From: Oceanobacillus kimchii X50
Lineage (GTDB): Bacteria; Bacillota; Bacilli; Bacillales; Amphibacillaceae
Reading direction: 5' to 3'
DNA: 64,000 nucleotides
NCBI RefSeq assembly: GCF_000340475.1
Contig: NZ_CM001792.1
Location: 3,585,253 to 3,649,252, forward strand
The notes under the pieces were generated by a model that searched no databases, was not told the origin of the DNA, and saw only the letters and a program-made list of their open reading frames with translations. Position numbers and translations under genes: made by a program. The first letter of the stretch is position 1, and the number at the start of each line of letters is the position of its first letter. This document shows, one piece after another, positions 1 to 64,000 of the stretch.

Positions 1-92
1 AGATTCGTGGACTCGATAAACATCCCACTTTTATGCCCAGCTGTATCTATATACTCTTTCGTTACGTTCATGTTCTGATTTGTAGTGTTCAA
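1..92 (-). CDS. Partial CDS of unknown function, cut by window edge
   Basis: An open frame starts at a TTG (92-90) behind a GGGGGG-rich ribosome binding site at about 98-103 and runs off the left edge. Only about 30 N-terminal residues are visible (MNTTNQNMNVTKEYIDTAG...). An internal ATG at 71 is an alternative start. It is transcribed divergently from the exporter at 436, so a regulator is possible, but the visible residues do not place it in a family. Confidence 0.45.
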   Translation of the reverse strand, partial: MNTTNQNMNVTKEYIDTAGHKSGMFIESTN

Positions 93-182
93 ATTATCCC
101 CCCTTGGACCGATTCGATACTTACAATTATTATGTCTGAATATAAGTAAAAGAACAAATTTTTGAAACATCATACAACCTAA

Positions 183-194
183 TTTGTATACAAA
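183..194. promoter_or_regulatory. Palindrome in divergent intergenic region (possible operator)
   Basis: TTTGTATACAAA is a perfect 12-bp palindrome in the 343-bp gap between the divergent partial gene and the MFS exporter. Exporter genes are often controlled by a MarR- or TetR-type repressor binding such a site. No regulator is identified, so the role is inferred. I see nothing else in 93-435. Confidence 0.3.
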
Positions 195-435
195 ACTCCA
201 TCGATAGTTTGATTTCTTCTCAAAACAGACGTGTCATTATATAAACAACAACTGATGGTGTTTTTTATGTAACCATCAACTATACCTACTCCAATGAATA
301 CTCTTTTGACTCACTAATCCGTTCAGGAATAATACCTTGTAAATAAATCAAAAAACCCGTTGCGAAGTATTAGAAACTATTAAGTAAAGGATTATTTGAA
401 TGAAGGAAACCTAGTAGACGAAAGGAGAAAAAAAG

Positions 436-1974
436 ATGAGTAATGTTAATCATGAACAGCTCCCAAAAGCAACATGGCGGGAATGGATAGGATTAGGGGC
501 TTTGACATTGGCTGTTTTCATGCTCGCTACAGATATGACGGTCCTTTTTCTTGCGATGCCATCCATTGCTGCGGATTTAGCACCGAGTGCAACCCAGATG
601 CTTTGGATTATTCATATTGGTGAAATGTTGGCGGTTGGATTTGTGCTTACAATGGGTCGGCTAGGAGATAAGGTGGGTAGAAAACGCCTGCTGATTATCG
701 GGGCATCCATTTATGGATGCGCCTCGCTTTTTGCAGCATTTGCGACGGAAGCTTGGATGTTAATTGCTACTCGAGCATTGATTGGTATCACGGCTGCAAC
801 AGTGATGCCTTCTACAATGTCGTTATTACGGAGTATGTTTACAGACTCGAAACAATTTTCCGTAGCTATCGCTATTAATCTTAGTGCATTCTCTGCAGGT
901 ATGGCATTAGGACCCCCGATAGGAGGTTTACTTTTGGATACTTTTTGGTGGGGGGCAGTGTTTCTTATCAATGTCCCTATAGTTATTGCATTGTTACTAA
1001 CATCGCCACTTTTACCTGAATATCGCAATAAAACATCTAATCGGATTGATTTTGTCAGTGTGCTACTATCTTTGTTAACTTTAGCAACTTTAATTTTCGG
1101 TTTACAGGAGATGGCTAACCATGGCTTTCATTTTGTTTATGGAGGATCGATACTGGTTGGAATCGTAACTGGAATGTTATTTATTCGGCGTCAGAAGAAA
1201 ATGGAGGATCCATTGTTGGATTTACGGATGTTTCATATATCATCGTTTAGCTTTTCATTGATTGCAGTAATGGCTGTATTACTAGTAACTACGGGGGCAG
1301 ATATGCTTTTCGCACAACATTTACAAGCAATTATAGGACTCACTCCAACACAGGCAGGACTTCTATTGATTATACCCGCATTCTTATCGATGGTAGGTAC
1401 TTTAGTATCTCCCGCACTTACAAAGTGGTTGCGCCCAGCTTACGTCATGGCAATAGGTCTGCTTACTGCAACTGCAGGAGCTTTAATCATCATGATAACG
1501 GTACATGACGGGGGAGCGCTTATCTTAATTATTGGTGCATCACTAGCCGGATTTGGTATCGGCCCTACCATGACAATCGCAAGTGAACAAATTGTTTCCA
1601 GCGTACCGCAAGAGCGGGCAGGTTCTGCTTCGGCAATGAGTGATGTAAGCAGTGGGCTAGGTTCAGTACTAAGCATTGCATTTATTGGAAGTATCGGCAT
1701 GATTGTATATCGTGCTACTCTAATGGACTCAATTCCTTCTGGAGTTCCTCAAGAAATAGTTGCGTTTTCCTCAGAAAACGTAGGGAGTGCCATTGTAGCA
1801 TCCGAAGGGTATCCAGATTTCCTTCTTGCCATACAATCTTCATTTAGCTTTGCGCTTCAAACCGTATATGGCATTGTTGCTGTAGGGTTATTTACCTTAA
1901 TGCTAATTATCTTATGGAAGTTTAGACATGTAAGGCAGGATGACTCTACAAATGAAGAAGAGCAAGCCTTATAA
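436..1974 (+). CDS. MFS drug exporter, DHA2 family (14-TM, QacA/SmvA-like)
   Basis: A 512-residue polytopic membrane protein predicted to export cationic or lipophilic drugs using the proton gradient. The first helix carries the acidic residue typical of DHA2 exporters (ATDMTV, D33). Motif A (GRLGDKVGRKR) lies at about 74-84, and the antiporter motif C (GMALGPPIGG) at about 155-164. Length and hydrophobic profile fit the 14-helix class rather than the 12-helix class. The ATG is preceded by AAAGGAG at 421-427. The gene stands alone and is divergent from the partial gene at the left edge. The substrate cannot be read from the sequence. Confidence 0.85.
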   Translation: MSNVNHEQLPKATWREWIGLGALTLAVFMLATDMTVLFLAMPSIAADLAPSATQMLWIIHIGEMLAVGFVLTMGRLGDKVGRKRLLIIGASIYGCASLFAAFATEAWMLIATRALIGITAATVMPSTMSLLRSMFTDSKQFSVAIAINLSAFSAGMALGPPIGGLLLDTFWWGAVFLINVPIVIALLLTSPLLPEYRNKTSNRIDFVSVLLSLLTLATLIFGLQEMANHGFHFVYGGSILVGIVTGMLFIRRQKKMEDPLLDLRMFHISSFSFSLIAVMAVLLVTTGADMLFAQHLQAIIGLTPTQAGLLLIIPAFLSMVGTLVSPALTKWLRPAYVMAIGLLTATAGALIIMITVHDGGALILIIGASLAGFGIGPTMTIASEQIVSSVPQERAGSASAMSDVSSGLGSVLSIAFIGSIGMIVYRATLMDSIPSGVPQEIVAFSSENVGSAIVASEGYPDFLLAIQSSFSFALQTVYGIVAVGLFTLMLIILWKFRHVRQDDSTNEEEQAL

Positions 1975-1984
1975 ACGATGGAAA

Positions 1985-2013
1985 GAGTACACATCAGCGA
2001 TGGTGCTCCTTTT
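1985..2013 (+). terminator. Rho-independent terminator after MFS exporter
   Basis: GAGTAC/GTGCTC and CATC/GATG arms form a 10-bp stem with one bulged A and one G-U pair around an AGC loop, followed by CTTTT. It lies 10 bp after the exporter stop codon. The T tract is short. Confidence 0.55.
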
Positions 2014-2061
2014 CTGCACCAGCGGACTGTATCTTACTTTTTGTGGAATACCACATATCAT

Positions 2062-2751
2062 TTATACCGTCTCCAAATAATGATTGGTTCCTTCCTCTAG
2101 ACTTTCCATCAATTCATCATATACAGCCGTTGTATTTGACCGATCACCATTTACAAATAGAGAGTCACGTAACCCTGCAGTCAGCTCTAGCTGTACACCT
2201 TCTCCTAATTGCGTATCATTGACAATATTATCTTCACTCATCCCTGAGATATGACTAGGTGCATTTTCAACGGCGAAACCATGGTGCTGAAGAGCATCAC
2301 GTATCGATTCCCTATATGCTTCATTTCTACCGCCAAGGAATATCATTGATTCTTCTCCTTGATATCCATGAATAGATAAAGCACTTACAGAATTTTGAAC
2401 CATATTTCGTCCGATCGGTTCATCAAAAAGTGTAGATTCTATATGCAAGATCATGTTGCCTGCTGGCTTTATTCCTTCAAAGAGATAATAAGAAAGGTCC
2501 ATCCTGTCTGCCAGCCCTTTTGCTACCTCTGAAGTTCCCGGTTCAATACCTCCACCATGGACTGCAATCACAGTAATGTCGCTATCCCGCTCCACATAAT
2601 TGATTTCGTAGTCTTCATTCAGTTCTTCATGTTCCTTTAATTCTTCATGGGAATTATATTTTAAACTTATGTAATGGGTACCGCCGTAAAGTAGTAAACA
2701 TAAGAAGGCAGGAAGGAAAATTATATACGTATATCTATTATTTTTTCTCAT
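2062..2751 (-). CDS. Poly-gamma-glutamate hydrolase family protein (PghP/YmaC/YndL/YjqB-like)
   Basis: A 229-residue protein with an N-terminal membrane anchor or uncleaved signal (about 9-30), an acidic spacer, then the zinc-dependent poly-gamma-glutamate hydrolase fold. Family hallmarks are HGGGIEPGTSE at 65-75, LHIES (H103), SIHGYQG (H128) and GGRN at 140-143. Members were first known from phages, where they strip the poly-gamma-glutamate capsule; chromosomal copies occur in Bacillus. It probably acts outside the membrane on capsular or medium poly-gamma-glutamate. It sits alone, converging on the MFS gene. Confidence 0.85.
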   Translation of the reverse strand: MRKNNRYTYIIFLPAFLCLLLYGGTHYISLKYNSHEELKEHEELNEDYEINYVERDSDITVIAVHGGGIEPGTSEVAKGLADRMDLSYYLFEGIKPAGNMILHIESTLFDEPIGRNMVQNSVSALSIHGYQGEESMIFLGGRNEAYRESIRDALQHHGFAVENAPSHISGMSEDNIVNDTQLGEGVQLELTAGLRDSLFVNGDRSNTTAVYDELMESLEEGTNHYLETV

Positions 2752-2870
2752 CTTAACCTCCTAATCATTTACTAATATTTTCCATTATATCAAATAAAGC
2801 TATAATGTTAAGAAAAATGGTACACTGTCATATTAGGAGTTCAAAGGTATCAAGTGCCACCAACTACGCC

Positions 2871-2940
2871 TAGATGGAATGAAGCTCTACTTTAATTTGA
2901 TTTTTTACTAATTTTTCAATTTCTCCATCCATATAACGTA
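2871..2940 (-). pseudogene. Fragment of a YxjG-like methionine synthase gene
   Basis: Directly downstream of the MerR stop, one frame reads RYMDGEIEKLVKNQIKVELHSI then stop. This matches residues about 47-63 of the YxjG-like gene at 8906-10020 (DQEIEKLVKKQIDIGLHSI). No start or continuation is present, so it looks like a short relic of a second paralogue. The match is short and judged by eye. Confidence 0.4.
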
Positions 2941-2943
2941 GTG

Positions 2944-3708
2944 TCAATCCTTTCTTCCCTCATAATATGATTTAAGAATATCTTCTAAATAAGGTTCTGC
3001 TTCATCAAGTAAGTCTTTTTCACCTTTATTCCATTTTTCCCGATGCTTATCTACTTGGAGAAAAGCATTCGTAACCTCTGATTTTCCTTTAGTCACTTTT
3101 TCAACCATATCAATCCACTCTTCAGCTAATTCAAATGCAAGACTAGAGTCTACAGGTACACCAGCACCTTTATATGAAACCGCCTTTATGGATAATTTTC
3201 GAAAAGTATTATAAAAACTGAAAACAAGTTGTTGAGAATCAAATACATCCTTAAATATGGTTAACTGATCCTCTGAAAAAGGGTAGTTACTCCAAATGGA
3301 AATATCCACTTTATTTATACCCATCATAATTTTAGATAATAAATCCCAAGGAGGGGAATATCCCATTTCAATCAATCGTTTTGAAGTGGTTACTGCATCT
3401 ATTTTCCCTTGAGTCTCTTCTAACTGTGAATATAAATAAATTTCTTGTTTAGATAATACATCTAGTAATGATTCTTCTTGGTCATTATAATTGATTTCTT
3501 CTTTTATCTGTTTAAGAGAAAATCCTAAATTACGGTAAAAAGTAATTTGTTCTAAGATACGTAATTCCTTAACAGTATAAAAACGTCGATTGTTTTCATC
3601 CCGACCTGCAGGTTTTAATACCCCTTCATTATCATAGTATTGAATAGTTCGCCTTGTTAACCCTGATATGTTTGAAATATCATTTACGTAATAGCGTTCC
3701 TTTTTCAC
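2944..3708 (-). CDS. MerR family transcriptional regulator
   Basis: A 254-residue regulator. Residues 5-75 form the winged helix-turn-helix of the MerR family (YYVNDISNISGLTRRTIQYY... then RRFYTVKELRILEQI), followed by a coiled-coil dimerisation helix (about 85-115). The roughly 140-residue helical C-terminal domain resembles the effector-binding part of long, TipA-like members, but I cannot name a ligand. The gene follows the alpha/beta hydrolase by 13 bp on the same strand, so the two are probably co-transcribed and the regulator may be autoregulatory. Confidence 0.8.
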   Translation of the reverse strand: MKKERYYVNDISNISGLTRRTIQYYDNEGVLKPAGRDENNRRFYTVKELRILEQITFYRNLGFSLKQIKEEINYNDQEESLLDVLSKQEIYLYSQLEETQGKIDAVTTSKRLIEMGYSPPWDLLSKIMMGINKVDISIWSNYPFSEDQLTIFKDVFDSQQLVFSFYNTFRKLSIKAVSYKGAGVPVDSSLAFELAEEWIDMVEKVTKGKSEVTNAFLQVDKHREKWNKGEKDLLDEAEPYLEDILKSYYEGRKD

Positions 3709-3721
3709 AACTTTAGCTCCT

Positions 3722-4717
3722 TTATTTATTCATATTTATATCTACTTCATGTAAAAAATCTACTATGTTTTTAGCTAACTTTTCTGGGTATTCACCATTA
3801 ATTGCATGAGAAGCATTTGTGAACATTACCATATGACTTAATGGATGTTGCAAGTTTTCTAATCCTACATCCATCGATTCTTGTGAATGATGCATCGTTG
3901 AGTCTTCAGCTAAAATACCCAGTACAGGCATTTTTAATTCCTTCAATTGTTCTTCTGTTATTTTCTCCGGTAAAGGAAGTTTACTTTTATAAGTTCGCAT
4001 ACTTGTTTCTATAAGCTTACTTATTGGTTCACTTCCATCTGTTTCTGCTCCACCTGCGATATAACTTAACATTTTTTCTCGGATTGATTGTGGAACTGCT
4101 GGAATGGAAGCCGGAATGGAGGCTAAGATCATCTTTAAAGGGATGGGTCCAAAAACGTATACTGGATCAATTAATGATAAAGATGCAATTTTTGTAGACT
4201 CATATAATGTGACATTTACTGCATTCCAACCACCAAATGATAATCCTGCAAGATGAATCGTTTCTTCAGGCAAATGTTCAATAACGTTGTTTAACCAAAC
4301 AGCTTGATCATTAGCAGTTACTATACTTTTTGTTTGAACACTTAATCCTGGTTCTCCTAAAAGATCGATTGTGTATATGGGCCTATCTTCCATGAGATCT
4401 TTCAAATTTGGTTCCCACATGGGAGTAGGTGCTGATTTCCCTGGTAACAGTAATAATGGAATTTTTGATTCTGTACCTTCTTCTGAAAATTTATAAACCT
4501 TCACCTTTCCAAATTCAGTTTCTACCCAAAATTCTTTCGTCGGGTTGGGCAAATCTTTCATGGCAGTATCGTATGCTTGAGCAAACTCTCTTTCCCCTTC
4601 ATCAGTTATAAAACCTCCCAACTTATCATCATCTCGAAATAATAATCCAATTATCGTTAGCACAACAAATGATATTCCAACAATTATGATTACTGATTTT
4701 ATCCACTTCCTTTTCAT
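3722..4717 (-). CDS. Membrane-anchored alpha/beta hydrolase
   Basis: A 331-residue serine hydrolase with an N-terminal transmembrane anchor (about 7-27). The nucleophile elbow is GLSFGG (Ser160); the acid is probably Asp272 (ILAEDST) and the base His304 (NASHAING), giving a complete triad in the canonical order. The oxyanion strand LLLLPGKSAP lies at about 88-97. The catalytic domain is expected outside the membrane. The substrate is unknown; an esterase or haloperoxidase-like activity is possible. It is the first gene of a two-gene unit with the MerR regulator at 2944-3708. Confidence 0.75.
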   Translation of the reverse strand: MKRKWIKSVIIIVGISFVVLTIIGLLFRDDDKLGGFITDEGEREFAQAYDTAMKDLPNPTKEFWVETEFGKVKVYKFSEEGTESKIPLLLLPGKSAPTPMWEPNLKDLMEDRPIYTIDLLGEPGLSVQTKSIVTANDQAVWLNNVIEHLPEETIHLAGLSFGGWNAVNVTLYESTKIASLSLIDPVYVFGPIPLKMILASIPASIPAVPQSIREKMLSYIAGGAETDGSEPISKLIETSMRTYKSKLPLPEKITEEQLKELKMPVLGILAEDSTMHHSQESMDVGLENLQHPLSHMVMFTNASHAINGEYPEKLAKNIVDFLHEVDINMNK

Positions 4718-4932
4718 AAACTCAACTCCATCATATATTTTCCTCCTATCATAATCTATTACGTAACGTTATATGCAAGTAGTGAGAAATCTATTTTCTG
4801 CCCTAAAGGAAAAATAATGGGGGAAGTAAAAAACAAAATAATACTTTTTAGTTTAGTAATGAAATATCTTATAACACTCTAAAGTCAGCAAAATTCTTTA
4901 TAAAAACTAATAGACGTTAATTACATAAATTC

Positions 4933-4960
4933 AGCACCTTTCAAATAACTGAAAGGTGCT
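4933..4960 (-). terminator. Terminator of the DrrAB-type ABC operon
   Basis: A perfect 10-bp inverted repeat (AGCACCTTTC / GAAAGGTGCT) with an 8-nt loop lies 54 bp after the permease stop. The T tract is poor on the minus strand, so efficiency is uncertain. The rest of 4718-5014 shows nothing recognisable. Confidence 0.55.
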
Positions 4961-5014
4961 GTTTATCGTTGCGTTGAAACAGTTTCTAAGATTAACTAAC
5001 AAATCCGTATTTTG

Positions 5015-5788
5015 CTACTCACTTTTCTGCCTTTGAAATAAAATCGACGCTGCTATAAACGAAACAATAAGCAACCCACCAAACCAAGCAATCGTCAACC
5101 AGTGATTATTATCAATTGGAGTAGCGATTAAAAGGCCACGCAATGTTTCAATCAGTGGCGTCATCGGTTGATGTTCGGCAAAGGCATGGAGCCAAGCAGG
5201 CATCGTCTCTGTCGGCACAAAGGCACTACTAAGATAGGGTAAAAATAACATTGGAAATGCGAAGGAATTTGCTACTTCGACATTCTTGGTCATCAATCCA
5301 AAGACAACAAATAACCAGTTAATCGAGACCATATAAAGCGTTAAAACACCAATCACACCAAGCCATTCTGGCCATCCGGCCTCGGGACGAAAACCAATTA
5401 ACATAGCAACACAAAAAACAACTGCGGTGGCAATAACATTCCGGAGATACCCCCCTATCACATGACCAACCAATAAAGAGGAGGGGTGAAGAGGCATGCT
5501 TCGGAATCGTTCAAATAATCCTCCACTCATATCCTTCGTCACACTAACAGTGATTAATGAACTCCCAAATCCAGCACAAGTGATAATGGCACCTGGAACA
5601 ACATAGTTCACATAGTCCGTACCTGTTTGAATAGCTCCACCAAATATATAAACAAATAAAAGCATAATCGCAACGGGTAGAGCTATTGCCATTAACAACG
5701 ATTCCCCTTCTCGGAAAATATGTTTTAAACTGCGCTTTGACATCGTCCACCCATCTCGTATCGCCCATATCCATTTTGCCTCACTCAT
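5015..5788 (-). CDS. ABC-2 type transporter permease (DrrB-like)
   Basis: A 257-residue integral membrane protein with about six helices and the ABC-2 permease architecture (central segment GGLFERFRSMPLHPSSLLVGH). It should form the channel of an exporter with the ATPase encoded upstream; start and stop codons overlap as ATGA (5785-5788), indicating translational coupling. DrrAB-type systems export drugs or lipids. The TetR gene upstream and the operators before the ATPase suggest substrate-induced efflux. The substrate is not deducible. Confidence 0.85.
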   Translation of the reverse strand: MSEAKWIWAIRDGWTMSKRSLKHIFREGESLLMAIALPVAIMLLFVYIFGGAIQTGTDYVNYVVPGAIITCAGFGSSLITVSVTKDMSGGLFERFRSMPLHPSSLLVGHVIGGYLRNVIATAVVFCVAMLIGFRPEAGWPEWLGVIGVLTLYMVSINWLFVVFGLMTKNVEVANSFAFPMLFLPYLSSAFVPTETMPAWLHAFAEHQPMTPLIETLRGLLIATPIDNNHWLTIAWFGGLLIVSFIAASILFQRQKSE

Positions 5789-6723
5789 GTACTAACAACT
5801 CCGCTCTTTTTTTGATTTGTCATTGTCATAAAAACATCCTCCAATGTTGGTTGACGAATATGAATAGTATCCGGTTCTATTCCATTTTCAAATAATGTAT
5901 TTAAAAGTTCGCGCAACTCGTGAGATGAACGCATCGGTACGGATATAAGTAGTTCTTCCTGATTCGTTTGACCAGAAATATACTTCTCAGCATGATAAAA
6001 AGTATCGAGATCCAAAAATGTTAATTCTAATTTTTCTTCTCCAATCACACTCTTTAACTCTTCAGCAGTTCCTTCTTTGACGATTTTGCCATTATCAATA
6101 ATAGCGACTTTATCGGCAAGCTGATCCGCTTCTTCCAAATATTGTGTCGTTAAAAAGATGGTCACACCTTGGTGTGCCAGAGATTTTATAAAGCTCCACA
6201 TATTGTTGCGACTACGAGGATCTAAACCGGTTGTTGGTTCATCTAAAAAAATTACTTCAGGCGATGCAAGTAAACCAATCGCAATATCTAATCGACGACG
6301 CATCCCACCAGAATACGTCTTTACTTTCCTTTTCGATGCATCCTGTAAATCAAAATAGTCAAGAAGCTCTGCTGTTCGTTTTTGTACGAGTTTTTTATCT
6401 AGATGATTCAGCCTTCCCATCATCAGTAGTTTTTCCTCCCCCGTTAACAAATCATCCACAGCCACATATTGTCCCGTTAGACTAATCAATTTTTTAACAG
6501 AATTGGCATCACGTTTTGTATCATAACCAGCTATTGTCGCTGTACCTTCATCCCCATGAATTAATGTTGATAAGATCCGAACGGTTGTCGTTTTTCCAGC
6601 CCCGTTTTCACCAAGTAACGCAAATATTGACCCACGTTGTACATCAAAACTCAAATCATCTAGCACCATTTGTTTACCGTACATTTTCTTTAAATTTCGA
6701 ACCGAAATAACATTATCTTTCAT
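5785..6723 (-). CDS. ABC transporter ATP-binding protein (DrrA family)
   Basis: Cytoplasmic ATPase of about 312 residues. Walker A is GENGAGKT at about 38-45, the signature YSGGMRRRLD at about 138, and Walker B with D-loop is VIFLDEPTTGLDPRSR. The C-terminal extension is typical of drug-resistance ATPases of the DrrA group. ATG 6723 is preferred over the GTG at 6726 because AAGGAGG lies 7 nt before it. It overlaps the permease gene by 4 nt. Expression is probably repressed by the TetR protein encoded at 7003-7605 through operators at 6742-6758 and 6801-6817. Confidence 0.9.
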   Translation of the reverse strand: MKDNVISVRNLKKMYGKQMVLDDLSFDVQRGSIFALLGENGAGKTTTVRILSTLIHGDEGTATIAGYDTKRDANSVKKLISLTGQYVAVDDLLTGEEKLLMMGRLNHLDKKLVQKRTAELLDYFDLQDASKRKVKTYSGGMRRRLDIAIGLLASPEVIFLDEPTTGLDPRSRNNMWSFIKSLAHQGVTIFLTTQYLEEADQLADKVAIIDNGKIVKEGTAEELKSVIGEEKLELTFLDLDTFYHAEKYISGQTNQEELLISVPMRSSHELRELLNTLFENGIEPDTIHIRQPTLEDVFMTMTNQKKSGVVST

Positions 6724-6741
6724 CACTTAACCTCCTTGTGA

Positions 6742-6758
6742 TTGATTTATTCAGTCAA
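6742..6758 (-). promoter_or_regulatory. Proximal TetR-type operator
   Basis: TTGATTTATTCAGTCAA is an imperfect palindrome that differs by only two bases from the better site at 6801-6817. It lies about 20 bp before the ATPase ribosome binding site, where repressor would block elongation. Its assignment rests on similarity to the distal copy. Confidence 0.5.
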
Positions 6759-6800
6759 TATAAACGCTAAAAAAATAAACCAAGTAATTAATTATATTGA

Positions 6801-6817
6801 TTGACTTTATCAGTCAA
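6801..6817 (-). promoter_or_regulatory. Distal TetR-type operator overlapping promoter
   Basis: TTGACT-TTATC-AGTCAA is a perfect 6-bp inverted repeat, extended outward by TATATTGA/TCAATATA. On the minus strand the same bases give a TTGACT -35-like box, followed after 15 bp by TATAAT (about 6791-6796). Binding of the adjacent TetR protein here would occlude the promoter of the ABC exporter. Confidence 0.6.
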
Positions 6818-6956
6818 TATAATAACCACTATCTACCTCTTTGTCAATAACCTGCTCGTCCGTTTTTTCCTTTTGCTCCATAGGAGGTCTCGTAAAGTTT
6901 CCAACTCCGTGGTCGCGATCAGGATCAGATCATTCGTCCCTACTTCCAAATAAATA

Positions 6957-6985
6957 AAAAAATCCTGAAGCTCAGGATTTTTGTT
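6957..6985 (-). terminator. Bidirectional terminator after tetR
   Basis: AAAATCCTGA / TCAGGATTTT forms a perfect 10-bp stem with an AGC loop and T-rich flanks on both strands. It lies just after the TetR stop, separating it from the ABC exporter promoter. Confidence 0.85.
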
Positions 6986-7002
6986 TCTTTCATATAAGTT
7001 TT

Positions 7003-7605
7003 TTATCGTAAAGTAATCATTCGAGATAAGAGAGTCACCTTTTGTTCAATATTATCGTTCCACCAGTCCGGATCGTCCGCCATAATGCCGGAAATAACAC
7101 TTAAAAAAAGCTCGACTAATTCCTCTGTATTGCCTTCAATAATTTCTCCTACTTGTTGCCCCTCTTTAAAAATCGGGATAAAAAATTCTATATAAACTTC
7201 TCCCACATTTGTATATAGTTCATGGATATGACTTGGAACACCTTTACTATTTTCTAGATGTTGAATGACACGAAACACCTGATTACTACCCGATGTTAGA
7301 GCAAATTTGGTAAACGTATGTATTTTTTCTATAGGAGAAAGACTATTATCATCTTTAAGTTTCTCTAGGAAATCTTGTGTCTCTCCTAAAGCAACAGCCC
7401 ACTCAAGGCTTTCGTACAATACATCTTCCTTCGATTGAAAATAATGATAAACAAGCCCGTGACTAATACCGGCCTCTTTGGCAATCATACTAATCTTCGT
7501 CAGCTTGACCCCGTTCTCGGCAAACACCTTTATCGCAGCTTTCATAATTTGTATTTTACGTTCTTCACGAATCGTCTCTAACTTGGTATCACTAAAACGA
7601 GGCAT
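7003..7605 (-). CDS. TetR/AcrR family transcriptional regulator
   Basis: A regulator of about 200 residues. The N-terminal helix-turn-helix is clear (IMKAAIKVFAENGVKLT, then AKEAGISHGLVYHYF followed by SKEDVLYESL); the remainder is the ligand-binding dimerisation domain. ATG 7605 is chosen over the upstream TTG because GGAG and AAGGAG precede it. It lies upstream of the DrrAB-type exporter on the same strand, separated by a terminator and two near-identical palindromes, so it is very probably the exporter's repressor. Confidence 0.85.
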   Translation of the reverse strand: MPRFSDTKLETIREERKIQIMKAAIKVFAENGVKLTKISMIAKEAGISHGLVYHYFQSKEDVLYESLEWAVALGETQDFLEKLKDDNSLSPIEKIHTFTKFALTSGSNQVFRVIQHLENSKGVPSHIHELYTNVGEVYIEFFIPIFKEGQQVGEIIEGNTEELVELFLSVISGIMADDPDWWNDNIEQKVTLLSRMITLR

Positions 7606-7734
7606 TATCTCCAATCTCCTTCACCATAATCATTTTCAATGACTATCATAACAGATATTGCTGCGTATAAGAAAGTTTGATTTACGTTATTAAAATGGTC
7701 TTAAATGTATTTAAGCAAGCCTTCAACGTTTTAT

Positions 7735-8085
7735 TTAATTCGACGTTAATTGCCTCTGCAATTTATCATCAATCTCATTAATATATTCCGTATACTCCTC
7801 TACCTTTTCTCTAAGCACCCGCTTATGTTCCAGTAAAATATTCTCTAGGCTCTCATCATTAAAGTGATTCACATCGATATTCTGTTTGATTTTACTAATC
7901 GGTACATTCAGCCTTCGCAAACAGGCAATCAGCTTAATTAATTCGATATTTTGCTCGTTATATACGCGATTATTTTGTTCATCTCGTTCAATATTCTTTA
8001 TCAGACCATGTTTTTCATAATATCTTAGTTTACTTTTGGATATATTAACTTCCTGCGATACATATTCAATATCATATTGCTTCAT
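7735..8085 (-). CDS. MerR family regulator, AdhR/NmlR-like with conserved Cys
   Basis: A 117-residue short MerR regulator: helix-turn-helix and wing (about 5-45), then a coiled coil to the C-terminus. It starts at ATG 8085, 8 nt after GGAAGTG; longer starts at 8091 or 8139 are less well placed. A single Cys55 in LIACLRRL sits where AdhR/NmlR aldehyde- and thiol-stress regulators carry their reactive cysteine (alignment from memory). The divergent neighbour is a DJ-1/PfpI-type protein, the partner seen with AdhR in Bacillus subtilis. A palindrome typical of MerR operators lies between them. Confidence 0.75.
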   Translation of the reverse strand: MKQYDIEYVSQEVNISKSKLRYYEKHGLIKNIERDEQNNRVYNEQNIELIKLIACLRRLNVPISKIKQNIDVNHFNDESLENILLEHKRVLREKVEEYTEYINEIDDKLQRQLTSN

Positions 8086-8099
8086 AAGCATTTCACTTC

Positions 8100-8118
8100 C
8101 TTTAAACCATAGTTTAAG
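8100..8118. promoter_or_regulatory. MerR-type operator between merR and DJ-1 gene
   Basis: CTTTAAAC-CATA-GTTTAAG is an inverted repeat with 7-bp complementary arms (TTTAAAC less one flanking base). It resembles the TTAAAG/CTTTAA dyads bound by AdhR-type regulators. It sits just upstream of merR and about 42 bp before the divergent DJ-1 gene. Confidence 0.5.
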
Positions 8119-8159
8119 CGTTACAATGCAAATATACAAAAGTTAAGGAGGTTTATATA

Positions 8160-8846
8160 ATGAAAAAAGTACTCATTGCAGTGACGAGTGTCGCAAAATA
8201 TCCAAATCTTGAACGCCCTACCGGATTATGGCTAGGAGAAGCTGTACATTTTGCTGATGAAATGTACAACAAAGGATACGAAATTGACTACGTCAGCCCT
8301 GAAGGCGGCTATACTCCAATTGATCCAGAAAGCTTAAAACCTGATTTCATGAGTGAGTTAGATTGGAAATATTATCAGGATAAATCCTTTATGAACAAAT
8401 TAGGCAATACGTTAAAACCATCGGAAATTAACACTGAAGATTACGAAGTGATTTATTATGCAGGTGGTCACGGTGTTATTTGGGACTTCAAAGACAATCA
8501 AGAGCTTCAAACCATCTCAAGTGAAATTTACAATTCCAATGGTATCGTATCCTCTGTATGTCATGGCGCTATTGGCTTACTAAATATTCCTGGTAGCGAT
8601 AACCAATACTTGATTGACGGTAAAAATGTCACTGGGTTTACCAATAGTGAAGAGGAAGCAGTAGGTTTAGCTGACCATGTACCTTATCTAACGGAAGATG
8701 CGTTGAAAGAACGAGGCGCCAATTTCAAAGGAGAAGCGGACTGGTCTTCATTTGCCGTCGTGGACGATCGCTTAGTAACCGGACAAAACCCGCAATCTGG
8801 TAAAGCTGTAGCCGAGCAGGTATTACGTATATTAAATAAGGAATAA
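8160..8846 (+). CDS. DJ-1/PfpI (Hsp31-like) type 1 glutamine amidotransferase domain protein
   Basis: A 228-residue cytoplasmic protein of the Hsp31-like DJ-1 superfamily. Glu27 (WLGEAVHF) and the nucleophile Cys134-His135 (SSVCHGAIG) are in their usual places, and AGGHG at 101-105 forms the oxyanion region. Characterised relatives act as chaperones or as glyoxalase III/deglycase-type enzymes on reactive aldehydes. The ATG follows AAGGAGG with good spacing. The divergent AdhR-like MerR gene suggests induction by aldehydes or thiol stress; the exact reaction is an inference. Confidence 0.8.
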   Translation: MKKVLIAVTSVAKYPNLERPTGLWLGEAVHFADEMYNKGYEIDYVSPEGGYTPIDPESLKPDFMSELDWKYYQDKSFMNKLGNTLKPSEINTEDYEVIYYAGGHGVIWDFKDNQELQTISSEIYNSNGIVSSVCHGAIGLLNIPGSDNQYLIDGKNVTGFTNSEEEAVGLADHVPYLTEDALKERGANFKGEADWSSFAVVDDRLVTGQNPQSGKAVAEQVLRILNKE

Positions 8847-8853
8847 TTGTATG

Positions 8854-8893
8854 AAAAAAACATGAGTGGTATGCGATATCACTCATGTTTTTT
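8854..8893. terminator. Bidirectional terminator between convergent genes
   Basis: AAAACATGAGTG / CACTCATGTTTT forms a perfect 12-bp stem with an 11-nt loop and runs of A and T on the two sides. It lies between the DJ-1 gene (+) and the YxjG-like gene (-) and can serve both. Confidence 0.9.
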
Positions 8894-8905
8894 GATTTCG
8901 GGATT

Positions 8906-10020
8906 TTATCGTTTCCACACATCGTTTGCGATGGAGATGACATGCTTCATCTTGTTCCATTGTTCTTCCTCTGTAAGAATGTTGCCTTCCTCCGTACTGG
9001 AGAATCCACACTGTGGACTGAGGGATAAATTTTCTAACGGAATCGACTTGCTCGCTTCGGCGATTTTTGCTTTAATCGTATCTGAATTTTCTAATTCTGG
9101 GAATTTAGAAGTGACTAAGCCTAAAACGACGGTTTGTTCCCGCTGCGTAAAGCTCTTCAATGGCTCAAAATTACCCGAACGATTATCGTCATATTCTACG
9201 AAAAGCCCGTCTACCTCCAAGTTCGCAAATATCGCATCGGAAATATGATCATACCCGCCGCCGTTGATTTAAAGTTTCCACGGCAAATATGCATGGTTAT
9301 CACCATATCCGCTGGCTTTTCTGAAATCACATCATTAATACAACGTACTCTTTCATCGATAATGTCCTGCAATTCCTGCCCGGTTTTTTCCATAACCGCC
9401 TGGATACGCTCTTCCGAAACAAAATCAATCCACGACGTATCATCTAATTGCAAGTAGCGACATCCTGCATCATAGAAGGTTTTAATCGCCTTTCTATATG
9501 CCTCTACGGTGTCTGCAAACAATTGCTTCGTGTCACCATTGTAATACTCATCCCCTTGCATTCTCGTGAACAACATATTGGGACTAGGAATAGAAAACTT
9601 CGCCACCTGGCTGCCGTCCCCATACTGGTCAACCGCTTCTTTTAAAAATGTAAAATGTTTGACCATCGGATGTTGGCGAAACCCAACTTTACCAACTACT
9701 TTAACCGCATTATTCTTCGTTTGGGCACCTTTAAAATGGCTAATATACTCCGATTCAAAAAGTTCCACACCTTCTAAACCAGCCAAGAAATCCAAATGCC
9801 ACCATCCGCGCCTAAATTCGCCATCAGTGATGGAATGAAGACCAATATCAATTTGCTTTTTTACCAGTTTTTCAATCTCTTGATCTTCTATTGCTTTTAA
9901 AGCATCTTTCTCCAATTTCCCGTCCAAAAAAGCTTGTCTCGCCTCTTTAATTGGTTCCGTTCTTAAAAAACTACCTACATGATCTGCTTTAAATGGAGCT
10001 TTCACCACTGTTTGAGTCAT
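8906..10020 (-). pseudogene. YxjG/YxjH-like MetE C-terminal-domain protein, frameshifted
   Basis: Cobalamin-independent methionine synthase family protein (the short YxjG/YxjH type that transfers a methyl group to homocysteine or a related thiol). The first frame (10020 to about 9254) has the N-terminal DHVGSFLR motif and zinc ligands His244 and Cys246 (MHICRGNF). The second frame (to 8906) carries the other expected ligands, Glu in LFVEYDD and Cys in SPQCGFSS. One base is missing at GGCGGCGGG (9254-9258); restoring one G gives a continuous protein of about 371 residues, the family's usual length. It is either a recent loss of function or a sequencing error. No S-box riboswitch is visible upstream. 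Confidence 0.85.
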
Positions 10021-10205
10021 CGTGCATCTCTCTCCCCCGTGTCATTGATTAGGAGGTAGTGTACCATAAAAACAGCCATATAACAAAACAATCTAAAACT
10101 ATCGGTTGTTATAGTATTAAACTATTCATGACTAATAACCCCAGTGGAAATCGAATGGCCATGCAACCCGATAAGTAAATTAAATAACGTCGCTCAATCA
10201 CTCAT

Positions 10206-10367
10206 TTAAATATTTTTCGTTCTGGTGAGCGTGCTCAAAATTTCCTCCGAAAAATAAAACGTATTATAATTGTCCTGTTCGAACGAGAGATAAGGATAAC
10301 CACATCTTCTAGCAATAGAACGACTTCTCGCCACTTCAATCACATTTCTTAAATGCAGTAGTGTCAT
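10206..10367 (-). pseudogene. Possible LysR-family N-terminal remnant
   Basis: A 53-codon frame with a good AAGGAAGG ribosome binding site begins MTLLHLRNVIEVARSRSI, which looks like the first helices of a LysR-type regulator (M-x-LxxLRxFxEVAxxGS). The sequence then diverges and ends at 10206, with no recognition helix or effector domain. It lies 53 bp after a MerR gene. I read it as a truncated, probably non-functional gene; chance resemblance is possible. Confidence 0.35.
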
Positions 10368-10419
10368 ATTGGACCTTCCTTTTTGCGAGTAATTAAGCTT
10401 TTGAGCGAACAACAATACC

Positions 10420-10779
10420 TTAACACTCTGTTTGGAATTCTGCTTTCCCCTCCAAAATTTCATTCAAAAACTTTTTTGACCTAGTCAGTTGTTCTCTAAT
10501 AACATCAATTTCTTTGATCTTTTGTTCAAGCATTACTTTCTTTTCATCGTACGATAAGTTAATTTGTTGATTTACCATTAAACTTAACTCTTCTATAGAA
10601 AAATCTGCAGATAAAATTGCCTTCACATCTTCTAAATACTCAACGATTTCCTCCGAATAAACACGATAATTATTTACATCTCTTTTAACATATTTGTTAG
10701 GAATTAGGTTTTTACGTTCATAAAATCTTAATGTGGAAATGGCTAAACCTGTTAATTTCGAAACCTCATTTATTTTCAT
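10420..10779 (-). CDS. MerR family transcriptional regulator
   Basis: A 119-residue short MerR regulator: helix-turn-helix MKINEVSKLTGLAISTLRFY, wing (NNYRVYSEEIVEYLEDV) and a C-terminal coiled coil. It starts at ATG 10779, 7 nt after AGAGG; the ORF could begin at the overlapping GTG 10782. It is divergent from the nitroreductase at 10897, with a perfect 8+8 bp palindrome between them, so it probably controls that gene and itself. It has one cysteine, at the C-terminal end, not at the AdhR position. Confidence 0.8.
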   Translation of the reverse strand: MKINEVSKLTGLAISTLRFYERKNLIPNKYVKRDVNNYRVYSEEIVEYLEDVKAILSADFSIEELSLMVNQQINLSYDEKKVMLEQKIKEIDVIREQLTRSKKFLNEILEGKAEFQTEC

Positions 10780-10801
10780 CACAGGACCTCTTTTACTGTT
10801 G

Positions 10802-10821
10802 CTATGAACCTAAGTTCATAG
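10802..10821. promoter_or_regulatory. Perfect palindrome, probable MerR operator
   Basis: CTATGAAC-CTAA-GTTCATAG is a perfect 8-bp inverted repeat with a 4-nt spacer, between the divergent MerR and nitroreductase genes. A TATGAT -10-like box follows at 10835-10840. MerR regulators bind such dyads within long promoter spacers. Confidence 0.6.
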
Positions 10822-10896
10822 TTCATAATGTGATTATGATAACCAAAGACATATAAAATGTCAAAATAATCTAACGTTATCAAAAGGAGAGATTTT

Positions 10897-11535
10897 ATGT
10901 TCAACCATATTCTTAATAACGATTTCGTCGATATAGTCAAAGGGCGGCGTTCTGTTCGTCATTATGATGAGAACTTTAAAATATCGAGAGAAGAATTAAG
11001 CGAGATTATATCAGAAGCCAGTTTGGCTCCGTCCTCTGCAAATATGCAATCTTGGCGAGTAGTTGTGGTCGATACTCCCGAAGGAAAAGAAAAACTGAAA
11101 CCTCTTGTACGTTTTAATACATTACAAAATGATACTTCTTCAGCCATGTTATTAATTTTTGGTGATACTGAAAGCTATTTATATGCAGAAGAAATATATA
11201 ATACAGCTGTGGAACAAGGAAAAATGCCAGCCGAAGTGCGAGATAACCAACTCGAAACTATTCTTTCCTTCTTTCCGACTCTATCAAAAGAAATGAAAGT
11301 GGAAATTGCAAAAATCGATAGCAGTCTTTTCGCAATGCAGTTAATGTTAGTAGCCCGTGCCCACGGATATGATACGAACCCAATGGCAGGATTTGAAGCA
11401 GATCAGTTAGCAAGAACATTTGATTTAGACGAAGAACGCTATGCTCCAGTAATGATGATTTCAATTGGAAAAGCCAAAGTTGAGGGATATGAATCTGTTA
11501 GATTAAGTGCTGATAAGATTTCGTTTTGGAGGTAG
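10897..11535 (+). CDS. Nitroreductase family protein (YdgI/DrgA-like)
   Basis: A 212-residue FMN-dependent oxidoreductase. The N-terminal FMN-phosphate motif KGRRSVRHYD (about 15-24) and the following SLAPSSANMQSWRVVVV segment (about 42-58) are diagnostic. Such homodimers reduce nitro compounds, quinones or similar electrophiles with NAD(P)H. AAAGGAG precedes the ATG. The divergent MerR gene and palindrome suggest induction by an electrophilic substrate. Confidence 0.85.
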   Translation: MFNHILNNDFVDIVKGRRSVRHYDENFKISREELSEIISEASLAPSSANMQSWRVVVVDTPEGKEKLKPLVRFNTLQNDTSSAMLLIFGDTESYLYAEEIYNTAVEQGKMPAEVRDNQLETILSFFPTLSKEMKVEIAKIDSSLFAMQLMLVARAHGYDTNPMAGFEADQLARTFDLDEERYAPVMMISIGKAKVEGYESVRLSADKISFWR

Positions 11536-11703
11536 GGGGAAAGAGGGCTAAGGAGATAGTTCAACAGACAGCTATGATTTGGTTTCAGTAAGGTCTAGAG
11601 GAACAGTGGTGGGGCTTGTTTGTAGTTTATAACAATCGTAGCACTAACTCTATGAAACTATAGATGCGGCTTCTAAAATCTTTCTCGTTATTATGGACAA
11701 AAA

Positions 11704-11746
11704 AATGGGGATACATATTGGACTAGTCCTCCTATGTATCCCCATT
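11704..11746 (-). terminator. Strong terminator after the serine hydrolase gene
   Basis: A perfect 14-bp stem (AATGGGGATACATA / TATGTATCCCCATT) with a 15-nt loop. On the minus strand it is followed by a run of seven T (A7 at 11699-11705), 60 bp after the hydrolase stop. Confidence 0.9.
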
Positions 11747-11805
11747 ACATATGTTCTACTAGATTTACTTACTCATCGAACACGATGAAGGTTTAATGAA
11801 TAACT

Positions 11806-13167
11806 CTATTCACCATCAATCTTTAAAAGTTGTCTAAACCCAAAATGAAGACGGTCGTTTTTAAACTGCAACAAGTGCTCAGTACCATGCATCGCTATGG
11901 TAACAACCCCTCTACCAACGGGGCGGGTTGGAATTTCCGTTCCTAAATAATCTATAAAAATAGCTTCATCCTTTTCATAGACTTTGATCGTTTGCCCCTC
12001 GTTAGAATGATACGTACCGGTGATCGCTTGGCGATCTGCTTCAGAGAGCGCATAATCTTCATACTCGATAGCTTTTTTATCAGGCTCAATACCTATCTCA
12101 CTCTGTATTGCCCCTTTTAACAGCGCATCAGCAGGAGCACCGGCAATATTCGTCAAACACACACCCGCAATATCCTTCTCAGGCAATACGGAAAACTGCG
12201 CTGATACGCCTTTAATTCCTCCACCATGTTCAATTAACGTTGTGCCAAAAAAGTCAGGGATAATGATGACCCCGTAACCATAATGTAAGCCTGGCTCGAC
12301 TTCAATATGCTGGGATGTTAAGTCATGTAGGCTTTTAGAAGTTAAAATACCATTGCCATCATTTAAAAAGACATCTCCGAAGCGAAGCATATCATCCGCA
12401 GTTGATTTTACATAACCAGCTGCCCACATTGCAGGCGCATCCCACCATCCAAGTGAGTGTTCCACTGCTGGTGTCTCGGCAAGTGGGTTAACGCTGTACA
12501 AACTTGTCGCTCGATTATCCAATCGTTCCGGTTCAAAAAAACTACTTTTCATACCAAGTGGCTGGAAGAGATTAGTCTCTATATAGTGTGCATACGACTG
12601 TCCACTAACACGTTCAATAATGATGCCAAGGAGAGCATAGCCATCATTTGAATAGCTGAATGAACGACCAGGACGATCAAGTGGGTTAAATTGAATCGTA
12701 TTTAAATAGTTTAAAAGATCTTCATAAGTATCAATGCTATCTTGCTCAGGATCGAGGGGTACACCTAGCTTAATCTGTAAATCGAAAGAACCATCTTCTT
12801 CCATTGACTGCTTGTTCGCGTAAAAAAGTGTGTTTAACGGTGGGATTCCGGATGTATGGGTCATCAGATGATGAAGTGTTATATCTTCACTCCCTCTAAA
12901 CGTAATCTCGGGAAGATATGTTTTAATCGTGTCGTGGACAGATAATTTGCCCTCTTCTTGCAGCTGAAGTATGGCGATGCAAGTCATTGACTTCGTAATA
13001 CTTCCAATACCAAAAATAGTGTCCGCTGTAACAGGTAATTCCTTTTCTCGATCTCGGTATCCGAATCCTTGTTCATAATGTTGATGGTTTAATGCGACCA
13101 TTGCCCCTGGGGTTTGATGGGCGTTTATAAGCGATTTAGCAAATTCTTCATACTTTATTTTATCCAA
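11806..13167 (-). CDS. Serine hydrolase of the beta-lactamase/PBP4* family
   Basis: A 453-residue protein with the class C beta-lactamase/D-peptidase fold. The three motifs are intact: S56-ITK59, Y172-SN174 and H312-GG (LIEHGGGIKG). A small C-terminal beta domain follows (about 370-450). No signal peptide is visible, so it is probably cytoplasmic. Members of this group are often esterases or D-amino-acid peptidases rather than antibiotic-hydrolysing lactamases. It is a single gene with its own terminator. Confidence 0.8.
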   Translation of the reverse strand: MDKIKYEEFAKSLINAHQTPGAMVALNHQHYEQGFGYRDREKELPVTADTIFGIGSITKSMTCIAILQLQEEGKLSVHDTIKTYLPEITFRGSEDITLHHLMTHTSGIPPLNTLFYANKQSMEEDGSFDLQIKLGVPLDPEQDSIDTYEDLLNYLNTIQFNPLDRPGRSFSYSNDGYALLGIIIERVSGQSYAHYIETNLFQPLGMKSSFFEPERLDNRATSLYSVNPLAETPAVEHSLGWWDAPAMWAAGYVKSTADDMLRFGDVFLNDGNGILTSKSLHDLTSQHIEVEPGLHYGYGVIIIPDFFGTTLIEHGGGIKGVSAQFSVLPEKDIAGVCLTNIAGAPADALLKGAIQSEIGIEPDKKAIEYEDYALSEADRQAITGTYHSNEGQTIKVYEKDEAIFIDYLGTEIPTRPVGRGVVTIAMHGTEHLLQFKNDRLHFGFRQLLKIDGE

Positions 13168-13642
13168 GGTTAGATCCCTCCCTATTAGGTTAACTAATTA
13201 TACGTTTTAACACGGCCATAGTTTCAAGAAAATTATGAAGATAAATCCTATAGTTGTTAGGCTCTAATTACTGCCTAATTTGTTGAAATCAGAAAACGTC
13301 TAGCACTTAATCTAAATAATGTGACAGAACAATACTCAATCCACATTTTAGGTGTTGCACTTAATATTACAATTCGTCATGATTAAATGATAGATTCGCC
13401 ACATGTTGAAGATTGAAAAGTAGAATGCAATTCAGTCAAAACCTTTAATTCACCTTCTTTAAAACAACTCCTGTTATCATTTCTCTACCTTAAACAAAAC
13501 AACGTTACTGCTTGATAGAATTTTCCATCCAAACCCTTAAATGAATAAAAGGGGGAGCAAATTAAAGAGCTGATATTCTTTTTTTATTTTGACTCAATTG
13601 AGATAATTAGTTATCCTCAATTGAAAAAGGAGATAGTATTAT
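13168..13642. other. 475-bp non-coding gap with inverted repeat at 13594-13624
   Basis: An AT-rich gap between divergent genes. Its one clear feature is the inverted repeat TCAATTGAG-ATAA / TTAT-C-CTCAATTGA at 13594-13624 (13 bp, one bulge, TTAG loop), directly before the AAAAAGGAG ribosome binding site of the membrane operon. It could be an operator or an RNA hairpin affecting translation. I recognise no gene remnant in the rest. Confidence 0.5.
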
Positions 13643-13924
13643 ATGAATTTGACCCTTTTAGCAATAACATTATTTCTTGTCTTAGTTTCCAATTTTAGTA
13701 TTATCCTTATCTTAAAAAATAAAATAGAGAAAACTATTCTCAATTTCCTTAGCAGTATCGTGATATTGCCTGGAATTCCGCTATTTTGGTTAATGGTCTA
13801 TACTAATTTACCTTCTAATGATTTTTTATCTTTTTATTTTCCTTTGCTTATTACAGTGTACTTGATTTTAATGTTTACAATTAGGTTAATGAAGCTGATA
13901 AAGAGGGATAAGTTGATTTCTTAA
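13643..13924 (+). CDS. Small membrane protein of unknown function
   Basis: A 93-residue, very hydrophobic protein with three predicted transmembrane segments (about 5-24, 33-53, 62-83) and a basic C-terminus (RLMKLIKRDK). A good ribosome binding site (AAAAAGGAG) precedes ATG 13643. It is the first gene of a two-gene unit, with the next gene 18 bp downstream. I do not recognise the family; paired small membrane proteins may form a heteromer. Confidence 0.6.
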   Translation: MNLTLLAITLFLVLVSNFSIILILKNKIEKTILNFLSSIVILPGIPLFWLMVYTNLPSNDFLSFYFPLLITVYLILMFTIRLMKLIKRDKLIS

Positions 13925-13942
13925 AAGGAAAGGAATGATTTT

Positions 13943-14227
13943 ATGAACTCAATGACGGAAACATCAAAAAATAAGTTATCTCTAACTGGGACAATTATGC
14001 AATTAATAGTCCTTTTGATTATTTCACCATTGGTTACAAATTGGTATAGTGATAATGTTCCATTATACTTTATATTTATAGGGATAATTACAATAAGCAA
14101 TGTTGTTATTGAAAAATTCTCTATAAGCAAAAAAGGTAATAACACACAAAATTATATGTTACTTTTTCTAATGATTACAATACCAATAAACTTAATTCTA
14201 ATAATAGTTATACAATCTATTTCATAA
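13943..14227 (+). CDS. Small membrane protein of unknown function
   Basis: A 94-residue protein with three or four predicted transmembrane helices and a polar linker (EKFSISKKGNNTQN) before the last one. GGAAAGGAA lies before its ATG. It follows the previous small membrane gene by 18 bp and should be co-transcribed with it. No family is recognised. Confidence 0.6.
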   Translation: MNSMTETSKNKLSLTGTIMQLIVLLIISPLVTNWYSDNVPLYFIFIGIITISNVVIEKFSISKKGNNTQNYMLLFLMITIPINLILIIVIQSIS

Positions 14228-14394
14228 TGTTAATTTTATTTTAATGAGGTTACAGACTTCATACAGTCTAACTGTAGTAAATAATTCTATCAATAGCCTC
14301 TTTTTCTGTTCAAATAAATAGCATAATAAGCACTTGTTGCCTAATACGCAACCAAGCGCTTAATGGTTTAGAAACCTTGATAGGATTAAGACTA

Positions 14395-14850
14395 TCAAGG
14401 TCTATTTTCCTTCACTTCTTCAAACCATAAATCATACGGTAGTAGTTCGTCATCAATCGAATAAACTAAATCATATCTATATTTCCCTTTTAAGCTATTT
14501 TTCTTTACATTATAATATAATTTCATTTCTGTTGGCATTTCTTTATTGAACTCTTTACATTTATTATGAATAAGTTTTAAATTTTGATTACCTATTCTTA
14601 ATGCGTCCTTCTGTCTTTCCCTCGAAATATCGTAAACTTGATTGTGTTGACTATCTCCTTTTGCAACCTCGCTTAGTTGATGTTTATGAACAATCTTCCC
14701 ATTAATTTTATAGAAAAAATCAAAAACATACATTTCGGGTTCATATGAACAATAAATAAAGATCTCATCTGCTTTATTATCGACATATTCTAAACAAGTA
14801 GCCACCATATCTGTTTGTAATTCTGAAAAATAGTCCTCAAATACCTTCAT
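14395..14850 (-). CDS. DUF600/YezG-family immunity protein
   Basis: A 151-residue cytoplasmic protein of the YezG (DUF600) family, known in Bacillus subtilis as the antitoxin of the LXG nuclease YeeF. Typical features are the N-terminal helix with FSELQTDM, the central EIFIYCSYEP segment and the C-terminal YDLVYSIDDELLPYDLWFEE. ATG 14850 (second of two tandem ATGs) is 6 nt after AGGGGG. The ribosome binding site overlaps the stop of a degraded toxin tail (14861-15027), the usual toxin-immunity order. The cognate toxin here is broken, so this is now an orphan immunity gene. Confidence 0.85.
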   Translation of the reverse strand: MKVFEDYFSELQTDMVATCLEYVDNKADEIFIYCSYEPEMYVFDFFYKINGKIVHKHQLSEVAKGDSQHNQVYDISRERQKDALRIGNQNLKLIHNKCKEFNKEMPTEMKLYYNVKKNSLKGKYRYDLVYSIDDELLPYDLWFEEVKENRP

Positions 14851-14860
14851 CATAATCCCC

Positions 14861-15027
14861 CTAATTTTCTAAACTTGCAAATCTCATACGACCATCTATT
14901 TCATATTCTATATCAAAGCTTTTCGGTCTTAAACTGTTTCCTTCGAATTAACTTTAACATTAACTGAAACATCTTTTCCTTTTTCTATTGCTTTAGCCCA
15001 AACGTTAAGTAACTTAGATTTTAGAAC
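14861..15027 (-). pseudogene. C-terminal remnant of a YeeF-type LXG DNase toxin
   Basis: Frame one reads VLKSKLLNVWAKAIEKGKDV... to a stop at about 14930. A one-base shift gives NSLRPKSFDIEYEIDGRMRF...LEN then stop at 14861. Together they match the last 50 or so residues of YeeF-like DNase toxins, whose immunity proteins are DUF600. Adding one G at 14940-14941 would restore the frame (KGNSLRP). The upstream part of the toxin is missing and a terminator abuts it, so it is a silent relic. Confidence 0.65.
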
Positions 15028-15031
15028 TTAA

Positions 15032-15060
15032 AAAGAGCATTCTTAAATAAGAATACTCTC
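15032..15060 (-). terminator. Terminator upstream of the YeeF-type toxin remnant
   Basis: Minus-strand GAGTATTCTT / AAGAATGCTC forms a 10-bp stem (one G-U pair) with a 4-5 nt loop and TTTTT tail. It ends the transcript of the gene at 15099-15707 and isolates the downstream remnant and DUF600 gene. Confidence 0.75.
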
Positions 15061-15098
15061 TTAAGCAATGACCATACACCAATTAATATTGGTTCCTA

Positions 15099-15707
15099 TT
15101 AACCAATAAGATATAATTCTTTAAGGGTTTCTATAAAATCAGTATCTCCCTTAACATCTACCTTATTAATAAGATAATGAAATTGACGTAGTTTAATAGA
15201 AAAATTATATAAAACAGCCGCTGCGCTATTCATGTTTCTAGATTTATCTATATAAACCTTAGAATCTTTTTTTCCTAAAAACAAAACGTTATATTTATCA
15301 TTTTTGCTTTTTTCTAAAATTATTTTATCTTGTTTAAGTACCAAAATAGAATAATACTGTTCATCTATAGAAGTTTTAAATATTTGTTCAATATCCGTTA
15401 ATGAGGTCGCAACTTTAATTTTGTTTTTAACATTTGCATCATAATTTCTTACTTCTAACTTACTTTTCACAAAAATATATAAAGCCAATACTGACTTATA
15501 TTCATCTATAAATGTATCTACTTTATATTCTTTACCTCGAACTACTTCAAAAAGTTCATACTGATTTTGTACTTCATTTAAAGTTAATTTAACTATTTTT
15601 TCTGGATAAGCTTCACCACCTAATGGGGCTACACAAATAAAACCTTTTTCCTTTTTGGTCACTTTAAATTCTGTATCGATTAAATTATAAATACGACTTA
15701 CGTCCAT
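15099..15707 (-). CDS. Unknown protein, candidate immunity protein
   Basis: A 202-residue soluble protein with alternating strands and helices and no recognised motif; it starts MDVSRIYNLIDTEFKV. It lies in an array of LXG toxin modules and immunity genes, 121 bp after a SUKH gene, and ends just before a terminator. Position and size suggest another immunity protein whose toxin module has been lost, but this is inferred only from context. Confidence 0.6.
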   Translation of the reverse strand: MDVSRIYNLIDTEFKVTKKEKGFICVAPLGGEAYPEKIVKLTLNEVQNQYELFEVVRGKEYKVDTFIDEYKSVLALYIFVKSKLEVRNYDANVKNKIKVATSLTDIEQIFKTSIDEQYYSILVLKQDKIILEKSKNDKYNVLFLGKKDSKVYIDKSRNMNSAAAVLYNFSIKLRQFHYLINKVDVKGDTDFIETLKELYLIG

Positions 15708-15828
15708 AAATATTTATTTTTCCTCCCTTTCTCTTGTTTTCCCACCAGTCTCACTTCATATCCATAATAAACATACATTATTTATGTCGTCTTAGGGTAG
15801 AAAATTTGACATCTACAGGAAAACTGTA

Positions 15829-16359
15829 TTAATCCTTATCATCATTTATTTCTTTTAAAAAATCAGGATCAATCCAAACACCTTCAACTTTATAATCACC
15901 TAAATCTTCGTCATGGTCATAGGGTTTAATAACATTTAAGAAATCTGTAAAACTACTAGCTACTTTTATAAGAGGATTAGCTGAATAAATATTTTCGTCT
16001 ATGAGTTCTGTATCATGGTCCCAGAAATTTATACTCTCGTTATGAATATTTAAACAAACTATACTTCCTCCCTCTACTCTACAAATAGGTAAATTTCCAT
16101 TTGGTACCCGTTCTTTATATATTTCAAATTGATATTTTAAATCAAAGATTTTAGCATTACCAATACCAAAAAAGTCAGTTATCGAAAATGACCTTATTTC
16201 TTCACTTTGAAGTTTAACAATGTTTAATTTAGGAGTTCCACCATTATTCATTTCTAAGAAATTCTTATAATCTTTTGGTAAACTAACGCCTAACTCTTTT
16301 TGAAAGTTATCAAATTCTTTCTCATTAAACTCTACATTACTTGGTTTTATTTCAAGCAT
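15829..16359 (-). CDS. SMI1/KNR4 (SUKH) family immunity protein
   Basis: A 176-residue SUKH-superfamily protein. Hallmarks are the N-terminal helix then LGVSLPKDYKNFLEMNNGG (about 29-47), ITDFFGIGNAK, LPICRVEGGSIVCLNI and INFWDHDTEL. SUKH proteins neutralise nuclease toxins by direct binding in the cytoplasm. It begins 30 bp after the end of the WHH-nuclease module at 16389-16946, so it is presumably that module's immunity protein, retained although the toxin now carries a stop. Confidence 0.9.
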   Translation of the reverse strand: MLEIKPSNVEFNEKEFDNFQKELGVSLPKDYKNFLEMNNGGTPKLNIVKLQSEEIRSFSITDFFGIGNAKIFDLKYQFEIYKERVPNGNLPICRVEGGSIVCLNIHNESINFWDHDTELIDENIYSANPLIKVASSFTDFLNVIKPYDHDEDLGDYKVEGVWIDPDFLKEINDDKD

Positions 16360-16388
16360 TATTTACACCTCTTTCAGGATAATTTAAA

Positions 16389-16946
16389 TCACGGCGCTAA
16401 TCCTTTTCTGATTAATGCCGCACCACCGGTATGTCTAACAGCCTGATGTAAATCTGTCGGTACCAACATTAATGTTCTACCATCTTCCACATGATGCTAT
16501 GTAAAACCTCTAGGAGTTTTCTTTAATCCTAGAGTTTTATTTGCAACAGTAAAATCACTGGTTGTATTTCCTTTTAATCCATCTACTTTTACATTAACTT
16601 TAGAATAAGGACTAAAATCTGGGAAACGATCTTTTGTGAATTTAACTCCATTTGGATACTTTTTAGCTAACTCACCACTTAGCCTGTACGTCTGTCCTGC
16701 ATATTTCTTATTTATAATTCTAACACCTTCATATTTAAACCCTTTATCCACATCCCCACTAAATTCACTCTTCTTCGCAGGAACCTCACCCTTACTATTC
16801 ACTTTAAAGCCATCATATTCCTTCACTAGCTTGCCAGCTTTTCCAAATTTCCCGATTGGTAATAAGAAAAACCCAGCCATCGCGTTCTCGCCAACTGTTG
16901 CTTCATTATCTACTAGTGTTTTCATTTCGTCGAGATTTTCCCACAA
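16389..16946 (-). pseudogene. Silent LXG-toxin C-terminal module, WHH nuclease with nonsense codon
   Basis: Residues 10-60 of this frame (TLVDNEATVGENAMAGFFLL...) nearly repeat the pre-toxin linker of the complete LXG toxin at 20523-22379. The tail is a WHH-type HNH/endonuclease VII domain in which the Trp codon is TAG (16497-16499): GFT-stop-HHVEDGRTLMLV..., then open to TGA at 16389. No LXG domain is present, the frame opens only at a TTG without ribosome binding site, and a terminator lies immediately upstream. It is thus an orphan cassette with a dead toxin. Confidence 0.8.
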
Positions 16947-16990
16947 AAAAGATTGAAATAAGAGTTTTAACTTCTTATTTCAATCTTAAA
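16945..16990 (-). terminator. Terminator upstream of silent WHH module
   Basis: AAGATTGAAATAAGA / TCTTATTTCAATCTT forms a perfect 15-bp stem followed on the minus strand by TTTTTT. It follows the YrhA-like pseudogene and directly abuts the start of the silent module at 16946. Confidence 0.9.
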
Positions 16991-17024
16991 TATATTCAAA
17001 ATTATTGTTTTAGTTTCCATTCTC

Positions 17025-17486
17025 TTACAAAAGAACTGTTTTTAATGCCTCTCCCAACATAGATTCAAAACTAACATACGTTTGAATTTTGGTCCCTGAA
17101 GGTTTATCGAGTTCAACAAATACGTTCTCTTTCAGATCATAACAATACCAAGCTGTATTTGAGTCTCCAAAAAAAATATATTACTTTTGCCACTCATTCT
17201 CATACCAAAGCTCGTTACTCTCAATAATCCCATGGACATCATCCTCTACTTCTTGATCAAGAAGAACTTTATCCACACCATAAATTACTAATCCATTAAA
17301 ATCTAAACCATTTATTGTCTTGAGAAATTCAATATATTGACTAGGTAATAAAATGCTCCCTAATTTCTGCTGAATATAATCATTCATTTTTTTAATTTCA
17401 GCATCCGTGGCCGGAATTCTTAGTGAATCTCCGTATTTTTCTTCAATTTTCTCTATTTCTACCAATAAATTTTTCCACTGGGGCAT
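17025..17486 (-). pseudogene. YrhA-like/SUKH-type immunity gene with in-frame stop
   Basis: The frame starts at ATG 17486 behind GAAAGGAG (MPQWKNLLVEIEKIEEKY) and reads a SUKH-like domain (LPSQYIEFLKTINGLDFNG). It hits TAA at 17181-17183, then continues in the same frame with YIFFGDSNTAWYCYDL...SFESMLGEALKTVL to a stop at 17025. The continuation is typical of the C-terminal half of YrhA-like SUKH proteins, so the TAA is a nonsense mutation, possibly CAA to TAA. It follows a toxin tail ending at 17500 and was probably that toxin's immunity gene. Confidence 0.75.
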
Positions 17487-17499
17487 ATCTACACTCCTT

Positions 17500-17955
17500 T
17501 CATTTAAATGGTTTTGATGGATACAGATCCCCATCAAACATAGGCCAATCTATCTTCTTACTTTGTTTAGGCGCTAATCCTCGTGTTAAAGAGTTTTGTT
17601 CATTAGTTATCGCTTTATGATAAGGATCATTCTTTATCAAGACTAGGTTCACCATTTCTATCACTACCCTTACTCACATTCGAACTCCCACCACTACCCC
17701 CACTTCGAAGAGTGTCCGTCTTAACTAAATGATAAGCTCCAGTTGCATCCTGTACAAGCCCGACTTCAGGCATTCGTACACGGAACCACTCGCGAATGTT
17801 GGTTAGTGTTGGTAATTTTCCAGGTATATACGTATTAGTACTTGATACAGTAGATTTAGTACTTGGTGAATCCTTGTCTTTCTTCGGTGCTGCTTGTGCA
17901 CCTGTCGTTTTACTATTTGGAACGGATATACCTGCTTTAGGGCTTGATGTCATGA
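17500..17955 (-). pseudogene. Silent LXG-toxin C-terminal module, frameshifted
   Basis: From about 17955 the frame reads SPKAGISVPNSKTTGAQAA...NIREWFRVRMPEVGLVQDATG, almost the same as residues 130-215 of the module at 18560-19651, then stops at 17627. In another frame the DNA continues as NDPYHKAITNEQNSLTRGLAP...DLYPSKPFK with its stop at 17500, immediately before the YrhA-like immunity gene. This looks like a toxin C-terminus disrupted by a frameshift or deletion. It lacks an LXG domain and ribosome binding site, and a terminator lies upstream. Confidence 0.7.
17700..17955. repeat. Pre-toxin linker repeat shared by two silent modules
   Basis: About 250 bp here are roughly 90 % identical by eye to 19020-19272, in direct orientation. 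Both encode the SPKAG...NIREWFRVRMPEVGLVQDATGAYHLVKTD linker. It is absent from the live toxin. Confidence 0.8.
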
Positions 17956-18014
17956 AAGCGAAAACAATTCTTCGTATTGTTTTCTTCGAATAACGTAATA
18001 TTATTTGCCCATTA

Positions 18015-18067
18015 GAAAAACACCTCCAACCCTGTATATTTTTATATACGATGTTGGGGGTGCTTTT
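18015..18067 (-). terminator. Terminator upstream of second silent module
   Basis: Minus-strand GCACCCCCAAC / GTTGGAGGTGT arms with an AT-rich loop, followed by TTTTT. It closes the SUKH gene at 18096-18545 and precedes the silent module ending at 17500. Confidence 0.85.
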
Positions 18068-18095
18068 ACTGTACCATTTATTACTTCTGTTTTTC

Positions 18096-18545
18096 CTATG
18101 CTTCAGGATCCTCATAGAGATTATCCAAAAATTCATTAATATCATCTGCTAAAAAATACATATTTCTCATATCATCTGGATTTTCCAGTTCCTGTTCATG
18201 ATCCCAAAAATAAATCTTGTCGTAATAAGGTTCCTTTGTCCCTAAACATATAACATTTCCTGAGGGATCATCTCCTATTGGAATAAATCCTACTGGTAAC
18301 CTCTCATCCATTATCTCAATAAAGTCTGTCAAATTATCATACATATCACCAATACCATAAAAAACATTCAAAACACTTGGTCCTTGCTCAGTGGATATCA
18401 TAAATAAATTAGGTATCACTTTCCCCCCATTCCATTTTAATAAAAAATTAGTATACTGTTCAGTTAGTTTCATGTTATTTTCATTTTCAAATGTTTCTAT
18501 TTGTTCTAAAGAAAGATTATCATGTGTACCATAGATTTCCGCCAT
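18096..18545 (-). CDS. SMI1/KNR4 (SUKH) family immunity protein
   Basis: A 149-residue SUKH protein: LTEQYTNFLLKWNGGKV at about 27-43, VLNVFYGIGDMYDNL, PIGDDPSGNVICLG and KIYFWDHEQEL are the family's conserved segments. It begins 14 bp after the stop of the WHH-nuclease module at 18560 and is presumably its immunity protein. Because the toxin module has no start or promoter of its own, expression of this gene needs either read-through or a promoter inside the module. Confidence 0.9.
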   Translation of the reverse strand: MAEIYGTHDNLSLEQIETFENENNMKLTEQYTNFLLKWNGGKVIPNLFMISTEQGPSVLNVFYGIGDMYDNLTDFIEIMDERLPVGFIPIGDDPSGNVICLGTKEPYYDKIYFWDHEQELENPDDMRNMYFLADDINEFLDNLYEDPEA

Positions 18546-18559
18546 ATATATCCTCCTAA

Positions 18560-19651
18560 CTAATTTCCATTAATGATACTTATTCCACCTGCATGAGTAA
18601 ATTCTCTATGAACTTTTTTATCGACAAGAATCATCGTTTTTCCATCTTGATGATGATGCCAAGTATAACCTTCAGGAGCTTCATTTAAAGAAGCAACTGG
18701 TGGATTAGAGTCTTTATTCAATCCTGACTTGATATTTGCATTTTTATAATCTAAAGGGCGATTTGTTGGACTTGCTATATCAATTTCTACTGGTTTAACA
18801 GTTGGATGTGCAAACTCAGTGAAATCTGGATATCCATTAGGGTAACTTACTGTTTGACCTTTTTTATTTGTATATACCCACGTTCCATTGTTACCTATTT
18901 CCACAGTTCCTCCTTTTTTCACCCATTTCTCAGGAGCCGGTGAATATGAGGGTTTATTTGTAAGTTGTTCTTTTGTAAATTTTATTTGTTTACTCTCATT
19001 CGAACTCCCACTACTCCCCCCACTTCGAGGGATATCCGTCTTAACTAAATGATAAGCTCCAGTTGCATCCTGTACAAGCCCGACTTCTGGCATTCTCACA
19101 CGGAACCACTCGCGAATGTTGGTTAGTGTTGGTAATTTACCAGGTACATACGTATTATTACTCGATACAGGAGAGTTAGTACTTGTTGAATCCTTGCTTT
19201 TCTTCGGTGCTGCTTGTGCACCTGTCGTTTTACTATTTGGAGTGGATATACCTGCTTTAGGACTTGGTGTCCGTATAAACATAAGCATACCCATTGAAAT
19301 CACATGCGCAACATGTTCTTTTGAATTTGGATCATCCGGATTAAACGCACCCTCAGCAAGATCCACTCCACCCATTGTTACCCAGTTGGCAAAATCCGCA
19401 GGCGAATTTAACATGTTTTCACTATAGCCTACCATCGAATTGTAAGTATTCTTTCCACCATCTAAAGCACCGACGGTTAAATAATTGGCAAAGTCATAAA
19501 AAGAATTCATCTCATTATCATTTAATTCTTCTAGATGATTGCCAAACCCTTGAACTGCGTCTTTCCCTAGTTCATAAGTTGAATCTAACGTTCTCATAAA
19601 GCTAGATCCAAATCTATTTAGAAAGCCCTTATCCTCTTCCACCGGCTTCAA
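18560..19651 (-). CDS. LXG-less toxin C-terminal module with intact WHH nuclease
   Basis: An open frame of 363 codons that starts inside a conserved linker (KPVEEDKG), not at a real start: the first codon is TTG, the frame is open further upstream (VGNIPEERLKPVEE) and no ribosome binding site is present. Residues about 130-215 are the SPKAG...VKTD linker shared with the module at 17500. The C-terminus is an intact WHH nuclease domain (Trp331-His-His, YTWHHHQDGKTMILV...THAGG). It would encode an active toxin only after fusion to an LXG domain. A SUKH immunity gene follows at 14 bp. Confidence 0.75.
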   Translation of the reverse strand: MKPVEEDKGFLNRFGSSFMRTLDSTYELGKDAVQGFGNHLEELNDNEMNSFYDFANYLTVGALDGGKNTYNSMVGYSENMLNSPADFANWVTMGGVDLAEGAFNPDDPNSKEHVAHVISMGMLMFIRTPSPKAGISTPNSKTTGAQAAPKKSKDSTSTNSPVSSNNTYVPGKLPTLTNIREWFRVRMPEVGLVQDATGAYHLVKTDIPRSGGSSGSSNESKQIKFTKEQLTNKPSYSPAPEKWVKKGGTVEIGNNGTWVYTNKKGQTVSYPNGYPDFTEFAHPTVKPVEIDIASPTNRPLDYKNANIKSGLNKDSNPPVASLNEAPEGYTWHHHQDGKTMILVDKKVHREFTHAGGISIINGN

Positions 19652-19668
19652 GCGTTCTTCTGGAATAT
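19629..19668. repeat. 40-bp linker repeat, copy at silent WHH module
   Basis: Partner of 21322-21361, identical over 40 bases and in the same reading frame relative to the linker. It marks the left limit of homology between the live toxin and the silent module. Confidence 0.85.
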
Positions 19669-19702
19669 TTCCTACAACAATTAAAGAGTTACATGATATA
19701 TT

Positions 19703-19738
19703 AAAAAGTGCGAATCAATAATCCTTGATTCACACTTA
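19703..19738 (-). terminator. Terminator upstream of third silent module
   Basis: AAGTG-C-GAATCAA / TTGATTC-A-CACTT stem (one mismatch) with a 6-nt loop and TTTTT on the minus strand. It follows the degraded immunity gene at 19749-20040 and lies about 40 bp before the linker that opens the WHH module. Confidence 0.85.
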
Positions 19739-19748
19739 GTTTTGTTTT

Positions 19749-20040
19749 TTAATCTGATAGTAATTTCAAATAGTACTTATCATTCTCTTCTATTCTAGTT
19801 AAAAATTCCTCAAGGGAATTCGCTATTTGGATATCATAATAATAAACTGGATTTCTTCTATCATCGTTTAATTCAATTGATATTAAAGCAGTTTCACTAC
19901 CTTCGAAAAAAATTAATTTATTATTCTCATATTATTCACAAATTTCAATATCAGGATAATACTCAAAATTATTTATTCTCAAACGATCCTAAAAATCAAA
20001 TTGAAAAGTTAAAACGGCATTAAGGAATAAAGAATATAAG
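19749..20040 (-). pseudogene. Degraded SUKH-like immunity gene
   Basis: One frame reads LNAVLTFQFDF-stop-DRLRINNFEYYPDIEICE-stop-YENNKLIFFEGSETALISIEL...SLEEFLTRIEE...LLSD-stop (19749). The C-terminal pattern (a tryptophan- or tyrosine-rich strand, then SLEEFL) is typical of SMI1/KNR4-like immunity proteins. Two in-frame stops and no visible start make it a pseudogene. It follows the live YobK-like immunity gene. Confidence 0.55.
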
Positions 20041-20057
20041 AAGATGCCGCCAATTAA

Positions 20058-20507
20058 TTAAATATCTTCTTCCCAAGCCTCTTTTGCATCCATCAACCTC
20101 TGTGATAAAAACTCATAAAAACCACCAGCTGTGTTAAATTCATCAAGTCCCCCTTGCCTATTCCATGCTATTACTGGACATTCTTTATTTTCCATATTAC
20201 CTGTATCTAAACAATAAGCATATTCATCTACATCTTCAATGACTACTAATTTCTCACTCATTCCTAAATCCCTATAATTCTCCGTTTCTATAACGACAGA
20301 AGCTATATTATGATTAGACACTCCTAAAATATCGACACCAAATAAACCACCAGACCCAAAATTATTTAAAAACCACTTATAACTTTCTGGCAACTCTAAC
20401 TTTAGAGCATCTTGAACATAATCAATCTGATTATTATCTACTCCTCCAGTAAAATCATCTGGCTCCATATTTCTCTTAATAAATTCCGTTAATTCCTCTT
20501 CATTCAT
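20058..20507 (-). CDS. YobK-like SUKH immunity protein of the complete LXG toxin
   Basis: A 149-residue SUKH protein closely resembling Bacillus subtilis YobK: LPESYKWFLNNFGSGGLFGVDILGV at about 38-62 and EDVDEYAYCLDT, with a DxxEAWEEDI acidic C-terminus. YobK is the antitoxin of YobL, an LXG toxin with a C-terminal HNH-type nuclease like the one encoded just upstream. ATG 20507 is preferred over the TTG at 20510 because AAAAGGAGGAG is well spaced. It lies 15 bp after the toxin stop, translationally next in the operon. Confidence 0.9.
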   Translation of the reverse strand: MNEEELTEFIKRNMEPDDFTGGVDNNQIDYVQDALKLELPESYKWFLNNFGSGGLFGVDILGVSNHNIASVVIETENYRDLGMSEKLVVIEDVDEYAYCLDTGNMENKECPVIAWNRQGGLDEFNTAGGFYEFLSQRLMDAKEAWEEDI

Positions 20508-20522
20508 CAAAGACTCCTCCTT

Positions 20523-22379
20523 TTAGAAATCTCCATTATCTATCTGGTTAGCTCTCCATCTCCAATATTTTGACCTGAAATTTTCATATTGCTTCTTTAA
20601 GGCAGGATCATTTCTAAAGCTACCACCATTCTCTACTAATCCATGCAATATTCTATCATATTCTTTATGCATACTACTTGGAATCTCCACCATTGATCCA
20701 GGTTCTTTTTGAATTAAATGATGAAGTTCTATTTTCGTTCCATCTTTCCAAATTGGAGGTCTCCCTTTTTTCATTAATTGATAATTACTTTTGCCAGTCT
20801 TAGGGTCTATTCTCTCATAATCAATATCTAGCCTTTGATATACTCTTCTGCTAGTATCTCTTATTTCTCCGTTAACTTTTGTTGTTCCAGTATATTCTAC
20901 ATCCTTATAGTTTTTATAGTCTTTACCAGTATTATTGCTATTACCACTCTTCTTCGCAGGAATTTCACCCTTACTAGTCACTTTAAAGCCATCATATTCT
21001 TTCACTAGCTTGCCAGCTTTTCCAAATTTCCCAATCGGCAGTAGGAAAAATCCAGCCATAGCCTTTTCGCCAACAGTTGCTTCATCATCTACTAGAGTTT
21101 TTACGTCATCAAGGAATAAAAAGTCTACTGCTGCTTTTCCACCTTGGAGGGTCTTCTCACCTGCCCATGCTGCTCCATCAACTATTGCATCTCCTGCTTT
21201 GAAGGCGCCGTCCCACATTTTCTTACTAGAATTTACCGTTTCATTTAACAGCTTTCCGCCTATTTCAACCGTTCCATCCGCCACTTTTTTCGATAGGGCT
21301 ACGGTATGATCCCATAGGCTTTTATCCTCTTCCACCGGCTTCAAGCGTTCTTCTGGAATATCTCCCACAAAATGATACTTCATGACACCATCGTGATCCA
21401 TGAAGGAGCGAACGATTCTTCCATCTTGCAACGTAAGATAGTTTCCGTAGTATTCACCTTTATAATCACGTACCGATTGGCTGCTTACAACCTTAGCATC
21501 TAAGCTCTTGTACTCATCTTCTAGCATGACTGGAGATGTCGTATCGACGATAGTTGCTAAGGCGCGCATGCGATAACTCATCGTCATACTCATTGTATCA
21601 TTTAATTGTGCTCGTACAATCGATGCAGCTGTATTTCCCATTGCAAGATAACTAGAGTTGGTTATCGATCTAAATATGTCTAAGACAACATCTTTCGGTA
21701 TGGTTTTTTGTACAATTCCAGCAATCATTTGCTGGTGGACATCGAGTTGTGTAATCGAGTTTGTTTGGTAACTCGTCATAATCAATTGGCGATCTTTTGT
21801 TAACGATTGAATGTCAGAGAGGTAATTTTCTAGGAGGTCCACATCGTTTTCCGTAGTTGTTAATTTATGGGTTGCTTCTTGATCAAATTGATGAAGCTTT
21901 TCAATGGTTTTATTTACTTTGCTTTCTGTCTTTTCGACACTGTGTATGAATTGATCATCGGATAGATCTGACAGATGAATAATATCACGTACCGAACGTA
22001 AGATATCATTCGTTTCATCGGTAAGTTGTGCCGTTTGTTCTTTCGCTTTATTTAATTGACGCTTCATTTCTGTTTTTAGAAAATCCTCGTCAATAAATGC
22101 TTGTTCGGATCTGTCTAGCTCATACAATAACTGTTGAATTTGCCTTAGAATATCATGATACTCTCGAACAATTCCTTCTAAATAAACTGCTAGTGGTGCA
22201 TGGATATCTTTATAAAAAGCCCTGATGGAAGATGCTGCTTGACCACTAAAATCGGACTCAGTATTCAGTATACCAGTAATTTTTCCGTGTACTTCTGCCA
22301 CTTGATTTGCTAACTCAGATAATAGCTTTGTCGTCTGTTCAATTCCTTCATGAATCGTTGAAGCTTCTATTGTCTTCAT
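20523..22379 (-). CDS. LXG-domain type VII toxin with C-terminal LHH nuclease (YobL-like)
   Basis: A 618-residue polymorphic toxin. Residues 1-200 are the helical LXG domain used for type VII (Esx/Yuk) secretion. A middle domain follows, then a linker from IPEERLKPVEEDK (about 339-351) through AMAGFFLLPIGKFGKAGK, then the toxin: an HNH/endonuclease VII-type domain with L552-H-H554 (KIELHHLIQKEPGS) and a Trp-rich tail. It should cut nucleic acid in rival cells. It is the only complete toxin of the locus, between the YwqI-like helper and the YobK-like immunity protein. Its linker recurs in downstream silent modules. Confidence 0.9.
   Translation of the reverse strand: MKTIEASTIHEGIEQTTKLLSELANQVAEVHGKITGILNTESDFSGQAASSIRAFYKDIHAPLAVYLEGIVREYHDILRQIQQLLYELDRSEQAFIDEDFLKTEMKRQLNKAKEQTAQLTDETNDILRSVRDIIHLSDLSDDQFIHSVEKTESKVNKTIEKLHQFDQEATHKLTTTENDVDLLENYLSDIQSLTKDRQLIMTSYQTNSITQLDVHQQMIAGIVQKTIPKDVVLDIFRSITNSSYLAMGNTAASIVRAQLNDTMSMTMSYRMRALATIVDTTSPVMLEDEYKSLDAKVVSSQSVRDYKGEYYGNYLTLQDGRIVRSFMDHDGVMKYHFVGDIPEERLKPVEEDKSLWDHTVALSKKVADGTVEIGGKLLNETVNSSKKMWDGAFKAGDAIVDGAAWAGEKTLQGGKAAVDFLFLDDVKTLVDDEATVGEKAMAGFFLLPIGKFGKAGKLVKEYDGFKVTSKGEIPAKKSGNSNNTGKDYKNYKDVEYTGTTKVNGEIRDTSRRVYQRLDIDYERIDPKTGKSNYQLMKKGRPPIWKDGTKIELHHLIQKEPGSMVEIPSSMHKEYDRILHGLVENGGSFRNDPALKKQYENFRSKYWRWRANQIDNGDF
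21322..21361. repeat. 40-bp linker repeat, copy in live LXG toxin
   Basis: This 40-bp stretch, coding the IPEERLKPVEED part of the linker, is identical base for base to 19629-19668 at the start of the silent WHH module. It is in direct orientation 1.7 kb apart, so homologous recombination would delete the intervening DNA and fuse LXG to the WHH toxin. Confidence 0.85.
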
Positions 22380-22409
22380 TCTCCTAAATCCTTCCCTCCT
22401 ACTCCCCCG

Positions 22410-22691
22410 CTAGGATTCAATCATTTCTATTCCTTTTGCAGCCATTCTTTCCTCTTCTTCTAAACTATCTAACGTACGATAAGCAGTAAAAAGATGTTTT
22501 GTGGAGATTTCTCGATATCTTTCGGTCAGCTCTTGCAAACGTTGATTTAGCTGGTTTATTTTCTCAACTACTTCTACGTTGTTGTTGCCGCGAATATCCG
22601 AGATCCCTTTCAACTTCACTTGGTTGACTGCCTTTTCATAGTCTTGAAGTTTATGTTCAACCGGACTTCGATTCAATTTTATTTCACCCAT
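22410..22691 (-). CDS. YwqI/YxiC-like LXG helper (WXG100-sized, DUF5344-type)
   Basis: A 93-residue, almost wholly helical protein of WXG100-like size with coiled-coil character (NQLNQRLQELTERYREIS). It lies 30 bp before the LXG toxin, the position of YwqI/YxiC-type partners that bind the LXG domain and guide it to the type VII machinery. The DUF5082 (YwqH-type) second helper usually found beside it is absent. It is the first gene of the operon; a candidate promoter lies at 22767-22795. Confidence 0.75.
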   Translation of the reverse strand: MGEIKLNRSPVEHKLQDYEKAVNQVKLKGISDIRGNNNVEVVEKINQLNQRLQELTERYREISTKHLFTAYRTLDSLEEEERMAAKGIEMIES

Positions 22692-22766
22692 GTCTTCACT
22701 CCCTCAACACTTCAGAATACGCATCTTATTTCATGGTAAAATTTAACTTATTTTTCATCTCTTTCT

Positions 22767-22795
22767 AGTATAAACATCCTTACTCATGATTCGAA
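22767..22795 (-). promoter_or_regulatory. Candidate sigma-A promoter of the LXG operon
   Basis: On the minus strand TTCGAA (22795-22790), a 17-bp spacer and TATACT (22772-22767) lie about 76 bp upstream of the helper gene. The -35 box is poor. I see nothing else recognisable in the 450-bp gap 22692-23141. Confidence 0.35.
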
Positions 22796-23141
22796 GGGGA
22801 AATTTTGACTATTTTTTAAGGATTACGTATATAAAACAGACTTTTGAACTAGTTATTAAGAATGGTTACAGTCAGAAGCTTCTTTCTCGGCTTATCATCT
22901 GTGTATCCAGTTGATTCCGTTTTTCTAATGAAGTTATTGTTCTAATCATGCTCAAATAAAAAGAAAACTGAAACTACCAAATAATTGAATAAAAGTAAAA
23001 AAATGTATATAATCCAACTACATCGTTCCATACCATCCTAATCGTTTGCTAGAATTGAACAAGTTTATTTTTAATAACAATCTGAAATAAGTAATTTATA
23101 AAAAGGAAGCAAGAGGAATAAAAGAGAGGATTACACAGCAC

Positions 23142-24311
23142 ATGTTCGTTACATCACAAAATAGACAACCTGAGATAAAAAAGCGCGCCATTTCATTAGA
23201 TTTAGCAAGAGGCACGATCTTATTATTAATTGTACTCGCCCACGCGCCACTTTACTTATATAACGCGGAACCAGGGCTTATGCAAAGAGTCGCGAGTACG
23301 AACTTCTTTGATGAAATTGTAAACCTTTTTGGAATATTTTTTATTGATCATCGAGCGAGAGCAATGTTTGCCTTATTGTTAGGGTATGGTTTAGTTTTGT
23401 TATTTAATAGCCAACGCTCTAAAGGAAAAAGTGAGAAAGATGCAGCAAAATTGATACGAAGACGTTCCTGGTATTTAATCTTATTCGGTTTCATATTAGC
23501 AGTCATCGTAGGCGGGCAAGATATCCTTATGGCTTATGGTTTTGCTGGACTTATTGTAAGCACGCTATTAAGTCGGAATCTTAAAATAATCGTACGATCA
23601 CTTATCATTATTACACTAATTTACTGTCTTGTGACTCCAATATTATGGGGATTCGGTATGCTAGAATTCAAGAGTTACGGTTTCCCACTAGATTTATCAG
23701 CAACAGACACCTATGTAAATCGCACATTATCTCTTTTAGCTACTTTTCCAATCATTCCAATTATCATTCATTTGATGATTCCTATACTCCCATCCGTTTT
23801 GATAGGGATGTGGTTAGCTAAAAAACAGTTATTGACAAAGCCAGAATTACATTTAAGATCACTTAAACTCATAAGTGTTATAGGCTTAACGATTTCGATA
23901 TTAGGTGCACTACCACTATCCTTAATAGGGAGCGTGTGGCATCCAAGTTTCTTTGTATCAGGTTTAATATTTGGGCTCCATATATTAACTGGAATTGCAG
24001 GTGGGTTAGCCTATGCAGCAATTTTCGGATTAATTGGGGCTAAATTAAAAGAACCCGGTCCTATTAGTAATTCTTTAAAAGCTTTAGGAAAACGTTCATT
24101 AACATTTTATATATGGAATGAGGCTATGCTTGTTCTATTTTTATCACCGGTAGCACTTGATTTAGCAGGAACAGTCAATAACGGGATAGCTGCTCTTATT
24201 GCTGTGGGCATTTGGATGTTTTCCATTTTGATGGCGACTTTATTAGAAAAAAACAATATGAATGGTCCATTGGAAATTGTAATGAGGCGAATGATGTATA
24301 AAAATGCATAA
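23142..24311 (+). CDS. DUF418/YeiB-family membrane protein
   Basis: A 389-residue polytopic protein. The N-terminal RAISLDLARGTILLLIVLAHAP segment (about 16-37), the central HDR-like IDHRARAMFALLLGYG (about 67-82) and the C-terminal GKRSLTFYIWNEAMLV (about 326-341), ending in NNMNGPLEIVMRR, are hallmarks of the YeiB/DUF418 group, related to acyltransferase-3-like proteins. About ten helices are expected. The biochemical role is unknown; related proteins are suspected in modifying cell-surface polymers. The spacing to GAGAGG is long (12 nt). Confidence 0.8.
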   Translation: MFVTSQNRQPEIKKRAISLDLARGTILLLIVLAHAPLYLYNAEPGLMQRVASTNFFDEIVNLFGIFFIDHRARAMFALLLGYGLVLLFNSQRSKGKSEKDAAKLIRRRSWYLILFGFILAVIVGGQDILMAYGFAGLIVSTLLSRNLKIIVRSLIIITLIYCLVTPILWGFGMLEFKSYGFPLDLSATDTYVNRTLSLLATFPIIPIIIHLMIPILPSVLIGMWLAKKQLLTKPELHLRSLKLISVIGLTISILGALPLSLIGSVWHPSFFVSGLIFGLHILTGIAGGLAYAAIFGLIGAKLKEPGPISNSLKALGKRSLTFYIWNEAMLVLFLSPVALDLAGTVNNGIAALIAVGIWMFSILMATLLEKNNMNGPLEIVMRRMMYKNA

Positions 24312-24319
24312 ACTTAACA

Positions 24320-24360
24320 ACAACCGAGATAATTGAGATTACCTCGGTTGTCTTTCGTTT
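24320..24360 (+). terminator. Terminator after DUF418 gene
   Basis: ACAACCGAG-A-TAA / TTA-C-CTCGGTTGT stem (one mismatch, 6-nt loop) followed by CTTTCGTTTT, 8 bp after the stop codon. Confidence 0.8.
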
Positions 24361-24437
24361 TGAGAGCATTCCTTCAAGGGTGAATACGAATCTTAAAAAT
24401 CTAGTATCTGTACTTACTGCATTGTACTCTCATCCTA

Positions 24438-25454
24438 TCACTTCAAGTCCTTCACACCTGTTTCCAATACTTCCATCTGAAGCAGGGTCTGTTCGTCTGT
24501 GATTGTTTTGTCTTTCCCATGGATGACCGCTTGATATAAATCATCATATACACGTCCGTAATCGCCATTAACGGACTTCACTTTTTCCTCATGGATAGTA
24601 CCTTCTTCATCGACATAGGTCAGTAGGCCATAATGATCGAGTGTATCAATACCAAAATCGTTGTTATCCGGCATGTAAAATAACTTCAAATGCTCTTCCT
24701 GACGATCTTTGGTTTGTTTCACAAAGCTGCCGTTCTTTCCGTGAATAACGAAGCTTGGTCTTTCTTTCAATCTAAAGTAACTGGATTTCACCGATACTTT
24801 TAACCCGTCGTAATACAAATCGAGATCAAAGTAATCATTCATTCTTCCTTGTCCTAATAACTGTCTGACATCATAGTGGATATGATCGGGCTTGCCAAAA
24901 TAGCTAAAGACCTGATCGAGTGTATGACAGCCATGTCCGTATAAAAAGGACGAAGCCGGATCAAAAGTATCCGCAGATTCAGGTACTTCAGGACGATAGT
25001 AGTCATAATGCATTTCTACTTCTAAAAGCTCTCCTAGTTTCCCTTCTTCGATCACTTTTTGCACGGTTAAGAAATCACTATCAAATCGTCTATTTTGATA
25101 GGCTTGGACAACTAATCCTTTCTCTTTCGCCAGTGCAAATATTTCTTCTGCCTGTTCGGAAGTCTCCATAAACGGCTTTTCTACTAAACAATGTTTATTA
25201 TGTTCGAGTACGTTTTTGGCGTATTCATAATGGCTGTCATGTTTTGTGCAGACAACAATCAGTTGAATGTCCTCATCCTGTAATAATTCATCTATATCCG
25301 AAGTATAATGTACTCCAGGAATTTTGCCCCAGCTATCACGATCAGGGTTTCTGCGATAAATGGTTTTAACCTTGATATTGTCTCTTTGCAGTACAAACGG
25401 CAGATGGTATCGATTGGTGCTTTTCCCATTGCCAATATAACCGATAGTAAGCAT
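24438..25454 (-). CDS. Gfo/Idh/MocA family oxidoreductase (YdgJ/YvaA-like)
   Basis: A 338-residue NAD(P)-dependent oxidoreductase. The nucleotide-binding turn IGNGKSTNRYHLPFVL (about 7-22) is the variant typical of the YdgJ/YvaA/YhhX branch, and HCLVEKPF (about 87-94) carries the catalytic-site lysine. Relatives oxidise inositols or sugars; scyllo-inositol dehydrogenases fall in this branch, but the substrate is uncertain. AGGAGG precedes its ATG. It stands alone and converges on the DUF418 gene. Confidence 0.85.
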   Translation of the reverse strand: MLTIGYIGNGKSTNRYHLPFVLQRDNIKVKTIYRRNPDRDSWGKIPGVHYTSDIDELLQDEDIQLIVVCTKHDSHYEYAKNVLEHNKHCLVEKPFMETSEQAEEIFALAKEKGLVVQAYQNRRFDSDFLTVQKVIEEGKLGELLEVEMHYDYYRPEVPESADTFDPASSFLYGHGCHTLDQVFSYFGKPDHIHYDVRQLLGQGRMNDYFDLDLYYDGLKVSVKSSYFRLKERPSFVIHGKNGSFVKQTKDRQEEHLKLFYMPDNNDFGIDTLDHYGLLTYVDEEGTIHEEKVKSVNGDYGRVYDDLYQAVIHGKDKTITDEQTLLQMEVLETGVKDLK

Positions 25455-25629
25455 AGCCAGCCTCCTAAAATTTCGTGTGAAGTTTGTAAGAAAAAATACC
25501 TCCTTGATAATAGTTCTATCATACAGGAGGTACTTTTTCTATTTGAGCCAATCTCATAATTGCTAAGTTCCCTTTAAAAATTTTGGTGATAGTTACATAA
25601 TAACGTTCGTGTTATAGCCAAAACTAGGC

Positions 25630-25760
25630 TTTGATTGCAATGAAAGACGGCGACTCCTGCAGGGATAGCACGAGCTGAAGATCCACTTGAAAAGTGTTCT
25701 TCTTTTCAAGTTAGCTGAAGCTGTGCCTGTGGAAAGCGTCCGTCTGCAATGGAAATCAAA
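25630..25760. repeat. MITE/REP-like element, short form
   Basis: A 131-bp element with terminal inverted sequences: left TTTGATTGCAATGAAAGACG, right (reverse complement) TTTGATTTCCATTGCAGACG. It contains an internal hairpin (ACTTGAAAAG / CTTTTCAAGT). The ends are shared with 36987-37210 and 48340-48620. It occupies most of the otherwise empty gap 25455-25827. Confidence 0.7.
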
Positions 25761-25827
25761 ATAGCCTCATTCGGATTCCACGCAAATATATTATTATGAG
25801 ATTGATTCATTTATTTGAAAATGATTC

Positions 25828-26739
25828 TTACATTAAACCGATAACATGGAAGACGATACCTACCACGAACAATCCAAGAATCATAATGATTGGAGAAACT
25901 TTCTTCCTTAGTAGCCACATACAGAGAAGCGTTAATAGCAACCCTGCTAAACCAGGAATTAAGCTATCTAAGTTGTCCTGTAAGGTCGTTACATTCGTCT
26001 GGGTCAGTGATCGACCCTGTTCTTGCTGAATCAGTGCGGTTTGAATTCCTTCCGATCCTGCAGGCAAGCTATCCCAATCAATATAAGCACCATCGTCCAA
26101 TTGAACCTCGGATACCGTCGGAGCAAATGAGACAGCTACCCACCTATTTACCAATGCACCGAGGATAAACATACCGAGTATCGAGGCGCCTTTGGTAATA
26201 TCCTGAAGTAATCCGCCAGATAAATCGTCGGTAATTTTGGAACCGGCTTTGTAACCAAGTTCTTGTGAATACCACTTGAATCCCATACGAATAAGATTCC
26301 ATAATACAAAGTAAAGAATTGGTCCGAGTATATTACCGCTAAGTGCAAGCGAAGCCGCTAAAGCACCAAGGATTGGTTTCACTGTGAACCAAAACATCGG
26401 ATCTCCGATACCTGCAAGAGGTCCCATCATACCGACTTTTACCCCTTGAATTGCCTTGTCATCCACCGGAGCGCCGTTTGCCCGTTCTTCCTCAAGTGCT
26501 AATGTTACACCAATAATCGGAGAAGCTACATATGGATGTGTATTAAAGAATTCTAAATGACGTTGTAGTGCTGCAGCACGATCTTCTTTTGTTTTATACA
26601 ATCTCTTGATGGCAGGAATCATGGAAAATGCCCAACCACCGTTTTGCATACGTTCATAGTTCCAAGAACCTTGAATGAAAGTGGATCGCCACCAAATCGC
26701 AATCCGATCTCTTTTTGTTAATTTCATCTCTTGAGCCAT
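25828..26739 (-). CDS. manZ: Mannose-family PTS system, EIID component
   Basis: A 303-residue EIID of the mannose/fructose/sorbose PTS. It has the family's N-terminal helix (IQGSWNYERMQNGGWAFSMIPAIKRLY, about 37-61 in pieces), the GPLAGIGDPMFW loop (about 110-121) and C-terminal membrane helices. With EIIC it forms the translocation pore for mannose or glucose, which is phosphorylated on entry. It is the last gene of manXYZ, 16 bp after EIIC. Confidence 0.9.
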   Translation of the reverse strand: MAQEMKLTKRDRIAIWWRSTFIQGSWNYERMQNGGWAFSMIPAIKRLYKTKEDRAAALQRHLEFFNTHPYVASPIIGVTLALEEERANGAPVDDKAIQGVKVGMMGPLAGIGDPMFWFTVKPILGALAASLALSGNILGPILYFVLWNLIRMGFKWYSQELGYKAGSKITDDLSGGLLQDITKGASILGMFILGALVNRWVAVSFAPTVSEVQLDDGAYIDWDSLPAGSEGIQTALIQQEQGRSLTQTNVTTLQDNLDSLIPGLAGLLLTLLCMWLLRKKVSPIIMILGLFVVGIVFHVIGLM

Positions 26740-26755
26740 TTTATGTCCCTCCTTT

Positions 26756-27568
26756 TTAGTAGTTATCTATAATTTCACCTAGCGGATCCCCAGTGTTTCC
26801 GTTGCCACCATTACCTGAACCGCCTTGTTTTGTAAGTGCTAAGTAAATTAATGCAAGAGCTACACCGATACCACCAAGACCCATTAGAGTGATGGATGGG
26901 ATAGTTGCTAATACGAAACCGATCGCAAAGAACGGCCATACTTCTTTTGTCGCCATCATGTTAATAACCATTGCATAACCAACAGCTACTACCATTCCAC
27001 CGCCGACTGCTAGACCATCTGTTAACCAAGAAGGCATAGATTGAAGTAACTCTCTAACTGGACCTGCACCAATTGCCAAAATTAATGCAGCTGGGATTGC
27101 GATACGTAACCCTTGTAAACAAATAGCGACAATATGCCAAAAATCAATTCTTCTAATGTTTCCTTCTCGGGCTGCCGCATCCATTAAGTGCACCAAACCA
27201 GTCGCAATCGTTCGAACGATAATAGTTAATAATAGACCTGCAACTGCAAGTGGTACTGCAATCGCGATTGCTGAAGATACACCTGCTTCTCCCTGGCCAC
27301 CTAATACAAGAATAATTGCCGATGCAATGGATGCCAGTGCAGCATCTGGTGCTACAGCAGCTCCAATGTTTGCCCAACCTAACGCGATTAATTGTAGGGT
27401 ACCACCTAAGATAAGACATGGTACTACTTCTCCTGTAACTAATCCGATTAACGTACAGGCAATAATAGGCTGATGGAAGTGGAATTCATCCAAGATTCCT
27501 TCTACACCAGCTAAAAATGCTACTATAATAATTAATATTATTTGAATAATAGTCAATTCCATAATCAT
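26756..27568 (-). CDS. manY: Mannose-family PTS system, EIIC component
   Basis: A 270-residue polytopic EIIC. The opening TIIQIILIIIVAFLAGVEGILDEFHFHQPI and the GTLQLIALGWANIGAAVAPD loop (about 55-74) are characteristic. It is the sugar-binding membrane subunit that pairs with EIID encoded 16 bp downstream. It starts 30 bp after the EIIAB stop behind AAAGGAGG; a second in-frame ATG two codons on is an alternative. Confidence 0.9.
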   Translation of the reverse strand: MIMELTIIQIILIIIVAFLAGVEGILDEFHFHQPIIACTLIGLVTGEVVPCLILGGTLQLIALGWANIGAAVAPDAALASIASAIILVLGGQGEAGVSSAIAIAVPLAVAGLLLTIIVRTIATGLVHLMDAAAREGNIRRIDFWHIVAICLQGLRIAIPAALILAIGAGPVRELLQSMPSWLTDGLAVGGGMVVAVGYAMVINMMATKEVWPFFAIGFVLATIPSITLMGLGGIGVALALIYLALTKQGGSGNGGNGNTGDPLGEIIDNY

Positions 27569-27598
27569 TAATCCTCCTTTTTTTACTGATGATTAGGA

Positions 27599-28567
27599 TT
27601 ATCTTTGTTTGTCCAGCTCTGCCTGAGCCCTTCTCATAATCTCATCCATGTTTCCTCTGGAATCGTTCGGTACTTTACGCACGTCGAATGTCAATCCAGC
27701 TTCTTTTAGTTTTTTAAATGCATCGAGATCCGCTTGGCTAAAGGCCAAAACTTTATTCGGCTGCACTTTACCAGGTGAGTGTGCCATTGAACCAACGTTG
27801 ATGGTTTCTAATGGAACGCCACCTTCTACCGCTCGAAGTACATCATGCGGGTTTTCGAATAGGAGTAACGCTCGCTGACCTCCAAAATGTTTATCATCTT
27901 TGGCAAGCTCAATCATTTTATTAATGGGAACAACGTGTGCCTTTACCCCTGATGGAGCAGCTTGCTGGATTAATTTCTTACGTAGCTCATCCTTCGCTAC
28001 TTCATCTGATACAACGATGATACGTGTAGGCAACGTATTCTTTGTCCAAGCAGTTGCCACTTGCCCGTGCAGCAAACGAGAATCGATACGGGCTAATACA
28101 TAATCAAATGTACCAGGAGTACCTGTATTCACTTGTTGAGCATTATCTGCAGTAGCTTCTGCTGGTTCTAATTCTTCTGGTTTTACCTTAACCGCTTCTT
28201 TTGCTGTTCCTAAAATATGTACAGCAATTTCTTGGGCTGATTCCTTGGAAAAGCGTGTTGCAAAAGCTTCAATCAACATTGCTAAGTTTAACCCAGCAAC
28301 GATTGCCCATTTATCTTGGTGCGCTTCCATCAAGCCACTTGCTTGGTTGAAAGGAGTTCCACCCCAAAGATCGACTAAGAATAATACTTCGTCTTGATTT
28401 TCGAAAGAGGCGATTGCTTTTTCCATTTTTGCCCTTACATCATCAGGTCCCTCGCTCGGCATCAATGTAACTGCTTTTACATTTTCTTGTTTTCCGAAGA
28501 TCATTTCTCCAGATTGCAAGATACCCTCTGCGAATTCACCATGAGTAGCAATGATAATTCCTACCAT
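27599..28567 (-). CDS. manX: Mannose-family PTS system, fused EIIAB component
   Basis: A 322-residue cytoplasmic phosphotransfer protein. The EIIA domain has its phosphorylated His9 in IIIATHGEFAEG and the VDLWGGTPFNQA loop. A linker rich in Glu, Ala and Pro (about 130-155) leads to the EIIB domain, with the second phospho-histidine in ARIDSRLLHGQVATAW. It passes phosphate from HPr to the sugar carried by EIIC/EIID. AGGAGGTAAAAAG precedes the ATG. The leader upstream holds a terminator-like hairpin and a cre-like site. Confidence 0.92.
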   Translation of the reverse strand: MVGIIIATHGEFAEGILQSGEMIFGKQENVKAVTLMPSEGPDDVRAKMEKAIASFENQDEVLFLVDLWGGTPFNQASGLMEAHQDKWAIVAGLNLAMLIEAFATRFSKESAQEIAVHILGTAKEAVKVKPEELEPAEATADNAQQVNTGTPGTFDYVLARIDSRLLHGQVATAWTKNTLPTRIIVVSDEVAKDELRKKLIQQAAPSGVKAHVVPINKMIELAKDDKHFGGQRALLLFENPHDVLRAVEGGVPLETINVGSMAHSPGKVQPNKVLAFSQADLDAFKKLKEAGLTFDVRKVPNDSRGNMDEIMRRAQAELDKQR

Positions 28568-28660
28568 CTTTTTACCTCCTATTCTTATTGTGAAAGCTTA
28601 CATAAATATGGCATCCCTAAAGTATGTTTTATTCGCTTATCTAGAGCGGTTACACTTCTG

Positions 28661-28761
28661 ATTGGAATAAAAAAGGCATGAGTAAAAAGACGATTAAATA
28701 AAGGTAGGAGAAATAAAAAGAACCTGACCTTCGTGTTAATCTATACTTTTTACTCATGCCT
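28661..28761 (-). promoter_or_regulatory. Terminator-like long-range hairpin in manXYZ leader
   Basis: On the minus strand a 16-bp perfect stem (arms 28746-28761 and 28674-28689, AGGCATGAGTAAAAAG / CTTTTTACTCATGCCT) encloses a 56-nt loop and ends in TTTTTT. It lies 107 bp upstream of manX. It could be an attenuator controlling manXYZ read-through or the 3' end of an independent small RNA. No known riboswitch motif is recognised in the loop. Confidence 0.6.
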
Positions 28762-28811
28762 GATCGAATCAGTAACACGTAAAATAATAAAGATAGCTAT
28801 TTAATTTTTAT

Positions 28812-28826
28812 TTGAAACCGTTTTAA
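28812..28826. promoter_or_regulatory. cre-like site upstream of manXYZ
   Basis: TTGAAACCGTTTTAA matches the catabolite-responsive element consensus WTGNAANCGNWNNCW at all but one fixed position. It lies upstream of the leader hairpin, so CcpA repression of the mannose PTS is plausible. The remainder of 28568-29045 shows nothing else. Confidence 0.45.
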
Positions 28827-29045
28827 TTTTACCGCTAAAAATAATCATTTAAAAACTTTAAAGATTTCCTTAGGTGAATTATATCATAGCCATTTTCCCA
28901 CTACAAGAAAATATTTCACGATAATCGACCTATACATTACAAGGGTCTAATTCTATTTTCTCAAACAAAAGCGATTTTATAAGGATTCTATCATACTTTA
29001 CCAATCTACTTTTTCAGCAAATCGAGTGCTTATAGATATTCAATT

Positions 29046-29414
29046 CTATTTCTTTTTACGCTTAAAATTGCGTTTAATAACATCAAAGAATCCTAAGGAC
29101 TGAACCATACGATTCGGCTCAACATATTCACGAGTAGCCCGCAAGACTTTTTTTGGATCTTTTGAAGAAAATGTATAGGTTCCATTTCGCTTTGTTTGGA
29201 TAGCGTAACGCGGGATCCATTTCCCTTTGAATAGAACGGAAGCAATCACATAATCTACTTCTTCCCAAGGAATTTGAATAAATTTACGCGCATCACGTTT
29301 ATTGTAGAACTCAAATCCTTTATCTCCAATCATGATCTTTCCATAGTCTGTCAAATTTATATGTGAGGTCGCATCAATAACTAAGTCGACCTTTGTATTA
29401 ATGGATTGAACCAT
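29046..29414 (-). CDS. manO: DUF956 (ManO-type) protein associated with mannose PTS
   Basis: A 122-residue cytoplasmic protein of the DUF956 family: VQSINTKVDLVIDATSHIN at the start, then GDKGFEFYN and IPWEEVDYV. It is found almost only beside mannose-PTS operons in Firmicutes, where it is called ManO and is thought to modulate them. Here it lies upstream of manXYZ on the same strand rather than downstream, with 478 bp of leader in between. The function is inferred from genome context in the family. Confidence 0.85.
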   Translation of the reverse strand: MVQSINTKVDLVIDATSHINLTDYGKIMIGDKGFEFYNKRDARKFIQIPWEEVDYVIASVLFKGKWIPRYAIQTKRNGTYTFSSKDPKKVLRATREYVEPNRMVQSLGFFDVIKRNFKRKKK

Positions 29415-29566
29415 TTAATATACCCCATTTCTTTCCCTATTCACTTACTCATTATTATACACATTGTAGCACTATTAGCAAAAATACTTTGGGAAATTTG
29501 ATGCAGTTTTCGCAGGAGAATGGAGTAGACAGCTTCTCGCTGACAGTCATAATTTAAATCACTCTA

Positions 29567-30403
29567 TCATGGTTGCATCAGCCATCGATGTGCTTCTGAA
29601 AACAGTGGACCCCACGTAGATTCATGGTGTGTTCCATCTGGAATGACGTCAAATCGAATTCTGCTTTGCGCTACACCTGCTGTAATCAGCGTCTGACGAG
29701 CAAGCGTGACATGCTCACAAGCAATTCGGTTAAATTCTGGATTATCCGTCTCCTGTTCTCCGATGCTCAAGTAGATTCGCAGTGTAGGAGAAACCTCCGA
29801 CTGTTCAATTAACTGGAGAATCGCACCGCTGTCCTGCCACATCACGAAAGAAAAGCCACCCACTCGGTTGAACTGCTCAGGATAACAGATGGCAGTGTAA
29901 AGCGATATGTATGCACCAAAAGAGCTGCCACCAATCATTGTATGTTCCGGTGTGGAAAGAGTGCGATAGTGACGATCGATATAGGGCTTGAGAGTCTCCG
30001 CAAGAAATGCAGCATAAGCCTCTCCTTTGCCCCCAAAACCATATTCCGGATTAATCGTGAAATTATATTCATTGTTGCGCTGGTCGCCTCCATGATCAAT
30101 AGCAACTACGATAGTCTCAAGCCCAGGTTCATCAATCGTCAATTTCTCCAACGTCTCATCAACGCCCCACTCCGTTCCCCAAGATGTCGCTTGATTAAAC
30201 ACATTTTGCCCATCATGCATATATAAAACAGGGTACCTGCGAATGTCTTCGTTATAGCTTCTTGGCAAGTAAATCCATACTCTTCGCTCCGTGTTAAGCT
30301 GTGGAATTGGGAAGGCATTAATTATCCGAACATCACCAGAAATGGAATGCATCTTATCGTCGTTCAGAACTTCTTCCCAAGGCATATCAGTAGTTTCTAT
30401 CAT
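29567..30403 (-). CDS. Putative esterase (esterase D/Fes-like alpha/beta hydrolase)
   Basis: Serine esterase of about 278 residues. The start RRVWIYLPRSYNEDIRRYPVLYMHDGQNVF and the nucleophile elbow GGSSFGAYIS are the signatures of the esterase PF00756 group; the catalytic His is probably in DGTHHESTW near the end. Relatives hydrolyse siderophore trilactones or sugar/antigen esters. ATG 30403 (MIETTDMPW) is chosen because AAAAGGGG precedes it; a start at 30424 would overlap that site. It follows the truncated gene at 30432 by 28 bp. Confidence 0.8.
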   Translation of the reverse strand: MIETTDMPWEEVLNDDKMHSISGDVRIINAFPIPQLNTERRVWIYLPRSYNEDIRRYPVLYMHDGQNVFNQATSWGTEWGVDETLEKLTIDEPGLETIVVAIDHGGDQRNNEYNFTINPEYGFGGKGEAYAAFLAETLKPYIDRHYRTLSTPEHTMIGGSSFGAYISLYTAICYPEQFNRVGGFSFVMWQDSGAILQLIEQSEVSPTLRIYLSIGEQETDNPEFNRIACEHVTLARQTLITAGVAQSRIRFDVIPDGTHHESTWGPLFSEAHRWLMQP

Positions 30404-30431
30404 ACATGATTTTCCCCTTTTCATTTTTACT

Positions 30432-30782
30432 CTAACCCTGATTCGAACAGTTTCCAGACTCCTTCAAATTCACGTTTAATATCAATGAGGAACCATTTTC
30501 TGCATACGCTGGCGAGGAAAGCCAGGAGAATGCCAATAGAATAGCATATAATTGTTCTTCATCTTCAATTCCACTTGCTTCTTTTAAGCTTTTCACTAAA
30601 TCCCCAATGTGTCGTGTCCAAACAACTGGATTTCGATCGATGTAGATGGTATAAAGCTTGAACATTTCCGGCTCACGGACACAAGCCTGATATTTGGATT
30701 CGCTCAAACCCCAAAGCCAATCATGAACAATTTCCTTTGTAGATGAATAATCTTCAGTTTCAAAAGGAACGTAACTAAACAT
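30432..30782 (-). pseudogene. Probable C-terminal remnant of a TetR-type regulator
   Basis: A 116-codon frame without a ribosome binding site: TTTTTAAATATAAT precedes the ATG. The sequence (IVHDWLWGLSESKYQACVREPEMFKLYTIYIDRNPVVWTRHI...) is helical and resembles the ligand-binding half of a TetR-family protein, but no DNA-binding domain is present. I therefore read it as a truncated gene; an unrelated small protein is possible. Confidence 0.35.
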
Positions 30783-30789
30783 ATTATAT

Positions 30790-31440
30790 TTAAAAATCTA
30801 TCTTTTCTCCGTTAATACTGAACTCAATTATTTCAGCAATATTAAAATCATCTCTGTGTTCAATTATGTAAGCAATTTCGTAAGGTTCTCCATCTACATG
30901 TAGCTTCTGATATACAGAGGTAGTTAAATTTTCCTCGTTCAATTCAGACCCACCGCTAATATGTTCTATATTTTCTCCTACGATGTTTTTTTCAAGAATT
31001 TCACTAGTTAATTTATGATTAGCCTCTGGCAAAATAGCATAATTTCCATTATCACCGTACCATTTTGCGTCAACAATCTCTAACCAATTAAACCACAGCT
31101 CTTCAGGATCTTCTCCGTATTCTTCAGCTATCTCGTATACAGTCTCCCGATCACCTGAGAAATCATCTATAGCATTTAATCTTGTCATTATTATATCGTA
31201 CCACTCAAGGTCTTCTTCGGTAAGATTTCTTAATCTAGTTACTTCTGGATAGAAGGTTGTTGTAATTTCGTCGGCTACAATACTTCTTTCTTCAGGTTCT
31301 TCAATTGCTTCTACAGTTTCTACTACGGTCTCTTCTATTGTATCCTCTGAGCTTTCTTCAGTATTGGTTGCTGCAGAACAACCAACTAGCATTAACCCTA
31401 ACAATCCAATTAATAATAATTTATTAACAAAAAACCTCAT
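30790..31440 (-). CDS. Lipoprotein of unknown function
   Basis: A 216-residue secreted lipoprotein: hydrophobic signal KLLLIGLLGLMLVGCS with a clear lipobox (LVGC), an acidic Thr/Glu-rich linker, then a globular domain (EITTTFYPEVTRLRNLTEEDLEWYDIIMTRLNAI...). ATG 31440 is chosen over the GTG at 31449 because the latter overlaps the AGGGGGTG ribosome binding site. I do not recognise the family; it should be anchored on the outer face of the membrane. Confidence 0.75.
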   Translation of the reverse strand: MRFFVNKLLLIGLLGLMLVGCSAATNTEESSEDTIEETVVETVEAIEEPEERSIVADEITTTFYPEVTRLRNLTEEDLEWYDIIMTRLNAIDDFSGDRETVYEIAEEYGEDPEELWFNWLEIVDAKWYGDNGNYAILPEANHKLTSEILEKNIVGENIEHISGGSELNEENLTTSVYQKLHVDGEPYEIAYIIEHRDDFNIAEIIEFSINGEKIDF

Positions 31441-31600
31441 TTTCTTCACCCCCTAAAATATTTAATCGAAAAGGTCATCACTAAAGTTACAACCAATTGT
31501 TATTTTATCACTAAACTCAATGATATTTATGTAATATTTGAAAAATACTATATACAAGCATCACAAGAAAAATTAACATAAAACTACCAGAAAACCTCAT

Positions 31601-32080
31601 TTACTTGTGATACGGTTCCCCCCGATTAATCCGAAAACTACGATAAACCTGCTCCAGCAACACCAGTCGCATCAACTGATGAGGGAATGTCATCTTGGAA
31701 AACGACAATGCCAAGTCACTTCTTTTTTGCACGTCCAGACTAATCCCGAGTGATCCACCAATCACAAATACAACTTTGCTTTTTCCATACGTGGCAAGCT
31801 CGTCCAATTTCTTTGCAAGTTGCTCAGATCCTAGCATCTTTCCTTCAATCTCGAGTGTAATCACAAACGCATCCGGTGCGATATGAGATAGAATTCGTTC
31901 GCCTTCTTTGCGTTTGACTTCTTTCATTTCCGCTTCGCTCATGGTTTCTGGTGCTTTTTCATCTGCTACTTCGATTATCGACACTTTTGCATATGCATTT
32001 AGGCGTTTTTTATATTCATCAATACCTTGTTTTAAGTACTTTTCCTTTAATTTCCCAACCGATACAATCGTTATATTCAT
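31601..32080 (-). CDS. rlmH: 23S rRNA (pseudouridine1915-N3)-methyltransferase RlmH
   Basis: A 159-residue SPOUT methyltransferase (YydA/OrfX), full length. It opens [20 protein letters not shown], has the SAM-binding knot [11 protein letters not shown] (about 104-114) and ends with the diagnostic [11 protein letters not shown]. It methylates pseudouridine 1915 in helix 69 of 23S rRNA after 70S assembly. It is a housekeeping gene, often close to the replication origin in Firmicutes, and the staphylococcal orthologue's 3' end is the SCC attachment site. Confidence 0.97.
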
Positions 32081-32265
32081 ACAAATCTTCCTTTTCGACG
32101 CATGTTTTCCTTTAGTTTACCATATGACAATCAAATAATAATTCTATTCACCTTTTAAGATAATACTATGATTCCCTACCTAGGAAAAAAATTTGTATTT
32201 GCATTTAATCGAATTGTTAATTACAATGTAATTGATCAATAAATAACTAAAAGTGGGTGTCTGGT

Positions 32266-32781
32266 ATGGTCAGGTCAAGCAAAGAAAATCGGAAGGAAGA
32301 AATCCTTGAAGCAGGATTAGAAGTATTCGCAAAAAGAGGTTATCATAACACAACTACCGCACATGTTGCAGAAAAAGCGGGTATATCCCAACCATATGTA
32401 TTTAGATTTTTTAAAACAAAGGAAGAATTGTTTATTGCAGCTCTAGATCGAGCGTTTGAAAGGATTCTTCTGGCTTTTAAAAATGTCGATTCGAGTCCAG
32501 AACAGCTCGTTGATAAAATGATTGAAGCATATGAAGAACTTTCTGAATTGCACCCTAATGAAATCGCACTACAGGTGATAGGAATTTCGGTAACAGAAGA
32601 AGCTATACGAAATGCAACAAAAAAAGGATTATCCAACATTCAAAACTACACTTTAGAACGATTTAAAGACGCTGGAATAGAGAATGTGGAGAGTGAAGTT
32701 ACGACGTTCTTAGCAAGAGGAATATTATGCAATATTTCTTATTTCTTAGACCTCCCAGAACTTATAGCAAAAAGTAAATAA
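32266..32781 (+). CDS. TetR/AcrR family transcriptional regulator
   Basis: A regulator of about 171 residues: helix-turn-helix EEILEAGLEVFAKRGYHNTTT... HVAEKAGISQPYVFRFF followed by TKEELF, then a helical effector domain. ATG 32266 or GTG 32257 could be the start; the ribosome binding site is weak. It precedes two tiny membrane-peptide genes and an NAD(P)-binding oxidoreductase on the same strand. A 19-bp sequence containing the palindrome TGATTAATCA is repeated before the peptide genes and before the oxidoreductase, probably this regulator's operator. Confidence 0.8.
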   Translation: MVRSSKENRKEEILEAGLEVFAKRGYHNTTTAHVAEKAGISQPYVFRFFKTKEELFIAALDRAFERILLAFKNVDSSPEQLVDKMIEAYEELSELHPNEIALQVIGISVTEEAIRNATKKGLSNIQNYTLERFKDAGIENVESEVTTFLARGILCNISYFLDLPELIAKSK

Positions 32782-32815
32782 TCGAATCTAGATTATTTAT
32801 TTTTTACAACTTTAT

Positions 32816-32834
32816 TTATTGATTAATCACTAAC
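32816..32834. promoter_or_regulatory. TetR operator candidate, copy 1
   Basis: TTATTGATTAATCACTAAC, containing the perfect palindrome TGATTAATCA (32820-32829), is repeated exactly at 33152-33170. A related TTGATCAA dyad lies upstream of the TetR gene (about 32231-32238). The site precedes the 23-residue peptide gene. Confidence 0.55.
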
Positions 32835-32855
32835 AAAAATTGAGGAGCTGAAGAT

Positions 32856-32927
32856 ATGAAATTAAACAAAATCGACTTTGTTTTTATTGGAATAATTGTC
32901 GTTTGTATCATTAGTTGGTGGGATTAA
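32856..32927 (+). CDS. 23-residue single-helix membrane peptide ending in WWD
   Basis: ATG 32856 follows TGAGGAG with good spacing. The product is MKLNKIDF, then a hydrophobic helix (VFIGIIVVCIIS), then WWD. The next tiny gene encodes the same layout and also ends in aromatic-Asp (FWD), which argues that both are real. The role is unknown; both lie in a TetR-controlled unit with an oxidoreductase. Confidence 0.55.
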   Translation: MKLNKIDFVFIGIIVVCIISWWD

Positions 32928-32964
32928 TGCTTATTTTCAACATTTTAAAAAGGAGGTAATACAG

Positions 32965-33060
32965 ATGATGAAGAATAATAAAGAAAATTCTATTTCCTCT
33001 TTATCCATTGGATTAAGTATAGTAACTATTATCTTTGTATTGTTCACTTTTTGGGATTAA
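32965..33060 (+). CDS. 31-residue single-helix membrane peptide ending in FWD
   Basis: ATG 32965 (or 32968) follows an excellent AAAGGAGG. The product has a polar start (MMKNNKENSISS), a hydrophobic helix (IGLSIVTIIFVLFTF) and ends WD. It lies 37 bp after the 23-residue peptide gene and shares its layout and C-terminal Trp-Asp. The family is not recognised. Confidence 0.6.
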   Translation: MMKNNKENSISSLSIGLSIVTIIFVLFTFWD

Positions 33061-33151
33061 ACAACAAATTGCATACTTACAATGTGATTATTTAGCGGAA
33101 TTGCATAATAAAGAGTTTAAATTAATTCTAATTATTTTATTGTATTCTTTG

Positions 33152-33170
33152 TTATTGATTAATCACTAAC
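33152..33170. promoter_or_regulatory. TetR operator candidate, copy 2
   Basis: An exact second copy of the 19-bp sequence at 32816-32834, just before the GAAAGGAGTG ribosome binding site of the oxidoreductase gene. Two exact copies 336 bp apart, one before each coding block, suggest coordinated repression. Confidence 0.55.
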
Positions 33171-33185
33171 GAAAGGAGTGTTTAA

Positions 33186-34139
33186 ATGAAAACAGCGATT
33201 GTACTAGGAGCAACTGGTGGTTCAGGTCAAGTTATAGTTTCAGAATTATTGAACAGAGGGGTAGAAGTTATTGCTTTTGGACGTTCTCAAAGTAAACTGA
33301 AAGCATTAATAGAGGAACATGATAATAACCCAAAATTAACTTATACACTGGGAGATATATTTGATTATCAAACAATTATACAGGCTGCAAAAGATGTGGA
33401 TGTTATTTTCCAATGTGCAAATGTTAAATATCAAGAGATGAAAACCAAACTCTTGCCACTTGGGGAAAGTGTAATGAAAGCAGCAGATGCTTTAGGGAAA
33501 AATATTGTTATTGTAGATGGTATTTATGTGTATGGACATCAAGTCGCTAAAGGGGATGAAAATCACCCACATCACCCCCATACGAAAAAAGGCAAACTTA
33601 GAGTCGAATTCGAACAATTAATATTCAACAGCAAATGGAAAAACGCCAAAGCATTAATTGTTAGGTTGCCTGATTATTATGGCCCTACATCACAAAATTC
33701 TTACCTGCAACCGACACTGGAAGGAATTGCAGCCAATAAGACATCGATTTTTATAGGCAATTTGAAAACTCCTCGTGAATACGTCTATTTGCCCGATGCG
33801 GCTAGAATGATTGTAAATATAGCTGAAAAGGACGATTCTTATGGAGAGAACTGGAACATACCTGGGGCAGGGTTGATCTCCGGGAAAGAGATAATCAAAA
33901 TTTCTCGTCAAATAACTGGCAATCAAAAAATAGTTATCCCACTAACTAAAAGTACAATTCGTTTTATTGGTTTATTTGATGAATTTATGAGAGAAATAGT
34001 TGAGATAATGTACCTTACTAAAGAAGGATTTATCCTAAGTGGAGAAAAATATGAAAAACGAATCGGTACCATTCCAAAAACGCCTTTTAAAGAAGGTCTT
34101 AAAGAAACATTACGTGTATTAATGGCCAAAGAAAAATAG
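33186..34139 (+). CDS. NAD(P)-binding epimerase/dehydratase-family protein (NmrA/SDR-like)
   Basis: A 317-residue atypical short-chain dehydrogenase. The Rossmann motif is LGATGGSGQVIVSEL (about 7-21). DGIYVYGHQ (about 117-125) stands where extended SDRs carry the YxxxK tyrosine region, and PREYVYLPDAARMIV is typical of the NAD-dependent epimerase branch. The substrate is unknown. GAAAGGAG precedes the ATG. It is probably repressed by the TetR protein encoded 400 bp upstream through the operator copy at 33152. Confidence 0.8.
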   Translation: MKTAIVLGATGGSGQVIVSELLNRGVEVIAFGRSQSKLKALIEEHDNNPKLTYTLGDIFDYQTIIQAAKDVDVIFQCANVKYQEMKTKLLPLGESVMKAADALGKNIVIVDGIYVYGHQVAKGDENHPHHPHTKKGKLRVEFEQLIFNSKWKNAKALIVRLPDYYGPTSQNSYLQPTLEGIAANKTSIFIGNLKTPREYVYLPDAARMIVNIAEKDDSYGENWNIPGAGLISGKEIIKISRQITGNQKIVIPLTKSTIRFIGLFDEFMREIVEIMYLTKEGFILSGEKYEKRIGTIPKTPFKEGLKETLRVLMAKEK

Positions 34140-34189
34140 ATAATATCTGCGTTTTAGGCAATGAAACGAATGAAGCTTGGCGGTCTTAT

Positions 34190-34235
34190 GAAGTAAGACA
34201 CAACAAAAGCAATCTTTCATGTTGTGTCTTACTTC
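34190..34235 (+). terminator. Strong terminator after epimerase-like gene
   Basis: A perfect 16-bp stem (GAAGTAAGACACAACA / TGTTGTGTCTTACTTC) with a 14-nt loop, followed by GATTTTG. Confidence 0.85.
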
Positions 34236-34349
34236 GATTTTGTAATTACTTAGCTAGAAAAGTTCCCGAGCAACTATTCTTATTCACTACTAATGAGGTT
34301 CAGACAAAAACTCCCAACTTATAAATAGAAAATTAACCTTAGAAACTCA

Positions 34350-35108
34350 TTACTGTTCTTCCAGCTGATCGGTTATCAGCATATGTCCCGGAGCATGGGC
34401 TATCATGATTGGTGGCTTAACATTCAATCCAACATTCTGCGGGGTCACACCACAAGCCCAAAACACCGGAGTCCTTTCCTCTTCATCAAAAGAAATACTT
34501 TCTCCATAATCTGGGTTGTCTATATCCGTGATACCAATTTCTTCAGGATTACCAATATGAACCGGAGCCCCGTGAGAAGTCTCAAACCTTTCCGTAATCT
34601 TAACTGCTTTATCGATCTCCTCTGTCTTCAACGCCCGCATGCTCACGACGATGTTCCCTTCAAAGCGCCCAGCTTTTTCACAAGGAATGTTGGTCTTGTA
34701 CATCGGCACCACCCGATCTTGTTCTTGGTGAAGAAGTCGAATGCCATTCTCAAGCAACGCCTTTTCAAACGTAAAGCTGCAGCCGATAAGAAACGTGACA
34801 AAATCCTCTTGCCATTCCTCATTTATATCCGTAACTTCTTTATCCAATTGACCGTTACGATAGATTCGGTATTTAGGCAAATCCGTACGAACGTCCGCAT
34901 CAGCTATCTTCGGGGTTGTCACACCTTCTTCAAGCACATCAACAATCGGGCATGATTGCCGATTACGCTGACAGAACAACAGAAATTCAAATGCATATTC
35001 TTTTGGCAAAATAATCATGTTGGTTTGTAAAAAATTATCACACATACCAGACGTGGTGCCTGTGTACTGATTAGAACGAAATGACTCTCGCTGTTGCTTT
35101 GGATGCAA
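34350..35108 (-). CDS. ycsI: Putative hydro-lyase YcsI (DUF1445 family)
   Basis: A 252-residue cytoplasmic protein of the DUF1445/D-glutamate cyclase-like family, full length. Recognisable segments are TTSGMCDNFLQTNMIILPKEYAFEFLLFC near the start, FLIGCSFTFE, and the C-terminal FWACGVTPQNV...HAPGHMLITD. The start is TTG at 35108, 8 nt after AGGAGG. In Bacillus subtilis ycsI sits with kipI/pxpA genes for 5-oxoproline metabolism; here it stands alone. The reaction is not established for this subfamily. Confidence 0.9.
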   Translation of the reverse strand: MHPKQQRESFRSNQYTGTTSGMCDNFLQTNMIILPKEYAFEFLLFCQRNRQSCPIVDVLEEGVTTPKIADADVRTDLPKYRIYRNGQLDKEVTDINEEWQEDFVTFLIGCSFTFEKALLENGIRLLHQEQDRVVPMYKTNIPCEKAGRFEGNIVVSMRALKTEEIDKAVKITERFETSHGAPVHIGNPEEIGITDIDNPDYGESISFDEEERTPVFWACGVTPQNVGLNVKPPIMIAHAPGHMLITDQLEEQ

Positions 35109-35222
35109 TGTAATCTCCTCCTATGTATGCGAACTTTTTTTTACTCTAACATATCTATCTATTTATTTGTTAAATGAGCCAACTGTCTAGTACTGAACAA
35201 ATAATCTGCCAGAAATAGCAAT

Positions 35223-35265
35223 TAAAAAACAGCAATACCAGACCTTAGGCAATACTGCTTTTTAT
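35223..35265 (-). terminator. Terminator after LCP-family gene
   Basis: Minus-strand CAGTATTGCC / GGTATTGCTG arms (two G-U pairs, one mismatch) with an 8-nt loop, followed by TTTTTT, 18 bp after the stop codon. Confidence 0.65.
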
Positions 35266-35282
35266 TGTTGAATGTTATGTTT

Positions 35283-36317
35283 CTATAGATTATTTAATTC
35301 TTCTTCTACTTGCTTATCCGTTTCATTATCTCTCGGTCTTTCGATCTCTAGATGTTCTTTCATCCTTAATTCAATATTACTCAAATTTTGCTCATCTAAC
35401 ATCCAATAATATACCCCATTAGACATATTATCACTCCCGCTCAAGTTAAGAGTGTTAATCTTCAAATCGTCTCCTTTTGCAACATAGGAAAACAAGCTCT
35501 TCATTTCTGAAAATGACATATTTGTAGCCATATTCTCACCAACTGATTTAATTACTTTATCTATATTAAATAGAGAGTCTACCGATAGAGTTTTATCTGC
35601 AATAGACTTAATTACTTCTTGTTGTCTTTTACCACGCTCGATATCGTTATCTTGTTTTCTTGTTCGAGCGAATGCTAACGCTTCTTCGCCATTGAGTGTT
35701 TGCTCTCCTGGCATTAAATGAATGGCATCCTTTTTATCATTAGAGTCTGATTCCGTGAATTCATAAGGTACATCGACTTCAATTCCACCGAGAGATTCCA
35801 CGACGTCAACAAAAGAATCAAAATTAAGCTTTACATAGTAATCTACCGGTATATCAAGCATATTTTCTACCGTGTCAATTGTTCCCATAGTACCGCCAAA
35901 GGCGTGAGCGTGTGCAATTTTATCATTTTTCCCTTCGCTAGGTATGTACACATAAGAATCACGTGGTATGCTAAGTAAATCAACACTTTTATCTTTTTTA
36001 TTTAGTGATGCAAATAATAACGAATCGGTTCTTGATCTATCTTCATTGCCTCTTTTTATTCCAGTATCAACACCCATAATTAATACGGTTATGTTATCCA
36101 TGTCAATTTCAACTTCCGAATCGCGTAGGTTAGATTTATCTCTTCCATTATCTTCATAAGAATCCTTCATTACATTCTTTGTGGTACCGTAGACATACCC
36201 TGCATATGATAACCCTCCAACGATAAATAGTAGCATCGGAATCAACACAATGGATATCATCTTTTTCGTTTTCTTTGGATTTTTTTCAACCCTAGTTCTA
36301 TACTCTCTCCTTTTCAT
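35283..36317 (-). CDS. LytR-CpsA-Psr (LCP) family cell-wall polymer ligase (TagU-like)
   Basis: A 344-residue membrane-anchored enzyme. It has a basic cytoplasmic start and one transmembrane helix (about 22-42), then the extracellular LCP domain: ITVLIMGVDTGIKRG, RSRTDSLLFASLN (about 92-104), LLSIPRDSYVYIP (about 114-126) and EALAFARTRKQDNDIERGKRQQEVI. These hold the conserved Asp and Arg residues that bind the pyrophosphate of lipid-linked polymers. LCP enzymes transfer teichoic acids or similar polymers to peptidoglycan. It is monocistronic. Confidence 0.9.
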   Translation of the reverse strand: MKRREYRTRVEKNPKKTKKMISIVLIPMLLFIVGGLSYAGYVYGTTKNVMKDSYEDNGRDKSNLRDSEVEIDMDNITVLIMGVDTGIKRGNEDRSRTDSLLFASLNKKDKSVDLLSIPRDSYVYIPSEGKNDKIAHAHAFGGTMGTIDTVENMLDIPVDYYVKLNFDSFVDVVESLGGIEVDVPYEFTESDSNDKKDAIHLMPGEQTLNGEEALAFARTRKQDNDIERGKRQQEVIKSIADKTLSVDSLFNIDKVIKSVGENMATNMSFSEMKSLFSYVAKGDDLKINTLNLSGSDNMSNGVYYWMLDEQNLSNIELRMKEHLEIERPRDNETDKQVEEELNNL

Positions 36318-36666
36318 TACAGAAACTCCTTTTTGAGAAAAACTAATGTAAAAGTACTAGAATATTAATTTTACTACTGTTTATTTAACATTCAAGTTAT
36401 GTATAGATTACAAAATTAAATAAATACGGAATTGTTGTGGCAATTATGTACATACCATTACAGTATGATTCCTTTTTAACTATATATGTCATCCTAATTC
36501 TACTTTATTCCTTATGCTCACAATTCAAACTGGTTACACTTCTCATTTTAGGGAATTGATACTGTAGATTGAGTTACTTCATAAAAGCACTTCTGTCATT
36601 AATACCTTTTAAAGAAAGGATGGATAGCCTGTATGAGTGTTCAACTTTATGAATATTGGAGTATCG

Positions 36667-36933
36667 ATGGATATCTATGATGATACGAAAAAGCCCAAAA
36701 AGCCATTTCCATATTATCTAACTGTTATTATTATAGCTTTTATTGGAATTGCTATAGGACTGATCCAATTATTTTAAAGCGGTAAACTTTCAGACGCTAT
36801 TATTGTAGATAGTGTAATATTTATATATTTTCTCGTTCCCTTTACTTATGCCTATTACCTACGAAAAAACGTTCAGAACAGCTTGATAAATAAATGCTGG
36901 ACTTCTACAGCATTTATTTATCAAGTTGAATAG
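36667..36933 (+). pseudogene. Small two-helix membrane protein gene with in-frame stop
   Basis: ATG 36667 follows TTGGAG and encodes MDIYDDTKKPKKPFPYYL plus a hydrophobic helix, ending at TAA 36775-36777 after IQLF. The same frame then continues with a second hydrophobic helix (SGKLSDAIIVDSVIFIYFLVPFTYAYYLRKN) to TAG at 36931. The whole looks like a two-helix protein interrupted by a nonsense codon, although the 36-residue product may itself be functional. The family is not recognised. Confidence 0.45.
36882..36925. repeat. Perfect 18-bp inverted repeat (hairpin)
   Basis: CTTGATAAATAAATGCTG / CAGCATTTATTTATCAAG with an 8-nt loop, overlapping the end of the broken membrane-protein frame. Neither strand has a T tract after it, so it is not a standard terminator. 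The gap 36318-36666 upstream shows nothing recognisable. Confidence 0.75.
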
Positions 36934-36986
36934 AGTTCATCATTGCAGAATATATATTTCTAATCAGTTTGTAGGAAATACTTGGA

Positions 36987-37210
36987 TTGATTGAATTGGC
37001 AGAGACGGCGCCTCCTGCTCAAATAGAGTTCATCTTTTAACCAAAATACGAGTGAAACGTATGATTTTTAGTGAATAGAACCCGTCTGTAAACCAAATTA
37101 CAAGCAAAACACTTAAATTTTCGTAAATAGAGCACTGATTATTCCTATAGAGCTTAAACTCCTCAGTGGCTGCTAGCTGTTAAAATAGTCTATCTGCAAT
37201 GGAAATCAAA
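36987..37210. repeat. MITE-like element, medium form with two 52-bp units
   Basis: The element begins TTGATTGAATTGGCAGAGAC and ends TCTGCAATGGAAATCAAA, sharing its ends with 25630-25760. Its interior, read on the minus strand, contains two and a part copies of a roughly 52-bp unit (TCTATT...AATTTGGTTTACAGACG) present three times in the inverted copy at 48340-48620. Confidence 0.7.
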
Positions 37211-37350
37211 TATCTCAAAAACTCGAATTGGTGAAATTAATCCAATCCAGACACTATAACATTTCTTGGAATCACATCAATCGATTCATTCCCACCTCCT
37301 CCACCCATTTCATGATAAAATAAACAGAAACAACCAATGAGAGGATGTGT

Positions 37351-37710
37351 ATGATGATTAAACATAAAATCTATACCATGAGTTTTGCAAGTGTCTATCC
37401 CAATTATGTCAAGAAGGCGGAGCGAAAAGATCGCACGAAAGCAGAGGTCGATGAGATCATCCGCTGGTTGACTGGATATAGCCAAGAGCAGTTAGATGCG
37501 CAACTAGAAAAACAGACAGACTTTGAGACCTTCTTTGCCGAAGCTCCGGAAATGAACGATTCACGAGCTTTGATTAAAGGTGTCATCTGCGGTGTGCGAG
37601 TGGAGGATATTGAAGAGCCAACCATGCAGGAAATTCGCTATTTAGACAAGCTAATCGATGAATTAGCAAAAGGCAAAGCGATGGAAAAAATATTACGAAA
37701 ACCAGCTTAA
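37351..37710 (+). CDS. DUF2200 family protein
   Basis: A 119-residue cytoplasmic protein of the DUF2200 family. Characteristic segments are [19 protein letters not shown] at the start, [11 protein letters not shown], and the internal [13 protein letters not shown] and [33 protein letters not shown]. Full length. GAGAGG stands 6 nt before ATG 37351; the ATG at 37345 is too close to it. The function is unknown; the family is widespread in bacteria as single genes. Confidence 0.85.
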
Positions 37711-37796
37711 AGTAAAACTTCTTATGTAGATTGGATAAAAACCAATCATAATAGTGGAGCAAAAGTATTAACCAAAGATAAGTCCGTACAAACAGG

Positions 37797-37880
37797 TTTT
37801 GAAAATTCGTCTCAAGAAATATACTCCGCTTATCCAAGGGCTGCTGGTGATCCCCACATTTCGGGATCTCACCTTTGCCT
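37797..37880. repeat. REP-like repeat B, copy 1
   Basis: On the minus strand GGATAAGCGGAGTATATTTC followed by TTGAGACGAATTTTCAA, with a hairpin-rich flank (GAGATCCCGAAATGTGGGGATC). The core recurs at 57661-57736. It yields spurious short frames coding LDKRSIFL in both places. Confidence 0.6.
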
Positions 37881-37961
37881 TGCTCCATTCGTCTGAGACC
37901 AAATGTCCAAGCACCGTTTTAACGCCAATATCTAGATTAACGAAATTGACCTATCCTCATT

Positions 37962-38876
37962 TTATTTGTAAAGATTCACTGTTTCTTCCAAAAATTTCAC
38001 ATAGCTAGTGATAAAGTTTCTTGGCTTTATAATTTTAATTTTATTACCAAATCCAGCTAAAAATTGATAGGCATATGAATTTTGAGGTAATTCAATTGTT
38101 ACAAGGTAACTTTCTGTAGTCTGTTTTGTAATGGCATTTTTCCCATACCTCTCTATAAACTGATCTCTTACAGAAACATCTATCAAAAGCTGTACACTCT
38201 CTAGCTGTTGTTGTTCGTAGTGTTGTATGGTCTTCTTAACTTCCTCATCTGACCCTGACCTTGGAACAAAAAATCCATTTCTTTGTATATCTAATATCCG
38301 CGTCAATTTAAATGTTCGATAATCTTTCCTTTCTAAACTATAACCAACCAGATACCAATGCATCTCACTCAAATGTATTTTATATGGTTCGATTACTCTA
38401 TTCGATTTATTTCCTTTTTGGTCCACATACGCAAACGTTAATAACCAATGATTTTCAATTGCTTGCCTAATAAAATCTATATCTTCCTTGATTTGACTCC
38501 TTCCTGGCCATTCATAGAACGTTAAATCAAGCTTCGGAGAGAATTCTCTGATGGTCATTCCTTTAATTTTTTGAATCGTTGTTTGAATGTCTTGATTCGT
38601 AATCAGTTGCTCAAAACCACCTAATGCGACGAGTATATTTTCAATATCATTGTTATTCAATAGTCGTTTGTCGAATTTATACTCTTCCATTAACGCATAT
38701 CCTCCATCAGCACCATATACTGCATAGATAGGAATACTTGCATACCCTAATGTTTCCATATCACGTTGAATTGTTCGCTTGGTCACATTGAAAAGACTGC
38801 TAAATTGGGATGCAGAAACTACATCTTTTTGTAGCAAGATCATAACTATTGAGATAAGTCGCTCAATTTTTTTCAT
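37962..38876 (-). CDS. WYL-domain transcriptional regulator (YafY family)
   Basis: A 304-residue regulator. The N-terminal DeoR-type winged helix-turn-helix is KKIERLISIVMILLQKDVVSASQFSSLF then VTKRTIQRDMETL. The central WYL domain includes WLLTFAYVDQKGN and the HWYLVGYSLERKDYRTFKLTRI segment, and a C-terminal WCX-type extension follows. ATG 38876 lies behind GGAGGAG; the longer frame from 38909 has no support. It is divergent from the VOC-family gene at 38958, with 81 bp between, so it is the likely regulator of that gene. Confidence 0.85.
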   Translation of the reverse strand: MKKIERLISIVMILLQKDVVSASQFSSLFNVTKRTIQRDMETLGYASIPIYAVYGADGGYALMEEYKFDKRLLNNNDIENILVALGGFEQLITNQDIQTTIQKIKGMTIREFSPKLDLTFYEWPGRSQIKEDIDFIRQAIENHWLLTFAYVDQKGNKSNRVIEPYKIHLSEMHWYLVGYSLERKDYRTFKLTRILDIQRNGFFVPRSGSDEEVKKTIQHYEQQQLESVQLLIDVSVRDQFIERYGKNAITKQTTESYLVTIELPQNSYAYQFLAGFGNKIKIIKPRNFITSYVKFLEETVNLYK

Positions 38877-38957
38877 ATACTCCTCCGATATACGACATAC
38901 ATATGTCACCTATATCTCATTATACTTCAAATGTAAGAAAAAAGGAGGAGTAATAAG

Positions 38958-39413
38958 ATGAACACAATAGCTTATCTACAATTTGATGGGAAGGCAGAAG
39001 AAGCATTAATGTTTTATGAAAAAGCATTACAAGCAACAAGCGTGAAAAAGGTAAAGTTTGGTGCTCTTGGTCAAGATCCAAGTGCTCCATTAACAGAAGA
39101 AGAGCAAGATATGATAATGGAGTCTCGTATTGAGTTTTTAGGAAATGTTCTAATGATGTCTGATGTTTTACCTTCTATGCAAGCAGTAACTGGCAAAACA
39201 TCAATAGGTAATAATCTCTTAATTAGTATCATTGATGCTGATCCGGAAATAAATAAACAAATTTTTGAAGCCCTCTCCGTTGACGGTAAAATAATCATGC
39301 CGTTATCTTCTACTCCATGGTCAGCAAATTTTGGAATGGTTGTTGATAAATTTGGTGTCGTGTGGAAATTTAATAGTGAGGCAAGCAAGTTTCTCGATAG
39401 TTTCATCAATTAA
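38958..39413 (+). CDS. VOC family protein (PhnB/YjdN-like)
   Basis: A 151-residue protein of the glyoxalase/dioxygenase (VOC) fold, PhnB-like branch: TIAYLQFDGKAEEALMFYEKALQ at the start, EFLGNVLMMSDVLPSM in the middle and the C-terminal MPLSSTPWSANFGMVVDKFGVVWKFN. Metal ligands are not obvious and catalytic activity is uncertain. AAAGGAGGAG precedes the ATG. It shares a short divergent promoter region with the WYL regulator. Confidence 0.85.
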   Translation: MNTIAYLQFDGKAEEALMFYEKALQATSVKKVKFGALGQDPSAPLTEEEQDMIMESRIEFLGNVLMMSDVLPSMQAVTGKTSIGNNLLISIIDADPEINKQIFEALSVDGKIIMPLSSTPWSANFGMVVDKFGVVWKFNSEASKFLDSFIN

Positions 39414-39442
39414 GTCTGTATAAATAGAATAGAAAAGTAAAA

Positions 39443-39473
39443 AAACAGACCTGCCCCCTAAGCAGGTCTGTTT
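39443..39473. terminator. Bidirectional terminator between VOC gene and nup operon
   Basis: AAACAGACCTGC / GCAGGTCTGTTT perfect 12-bp stem with a 7-nt loop; A-rich on the left and T-rich on the right, 12 bp from the nupQ stop and 30 bp from the VOC stop. Confidence 0.9.
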
Positions 39474-39484
39474 CCTAAGTAAAA

Positions 39485-40438
39485 TTATCTGCTACCTTTA
39501 ATATACGGTACACCATTTGCTCGTGGTGCATCCGCTCTTCCAATAAATCCAGCTAGTGCTAATATCGTTAATACATATGGCGCGATGAGAAGCAGTACTT
39601 GCGGGACATTTTCTAAGAAAGGTACACCGGAACTTACCACGGTCAAGCTTTGCGCCAATCCAAAGAATAGCGCTGCCCCCATTGCACCAAGTGGATGCCA
39701 TTTACCAAAGATAACAGCCGCTAATGCCATGAATCCTTGTCCAACAATTGTTGAGCTTGAGAAGTTCGATGCAATCGTTAGTGCGAATACCGAACCACCT
39801 AATCCACCCAACACACCAGAAAGAATTACCGCAATATAACGCATTCGCTCTACTTTTATTCCATTTGTATCGGCCGCCATTGGGTGTTCTCCGACTGCAC
39901 GAAGGCGTAGTCCAAACGGTGTCTTATATAAGACATACCATGCGACGAACGCAAGAATAATTGCCAAATAAGACGTTACATATACACCTTGGAAAAAGAT
40001 TGGTCCGATGACCGGAATCTTTTCAAGTAGTGGAATATCGGTTGTGTAAAATGGTTGGCTTACCATATCGGTTTGCCCTTTATCATACCAAACCTTCGTC
40101 AAGTACACTCCTACACCGAGTGCAAGCATGTTAATGGCTACTCCACTAACTACCTGATTCGCGTGAAACGTAACAGATGCTACCGCATGAATGATAGAGA
40201 ATAATCCACCGATTAACATTGCAACTACAATTGATACCCATGGGGTCGACGTTCCAAATACATCGGCAAACGTAAGGTTAAATACGATCCCGACGAATGC
40301 CCCCATAACCATTAAACCTTCTAATCCAATGTTCACGACACCGGATCGCTCACTGAATACGCCACCTAACGCTGTTAAAATAAGAGGTGCTGAATAAAAT
40401 AGAACCGTTGGAACAATGGACTGTAAAATATCTAGCAT
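39485..40438 (-). CDS. nupQ: Nucleoside ABC transporter permease (NupQ/YufQ-like)
   Basis: A 317-residue branched-chain-type permease of the BmpD/NupQ group. The TALGGVFSERSGVVNIGLEGLMVMGAF segment near the N-terminus (about 22-48) and GVALLLLAPY-like C-terminal helices fit. With NupP it forms the heterodimeric channel for purine nucleosides. Its start abuts the nupP stop codon, and it is the last gene before the terminator at 39443. Confidence 0.9.
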   Translation of the reverse strand: MLDILQSIVPTVLFYSAPLILTALGGVFSERSGVVNIGLEGLMVMGAFVGIVFNLTFADVFGTSTPWVSIVVAMLIGGLFSIIHAVASVTFHANQVVSGVAINMLALGVGVYLTKVWYDKGQTDMVSQPFYTTDIPLLEKIPVIGPIFFQGVYVTSYLAIILAFVAWYVLYKTPFGLRLRAVGEHPMAADTNGIKVERMRYIAVILSGVLGGLGGSVFALTIASNFSSSTIVGQGFMALAAVIFGKWHPLGAMGAALFFGLAQSLTVVSSGVPFLENVPQVLLLIAPYVLTILALAGFIGRADAPRANGVPYIKGSR

Positions 40439-41488
40439 CTATTTTTCCTCCTTTTTAAAGCGAAGTGCTACCCAGCGAATAATATAACTTGATGCTACAA
40501 AGAAAATAATTAATGCAATAATAATATCTACCAATTCTGTCGGTACCCCTGCAGCTGTCGGCATTTCTCCAGCGCCTTCTTTTAAAGCTCCGAATAGAAT
40601 TGCCGCTAATACAACCCCTATCGCATTATTGGACCCAAGTAGTGCCACTGCTATTCCATCAAAACCGAGATTGGTAAATCCGGACATTACAGAAATCGTA
40701 CCGTAAGTTCCGAGTCCTTCCATTGCTCCTGCAAGACCTGCAAATGCTCCACCAATTACCATGGATAGAATGATATTTTTACTTACATTCATCCCAGCAT
40801 AATTCGATGCATGAAGGTTGTGACCAACAGACTTCAATTCATAACCATAAGTTGTTCGCTCAATGATAAACCACATGATGAATGCAGCAAGTAGCGCAAT
40901 GAGAATTCCATAGTGCACCCGAGAGTAAAATGTAATGCTCTGTAACCATTCGGATGCTAAAGAAGCCGTTCCTGCAATAGATTCTGTAGTTGTATTTTGA
41001 TCGGTTAATACACTTCGTATAATTTCATTTGTGATAAACAATGCAATATAGTTCATCATAATTGTGATGATAACTTCATGTACACCTAGTTTTGCTTTTA
41101 GCAAACCAGGCAAGAATCCCCACAAACTACCCGCTAACATTCCAGCAATGATCGCAAGTGGTAGATGGACAATCATCGGTGCATCGATTGCTAGCCCAAC
41201 CCAGACAGCAGCTAACCAACCAACAATTACTTGTCCCTCCGCACCAATATTGAATAGCCCTGTTTTAAATGCAAAAGCAACTGCAAGGCCCGTTAATATT
41301 AATGGTGTTGTTCTACGAATGGTTTCGCCAATCGTATAGGCATCACCAAATGCACCATTCCATAATGCAGCATATCCTTGAATCGGATCATGGCCAGATA
41401 ACAGCATGATGACAGCTCCTGCCAGTAGACCGACAATAACCGAGATAACCGGTACTAATAATCCAAATAATTTATTATTCGATGTCAT
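40439..41488 (-). CDS. nupP: Nucleoside ABC transporter permease (NupP/YufP-like)
   Basis: A 349-residue permease: TPLILTGLAVAFAFKTGLFNIGAEGQVIVGWL (about 59-90) and the NEIIRSVLT...FYSRVHYG region are typical of the BmpC/NupP subunit. It pairs with NupQ and is energised by the double ATPase NupO, whose stop overlaps its start by 4 nt (41485-41488). Confidence 0.9.
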   Translation of the reverse strand: MTSNNKLFGLLVPVISVIVGLLAGAVIMLLSGHDPIQGYAALWNGAFGDAYTIGETIRRTTPLILTGLAVAFAFKTGLFNIGAEGQVIVGWLAAVWVGLAIDAPMIVHLPLAIIAGMLAGSLWGFLPGLLKAKLGVHEVIITIMMNYIALFITNEIIRSVLTDQNTTTESIAGTASLASEWLQSITFYSRVHYGILIALLAAFIMWFIIERTTYGYELKSVGHNLHASNYAGMNVSKNIILSMVIGGAFAGLAGAMEGLGTYGTISVMSGFTNLGFDGIAVALLGSNNAIGVVLAAILFGALKEGAGEMPTAAGVPTELVDIIIALIIFFVASSYIIRWVALRFKKEEK

Positions 41489-43020
41489 TCGCTTGTCTCA
41501 CCCGCCTTGTCCACTTTGCTACCTGCCATCAACAGACCAAGCTCTTGTTCATTCGTTTCTTCTGGTTTTACATCCGCAACAATCTTGCCATCAAACATCA
41601 CGGCAATACGATCACTGACATTCATAATTTCATCTAATTCAAAGGAAACGAGAAGAATCGCTCGCCCTTTATCACGTTCTTCAATCAATTTCTTATGGAT
41701 AAACTCAATCGCACCAACATCCAGCCCTCTCGTCGGTTGTGCAGCAATTAATAATGCTGGTGAACGATCGACTTCACGTCCGATAATCGCTTTTTGCTGG
41801 TTTCCACCAGATAATGCTCGTGCTTTTGTATAGACACTCGGCGTACGCACATCATAGTCCTCAATAATGCATTTCGCCTTTTCAAATATCGCTTTATAAT
41901 TCAGTACTTTCGCTTTCGAGAACGGTTTTTGATAGTACGTTTGCAAGACAATATTTTCACCAATCGAATAATCCAATACAAGTCCATATTTATGGCGATC
42001 CTGCGGAATATGTCCGATACCACTTTCCGTGATTTTTCTTGGTGAAAGATTTGCAATCGCTTTATTATGTAATTGAATTGAACCTGATTTTGTTTTTCGC
42101 AGACCAGTAATCGCCTCAATTAATTCTGATTGTCCATTGCCGTCTACACCGGCAATTCCAACAATTTCTCCAGCACGAATCGTTAAATCAAGACCTTTTA
42201 CCAAATCTACTTTTCTCGCATCTCTTACAAAGAGATTGTTGATTTCTAGAACATTTTCTTTCGGTTCGGAAGGAGTTTTTTCAGTTTTAAAACTCACTTC
42301 ACGTCCAACCATTAACGATGCTAATTCAGTTGTGTTGGTATCCGCCACAGTAACGGTTCCAATCCCTTTCCCTTTACGAATTACAGTACAACGGTCACAT
42401 ACTTCCATAATTTCTTTCAATTTATGTGTAATTAGAATAATCGATTTTCCTTCTTTAATTAGAGCACGCATAATCACCATCAGTTCACTGATTTCCTGTG
42501 GTGTTAATACTGCCGTTGGCTCATCAAAAATCAACACTTCCGCACCACGATAAAGTGTTTTCAAGATTTCCACACGTTGTTGCATCCCAACAGAAATATC
42601 GCTAATTTTCGCATCTGGATCAACTCGAAGCCCATATTGGTCGGATAACGCTTGTATTTCCTGTCTTGCCTTCGATAAATCAATCTTGCCAAACTTATTG
42701 GTTGGTTCACTTCCGAGCACAATATTCTGTGTAACAGTAAATGGTTCGACTAACATAAAATGCTGATGCACCATACCAATCCCTAGATTATTCGCAATAT
42801 TGGGATTTGTTATGTTGACTTTCTTTCCATTTACATGAATTTCTCCCTTTTCGGGTTGATACAATCCAAATAAGACATTCATTAATGTCGATTTACCCGC
42901 TCCATTCTCACCTAACAGAGCATGAATTTCCCCTTTTTTCAGTTGCACAGTGATATTGTCATTAGCAACAATACCTGGAAATTCCTTTCTGATATTCAAC
43001 ATTTCAATTGCATAATCCAC
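41485..43020 (-). CDS. nupO: Nucleoside ABC transporter, double ATP-binding protein (NupO/YufO-like)
   Basis: A 511-residue protein with two ABC domains, as in ribose/nucleoside importers. The first has Walker A GENGAGKST (about 37-45), VGMQQRVEI and LIFDEPTAVLTP. The second has a degenerate Walker A (GVDGNGQSELIEAITG) but an intact signature LSGGNQQKAIIGRE, then LLIAAQPTRGLD. The degenerate second site is normal for this family. It drives nucleoside import through NupP/NupQ. A hairpin separates it from the binding-protein gene upstream. Confidence 0.92.
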   Translation of the reverse strand: MDYAIEMLNIRKEFPGIVANDNITVQLKKGEIHALLGENGAGKSTLMNVLFGLYQPEKGEIHVNGKKVNITNPNIANNLGIGMVHQHFMLVEPFTVTQNIVLGSEPTNKFGKIDLSKARQEIQALSDQYGLRVDPDAKISDISVGMQQRVEILKTLYRGAEVLIFDEPTAVLTPQEISELMVIMRALIKEGKSIILITHKLKEIMEVCDRCTVIRKGKGIGTVTVADTNTTELASLMVGREVSFKTEKTPSEPKENVLEINNLFVRDARKVDLVKGLDLTIRAGEIVGIAGVDGNGQSELIEAITGLRKTKSGSIQLHNKAIANLSPRKITESGIGHIPQDRHKYGLVLDYSIGENIVLQTYYQKPFSKAKVLNYKAIFEKAKCIIEDYDVRTPSVYTKARALSGGNQQKAIIGREVDRSPALLIAAQPTRGLDVGAIEFIHKKLIEERDKGRAILLVSFELDEIMNVSDRIAVMFDGKIVADVKPEETNEQELGLLMAGSKVDKAGETSE

Positions 43021-43234
43021 TCGTTTTCACTCCTATAATAAAACGTTTGATTCACAACCTTGAACAGCAAGGAATATAGACAAATTAGTTATAAGAAAAA
43101 GGCTTTTACATACTAATAACATAGAGCACATAGAAACGTAGTGACTGGACGGCATCAACATCATGATGAAAATAGTTACCTATGATGACTTTCACTCTAT
43201 GGTAAAAGGGATACGAAGTCTCTGCTAAAAATCA

Positions 43235-43272
43235 AACCATCTATGCTTCTTCGTCGGAAGCAAGAGATGGTT
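43235..43272 (-). terminator. Intercistronic hairpin between nupN and nupO
   Basis: AACCATCT and TGCTTC arms pair with GAAGCA and AGATGGTT (small bulges), followed on the minus strand by TGATTTTTAG. It lies in the 340-bp gap after the binding-protein gene. Such partial terminators give excess binding protein over transporter. Nothing else is seen in 43021-43360. Confidence 0.55.
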
Positions 43273-43360
43273 CAAGATCGCTCGTTTCACATACTTTAAG
43301 CTAAAAGCAGGAAAAACCTTTTTCATTGTATTCTTAAACTTTAACGATTATAAATACTTC

Positions 43361-44485
43361 TTATAATGATTCTAAAAATGTAGTTAATTCTTCTTCTGTA
43401 TGTGGAACTTCAATTTGCCCATTCAGGATTTGTTTTGTATAGTCTTCGATAGCTGTAATAATGTCTTCTGTCATCGCTTCTTCGTTTGTAGTAGCGGCAG
43501 CAATCGCATCATCTTCTATTCCATACTCTAAAGTCTCTCCACCAGGGAACTCGCCAACCATTCCACGATTCGCAACATCTTGTACAGCTACGTCTACACG
43601 TTTCACCATAGAAGTTAATGTTACGTTATGATCACCAATCGCACCTTCTTCGTGCTGATCACGGTCAACACCAATTACCCAAATCTGACGCTCAGGATCA
43701 TTTTGTTTAATGTCTTTCGCTTGGTTAAATACACCATTACCAGTTGCACCAGATGCATGATAAATCACATCTACTCCACTGTCATACATGTTTGTTGCAA
43801 TCAACTTTCCTTTTGCTGCATCAGCAAATGATTCTGCATACTGTACATCAACTTCGATATCAGGATTTACAGATTTAACACCTGCAATAAATCCAGATTC
43901 AAATTTTTTAATTAGCGGCGAATCCACACCACCGACGAATCCTACTTTATCAGTAGTTGTTTTCATTGCTGCAGCTACACCAACCAAGAAAGAACCTTGG
44001 TGTTCACTGAACGTAATACCTACTGCATTATCCGCTTCTACTATATCATCTACTAACGCAAAGTTCGTATCTGGAAATTGCTCTGCAGCTTTTTGAATAT
44101 CTTCTTTCAGTTCAAATCCAATTCCATAAATCAAATCATATTCATCACGTACAAAACGAGTTAAGTTTGGCATATAATCAGCCTTGTCCGCAGACTGTGC
44201 ATAATCAAAACCATTACCTTTAGATAAACCGTTTACTTCTCCCCATGCAGAAATACCTTCCCATGCAGATTGGTTAAATGATTTGTCATCTACTCCACCG
44301 ATATCTGTAACCATTGCAATACTATAATCTTCAGAAGCAGCTGCTTCACCTTCACTACTTGTATCTTCTTCTGTTCCTTCTGCACCTGCATCACTTTCTT
44401 TGCCTTCATCCGAACTACCACATGCAGCTAAAAACAGACCTAAAATTAAAACCAAAACAAACAACAAAAACTTATGATTCTTCAT
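43361..44485 (-). CDS. nupN: BMP-family nucleoside-binding lipoprotein (NupN/YufN-like)
   Basis: A 374-residue substrate-binding lipoprotein: signal peptide with lipobox LAAC (Cys22), acidic low-complexity linker (about 24-50), then the BMP domain: SIAMVTDIGGVDDKSFNQSAWEG, GIGFELKEDIQKAAEQFPDTNFALVDD, and VDVIYHASGATGNGVF with IWVIGVDRDQ near the end. It captures purine nucleosides outside the membrane and delivers them to NupOPQ. It is the first gene of the operon. I looked for a purine riboswitch upstream and saw none. Confidence 0.9.
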   Translation of the reverse strand: MKNHKFLLFVLVLILGLFLAACGSSDEGKESDAGAEGTEEDTSSEGEAAASEDYSIAMVTDIGGVDDKSFNQSAWEGISAWGEVNGLSKGNGFDYAQSADKADYMPNLTRFVRDEYDLIYGIGFELKEDIQKAAEQFPDTNFALVDDIVEADNAVGITFSEHQGSFLVGVAAAMKTTTDKVGFVGGVDSPLIKKFESGFIAGVKSVNPDIEVDVQYAESFADAAKGKLIATNMYDSGVDVIYHASGATGNGVFNQAKDIKQNDPERQIWVIGVDRDQHEEGAIGDHNVTLTSMVKRVDVAVQDVANRGMVGEFPGGETLEYGIEDDAIAAATTNEEAMTEDIITAIEDYTKQILNGQIEVPHTEEELTTFLESL

Positions 44486-44909
44486 TTTTTTCCCTCCTGT
44501 TTTGACTTTCTTATGTAGGAATATACGCCCAATAACAAACTAGACCATTCCTTTTATTTCGACCTTTATACTCAATCAATCTATTTATCTATGAGTATAT
44601 AGCAATAAATTGCCCCCTTAAAATAAACAATTAGAAACATTGCTAAAAGATTACGAAATACAAAATTTATATTACCACTATTACTTGGAATTTGAAATAC
44701 TATTGTAAAAAATATTTTTAAAATTGTTATCTTATTGTTAACAAATTGGCAGGTAGTAGTCACTAGTCCTATGTCCCTAGCAACTTCTAATATTTTTGTA
44801 AGTTTTTATATTTTTAGGTGAAAATGCAAAACTATGATTAGGTATTTCCGATTAGGGAATTGTTTTGTAAAAGTAGTTAGATGTGTCATTTTTAGAAGGA
44901 GGGGCATAG
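44486..44909. other. 424-bp non-coding divergent region, nothing recognised
   Basis: AT-rich DNA between nupN (-) and a small membrane gene (+). It must hold both promoters, but I see no riboswitch, terminator or strong palindrome. A GATTAGG direct repeat at about 44836-44855 is the only pattern. Confidence 0.4.
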
Positions 44910-45248
44910 ATGAGTATTTTATTCTATTTTATTGCGCCTTTTATAGCCGCTACAATAATGCATACAATTATGTACGCGAGGAGTAAGAACACAGAAAAAG
45001 TAAATAGGGGTTTTGTTTTTAACCACTATAAGTTAACTTATCGCAGAAGAATGATCCGATCCTTATGGAATATTCCTATTTTTATCTTGATTTACCTTGG
45101 TATATATTGGACAACAGATTTAAACTCAACAGAATATATCATTCTCGGAATGATGTTTATCTTACTTGGTCTACTAGACTTCCTATATAATTTTGTAAAG
45201 TGGCAGAAGCATGAAAAAGAGATAAGTTTTTCAGAGAGAGGAGAGTGA
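44910..45248 (+). CDS. Small membrane protein of unknown function
   Basis: A 112-residue protein with three predicted transmembrane helices (about 3-22, 51-69, 76-95) separated by a basic loop (YKLTYRRRMIRS) and ending in a charged tail. AAGGAGGGG precedes the ATG. Monocistronic. No family recognised. Confidence 0.65.
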   Translation: MSILFYFIAPFIAATIMHTIMYARSKNTEKVNRGFVFNHYKLTYRRRMIRSLWNIPIFILIYLGIYWTTDLNSTEYIILGMMFILLGLLDFLYNFVKWQKHEKEISFSERGE

Positions 45249-45316
45249 AGAAAGTAAGAATCCAGCTCTCTTTCTTTAAAATGAAGCTGTTATATGGTTT
45301 ATTTCTATCAAAAAAA

Positions 45317-45868
45317 TTAGTAATCTAAATTCTTATCTTTCGCGTTTTCTAAATCCGATTTTAGCATGCCGAATACTATACTGTCCGTCCACTCTCCCTT
45401 ATTCCAAAAATCTTGTACAAAGTGAGCTTCTTTCCTCATCCCAACTCTTTCACATAGATTTCGGGATGCTGTATTTCGTGCATCTAAATTTGCTTGAATA
45501 CGATGAACTTGTACAACTTCAAACAGATAACCGATGAGAGCACTCACCGCCTCTGTTGCATAACCTTTTCCAGACACAGATTTTGAAAACGTATAGCCAA
45601 TTTCAACAGTGTCTTTCATATCTGTGTACCATACAGATAAGTCACCAATTACTTCAGAGTCCACTAAAACAGCTAAGTTTAAGGTGTTTTCTTTTGTTAA
45701 TTGATTATGTTTTAATTTCTTTTTAAATTTTCTTTCTTTATTTTCATCTGTCCATTTGCCATGCAACAGAAAATGGCACGTCGTCTCATCATTATAAATC
45801 TTAAACACATCATTCAAATGATTTGTCTCAAAAGGCTTGATCAATAATCGGTCAGTTTGTAACTTCAA
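45317..45868 (-). CDS. GNAT family N-acetyltransferase (RimJ/RimL-like)
   Basis: A 183-residue acetyltransferase. LQTDRLLIKPFETNHLNDVFKIYND opens the fold as in RimJ/RimL; VEIGYTFSKSVSGKGYATEAVSALIGY holds the acetyl-CoA-binding GKGYATEA loop (about 98-105); RIQANLDARNTASRNLCERVGMRKEA is the conserved C-terminal strand-helix. It could acetylate a ribosomal protein N-terminus or a small amine; the substrate is unknown. Confidence 0.85.
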   Translation of the reverse strand: MKLQTDRLLIKPFETNHLNDVFKIYNDETTCHFLLHGKWTDENKERKFKKKLKHNQLTKENTLNLAVLVDSEVIGDLSVWYTDMKDTVEIGYTFSKSVSGKGYATEAVSALIGYLFEVVQVHRIQANLDARNTASRNLCERVGMRKEAHFVQDFWNKGEWTDSIVFGMLKSDLENAKDKNLDY

Positions 45869-46065
45869 TTAAATACACATCCTTTAAGATGAAATATCTA
45901 AATCTTCCATCTATTATTAATGATAGATATAAGTATAACACAGTTTGCTGGCATGTTTCTTAATCAGGCATAAATCTTTTATGTTACCTTGAAGCAACCT
46001 CAGCACGTTATCGAAACCTCTTGTATATAAAATTAAATGTCACTACTCTACTTCACAAAATTATT

Positions 46066-46111
46066 AAAAAGGGCCATCGTGACTCCTTTATGTCACAACC
46101 ACCCTTTTTTT
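46066..46111. terminator. Terminator after siderophore-binding protein gene
   Basis: AAAAAGGG and GTGAC arms pair with GTCAC and CCCTTTTT, with internal mismatches; runs of A and T flank both sides. It ends the gene at 46172 (minus). The rest of 45869-46171 shows nothing else. Confidence 0.75.
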
Positions 46112-46171
46112 GTTGAATATGCATTTCAAAGAAAAAACAACTTATTTTTACTTTTTTCCCTATATTCTGTT

Positions 46172-47227
46172 TTACTCTTCAGCGTTATTCAATGCATCAC
46201 TAATTAACGCTAAGTATTCATCGATTGTATAGGAGATTGCAAGTGGATTCGGCGTACCTGCAGCACCTAACTCCGAGGTACCATTAATAAAAGCAACCGA
46301 TCCCTTTTCAATCGCTGGGATTTGTCCGAGTATAGGATCATTTTGAATGGTTTCTACTAATTCTTCATCACCATAACCAAGGAAAACATCGACATTATTT
46401 AAAATATCTGCATTTTCAGCACTAAGGTTCAATGAATAATCAGTTTCATTTTCCAACTCATTTAGAATCTCTTCAGGAAATTCCATTTCTAATTCTTCCG
46501 TTAAGAACTTAACACGCGTATCCGTTGGCGTATACAGATGCATGCTCGACGTGTCTGTTGCAGAGAAGTTTACCCAAGCTACTTTTTTCCCGCTGATTTC
46601 AGGATACTCTTCTAGTTTCTCATCAATAAGATTATCCGTTTCCTCAATTAATTCTTCACCTTTTTCCTTCATTCCCATGCCTTCTGCGCTCATCATTACT
46701 TGCTCACGCCAAGAAGTCGTCCATGGTGAAACAGGATAAGCTACTACAGGAGCTATTTCCGTCAGTAAATCGTAATCCTCTTGCGTAATTCCTGAGTAAG
46801 CTGCCAGAATAACATCTGGATTACTATCTGCAATCGCTTCAAAATCTAATCCATCCGTATCCTGAAATACATTCGGATCTTCGACATTTAATTCTTCCAA
46901 CTTCTCCGCTGTCCACGGTAATAATCCACTATCATCTTCCACACCAAAATTCGCTGCAGAGAAACCGACTGGAACAACACCGAGTGCTAAAGCAACATCC
47001 TGGTTCCCCCATTGAATTGTAGTAACACGCTCAGGTGTTTCTTCAATCACAGTTTCACCAAATGCATGCTCAATTACGATTGGCTCTGGACTTTCTGTTG
47101 TCTCTTCTGTATTATCACCCTCTGTCTCGGGATCCGCTGAATCTGCATCATTAGAAGAACAACCAATAAGTAAAGCAAAAATAATTATGGATAATAATAT
47201 GTAATACAAATAATGTCTTGATTTCAT
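46172..47227 (-). CDS. Iron-siderophore ABC transporter substrate-binding lipoprotein
   Basis: A 351-residue lipoprotein: signal peptide with lipobox LIGC (Cys23), acidic linker, then a class III binding domain with IEHAFGETVIEETPERVTTI, ALALGVVPVGFSA and DFEAIADSNPDVILAA. These are typical of Fe3+-hydroxamate/schizokinen-type binding proteins. ATG 47227 (MKSRHY) gives a normal signal peptide; the longer frame to 47278 would run into the Fur box. The permease and ATPase genes are not adjacent, so it must share them with another locus. Expression is expected under iron limitation. Confidence 0.88.
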   Translation of the reverse strand: MKSRHYLYYILLSIIIFALLIGCSSNDADSADPETEGDNTEETTESPEPIVIEHAFGETVIEETPERVTTIQWGNQDVALALGVVPVGFSAANFGVEDDSGLLPWTAEKLEELNVEDPNVFQDTDGLDFEAIADSNPDVILAAYSGITQEDYDLLTEIAPVVAYPVSPWTTSWREQVMMSAEGMGMKEKGEELIEETDNLIDEKLEEYPEISGKKVAWVNFSATDTSSMHLYTPTDTRVKFLTEELEMEFPEEILNELENETDYSLNLSAENADILNNVDVFLGYGDEELVETIQNDPILGQIPAIEKGSVAFINGTSELGAAGTPNPLAISYTIDEYLALISDALNNAEE

Positions 47228-47250
47228 CTGTTTTATTTTCCCCCTATTTT

Positions 47251-47271
47251 TGATAATGATAATCATTATCA
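47251..47271 (-). promoter_or_regulatory. Fur box
   Basis: A perfect palindrome of the GATAATGAT-A-ATCATTATC type, matching the classic Fur consensus at every position. It lies 24 bp before the start of the siderophore-binding protein gene. Confidence 0.9.
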
Positions 47272-47553
47272 CTAACATTACTTTATAACTATAAACTTGT
47301 CAAACTATTTTTAATATAAAAATCTATGATAGCTTGAAACGATTTGATTATTGTGAAAAAATATAGTGAAACTTCAGTCAGTGGGGGATACTGCGACTCG
47401 GAATAAAACACAATCTATTTTTTGAGAACTTTTGATAATTTTTGTGGCTACATGTAATTGCAAAGAGGATGAACTTACATATGTTAGATGTATAATGAGA
47501 TTTAGATTCTTTGATAAATCACCTAAAAGGATACGCATCAATAGGGGGTAACA

Positions 47554-47727
47554 ATGAATTACTATGAGGCACTTTGCTATAATTGTAAAAAAATTTTCAG
47601 AGTATACGAGGGTTCACTAACATATAAGCAATTTAAGGAAAGAAGCAATAGGATTTTTTGCTGTGAAGGCTGTGAAGATTGTAGTCATAAGATACGTATG
47701 GATGCAATCAAAAATTTCTTTAGATAA
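47554..47727 (+). CDS. Small Cys-rich (zinc-ribbon-like) protein
   Basis: A 57-residue protein with AGGGGG before its ATG. Cysteines are arranged as CYNCKK near the start and FCCEGCEDC near the middle, suggesting one bound zinc, as in YlaI-like DUF2197 proteins. The C-terminus is basic and helical (HKIRMDAIKNFF). The function is unknown. It is single and short. Confidence 0.6.
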   Translation: MNYYEALCYNCKKIFRVYEGSLTYKQFKERSNRIFCCEGCEDCSHKIRMDAIKNFFR

Positions 47728-47805
47728 TTTATTGATGAACGTCTTTCTAATAGATTTTTGATACGCTAGATTCTCTGAATATGGCGTTAAAAACGAATTA
47801 ATAAT

Positions 47806-47991
47806 TTATTGTTTTTTATTTTCTTTCCATTTATACGGTATATTTATCCATTCCCAAGCAATATACCCTAAGTATAGAATAATTGGAAATACAGCAGTAT
47901 ACACCCAATCAATACGATCATCAAAGATGATTTGTTTAAGCAGTAGGAATATAAAAGCAAAAATAGGAATACCGAGGTATTTTTTAAACAT
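47806..47991 (-). CDS. Small membrane protein of unknown function
   Basis: A 61-residue protein with two predicted transmembrane helices (about 5-22, 30-48) and a basic tail (PYKWKENKKQ). ATG 47991 is 6 nt after GAGGAGTG; the GTG at 48000 overlaps that site. No family recognised. Confidence 0.55.
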   Translation of the reverse strand: MFKKYLGIPIFAFIFLLLKQIIFDDRIDWVYTAVFPIILYLGYIAWEWINIPYKWKENKKQ

Positions 47992-48052
47992 GCACTTCAC
48001 TCCTCTAGGTTTGTTTTATAGATATATATAACATAGGAGGCATTCGATTTAA

Positions 48053-48295
48053 ATGTATTATTTAGCGATAACTTATGATATATGTGAACACAATAATTTA
48101 GTTGAAGAGATGAATGAATATCGTTTAGAACCGGGTGTTGATTTCGAGCAACAACTAATAAAATTAGCGAAGAAAGATATAGCTCCTCTTATTAAAGTAT
48201 ATCAATCTATTACGAGTGACTTTAAAGAAGTAACCCTATATAAAGAATATACATTCAAGGATTACGAATGTAAATGTCATAGAGAAAAAGGGTAG
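48053..48295 (+). CDS. Small hypothetical protein
   Basis: An 80-residue soluble, mixed alpha/beta protein (MYYLAITYDICEHNNLVEEMNEY...) ending in a CKCH motif. AGGAGG stands 12 nt before the ATG, which is long. It is divergent from the small membrane gene at 47806. No family recognised. Confidence 0.5.
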   Translation: MYYLAITYDICEHNNLVEEMNEYRLEPGVDFEQQLIKLAKKDIAPLIKVYQSITSDFKEVTLYKEYTFKDYECKCHREKG

Positions 48296-48339
48296 ATAAA
48301 TGATTAATTTCATATGTACGAAATTCGAATTTTACTCAG

Positions 48340-48620
48340 TTTGCTTTGCAGACGGAAGATTTTAGCAGCTAGTAGCCATTGAGGTGTATACTCTATAGGT
48401 AATAATCAGGGCTCTACTTACGAAAATTTAAGTGTTTGCTTGTAATTTGGTTTACAGACGGGATCTATTCACTCAAAACCTTACGTTTCGCTTGTGTTTT
48501 GGTTAATAGACAAGCTCTATTCACTAGAAATCTTATGTATCACTTGTAATTTGGTTTACAGACGAGCTCTATTCACTATTTAGCTTTGTTATTCTGAGCA
48601 GTCTTCCATTGCAATCAAAG
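48340..48620. repeat. MITE-like element, long form with three 52-bp units
   Basis: A 281-bp element whose right end (reverse complement TTTGATTGCAATGGAAGAC) and left end (TTTGCTTTGCAGACGG) match the other copies. Inside are three tandem units of exactly 52 bp at 48409-48460, 48461-48512 and 48513-48564, plus a partial fourth, each with (A/G)(G)NTCTATTCACT... and ...TTGGTTTACAGACG. The orientation is opposite to 36987-37210. Confidence 0.75.
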
Positions 48621-48739
48621 CAAAACATTTCCTGTAATTCGAATAGTGGTTTTAAGAAAGGACAAAATCTTATCTGATGGTAATTACTATAATACTTTAT
48701 TAACGGGGAGAATTAAGTAAAAGGAGCTAACAATTACGT

Positions 48740-49633
48740 ATGGAATACTTGATCGAGTTTGAAAAGAAAATAAAAAAAGACCATATTGATAGCGTACTTG
48801 TTCAAAACGATAATCGTTTAATATTTGAATACTATCGAAACAGAAAAATGAAAGAAAAACAACACAAAATTTATTCTATAACAAAAAGTGTTTTATCGAT
48901 ATTGGTTGGGATAGCGATAGACAAAGGATTTATTAAAGATACTAATACATCAATAGTTGATTTCTTTCCAGAATATAATGATGATGCAAATAACGATATC
49001 ACCGTCAAACATCTATTAACTATGACTTCAGGGTTACACTGGCCAGGTAATAACCGTATGTTACCGAGTAAAAACTGGGTCGACTTCGTAATGCAACAAG
49101 AAAAGGTCCATCCTCCAGGGAAAGAAATGGTATACAGCTGCGGCTCTTCTCACTTGCTTAGTGCCATTTTACAATCAACTACTGGAATTTCTACTGAAGA
49201 CTTTGCTAATAAACATCTATTTACTCCTCTAGGAATAACAAATTATAAGTGGAACAAAGATGCACAAGGGGTAAATATCGGTGGATTCGGTTTATCAATG
49301 AAAACAGCGGATATGCTTAGAATTGGCTCCCTTTATTTAAATATGGGGAAATGGAAATCTAAACAAATTGTATCCGCTAGATGGGTGAAAGAATCTACAC
49401 GCCCTAAAGTAAAAATTGATGATACTACTTCATACGCGTATCATTGGTGGAATATAGCTCTAGAAAATCAAACAGCTACGTTTTTTTGTGCTTCTGGATA
49501 TGAAGGACAGTACATTATTGTAGCACCTGAGTATAAATTGATAACCGTTTTTACAAGTAGCATAAAGGATGAATCATCAAGACCTTTAAGATACTTCGAG
49601 AACGACCTTCTACCTTACCTCACAAAACAATAA
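48740..49633 (+). CDS. Serine hydrolase of the beta-lactamase family
   Basis: A 297-residue protein with the class C beta-lactamase/6-aminohexanoate-dimer-hydrolase fold. The nucleophile motif is S-ITK in YSITKSVLSILVG (about 45-57); YSCGSSHLL is the second motif (Tyr-Ser-Cys rather than Tyr-x-Asn); the third is SGYEGQYI instead of HGG. No signal peptide. Members are usually esterases or amidases; the altered second and third motifs make a true lactamase unlikely. A clear ribosome binding site (AAAAGGAG) precedes it. Confidence 0.8.
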   Translation: MEYLIEFEKKIKKDHIDSVLVQNDNRLIFEYYRNRKMKEKQHKIYSITKSVLSILVGIAIDKGFIKDTNTSIVDFFPEYNDDANNDITVKHLLTMTSGLHWPGNNRMLPSKNWVDFVMQQEKVHPPGKEMVYSCGSSHLLSAILQSTTGISTEDFANKHLFTPLGITNYKWNKDAQGVNIGGFGLSMKTADMLRIGSLYLNMGKWKSKQIVSARWVKESTRPKVKIDDTTSYAYHWWNIALENQTATFFCASGYEGQYIIVAPEYKLITVFTSSIKDESSRPLRYFENDLLPYLTKQ

Positions 49634-49688
49634 GTTTTTCTTTAACATATTAAATTTAATTAGATGATAATTTAAATTAACTGACTAG

Positions 49689-49810
49689 CGGAGGAAAAAC
49701 ACGAAGACTCCTGTGGGAATGCGCAGTGTGAAGACCCCGCAGAAAAAGCGATCTCCTTTATCGAGGAGGCTGAGGACAAGCCCACGGAAAGCGTAGTGTT
49801 TTTCCGAAGC
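49689..49810. repeat. REP-like repeat D with inverted ends
   Basis: A roughly 120-bp element. The left end GGAGGAAAAACACGAAGACT and the right end (reverse complement GGAAAAACACTACGCTTTCC) are imperfect inverted repeats, with GAAGACCCCGC...GAGGAGGCTGAGG inside. The design is common in Bacillaceae intergenic repeats. It lies between the hydrolase and the beta-helix gene. Confidence 0.6.
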
Positions 49811-49908
49811 GACTGCTTACATTAAAATGACATCTAAAATACCTCTCCTGCGGTGCAGTGATTTTATAATAAGTGTATAATCAACTAATATTACTCCAAG
49901 AAAGAAGA

Positions 49909-51317
49909 ATGGTTCTATTGAGAAAATTAATTATTATTATTTTATCCCTAACAACGATTATCACTGTTTTTTTATTAAACAATCCTTCTGCCAAGGCGGA
50001 GAATGTGATCTACGTAGCAACTAACGGAAACGATCAAAACGACGGTACGAAATCCAGTCCATTTCGAACACTAAACAAAGCTGCATCACAAGCAACAAAC
50101 GGCACTACCGTATACATTCGAGAAGGGACTTATCAAGAGCACCTTCATATCAAACATAGTGGGACAAAATCAAAACCTATTGTTTTCAAAGCTTACAATG
50201 ATGAGGACGTGACGCTTACCCGTGGAGATGATGTAGATACAGAGGGAAATACTGCCTTAATTACGATCGATAGCAAGAATTATATTACCATTAATGGGTT
50301 AACATTGGAGAATCTATCTACAAATCTAGCAGATGAAACGGTGATGGGAATTTTTATCACGGGATCAAGCAGTCATATTTCGATTGAGAATAACCACGTT
50401 CAGCATATCGAGACACATGCTGAGGATGGAAATGCACATGGGATTGCCGTATACGGAACCAAAAAAATGACAGACATCCATATTAAAAGTAATCTCTTAG
50501 AAGATTTAAAACTAGGTGCAAGTGAATCCCTTGTACTTAACGGTAATATTGAAAGTTTTTATATAGAGGATAATATCATTCGCAGAAGCGATAATATCGG
50601 CATTGACTTGATTGGCTATGAGGGAGTAGCACTCAATAAAAGCACTGACTATGTGCGGGAGGGGACGGTGCGAAACAACCGTATCTATGACATATCGTCG
50701 TATGGAAATCCCGCATATGGAGAAGATTATTCTGCGGGTGGCATCTATGTTGATGGCGGGAAAAATATTTCCATAGAGCAGAATACTATACATAACGCTG
50801 ATATTGGAATTGAAGCCACCTCAGAGCATGCTGGAAAGTATGCAGAGAATATTAGCATTATCGATAATATTATTTATAACAACTATTATACGGGGATTTC
50901 CATCGGTGGATATGATAAAATCGCGGCGGGACGATCCATTCAACCATCGCAAGAAATACCTTGTACCGTAACGACACTAAAGGGCTAGGCGGTGGTCAGC
51001 TTTTATTACAACATGATACGAAAACGAATGTTATCGAAAAGAACCTACTCACAGCTGGCCCGTCTCGCCTGTTTATCGCAAACTATTTTACAACAAATGC
51101 ATCTAACTCTCTTCGCGGGAACATTTTCCATAAAGAAGTAGGAAAGGATGGTATTTGGGTATGGAAGGACGAGGAATTTACTGTTTTCTCTGATTTTGTA
51201 GATGCTTCCAACAGTGATGCCCAATCTAGTTATATCGATCCTGAATATGAAAATGAAGACGGCAATAGTTTTCAATTGAAAGAAGATTCACCCGCTAAGG
51301 AGATAATTTTTGAATAA
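49909..51317 (+). pseudogene. Secreted right-handed beta-helix protein, frameshifted
   Basis: A signal peptide (MVLLRKLIIIILSLTTIITV...NPSAKAENV) is followed by the DUF1565/pectate-lyase-like start IYVATNGNDQNDGTKSSPFRTL and a ladder of parallel-beta repeats (ITIDSKNYITINGLTLENL, IENNHVQHI, IEDNIIRRS, IRDN-type turns). The first frame ends at 50988. The remaining helix (NTLYRNDTKGLGGGQLLLQHDTKTNVIEKNLL...) continues in another frame to 51317. Adding one G to GGCGGG at 50925-50930 joins them into a protein of about 470 residues, probably an extracellular polysaccharide lyase or binding protein. Confidence 0.8.
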
Positions 51318-51383
51318 CCGTGAAGAGCTATAATAATTTCCTGTGTTACTCAACAATCGCTCCTTATTGCGGTTTTATTGTTC

Positions 51384-52124
51384 TTACAATGTGGTAATAA
51401 TTGGCCCTTCTTTCGTAACAATAATGGTATGTTCGTATTGAGCTACCGCGCTTTCCACCGTTAGGAAGGTCCACCCATCTTCCGCTTGATAGACTTGCTC
51501 TTCAAATGTGGAGATAAATGGTTCAAAGGCAATTACCATACCATCTTTTAAAATTTCATTATCCCAACGAGAGAAAAAACTGAAAATATGATCAGGCGCT
51601 TCATGAATGGAGCGACCAATTCCGTGTCCAGTAAGATTCTTGATTACGGTTAAGCCATGTTTTTTTGCCACATTGTGTGCAGCTTTTCCAAGCGCACTTG
51701 TGCTCACACCTGGTTTTGCCTTCTCCAGTCCAGCCTCGAATGCTTCTTTCACAACGTCACATACTTTATGTGACATGTCCTCTCCCTGCCCAGCTACAAA
51801 GGAGATTCCAGTATCTGCAAAATAACCGTTTTTCGACCCGGAAACATCTATGTTAACAATATCGCCTTCTTGAATAATCCGTTCCCCCGGAATTCCGTGC
51901 GCTACTTCTTCATTAATGCTAATACATGTATATCCTGGGAAATCGTATTCTCCTTTTGGCGCCGATTGAGCTCCTACCTGTTCAAACATCGTTCCCGCTA
52001 TTTCATCAAGTTCTTTTGTAGTAATTCCCGGTTTGGTAGAACGAACTAATTCATCTCGAATCGCACCACAAATTTTACCTATTTCTTTTAATCCATTAAA
52101 ATCCGCTTCCGTCTTTGCGATCAT
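51384..52124 (-). CDS. map: Methionine aminopeptidase, type I
   Basis: A 246-residue, full-length type I enzyme that removes initiator methionine. All five metal ligands are present in order: Asp93 (NIDVSG), Asp104 (FADTG), His167 (LTGHGIG), Glu201 (FEPF) and Glu224 (VESAV), plus His77 in VAHGIP. ATG 52124 (MIAKTEADF) is 6 nt after GTAGGTG; the GTG at 52133 overlaps it. It is a stand-alone copy outside a ribosomal operon, like Bacillus subtilis YflG/MapB, so a second map gene probably exists elsewhere. Confidence 0.93.
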   Translation of the reverse strand: MIAKTEADFNGLKEIGKICGAIRDELVRSTKPGITTKELDEIAGTMFEQVGAQSAPKGEYDFPGYTCISINEEVAHGIPGERIIQEGDIVNIDVSGSKNGYFADTGISFVAGQGEDMSHKVCDVVKEAFEAGLEKAKPGVSTSALGKAAHNVAKKHGLTVIKNLTGHGIGRSIHEAPDHIFSFFSRWDNEILKDGMVIAFEPFISTFEEQVYQAEDGWTFLTVESAVAQYEHTIIVTKEGPIITTL

Positions 52125-52216
52125 TATATACACCTACTTTTTTACATATGATATGTTCTATGTTTGTTTTTTGACTCTATTCTAGTATAGAAGAAAAACC
52201 TTTTTCTTCAACATAT

Positions 52217-52420
52217 TCAATTCTCCTTGGTTTTGAAAATCGTATACATCAGCGGTCCAGCAAAAAATAATCCTCCAACAGCTGATCCGAGGAATACAGC
52301 GGAATAGGACGTCCATTCCATTTCCCTTCCTAAAAAATAATCAAGAATAATACGGAATATAGTTATAAATGCTGGAAGGACTAAGGCTGCAAACATCATT
52401 ATTTTTACACCTTTGGACAT
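52217..52420 (-). CDS. Small membrane protein of unknown function
   Basis: A 67-residue protein with two predicted helices (about 6-25, 38-60). ATG 52420 follows AAAGGAGG with 7-nt spacing, so the longer frame to 52441 is rejected. It lies between the methionine aminopeptidase gene and a 55-residue cytoplasmic protein gene. No family recognised. Confidence 0.6.
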   Translation of the reverse strand: MSKGVKIMMFAALVLPAFITIFRIILDYFLGREMEWTSYSAVFLGSAVGGLFFAGPLMYTIFKTKEN

Positions 52421-52487
52421 GTAATTACCTCCTTTATACATATTTAACTAATTCGGGTAGAAAGACTTGATCGTAAGAAAGAAACCT

Positions 52488-52655
52488 TTACTTCTCCCAA
52501 TGCGTCATTTGTTCTTCTTTATAATACATTTGCTGGGAACCGCCGAAACGTACTAAATATCTTTCGCGCTTTTCATCGATATATACCACCGTGCCAACTA
52601 GAGGCATATGATTATCATCGACAGTCACCATATCACCAATATTGAATTTATCCAT
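52488..52655 (-). CDS. 55-residue SH3-like small protein
   Basis: MDKFNIGDMVTVDDNHMP, then LVGTVVYIDEKRERYLVRFGG, ending EEQMTHWEK. GGAG stands 8 nt before ATG 52655. The GDxVxV...GxVxxI...YxVRF pattern is that of a small SH3-like or KOW-like beta barrel. The function is unknown, but the pattern and ribosome binding site support a real gene. Confidence 0.6.
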   Translation of the reverse strand: MDKFNIGDMVTVDDNHMPLVGTVVYIDEKRERYLVRFGGSQQMYYKEEQMTHWEK

Positions 52656-52708
52656 ATTAACCGCTCCAATCTTTTTTCAACCTTTACTGGTCAACCTAAT
52701 TACAGACG

Positions 52709-53119
52709 TTAGTATTTCCGATACATCCCTTGTGATTTTGGATAAGTATAACTAAATCCAAATTGTTTATAAAGTTTATCCGCGGATCCATCGGCAATTA
52801 AGCTAACATATGAATCGGGATATGTATGTTTTTCTAAAAAGTTCATAATATGTTCCATAATTAATTTACCTAATCCTTGTCCTTGATAGCCCGGTTTAAC
52901 AACAATATCTACCACCTGAAAGAAAGTTCCTCCATCGCCAATGACTCGTCCCATCCCGATAAATGTTTCTTCATCATATACACAAACAACAAACAATGAA
53001 TTCTTTAGTCCCTCTTCAGATGCTTCGCGCGATTTCCCGCTCATTCCACCTTCCAATCGCAAGTTATTATAATCTACTGGGTTTGGCGGCTCATGCGTGA
53101 TCATATACTGTTCTTTCAT
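52709..53119 (-). CDS. GNAT family N-acetyltransferase
   Basis: A 136-residue compact acetyltransferase. LFVVCVYDEETFIGMGRVIGDGGTFFQVVDIVVKPGYQGQGLGKLIMEHIM contains the acetyl-CoA loop PGYQGQGLG (about 77-85), and the end KLYKQFGFSYTYPKSQGMY is the usual C-terminal strand. Likely substrate: a small amine or protein N-terminus, not determinable. GGGAGGAATTAAGGT precedes the ATG. Confidence 0.88.
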   Translation of the reverse strand: MKEQYMITHEPPNPVDYNNLRLEGGMSGKSREASEEGLKNSLFVVCVYDEETFIGMGRVIGDGGTFFQVVDIVVKPGYQGQGLGKLIMEHIMNFLEKHTYPDSYVSLIADGSADKLYKQFGFSYTYPKSQGMYRKY

Positions 53120-53302
53120 ACCTTAATTCCTCCCTTAAACTAAATCTGACGAAACTCTTCTTACCTTTATTTTAATATATGAATGGAAACTTATCCACGA
53201 AGCAATAACAAACAAAAACAACCAAAATTAAAAATAAACAGAATAAATGATATACTAAAATCAAACACAAATAAAGATATGTTATTCGAGGAGGTATGTT
53301 TC

Positions 53303-54109
53303 TTGAAAGCAGATAAGCATCAAGCATTGATCTCTTTATATGAAAGTAAACACAATGAAAAAGAAAAAGTAAAGTCGCATTATCATGATACTTATCAACT
53401 ATTATATACACTAAAAGGCACTGGTATCTGTACTCTGCACCATCAAGAGTATGCGATGGAACAAGATAATTTTATTATCATCCCTCCTGCAACGGAACAC
53501 TCAATTGCTGCGTCATCAAAAATGACTGTCTTGGTGCTTGAATTTGAAACAGATATATTTGACTCGAATGTACAAGTGGAACTGATTCCCGAAGTATTTC
53601 GATCAGCGCGCGTACAAAAGCTTAGTACATTTGATAGTAGTGAGATTCGTCAGCTACTTCGAAAAATGCTGTATGAACAATCTTATGGTGACAAGTTATG
53701 GGAGACTGGTCTAAAGATATATATGGCAGAGTTATTTTTTATCATTGCACGCTCTTCTCAAGAACCTTCCCAGACGGATATCAATACATTGCGTGTTGAA
53801 CAGCTAAAACATTATATTGATACACGTTATTTTGATATTAAAAATGCAGAAGATATTGCAGACCGAATGGGCATCAGCAAACGTTACATCCAAAGTATTT
53901 TCAAAGAATACTATAATAGTACTCCAATGCAGTACTTGACGGAGGTTCGACTAGGTTTAGTGAAACAGATGTTAGTCGAAACCGATAAAGATATTGTTTC
54001 AATCTGTTTTGAAGTTGGGTTTGAATCGCTATCCACCTTTTACCGATTATTTAAGAACAACGTTGGAGTTCCACCAAATATGTATCGAATTACGCAAAGA
54101 GAACGTTAG
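53303..54109 (+). CDS. AraC family transcriptional regulator of the DUF993/TRAP cluster
   Basis: A 268-residue activator: N-terminal cupin-like sensor (VKSHYHDTYQLLYTLKGTG...FIIIPPATEHSI) and C-terminal AraC double helix-turn-helix (NAEDIADRMGISKRYIQSIFKEYYNSTPMQYL and DIVSICFEVGFESLSTFYRLFKNNVGVPPNMYR). The start is TTG 53303, 7 nt after GAGGAGGT; the long frame from 53183 has no ribosome binding site. It directly precedes the catabolic cluster. A bipartite motif before both downstream units (54179-54221, 60161-60203) is the likely binding site. Confidence 0.85.
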   Translation: MKADKHQALISLYESKHNEKEKVKSHYHDTYQLLYTLKGTGICTLHHQEYAMEQDNFIIIPPATEHSIAASSKMTVLVLEFETDIFDSNVQVELIPEVFRSARVQKLSTFDSSEIRQLLRKMLYEQSYGDKLWETGLKIYMAELFFIIARSSQEPSQTDINTLRVEQLKHYIDTRYFDIKNAEDIADRMGISKRYIQSIFKEYYNSTPMQYLTEVRLGLVKQMLVETDKDIVSICFEVGFESLSTFYRLFKNNVGVPPNMYRITQRER

Positions 54110-54178
54110 ACATGGATATTTTTATCCTTAAGATTTCCAGGCGATGACACAATACGTTATTTCACCTGTTTTTAATTG

Positions 54179-54221
54179 ATTTCCGAAAATGAGAATTTGT
54201 TTCCCCTTCTAATAAGACACC
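54179..54221 (+). promoter_or_regulatory. Bipartite putative AraC operator, copy 1
   Basis: ATTTCCGAAAATGAGA (54179-54194), 15 nt, then TAATAAGACACC (54210-54221). The same two blocks, 14/16 and 12/12 identical with the same 15-nt spacing, occur at 60161-60203 before the TRAP genes. The site lies 49 bp before the first dehydrogenase gene. Confidence 0.65.
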
Positions 54222-54270
54222 TTATATGGTTATGTTTACACTTAACGTAATCAGTTTAGGAGGGAATTAT

Positions 54271-55422
54271 ATGACTACAAATAAGATTGGAATCATTATG
54301 AATGGTGTTACTGGACGTATGGGAACGAGACAACATTTAATACGTTCCATTATGGCAATAAGAGAACAAGGTGGCGTACAGCTAGCTAATGGAGATTATC
54401 TCATGCCTGATCCGATTCTTGTCGGTCGAAATGAGAATAAATTGAAAGCGCTTGCCAGTGAACATTCCATTGAACGATGGACTACTAATTTAGAAGAAGC
54501 ATTGGCAGATGAAAATAACATCATTTACTTTGATTCACAAACTACTTCCCGTCGTGAGGAAGCGATTAAACAAGCTATTGAAGCAAATAAACACATTTAT
54601 TGCGAAAAACCAACCTCAACATCATTAGAAGGATCATTAAGACTAGCGAAACTTGCAAAAGATGCCGGCGTCAAAAATGGCGTTGTTCAAGATAAATTAT
54701 TTCTTCCAGGCGTGATGAAGCTAAAACGATTAATTGATGCTGGATTCTTTGGTGATATTTTGTCTGTGCGTATGGAATTTGGATATTGGGTTTTTGAAGG
54801 CGATTGGCAGGAATGTCAGCGTCCATCCTGGAATTATAAAAAAGAAGAAGGCGGCGGAATTATCGTGGATATGTTTCCGCACTGGCGCTATGTGTTAGAC
54901 CACTTATTCGGTTCGGTGCAAGCACTCTCTACTGTTGCTACTACACACATTAACAAACGTGTCGATGAAGAAGGAAATACGTACGAAGCTACAGCCGACG
55001 ATGCTGCTTATGCAACCTTCGAATTGGAAAATGGTGTAATTGCTAGTGTAAATTCTTCTTGGGCAGTTCGTGTAGATCGTGATGATCTATTAACCATACA
55101 AATTGATGGAACCGAAGCAAGCGCGGTAGCTGGTTTACGAGACTGTAAAACACAGCATCGAGTAAACACTCCAAAACCAGTTTGGAATCCAGACCTTAAA
55201 AACACGATTGATTTTCAAGATCAATGGGAGGAAGTACCAGATAATCAAGTGTTTGAGAATGCATTTAAAATCCAGTGGGAAATGTTCTTAAAACATGTAT
55301 ATCAGGATGACGCTTTCCCATGGGATTTATTAGAAGGTGCAAAAGGTACACAACTTGCAGACTTGGGCTTACAATCTTCACAAGAGCGTCGTTGGCTAGA
55401 AGTACCAAGCCTGGAAGTCTAG
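54271..55422 (+). CDS. Gfo/Idh/MocA family oxidoreductase
   Basis: A 383-residue NAD(P)-dependent dehydrogenase. The Rossmann start KIGIIMNGVTGRMG (about 5-18) is an unusual GxxGRMG variant reminiscent of dihydrodipicolinate reductase. The catalytic motif is HIYCEKPTSTS (about 105-115), and the C-terminal half is the usual beta-sheet substrate domain. ATG 54271 lies behind AGGAGGG. It is the first gene of the catabolic unit, 14 bp before the DUF993 gene, and probably oxidises a sugar, cyclitol or keto derivative. Confidence 0.85.
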   Translation: MTTNKIGIIMNGVTGRMGTRQHLIRSIMAIREQGGVQLANGDYLMPDPILVGRNENKLKALASEHSIERWTTNLEEALADENNIIYFDSQTTSRREEAIKQAIEANKHIYCEKPTSTSLEGSLRLAKLAKDAGVKNGVVQDKLFLPGVMKLKRLIDAGFFGDILSVRMEFGYWVFEGDWQECQRPSWNYKKEEGGGIIVDMFPHWRYVLDHLFGSVQALSTVATTHINKRVDEEGNTYEATADDAAYATFELENGVIASVNSSWAVRVDRDDLLTIQIDGTEASAVAGLRDCKTQHRVNTPKPVWNPDLKNTIDFQDQWEEVPDNQVFENAFKIQWEMFLKHVYQDDAFPWDLLEGAKGTQLADLGLQSSQERRWLEVPSLEV

Positions 55423-55436
55423 AGGAGGCAGTCATA

Positions 55437-56615
55437 ATGAATATCTATTTACCTCATTCGGATGGATCAACGTATTTATATGAATTAGTTAATCGAGAAC
55501 CTTTACCAAAACTCGAAAAAAGTGCCTTTCATTCACGGGTTGCCTATTCAGCTGCGCATGTCGTAGCTGATCCGTTTGGCAGCAACAATCCATTACAAGA
55601 ACCTGCGATTGATTGGGAACTTACTATGCAGTATCGTCATTACCTCTGGTCCCTCGGCATGTCTGTTGCAGAGGCGATGGACACGGCACAACGCGGAATG
55701 GGACTTCACTTTGAACATGCGAAAGAACTCATTACCCGCTCGGTAAAAGAAGCAAAAAGTGTCGGCGGAAATATTGCAAGCGGCGCTGGAACAGACCATC
55801 TGGCTCCGAGTCCAGAAGTACGTCTAGAAGATGTCATTCATGCTTATGAAGAGCAGGTAGCGTTTGTAGAAGGAGCAGGCAGTAAAGTGATTTTGATGGC
55901 TAGTCGTGCTCTCGCAGCTTGTGCTACTTCTGCATCGGATTACGAATATGTATATAACCGTATTCTAAGTCAGGTGTCTCAACCAGTTATTTTGCATTGG
56001 TTAGGGGATATGTTCGATCCGCAGTTAGCGGGCTATTGGGGACATGAAAACTTGGACGACGCGATGGACGTCTGCCTTCGTATTATCCATACACATGCAG
56101 ATAAGATTGAAGGCATCAAACTTTCCTTATTAGATGAGCAAAAAGAAATTACGATGCGCAGAAGGCTACCAGAAAATGTGCGGATGTATACTGGCGATGA
56201 CTTTAATTATACGAAGCTCATCGAGGGAGACAGCCAAGGATATAGCGATGCTTTACTCGGAATTTTTGATGCGATTGCTCCGGCAGCTTCCTCTGCTTTT
56301 CAAGCTTTAGACCAAGGAGATATAGAAACGTATCGTGAACGATTAGATAAAACAACGCCACTCGCTCGCCATATCTTTCAGAAGCCGACATTTGCATACA
56401 AAACTGGGATTGTCTTTCTTGCTTATTTAAACGGACATCAACCTCATTTTCGAATGATTGCTGGAGCAGAAAGCGCACGATCTATTCTACACTTCACAAA
56501 GCTATTTGAACTTGCAGATCAAGCGAATGTGCTAACCGATCCTGAGCTAGCCATTGCACGCATGCAACCAATATTAGAAGTAGCTGGGATTAAGCAATTG
56601 GAGGCTAAAAAATGA
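55437..56615 (+). CDS. DUF993 family protein (dihydrodipicolinate synthase-like aldolase fold)
   Basis: A 392-residue protein of the DUF993 family, distantly related to the dihydrodipicolinate synthase/N-acetylneuraminate lyase TIM barrels. Recognisable segments are GTDHLAPSPEVRLEDVIHAYEEQVAFVEGAGSKVILMASRALA and VILHWLGDMFDPQLAGYWG, with KIEGIKLSLLD holding a lysine that could form the Schiff base. AGAGGAGG precedes the ATG. The start of the next gene overlaps it by 4 nt. A retro-aldol step in sugar-acid breakdown is a reasonable guess, not shown. Confidence 0.8.
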   Translation: MNIYLPHSDGSTYLYELVNREPLPKLEKSAFHSRVAYSAAHVVADPFGSNNPLQEPAIDWELTMQYRHYLWSLGMSVAEAMDTAQRGMGLHFEHAKELITRSVKEAKSVGGNIASGAGTDHLAPSPEVRLEDVIHAYEEQVAFVEGAGSKVILMASRALAACATSASDYEYVYNRILSQVSQPVILHWLGDMFDPQLAGYWGHENLDDAMDVCLRIIHTHADKIEGIKLSLLDEQKEITMRRRLPENVRMYTGDDFNYTKLIEGDSQGYSDALLGIFDAIAPAASSAFQALDQGDIETYRERLDKTTPLARHIFQKPTFAYKTGIVFLAYLNGHQPHFRMIAGAESARSILHFTKLFELADQANVLTDPELAIARMQPILEVAGIKQLEAKK

Positions 56616-57436
56616 GTGTAACTAAACTAGATTTACAGCGATTGAGTTTGAATCAAATCACTACGGAAAATTGGTCATTAGAAGAAGCCATCAATGGCTG
56701 CGTCGATCATGAAATACCTGTGATTTCCGTTTGGCGTCATAAAATTGCAGAAGTAGGATTGAAAAAAGCGAAAAAAATGATTGCTGCATCCGGGCTGAAT
56801 GTTTCCAGTGTTTGTCGGGGCGGTATGTTTCCTGCACTTACTTCCGCAGAGCGGACCGAACGGATAGAAGATAATAAAGTTGCAATTGAAGAAGCAGCCG
56901 AACTAGGAACTGATGTACTCGTTCTTGTCTGTGGTCCATCGCCACATAAAGATATTGCAGAAGGCCGCAAATGGGTGCAAGAAGGCATCGAGAAAATCAT
57001 TCCATTTGCAGAGCAGCATAATGTGAAATTAGGAATTGAGCCGCTTCATCCAATGTTTGCTGCCGATCGTTCCGTCATTACCACTTTAGGAGAGGCAAAC
57101 ACGCTTCAACGCTCGCTCGGTTCTTCTCAAGTCGGGGTTGTTATCGATGCCTTTCATGTTTGGTGGGATCCTTTCTTATATGAAGAAATTGAAAAAGCTA
57201 GAGGAACGATTCTCGGCTATCATGTTTCCGATTGGAAAGTTCCGCTTCCAGATCTATTTAAAGGTCGCTCGATGATGGGAGATGGGGTCATTGATTTACC
57301 ACGCATTCGCCGGGCAGTAGAGGACAACGGTTACGACGGACCAATCGAAGTAGAAATCATTAACCAAGCTATTTGGGATATGCCCGGAGATGAAAGTCTA
57401 GAGCTTATCAAACAACGTTTCTTAACTACTGTGTAA
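56612..57436 (+). CDS. Sugar phosphate isomerase/epimerase family protein (xylose isomerase-like TIM barrel)
   Basis: A 274-residue TIM barrel with the metal-site residues of the xylose isomerase-like family: Glu143 (LGIEPLHP), Asp179 and His182 (VIDAFHVWWD), His204 (GYHVSDWK) and Glu247 or Glu249 (IEVEII). Relatives isomerise or epimerise keto-sugars or cleave 3-keto-glycosides. It is translationally coupled to DUF993 (4-nt overlap) and with the neighbouring dehydrogenases forms a plausible oxidation/isomerisation/aldol sequence. Confidence 0.85.
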   Translation: MSVTKLDLQRLSLNQITTENWSLEEAINGCVDHEIPVISVWRHKIAEVGLKKAKKMIAASGLNVSSVCRGGMFPALTSAERTERIEDNKVAIEEAAELGTDVLVLVCGPSPHKDIAEGRKWVQEGIEKIIPFAEQHNVKLGIEPLHPMFAADRSVITTLGEANTLQRSLGSSQVGVVIDAFHVWWDPFLYEEIEKARGTILGYHVSDWKVPLPDLFKGRSMMGDGVIDLPRIRRAVEDNGYDGPIEVEIINQAIWDMPGDESLELIKQRFLTTV

Positions 57437-57660
57437 AAAAGCTTTACTGCGCGTTACTTACTGGATAAAACGGCTTTCGGTGTAGCAAGTATAGGACAGA
57501 TTTTTTCTTCTAGAACTAGGACGCAATGTCACGCGGATGATAGCTAAAATAAGCGTAAGAAATATACGCAGAATCCTTGAAAATCAAAAATCGATTTTCT
57601 GCGTGCGGTGCAATGCTGTCGAGGTCTTCCTTGTCCTGAGGGAGTGAGGCATAGGTAGAC

Positions 57661-57736
57661 CCCCGATGCATAAGCATCCGGAGGCTCACCAGCCGCCTCT
57701 GGATAAGCGGAGTATATTTCTGAAGCGAGTTTTTCA
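57661..57736. repeat. REP-like repeat B, copy 2
   Basis: CTCTGGATAAGCGGAGTATA then TTTCTGAAGCGAGTTTTTCAA, preceded by GATGCATAAGCATCCGGAGGCTCACC in pieces. It shares the core GGATAAGCGGAGTATATTTC with 37797-37880. It splits the catabolic cluster in the 354-bp gap 57437-57790, which is otherwise featureless. Confidence 0.6.
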
Positions 57737-57790
57737 AATCCGATTCAAGGTAAACTTTAACCCAATATTTTTAAAGGAGGGTTTCATACG

Positions 57791-58882
57791 ATGGAGTCAA
57801 CGCATCATACTGACTTTGAACCGATTCATCATCAGGAAAATCCCGTTAAACCAAATACATTGTTTATCGCTGCTTGTGGATTGGAACATGGCCACATCTA
57901 TAGTATGTGTAAAGGTATGAAGAAAGCAGGTGCAGTGATTAGCTGGGTATGGGATAAAGACCCAAATAAAATAGCAGCTTTTCAAGAAGAATTTCCCGAA
58001 GCGAAGACAGCTTCTTCTCTAAACGAAATCTTACAAGATCAAGGGATTCAAATGGTCGCCTGTGCTGCCATCCCTTCTGAGCGTGGTCACATTGGTCTAC
58101 GTGTACTTGATGCAGGAAAGCATTTCTTTTCAGCGAAAACCCCATTTAAAACTCTTGAGCAACTACATGCAGCGAGAGAAAAGGTGAACGAAACTGGTCT
58201 AACATGGGCTGTGTTTTATAGTGAACGATTGCAAGTCGAATGCAGTGGTTTTGCAGAACAATTACTGGAACAAGGTGCAATTGGTGATGTCATCCAAGTC
58301 CTTGGATTAGGACCCCATCGTTTAAACATAACAAACAGACCAGAGTGGTTCTTTCAAAAAGCATATTATGGAGGAATCATAAGTGATATCGGAAGTCATC
58401 AAATAGAACAATTTCTCTGGTTCACCCATGCAAAAGACGCAACCATCCAAAGCAGCACAGTTCGGAACTTTGCCCACCCAGAGCATCCAGAATTTGAAGA
58501 TTATGGTGATGTTCATTTAATTGGAGATAATGGTGCCATGCATTATTTCCGTGTCGACTGGTTCACGCCAGACGGATTAAGTAATTGGGGAGATGGACGT
58601 ACCACTATCTTAGGCACAGACGGTTACATTGAATTACGAAAATACGTCGACATTACGAGTAACTCAGATGGTGAGCGTTTATATTTGGTCAATCATGGTG
58701 GAGAAAGGCTATACGACGTCAGAGGAAAAGTTGGTTACCCTTACTTTTATCGGTTGGCACATGATATTCTAGAGAACACTTCCACCGCAATGCCGCAAGA
58801 ACATGCATTTAAGGCAGCCGAGCTTTGCCTGTTAGCACAACACCGTGCAGATACACAGAAGAAAGAAGGTGGCATTCGTTGA
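57791..58882 (+). CDS. Gfo/Idh/MocA family oxidoreductase with atypical AKTP motif
   Basis: A 363-residue family member. The N-terminal Rossmann segment TLFIAACGLEHGHIYSM (about 23-39) is unusual (CGLEHGHI). The normally invariant EKP catalytic motif reads HFFSAKTPFKT (about 112-122): Lys is kept but Glu is replaced by Ala. DIGSHQIEQFLWF and GERLYLVNHGGERLYD follow. AAAGGAGG stands 10 nt upstream of the ATG. The stop overlaps the next gene's TTG start by 4 nt. It may act as a dehydrogenase with altered specificity. Confidence 0.82.
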   Translation: MESTHHTDFEPIHHQENPVKPNTLFIAACGLEHGHIYSMCKGMKKAGAVISWVWDKDPNKIAAFQEEFPEAKTASSLNEILQDQGIQMVACAAIPSERGHIGLRVLDAGKHFFSAKTPFKTLEQLHAAREKVNETGLTWAVFYSERLQVECSGFAEQLLEQGAIGDVIQVLGLGPHRLNITNRPEWFFQKAYYGGIISDIGSHQIEQFLWFTHAKDATIQSSTVRNFAHPEHPEFEDYGDVHLIGDNGAMHYFRVDWFTPDGLSNWGDGRTTILGTDGYIELRKYVDITSNSDGERLYLVNHGGERLYDVRGKVGYPYFYRLAHDILENTSTAMPQEHAFKAAELCLLAQHRADTQKKEGGIR

Positions 58883-60072
58883 AACAAACATGTGATATTG
58901 TCTTAGTCGGCATCGCCGGATATGGCGAAATTTACTTACAAGCTTTAGAAGAAAGAGGATACCTGGCTTGGGTTAAGGGTGTCGTAGATATACAGCCTGA
59001 ACGCAGTACCTATTTTTCTAAACTAGAAGCACTAGGAATTCCTTGTTATTTATCCCTTGATGAATTTTACAAACAAGCTTCTGCGGACTTAGCGATTATT
59101 TCTAGTCCCATTCATTTACATGCACGACAATCGATTACTGCAATGGAAAATGGCAGTAATGTTCTTTGTGAGAAACCAATTGCTGGATCATTAGAAGAAG
59201 CCAATCAAATGCGCGAAACAAGAGATAAAACCGGACGCTTTTTAGCTGTTGGGTTTAATTGGTCGTTCAGCACGCCTGTACAGCAATTAAAAAAGGACAT
59301 ACAAGAAGGACGGTTCGGAAAGCCATTACGTGGGAAAAGTCTCGTGCTATGGCCTCGAAATAAACAGTACTTCCAGCGCTCCAATTGGGCAGGCAAACGC
59401 CTCGGCCCAAACGGGGAAGCTATATACGATAGCATCGCTAATAACGCAGCATCCCACTTCCTCCACCATCTCCTTTATGTATTAGGAGATACAACCAAAC
59501 AAAGTGCGAAAATTGAAAGTTTAAAAGTAGAGTTATACAAAGCGAATCCTATCGAAACTTTTGATACATGTGCGTTACGAGCGAACACAGAACAGTCTGT
59601 AGAATTGGTATACCTCGTTTCTCATGCGGTCGATTCTACAATTGGTCCCAATGTTACTTTAGAATGTGAACACGCCACGATTACCTATGAAGCAGGAGGC
59701 AATATGCAAGCTGTGTTTAAAGATGGAGCAACGAAAAGTTACGGAGATCCTGAGGCTGCACATTCTCAGAAGCTAGATGTGTGTATTCAAGCTGTGTTAA
59801 ACGAAGAAACCTCCATCCCTTGTAGTATAGAAGCTGCATATTCACATTTAATTAGTATTGAATACATACATCGATCAATTTCGAAAGTCCCACATTTTCC
59901 TGCGTCAATCATAAAACAAGATGCTCATACACAACAAACATACGTGCACCAATTAGAAGAAAACTTTTTATCTTGTTACGATGCGTATAAGCTCCCAAGT
60001 GAAATGAACATTCTTTGGTCGCAGCAACCAACAACGATTCAAATTCCCGAAAATAGCTATCCATACGAATAG
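58879..60072 (+). CDS. Gfo/Idh/MocA family oxidoreductase
   Basis: A 397-residue dehydrogenase: Rossmann motif VLVGIAGYGEIYLQAL (about 8-23), catalytic NVLCEKPIAGSLEEA (about 95-109), then GFNWSFSTPVQQLKKDIQEGRFGK. The start is TTG 58879 (TTGA overlap with the previous stop), with GAAGGTGG ahead. It has an extended C-terminus compared with its two cluster neighbours. It is the third dehydrogenase of the cluster and the last gene before the TRAP unit. Confidence 0.85.
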   Translation: MKQTCDIVLVGIAGYGEIYLQALEERGYLAWVKGVVDIQPERSTYFSKLEALGIPCYLSLDEFYKQASADLAIISSPIHLHARQSITAMENGSNVLCEKPIAGSLEEANQMRETRDKTGRFLAVGFNWSFSTPVQQLKKDIQEGRFGKPLRGKSLVLWPRNKQYFQRSNWAGKRLGPNGEAIYDSIANNAASHFLHHLLYVLGDTTKQSAKIESLKVELYKANPIETFDTCALRANTEQSVELVYLVSHAVDSTIGPNVTLECEHATITYEAGGNMQAVFKDGATKSYGDPEAAHSQKLDVCIQAVLNEETSIPCSIEAAYSHLISIEYIHRSISKVPHFPASIIKQDAHTQQTYVHQLEENFLSCYDAYKLPSEMNILWSQQPTTIQIPENSYPYE

Positions 60073-60160
60073 CAAAAACACGATTAAAATGTCCGGACTA
60101 TACATAACAAGTAGTTTGGACATTTTTACATCCAATTCCCGCTTTTGTCCGTTTTTCTTT

Positions 60161-60203
60161 ATTTCTGAAATTGAGATAGTAATTCTTATATTAATAAGAC
60201 ACC
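60161..60203 (+). promoter_or_regulatory. Bipartite putative AraC operator, copy 2
   Basis: ATTTCTGAAATTGAGA (60161-60176), 15 nt, then TAATAAGACACC (60192-60203), matching copy 1 at 54179-54221 in sequence, spacing and orientation. TATAAT at 60224-60229 could be the -10 box of the TRAP operon. Confidence 0.65.
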
Positions 60204-60207
60204 GTTT

Positions 60208-60222
60208 TTGAAAGCGCTTAAA
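60208..60222. promoter_or_regulatory. cre-like site in TRAP operon promoter
   Basis: TTGAAAGCGCTTAAA fits the cre consensus WTGNAANCGNWNNCW except at one fixed position. It lies between the AraC motif and the TATAAT box, where CcpA would block the promoter. The rest of the 321-bp gap 60073-60393 shows nothing else. Confidence 0.6.
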
Positions 60223-60393
60223 ATATAATTATCTGAAAATACTACCCAATCTATCCATAAAATATTTGGAATGAATATCTCTTGGATAGATATCGAAATT
60301 TATCCGGGTGTTAATGTCTGTTAGCCCTCTTCTTTACGTTCTTCTTACGGACGTTTACGCACTGTGATTTACAATGATGGAAGGAGTTTGTAC

Positions 60394-61416
60394 ATGAAAC
60401 TTTACTCAATAAAAAGAGGTTTACTGATTAGTACGTTGCTGTTAGCATTCTTCTTTCTAAATGCTTGTTCCGCTACAGAAAATGTAGCATCTGGTCAAGA
60501 ACAAACAACAACGTTGACACTAGCTCATATTCATAATGAAGCAAGCCCTGTATATCAAAGTTTAGAAGAGTTAGCAGAAAAAGTAGAGAAGAAAACAAAT
60601 GGATCGGTAAACATCAAAATCTATACAGATGGAGTTCTAGGAGAAGAGACAAAAGTGATGGAACTTGTACAAAATGGCGTCATCGATATGACCAAAGTAA
60701 ATGGTGGAGTGATATCTCAATTTGATGAGACATTTTCTGTTTTTAGCCTCCCTTATGTCTTTCGAGATGATGCACATTTTCGTCAATTTATGGAAACGGA
60801 TACAGTGAGCCAAATGTATGAAGATCTAGAAGAAGTACAATTACGTGGAATCACATTTTATGATGCTGGTGCACGAAGTTTCTATACTGCAGACACGAAG
60901 ATTGAAACGCCTGAAGACTTGAGAGGACTTAAAATTAGAGTAATGAACAATGTAACTGCCATCGATATGGTCGAGTTGCTTGGTGCTTCGCCAACACCAA
61001 TGGGCGCAACAGAAATATATACGAGCTTGCAACAAGGGATTATCGATGGCGCGGAAAGTAGCCCGATTGCATTAACGGATGCTAATCATGGTGAAGTTGC
61101 GAAACAATTTTCGTTTGATGAACATACTAGAATACCAGATTTCCTGATTATGAGTGACGCAGCATGGAATAAATTAGATGCGACCGAACAACAGGCTTTA
61201 GTCGAAGCTGGTCAGGAGAGTACAGAAGCACATAATGAAAGATGGGATCAGATGATTGAAGACAGTATGGCCCAAGCAGAAGAAGAAATGGGTGTAGAAT
61301 TTTCCAATCCTGATCAAGCACCATTCCGAGCATTAGTAGAACCACTGTTAAAAGAACAACGAGAAGCAAATCATGCGATTGACGCATTGCTTAAAGAAAT
61401 AGAAGCAATAGAGTAA
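60394..61416 (+). CDS. TRAP transporter substrate-binding lipoprotein (DctP family)
   Basis: A 340-residue lipoprotein: signal with lipobox LNAC (Cys25), then the DctP fold: LTLAHIHNEASPVYQSLEELAEKVEKKTNGSV, and the LRGLKIRVMNN loop whose Arg usually binds a substrate carboxylate, then TEIYTSLQQGIIDGAESSP. It captures an organic or sugar acid outside the membrane for the DctQM permease. ATG 60394 follows GGAAGGAG. The first gene of the dctPQM unit, preceded by the AraC-type motif and a cre-like site. Confidence 0.9.
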   Translation: MKLYSIKRGLLISTLLLAFFFLNACSATENVASGQEQTTTLTLAHIHNEASPVYQSLEELAEKVEKKTNGSVNIKIYTDGVLGEETKVMELVQNGVIDMTKVNGGVISQFDETFSVFSLPYVFRDDAHFRQFMETDTVSQMYEDLEEVQLRGITFYDAGARSFYTADTKIETPEDLRGLKIRVMNNVTAIDMVELLGASPTPMGATEIYTSLQQGIIDGAESSPIALTDANHGEVAKQFSFDEHTRIPDFLIMSDAAWNKLDATEQQALVEAGQESTEAHNERWDQMIEDSMAQAEEEMGVEFSNPDQAPFRALVEPLLKEQREANHAIDALLKEIEAIE

Positions 61417-61446
61417 CGGAAGTAATGAAAGTTTGGAGGAGTTCAA

Positions 61447-61953
61447 GTGAAGAAAGTAAAACGCTGGATTGATTTAGGACTGTTAACCATTACCAGCATC
61501 TTAATCTTATTTTTAGTAGTCGCAGCAATATGGCAAGTGTTCACAAGATTCGTATTGCAAGACCCTAGTATTGTCACTCAGGAAGTGTTACGATTTTCGT
61601 TAATCTGGGTAGCAGTAATTGGTGCTGCTTATGCATTTGGTCAAGATGAACATTTATCTCTTACCTTTTTAAGAGATAAGATAACTGGTCAAGCTCATAA
61701 AATCTTACGTTGGTTCATTGATATGCTCGTCATTGTATTTGCACTATTTGTGATGGTGATTGGTGGTTTTAATATTGCACAACCAACGATGGCGGAACTG
61801 TCACCGATTTTGAATATGCCAATGGGATTAGTATATGGTGTTCTTCCAATTTGTGGGGTCATCATCATTTTCTATCAAATCATCCATATTTCGGAACGCC
61901 AGGGCATCGATCGCTCCAATTCATTTGAAAAGGGTGAGAATACATGGATGTAA
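61447..61953 (+). CDS. TRAP transporter small permease (DctQ family)
   Basis: A 168-residue, four-helix membrane protein of the DctQ family (VVAAIWQVFTRFVLQDPSIVTQEVLRFSLIWVAVIGAAYAF). GTG start behind TTTGGAGGAG. It overlaps the DctM start by 10 nt. It joins DctM to form the sodium-driven TRAP permease. Confidence 0.9.
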   Translation: MKKVKRWIDLGLLTITSILILFLVVAAIWQVFTRFVLQDPSIVTQEVLRFSLIWVAVIGAAYAFGQDEHLSLTFLRDKITGQAHKILRWFIDMLVIVFALFVMVIGGFNIAQPTMAELSPILNMPMGLVYGVLPICGVIIIFYQIIHISERQGIDRSNSFEKGENTWM

Positions 61954-63251
61954 CCGTCTGGACAGCCATTATATTATTTGGATCGTTTTTCTTACTCTTA
62001 TTTATTGGCGTACCGATCGCCGTAAGTATCACTATTTCTTCTTTTGTTTCTATTTTAATTCTATTGCCAATGACACCATCCTTATTAGCGGTGTCCCAAC
62101 AAATTATTACCGGTCTAGATAGTACGGTGTTATTAGCGCTTGTTTTCTTTATGTTGGCTGGAAGTATTATGAACAATGGCGGGATTGCCGATCGGCTGAT
62201 TAATTTAGCGAAGTTAATTGGTGGAAGAATGTCCGGTTCACTCGCACATACGAATATTATCGGAAATACATTATTTGGTGCGATATCTGGTTCAGCAATT
62301 GCCGCAGCAGCAACGATGGGACGGATTATGCACCCTCAAGAGAAAAAAGCAGGATATGACCCTTCGTATGCAGCAGCTGTAAATATTGCTTCTGCACCGA
62401 CAGGATTAATTATCCCTCCAAGCGGGATGCCAATTATTTATTCTCTATTAACCGGCGGAACATCGATTGGCGCTTTATTTATCGCAGGATATTTGCCAGG
62501 TCTATTGATGATTGCGCTAATGATGATTGTCGCTTATATATTAGCTAAAAAAGCCAAATACCCTGTTTCAAAGCCAATCAGTGGTGGCGAATCATTCAAA
62601 GTAATTATACAAGCAATCCCTAGCTTATTATTAATTATTATTGTCATAGGTGGAATTGCCGGAGGGATTTTCACAGCGACGGAAGGAGCAGCAGTGGCTG
62701 TGCTATATGCCGCTATTCTTAGCGTCATTTACCGTCAGTTAAAACTAACCGATATCCCTAAAATACTTAGAGAAACGACGATTTATTCTGGTATTATCAT
62801 GTTATTAATAGGAGCATCTACCGCGATGTCATGGGTGCTTGCATACGCAGGTATACCACAGGCTATTACGAGCAGTCTATTAAGTATTACAAATAATACA
62901 GTAATTCTATTATTAATCATGTTAGTCATTTTACTAGTAGTTGGAACATTTATGGATATTGCACCAGCTCTATTAATTTTTACACCGATATTCTTCCCTG
63001 TAGCAACGCAAATGGGTATCGATCCTGTTCATTTTGGAATGATTATGGCAGTAGCCCTTGCTATTGGTGTGACAACTCCGCCAATTGGAACTGTGTTATT
63101 TATCGGAAGTAGTGTCAGTGGTGTACCTATAGAAAAAATTATACCGAAGCTACTGATCTTCTATATCCCATTAATTGTAGCACTATTGTTAGTTGCGTTT
63201 ATTCCAGAAATCAGCTTATTCTTACCGAGGTTATTTGGATTATTGGATTAA
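61944..63251 (+). CDS. TRAP transporter large permease (DctM family)
   Basis: A 435-residue, roughly 12-helix DctM subunit, full length: LFIGVPIAVSITISSF near the start, SGSAIAAAATMGRIMHPQEKKAGYDPSYAAAVNIASAPTGLIIPPS in the family's conserved block, and GVTTPPIGTVLFI near the end. It is the sodium-coupled transport channel working with DctP and DctQ. A terminator follows at 63283. Confidence 0.93.
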   Translation: MDVTVWTAIILFGSFFLLLFIGVPIAVSITISSFVSILILLPMTPSLLAVSQQIITGLDSTVLLALVFFMLAGSIMNNGGIADRLINLAKLIGGRMSGSLAHTNIIGNTLFGAISGSAIAAAATMGRIMHPQEKKAGYDPSYAAAVNIASAPTGLIIPPSGMPIIYSLLTGGTSIGALFIAGYLPGLLMIALMMIVAYILAKKAKYPVSKPISGGESFKVIIQAIPSLLLIIIVIGGIAGGIFTATEGAAVAVLYAAILSVIYRQLKLTDIPKILRETTIYSGIIMLLIGASTAMSWVLAYAGIPQAITSSLLSITNNTVILLLIMLVILLVVGTFMDIAPALLIFTPIFFPVATQMGIDPVHFGMIMAVALAIGVTTPPIGTVLFIGSSVSGVPIEKIIPKLLIFYIPLIVALLLVAFIPEISLFLPRLFGLLD

Positions 63252-63282
63252 GTAAATCTTCATCAATAAGAATCTTGCAGGA

Positions 63283-63326
63283 AAAAATCACCGAGTTACG
63301 AATATAAACGTAAATCGGTGATTTTT
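63283..63326. terminator. Terminator after TRAP operon
   Basis: AAAATCACCGA / TCGGTGATTTT perfect 11-bp stem with a 20-nt loop and a T6 tract on the plus strand; A-rich on the other side, so it may also serve the convergent YeiH gene. Confidence 0.88.
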
Positions 63327-63374
63327 TAGATACACATCACTTCAGCACTCGTTTCTACTAAACTAACTTCAGTC

Positions 63375-64000
63375 CTAGCCTAAGCCCATCAAGTATATGA
63401 AACCAAATCCGCATCCGATTAAAACCAATGTTCCTAGTAATGCTGCCAAGAAGACATGCAAACCGAACTTCTTAAATACAGAGAACTCCACATTTAAGCC
63501 TAAACCAGCCATTGCCATACTTAAAAGCAGATATGCTGCTGCAATCAGCAAGTTCACGACACTTTCAGGTAAGAATCCAATTGTATTAATCGCACTCATG
63601 GCAAGAAAACCGAATATAAACCATGGTATAGGGAGCGTTTTTAAGGAATAACCTTGCTTATCGTTTTGGGGTTCTCTTTTCTTTACATAGATACCGATCA
63701 ATATAGCTACGGGAACAAGTAAGGCAACTCTAGTTAGTTTTACCACAATAGCAATATTCTCCGCTTCTTCTCCCCCAGCAGTCGAAGCAGCTACTGCATG
63801 AGCAATTTCATGCAACGTCCCTCCCGAAAAAATACCGTACTGATAATCGGTAAATGGTAAGAAAGGGTACATCAATGTATAAATAAGTGTAAACATCGTC
63901 CCAAGTACAGCAATAACAGCGACACTGACTGCTGTCGTGCTTTCTTTCGCTTTTACTAAAGGGGCAATAGCAACAATCGCAGCAGCTCCACATATTGCCG
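63375..64000 (-). CDS. YeiH/UPF0324 family permease, partial (5' end outside window)
   Basis: About 208 C-terminal residues of a YeiH-type (UPF0324) membrane protein, often annotated as a putative sulfate exporter. The frame is open to the window edge: ICGAAAIVAIAPLVKAKESTTAVSVAVIAVLGTMFTLIYTL, then FSGGTLHEIAHAVAAS and LSMAMAGLGLNVEFSVFKKFG, all characteristic. The ATG at 63896 is internal, not the start. The transport substrate of this family is unproven. Confidence 0.88.
   Translation of the reverse strand, partial: AICGAAAIVAIAPLVKAKESTTAVSVAVIAVLGTMFTLIYTLMYPFLPFTDYQYGIFSGGTLHEIAHAVAASTAGGEEAENIAIVVKLTRVALLVPVAILIGIYVKKREPQNDKQGYSLKTLPIPWFIFGFLAMSAINTIGFLPESVVNLLIAAAYLLLSMAMAGLGLNVEFSVFKKFGLHVFLAALLGTLVLIGCGFGFIYLMGLG

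What the first reader, a model, noticed from the sequence alone, without database searches (positions are those of the whole stretch)
14395..22691. LXG type VII toxin locus with an array of silent C-terminal toxin cassettes
One complete unit (helper, LXG-LHH toxin, YobK-like immunity) is followed by at least three toxin C-terminal modules without LXG domain, start codon or ribosome binding site, and by six or seven immunity-type genes or relics of different families (SUKH, YrhA-like, DUF600, unknown). Orphan tip cassettes are known for Rhs and CdiA systems; a well-ordered cassette store beside an LXG toxin is much less described. The layout predicts toxin switching by recombination while past immunities are kept.
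Basis: partly seen in the sequence, partly recalled or inferred. Interest (0 to 1): 0.85.

Follow-up and report, generated by a model that had tools for sequence, protein, structure and literature searches.

The report
LXG toxin locus with displaced tips
A bacterium of the genus Oceanobacillus carries one complete antibacterial toxin gene followed by a row of cut-off, mostly broken ends of other toxins with their immunity genes, and in a sister species the working and silent types have changed places; this kind of layout is already known, but the exchange is unusually clear here.

Summary
On the minus strand a complete DUF5344 helper / LXG-LHH toxin / YobK-like immunity unit is followed by three toxin C-terminal modules without an LXG domain or evident start, a fourth short relic, and six further immunity-type genes or relics. 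Two of the three modules are broken: closer to a graveyard with one intact spare than to a well-ordered store. The DUF600 label was not reproduced.

At the same site in O. iheyensis HTE831 the active toxin carries the pre-tip type that is silent in the window, and a silent module there carries the type active in the window. Five near-identical LXG carriers hold at least four unrelated tips. A broken tip in the O. iheyensis row is intact on an LXG carrier of a close relative. Relatives of silent tips T1 and T3 sit on LXG carriers elsewhere in the family.

In a family survey 15 of 59 LXG loci have such modules; over all loci examined, 18 of 34 modules start within 120 nt after a terminator-like hairpin (2.8 expected). 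Best reading: successive replacement of the toxin 3' end, leaving old tips and immunities behind. Orphan LXG modules were described before, so this is a new member of a known kind.

The parts
22410..22691 (-). helper, DUF5344 (LXG partner type)
   Evidence: PF17279 E 6.6e-23
20523..22379 (-). active toxin: LXG domain, pre-tip A, LHH nuclease tip (618 aa)
   Evidence: PF04740 E 3.5e-59, PF14411 E 7.6e-26
21322..21370 (-). 49-nt tract of the active gene repeated at the 5' edge of M1, read in the same frame in both
   Evidence: 96% identical
20058..20510 (-). I0, YobK-like SUKH_5 immunity gene
   Evidence: PF14567, 2prv E 4.8e-35
19985..20057 (+). inverted relic of the tip carried by P0102 (Oceanobacillus sp. 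E9)
   Evidence: E 4.7e-5 in the wider search, 6.3e-7 in the small one
19747..19950 (-). relic, probably the C-terminal part of an immunity gene (inferred from position and frame)
   Evidence: DNA 78% identical to L039 over window 19748-19986; frames
19706..19737 (-). terminator-like hairpin before M1
18560..19677 (-). M1: 49 nt of LXG-side sequence, pre-tip B, WHH tip (T1); open frame, no evident start
   Evidence: PF14414, PF12639; 92% over 683 nt to the active gene of O. iheyensis
18096..18545 (-). I1, SUKH-1 immunity gene
   Evidence: PF09346 E 7.8e-19
18018..18066 (-). terminator-like hairpin before M2 (bounds approximate)
   Evidence: T-run at 18020, -19.4 kcal/mol; not found by the built-in scan
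17503..17951 (-). M2: half of pre-tip B and last part of an HNH tip (T2); frame broken
   Evidence: 282-nt repeat; 98% to the C-terminus of P0072
17181..17486 (-). I2, YrhA-like immunity gene, truncated
   Evidence: NF038335, profile 1-98 of 150
16950..16990 (-). terminator-like hairpin before M3 (bounds approximate)
   Evidence: T-run at 16950, -16.3 kcal/mol; not found by the built-in scan
16389..16946 (-). M3: end of pre-tip A and a WHH-like tip (T3) with an in-frame stop
   Evidence: 169-nt repeat; P0082 64% over 16730-16392
15829..16359 (-). I3, SUKH-1 immunity gene
   Evidence: PF09346 E 4.8e-19
15099..15707 (-). I4, unknown family, immunity by position
   Evidence: no Pfam family over its cut-off
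15001..15069 (-). 69 nt with a terminator-like hairpin, shared with the O. iheyensis row
   Evidence: 97% identical to L036 7864-7932; T-run at 15034
14880..15000 (-). M4: relic of the C-terminus of an NS_2-type tip
   Evidence: P0002 E 1.1e-5, P0098 E 2e-5 in a search of three short stretches
14395..14853 (-). I5, unknown family, immunity by position; not DUF600 by Pfam
   Evidence: relative in L039 (63-66%); last 13 residues kept in O. iheyensis

Best explanation
An LXG polymorphic-toxin locus whose 3' end has been replaced several times. Most likely each event brought in DNA with the 3' part of an LXG gene carrying a new tip, its immunity gene and a terminator; the left end recombined within the conserved LXG half and the right end joined the resident gene at a poorly matched place. 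The resident tip, cut off from its LXG half and behind the incoming terminator, fell silent and began to decay; its immunity gene kept its own ribosome-binding site and could go on protecting. Shown: the layout, the exchanged active and silent types between sister species, unrelated tips on near-identical carriers, hairpins at many module edges. Inferred: the direction and order of events, the one-sided (homologous plus illegitimate) joining, and continued work of the old immunities.
For: Exchanged pre-tip types at the same site in two species. Five carriers 94.6-98.0% identical over residues 1-350, with four known and unrelated tips. The GHH tip of P0101 is a relic in the O. iheyensis row; the tip of P0102 is an inverted relic in the window. 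Terminator-like hairpins within 120 nt before 18 of 34 modules, 2.8 expected; 14 of 29 against 2.4 without the window and O. iheyensis; 0 of 20,000 simulated draws as high. In 32 of 34 modules the similarity to the active gene stops at least 150 nt before its end. Relaxed constraint in silent pre-tips: dN/dS 0.23 for M1 and 0.43 for M2 against 0.05 for the LXG half and 0.11 for two flanking genes.
Against: No pair of strains one step apart was found. Terminators follow genes anyway, so their place shows units, not insertion; the built-in scan confirms only the M1 hairpin of the four on this strand. Decay does not increase with distance in the survey (open frame in 5 of 18, 2 of 8 and 3 of 8 modules at rank 1, 2 and 3 or more). 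M3 against the active gene has dN/dS 0.11, no relaxation, over 57 codons. Edge positions do not exclude deletion from complete tandem units. The inverted fragment at 19985-20057 needs an extra event.
Confidence: 0.62

Rival explanations
1. Switching store: the cell reloads its own LXG gene from the silent modules by homologous recombination, as reported for Rhs in Salmonella.
For: M1 is open and shares a 49-nt, 96% tract with the active gene, read in the same frame. Precedent for Rhs (PMC3967940, abstract) and a naturally loaded orphan discussed for CdiA (PMC3150448, passages).
Against: M2 and M3 are broken. Reloading from M1 would remove the present immunity gene, a drawback also raised for CdiA. 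No such junction was seen in the data available.
Confidence: 0.17
2. Decayed tandem: the row once was a series of complete LXG-immunity units; later ones lost helper and LXG half by deletion while the immunities were kept by selection.
For: Some surveyed loci have further LXG-bearing sequence downstream on the same strand (for example L075, L087, L092).
Against: No helper remnant shows up at DNA level at the modules of the window or O. iheyensis. The exchange of types between sister species needs replacement anyway.
Confidence: 0.15
3. Assembly error at repeats.
For: Repeats of this kind do break assemblies: P0003 ends and P0001 begins inside the same pre-tip stretch.
Against: Single-contig genome estimated 100% complete; comparable layout at the same site in the single-contig O. 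iheyensis genome and similar modules at 15 of 59 surveyed loci.
Confidence: 0.02

Closest known systems
Orphan LXG toxin modules of Enterococcus faecalis OG1RF (PMC7790226, passages)
   Same: C-terminal toxin fragments downstream of full-length LXG genes, 5' parts more than 75% DNA-similar to the LXG gene, relatives full-length in other strains and in Listeria
   Different: No exchange of active and silent types at one site is described in the passages read; here two species compared, terminators at edges, and a family survey
Orphan cdiA-CT/cdiI modules (PMC3150448, passages)
   Same: Start-less tip plus immunity modules in rows behind the full gene, some matching the active tip of another strain
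   Different: Different delivery system; orphan toxin and immunity activity was tested there, not here; no VENN-type fixed joint here
Rhs orphan of Salmonella LT2 (PMC3967940, abstract)
   Same: Silent tip with its immunity gene behind the main gene
   Different: In-place recombination shown there by experiment; only possible here
Vibrio cholerae T6SS immunity arrays by successive displacement (PMC5361080, abstract and section 13)
   Same: New effector-immunity unit at the front, old immunities shifted back; one-sided homology proposed
   Different: Mainly immunity genes remain there; here tips remain too
tspA fragment in the tsaI cluster of S. aureus (PMC9484751, passages)
   Same: 3' toxin fragment at a T7SS toxin locus, discussed as a recombination partner
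   Different: A fragment of tspA itself; the authors saw no recombination in their data

Membership tests
[quoted passage not shown]
   PF04740 and PF14411; other tips on near-identical carriers
LXG (T7SSb) polymorphic toxin | small helical partner gene and adjacent immunity gene | tested here: met
   DUF5344, SUKH_5/YobK
LXG (T7SSb) polymorphic toxin | type VIIb machinery in the genome | tested here: met
   YukC/EssB at G000:C1:1351013-1352083, E 9.6e-138; other components not searched
LXG (T7SSb) polymorphic toxin | export and toxicity | not testable with these tools
   needs experiment
Orphan toxin-tip module (sense used for CdiA, Rhs, LXG) | 3' toxin fragment downstream, similar to the main gene in its 5' part, unrelated tip, own immunity gene | tested here: met
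Orphan toxin-tip module (sense used for CdiA, Rhs, LXG) | no translation or export signal | tested here: met
   no LXG domain in M1-M3 frames; no good ribosome-binding site before M1's first in-frame ATG (M2 and M3 not scored)
Orphan toxin-tip module (sense used for CdiA, Rhs, LXG) | same tip fused to the carrier in other strains | tested here: inconclusive
   met for relics (GHH tip of P0101, tip of P0102) and, at 59-79% identity, for T1 and T3 types in other genera; not shown for T1 at near identity (P0001 truncated) nor for T2
Active switching store | silent modules kept intact | tested here: not met
   M2 and M3 broken; about 10 of 34 modules open by a rough measure
Active switching store | in-place recombination with the main gene | not testable with these tools
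   needs populations or many strains
   14395-14853: no Pfam family at E <= 1, while PF04634 matches the comparison genes in L043 and L041

The most novel reading that the evidence does not exclude
LXG loci in this family behave as front-loaded cassette rows: terminator-ended tip-immunity units are added at one place behind a constant LXG half, old units shift back, silenced but still giving immunity, and an intact one such as M1 can be loaded again through short in-frame repeats, so that active and silent types change places between close strains.
Probability: 0.3. Interest if true: 0.68.

Novelty: new member of a known kind. Interest (0 to 1): 0.5.

Why it matters
It gives a natural, two-species view of how a type VII LXG toxin changes its warhead while the delivery half and the site stay the same, and a first rough frequency (15 of 59 examined LXG loci of one family carry such remnants). 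It supports reading immunity arrays beside LXG toxins as a record of past toxins, and warns that public 'HNH endonuclease' entries such as P0072 may be start-less remnants.

Tried and rejected
DUF600 for 14395-14853: rejected. A decay gradient along the row as support for front-end addition: seen by eye in the window and O. iheyensis, absent in the survey, dropped. Edge positions as a test between displacement and deletion: spoiled by the classification, which sets modules with a detectable LXG domain aside, and by the odd locus L095, 11 of 43 clusters labelled orphan start upstream of the gene, at least 9 of them because the upstream 1 kb itself recurs downstream without toxin sequence (L045, L056, L076, L080), so it is not used as proof. 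Lower synonymous divergence of pre-tip B (0.218) than of the LXG half (0.454) as a sign of recent exchange: not used, because flanking genes vary as much (0.166 and 0.386). Two dN/dS comparisons with the third O. iheyensis module fell into a wrong frame and were discarded. The promoter scan gave 47 sites against 38.9 expected (sd 6.7), so nothing follows about transcription. The genome-contig scan gave two loci (Oceanobacillus sp. CFH 90083, O. manasiensis); neither has an orphan module downstream of the LXG gene, though an NS_2-like fragment lies upstream of the first (L042 9201-9314). The Listeria LXG diversity paper 10.1099/mic.0.001034 is not held and was not checked.
Full report
What is there. 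The window lies in a single-contig genome of 3.83 Mb. Its relatives are Oceanobacillus (P0001, named O. kimchii, 97% identical over 71% of the M1 query); the species is inferred. On the minus strand a DUF5344 helper, an LXG toxin with an LHH nuclease tip and a YobK-like immunity gene form a complete unit. YukC/EssB of the type VII machinery is encoded elsewhere in the genome.

The silent part. Behind the unit come a short inverted relic of another tip, a probable immunity relic, a terminator-like hairpin, and M1 (19677-18560): 49 nt of LXG-side sequence, a pre-tip region (type B) and a WHH nuclease tip, open throughout, followed by a SUKH gene. M2 (half of pre-tip B and the last part of an HNH tip, frame broken) is followed by a truncated YrhA-like gene; M3 (end of pre-tip A and a WHH-like tip with an in-frame stop) by a SUKH gene; then come I4, a hairpin, a relic of an NS_2-type tip and I5. 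I4, I5 and the relic are immunity-like by position only. The four strongest hairpins of the stretch, by my folding scan, stand before M1, M2, M3 and the NS_2 relic; the built-in scan finds only the first of them on this strand.

A search of 28 genomes of the genus, the window's own included, found matches to the toxin in 9; besides the window's own, one match to the LXG carrier exceeds 80% identity, in G008. G008 is O. iheyensis HTE831: its contig has the length of P0097's contig, and P0097 bears that name. The flanks are collinear at 91-93% identity. The active toxin there has pre-tip B, 92% identical over 683 nt to the window's silent M1; its first silent module has pre-tip A, the type active in the window. 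The compared tips of the two rows do not match each other, but the last 13 residues of I5 remain at the far end of the O. iheyensis row and a 69-nt stretch with a hairpin is shared.

More carriers. Among public proteins P0101 and P0102 (98.0 and 97.7% identical to the window toxin over residues 1-350) carry pre-tip A with two other tips; P0003 (98.0%) carries pre-tip B but its record ends there; P0097 is at 95.4%. The GHH tip of P0101 is a relic in three pieces at the end of the O. iheyensis row. The tip of P0102 (Oceanobacillus sp. E9) is the inverted relic in the window. In a search with M1, 27 of 96 proteins found carry both LXG and WHH domains. T1 was found in 16 of 159 genomes of the family, the P0072 query (pre-tip plus T2) in 13 and T3 in 9, the window's own included. 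By coordinates, T1 relatives lie in LXG frames in G140 (79%), G086 (65%), G113 (61%) and, more distant, G138 (47%), and as an orphan downstream of an LXG gene in G110 (73%); T3 relatives lie in LXG frames in G033 and G034 (62%); a T2-like stretch with stops lies downstream of an LXG gene in G080. An LXG-fused T2 was not established. T1 at 99% is known only from P0001, whose record begins inside the pre-tip region, so its state is undecided.

How common. I took 60 loci by hand from the upper part of that list, choosing open frames of about 500 aa or more; several such rows were left out. One had too little downstream DNA. Of the remaining 59, 15 have at least one downstream stretch on the same strand that is DNA-similar to the toxin gene after codon 200 and shows no LXG domain (22 stretches, some only 50-60 nt long). 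Minus-strand matches occurred in 2 loci. With the window (2 by this measure, M2 not counted), O. iheyensis (3) and L038 of G020 (7), which were chosen because they have rows, there are 34 modules in 18 of 64 loci; the two other pre-fetched loci have none. In 32 of 34 the similarity stops at least 150 nt before the end of the active gene, so the tips differ.

Edges. A terminator-like hairpin lies within 120 nt before 18 of 34 modules; 2.8 are expected from hairpin density in the same stretches, and 0 of 20,000 simulated draws were as high; without the window and O. iheyensis it is 14 of 29 against 2.4. So modules tend to start behind the end of the preceding unit. This does not by itself prove insertion, since terminators follow genes anyway. 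Among modules with toxin sequence, L095 apart, edges lie between about nt 475 and 1631 of the carrier gene.

Decay. dN/dS between the window and O. iheyensis is 0.05 for the LXG half and 0.11 for two flanking genes; M1's pre-tip against the active O. iheyensis copy gives 0.23, M2 0.43, M1 against M2 0.40; M3 against the window's active gene gives 0.11 over only 57 codons, no sign of relaxation. About 10 of 34 modules have an open frame of 50 or more residues beyond the similarity, without a trend by rank (gaps in the alignments make this rough).

Mechanism and known systems. The pattern fits stepwise replacement of the toxin 3' end with old tips and immunities left behind, as argued for Vibrio T6SS (PMC5361080, abstract and section 13) and in general by Zhang et al. 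(PMC3482391, passages). In-place reloading, reported for Rhs (PMC3967940, abstract), stays possible because M1 is intact and shares an in-frame 49-nt tract with the active gene. Orphan LXG modules with full-length relatives were reported in E. faecalis (PMC7790226, passages), and an orphan toxin domain at telC in S. intermedius (PMC9600955, passages). Text searches for LXG with Oceanobacillus and with illegitimate recombination found no paper. The wider searches on orphan, cassette or displaced LXG toxins listed none whose title or abstract opening compares active and silent states at one LXG site; I read passages of a few only, and most subscription papers are not held.

Verdict. A real feature, well seen and partly over-read: a new and clear member of a known kind.

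Noticed in passing
window 19985-20057 (+): A short inverted fragment of the tip carried by P0102 (Oceanobacillus sp. E9) stands between I0 and the immunity relic; an extra rearrangement is needed to explain its orientation.
   Followed up: partly
L041 3286-7751 (genome G026): A row of LXG-type modules (pre-tip B, WHH-like tip, SUKH-like gene, NS_2 tip remnant with YezG-like immunity) beside a broken phage-type integrase (PF14657, PF14659); no LXG gene was seen in this 8-kb stretch.
   Followed up: partly
L038 (G020:C4:72000-91990): The longest row met: seven module-like stretches over about 14 kb behind one LXG gene.
   Followed up: partly
window 14395-14853 and 15099-15707: Two immunity-like genes of no known Pfam family; the first has a relative in L039 (63-66%).
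   Followed up: partly
L036 7866-7740: The third O. iheyensis module has lost the middle of its pre-tip A; by eye the loss lies between short direct repeats.
   Followed up: no
P0001 and P0003: Two protein records break in the same pre-tip stretch, probably because assemblies stop at these repeats; fused and orphan tips may be mis-scored in draft genomes.
   Followed up: no
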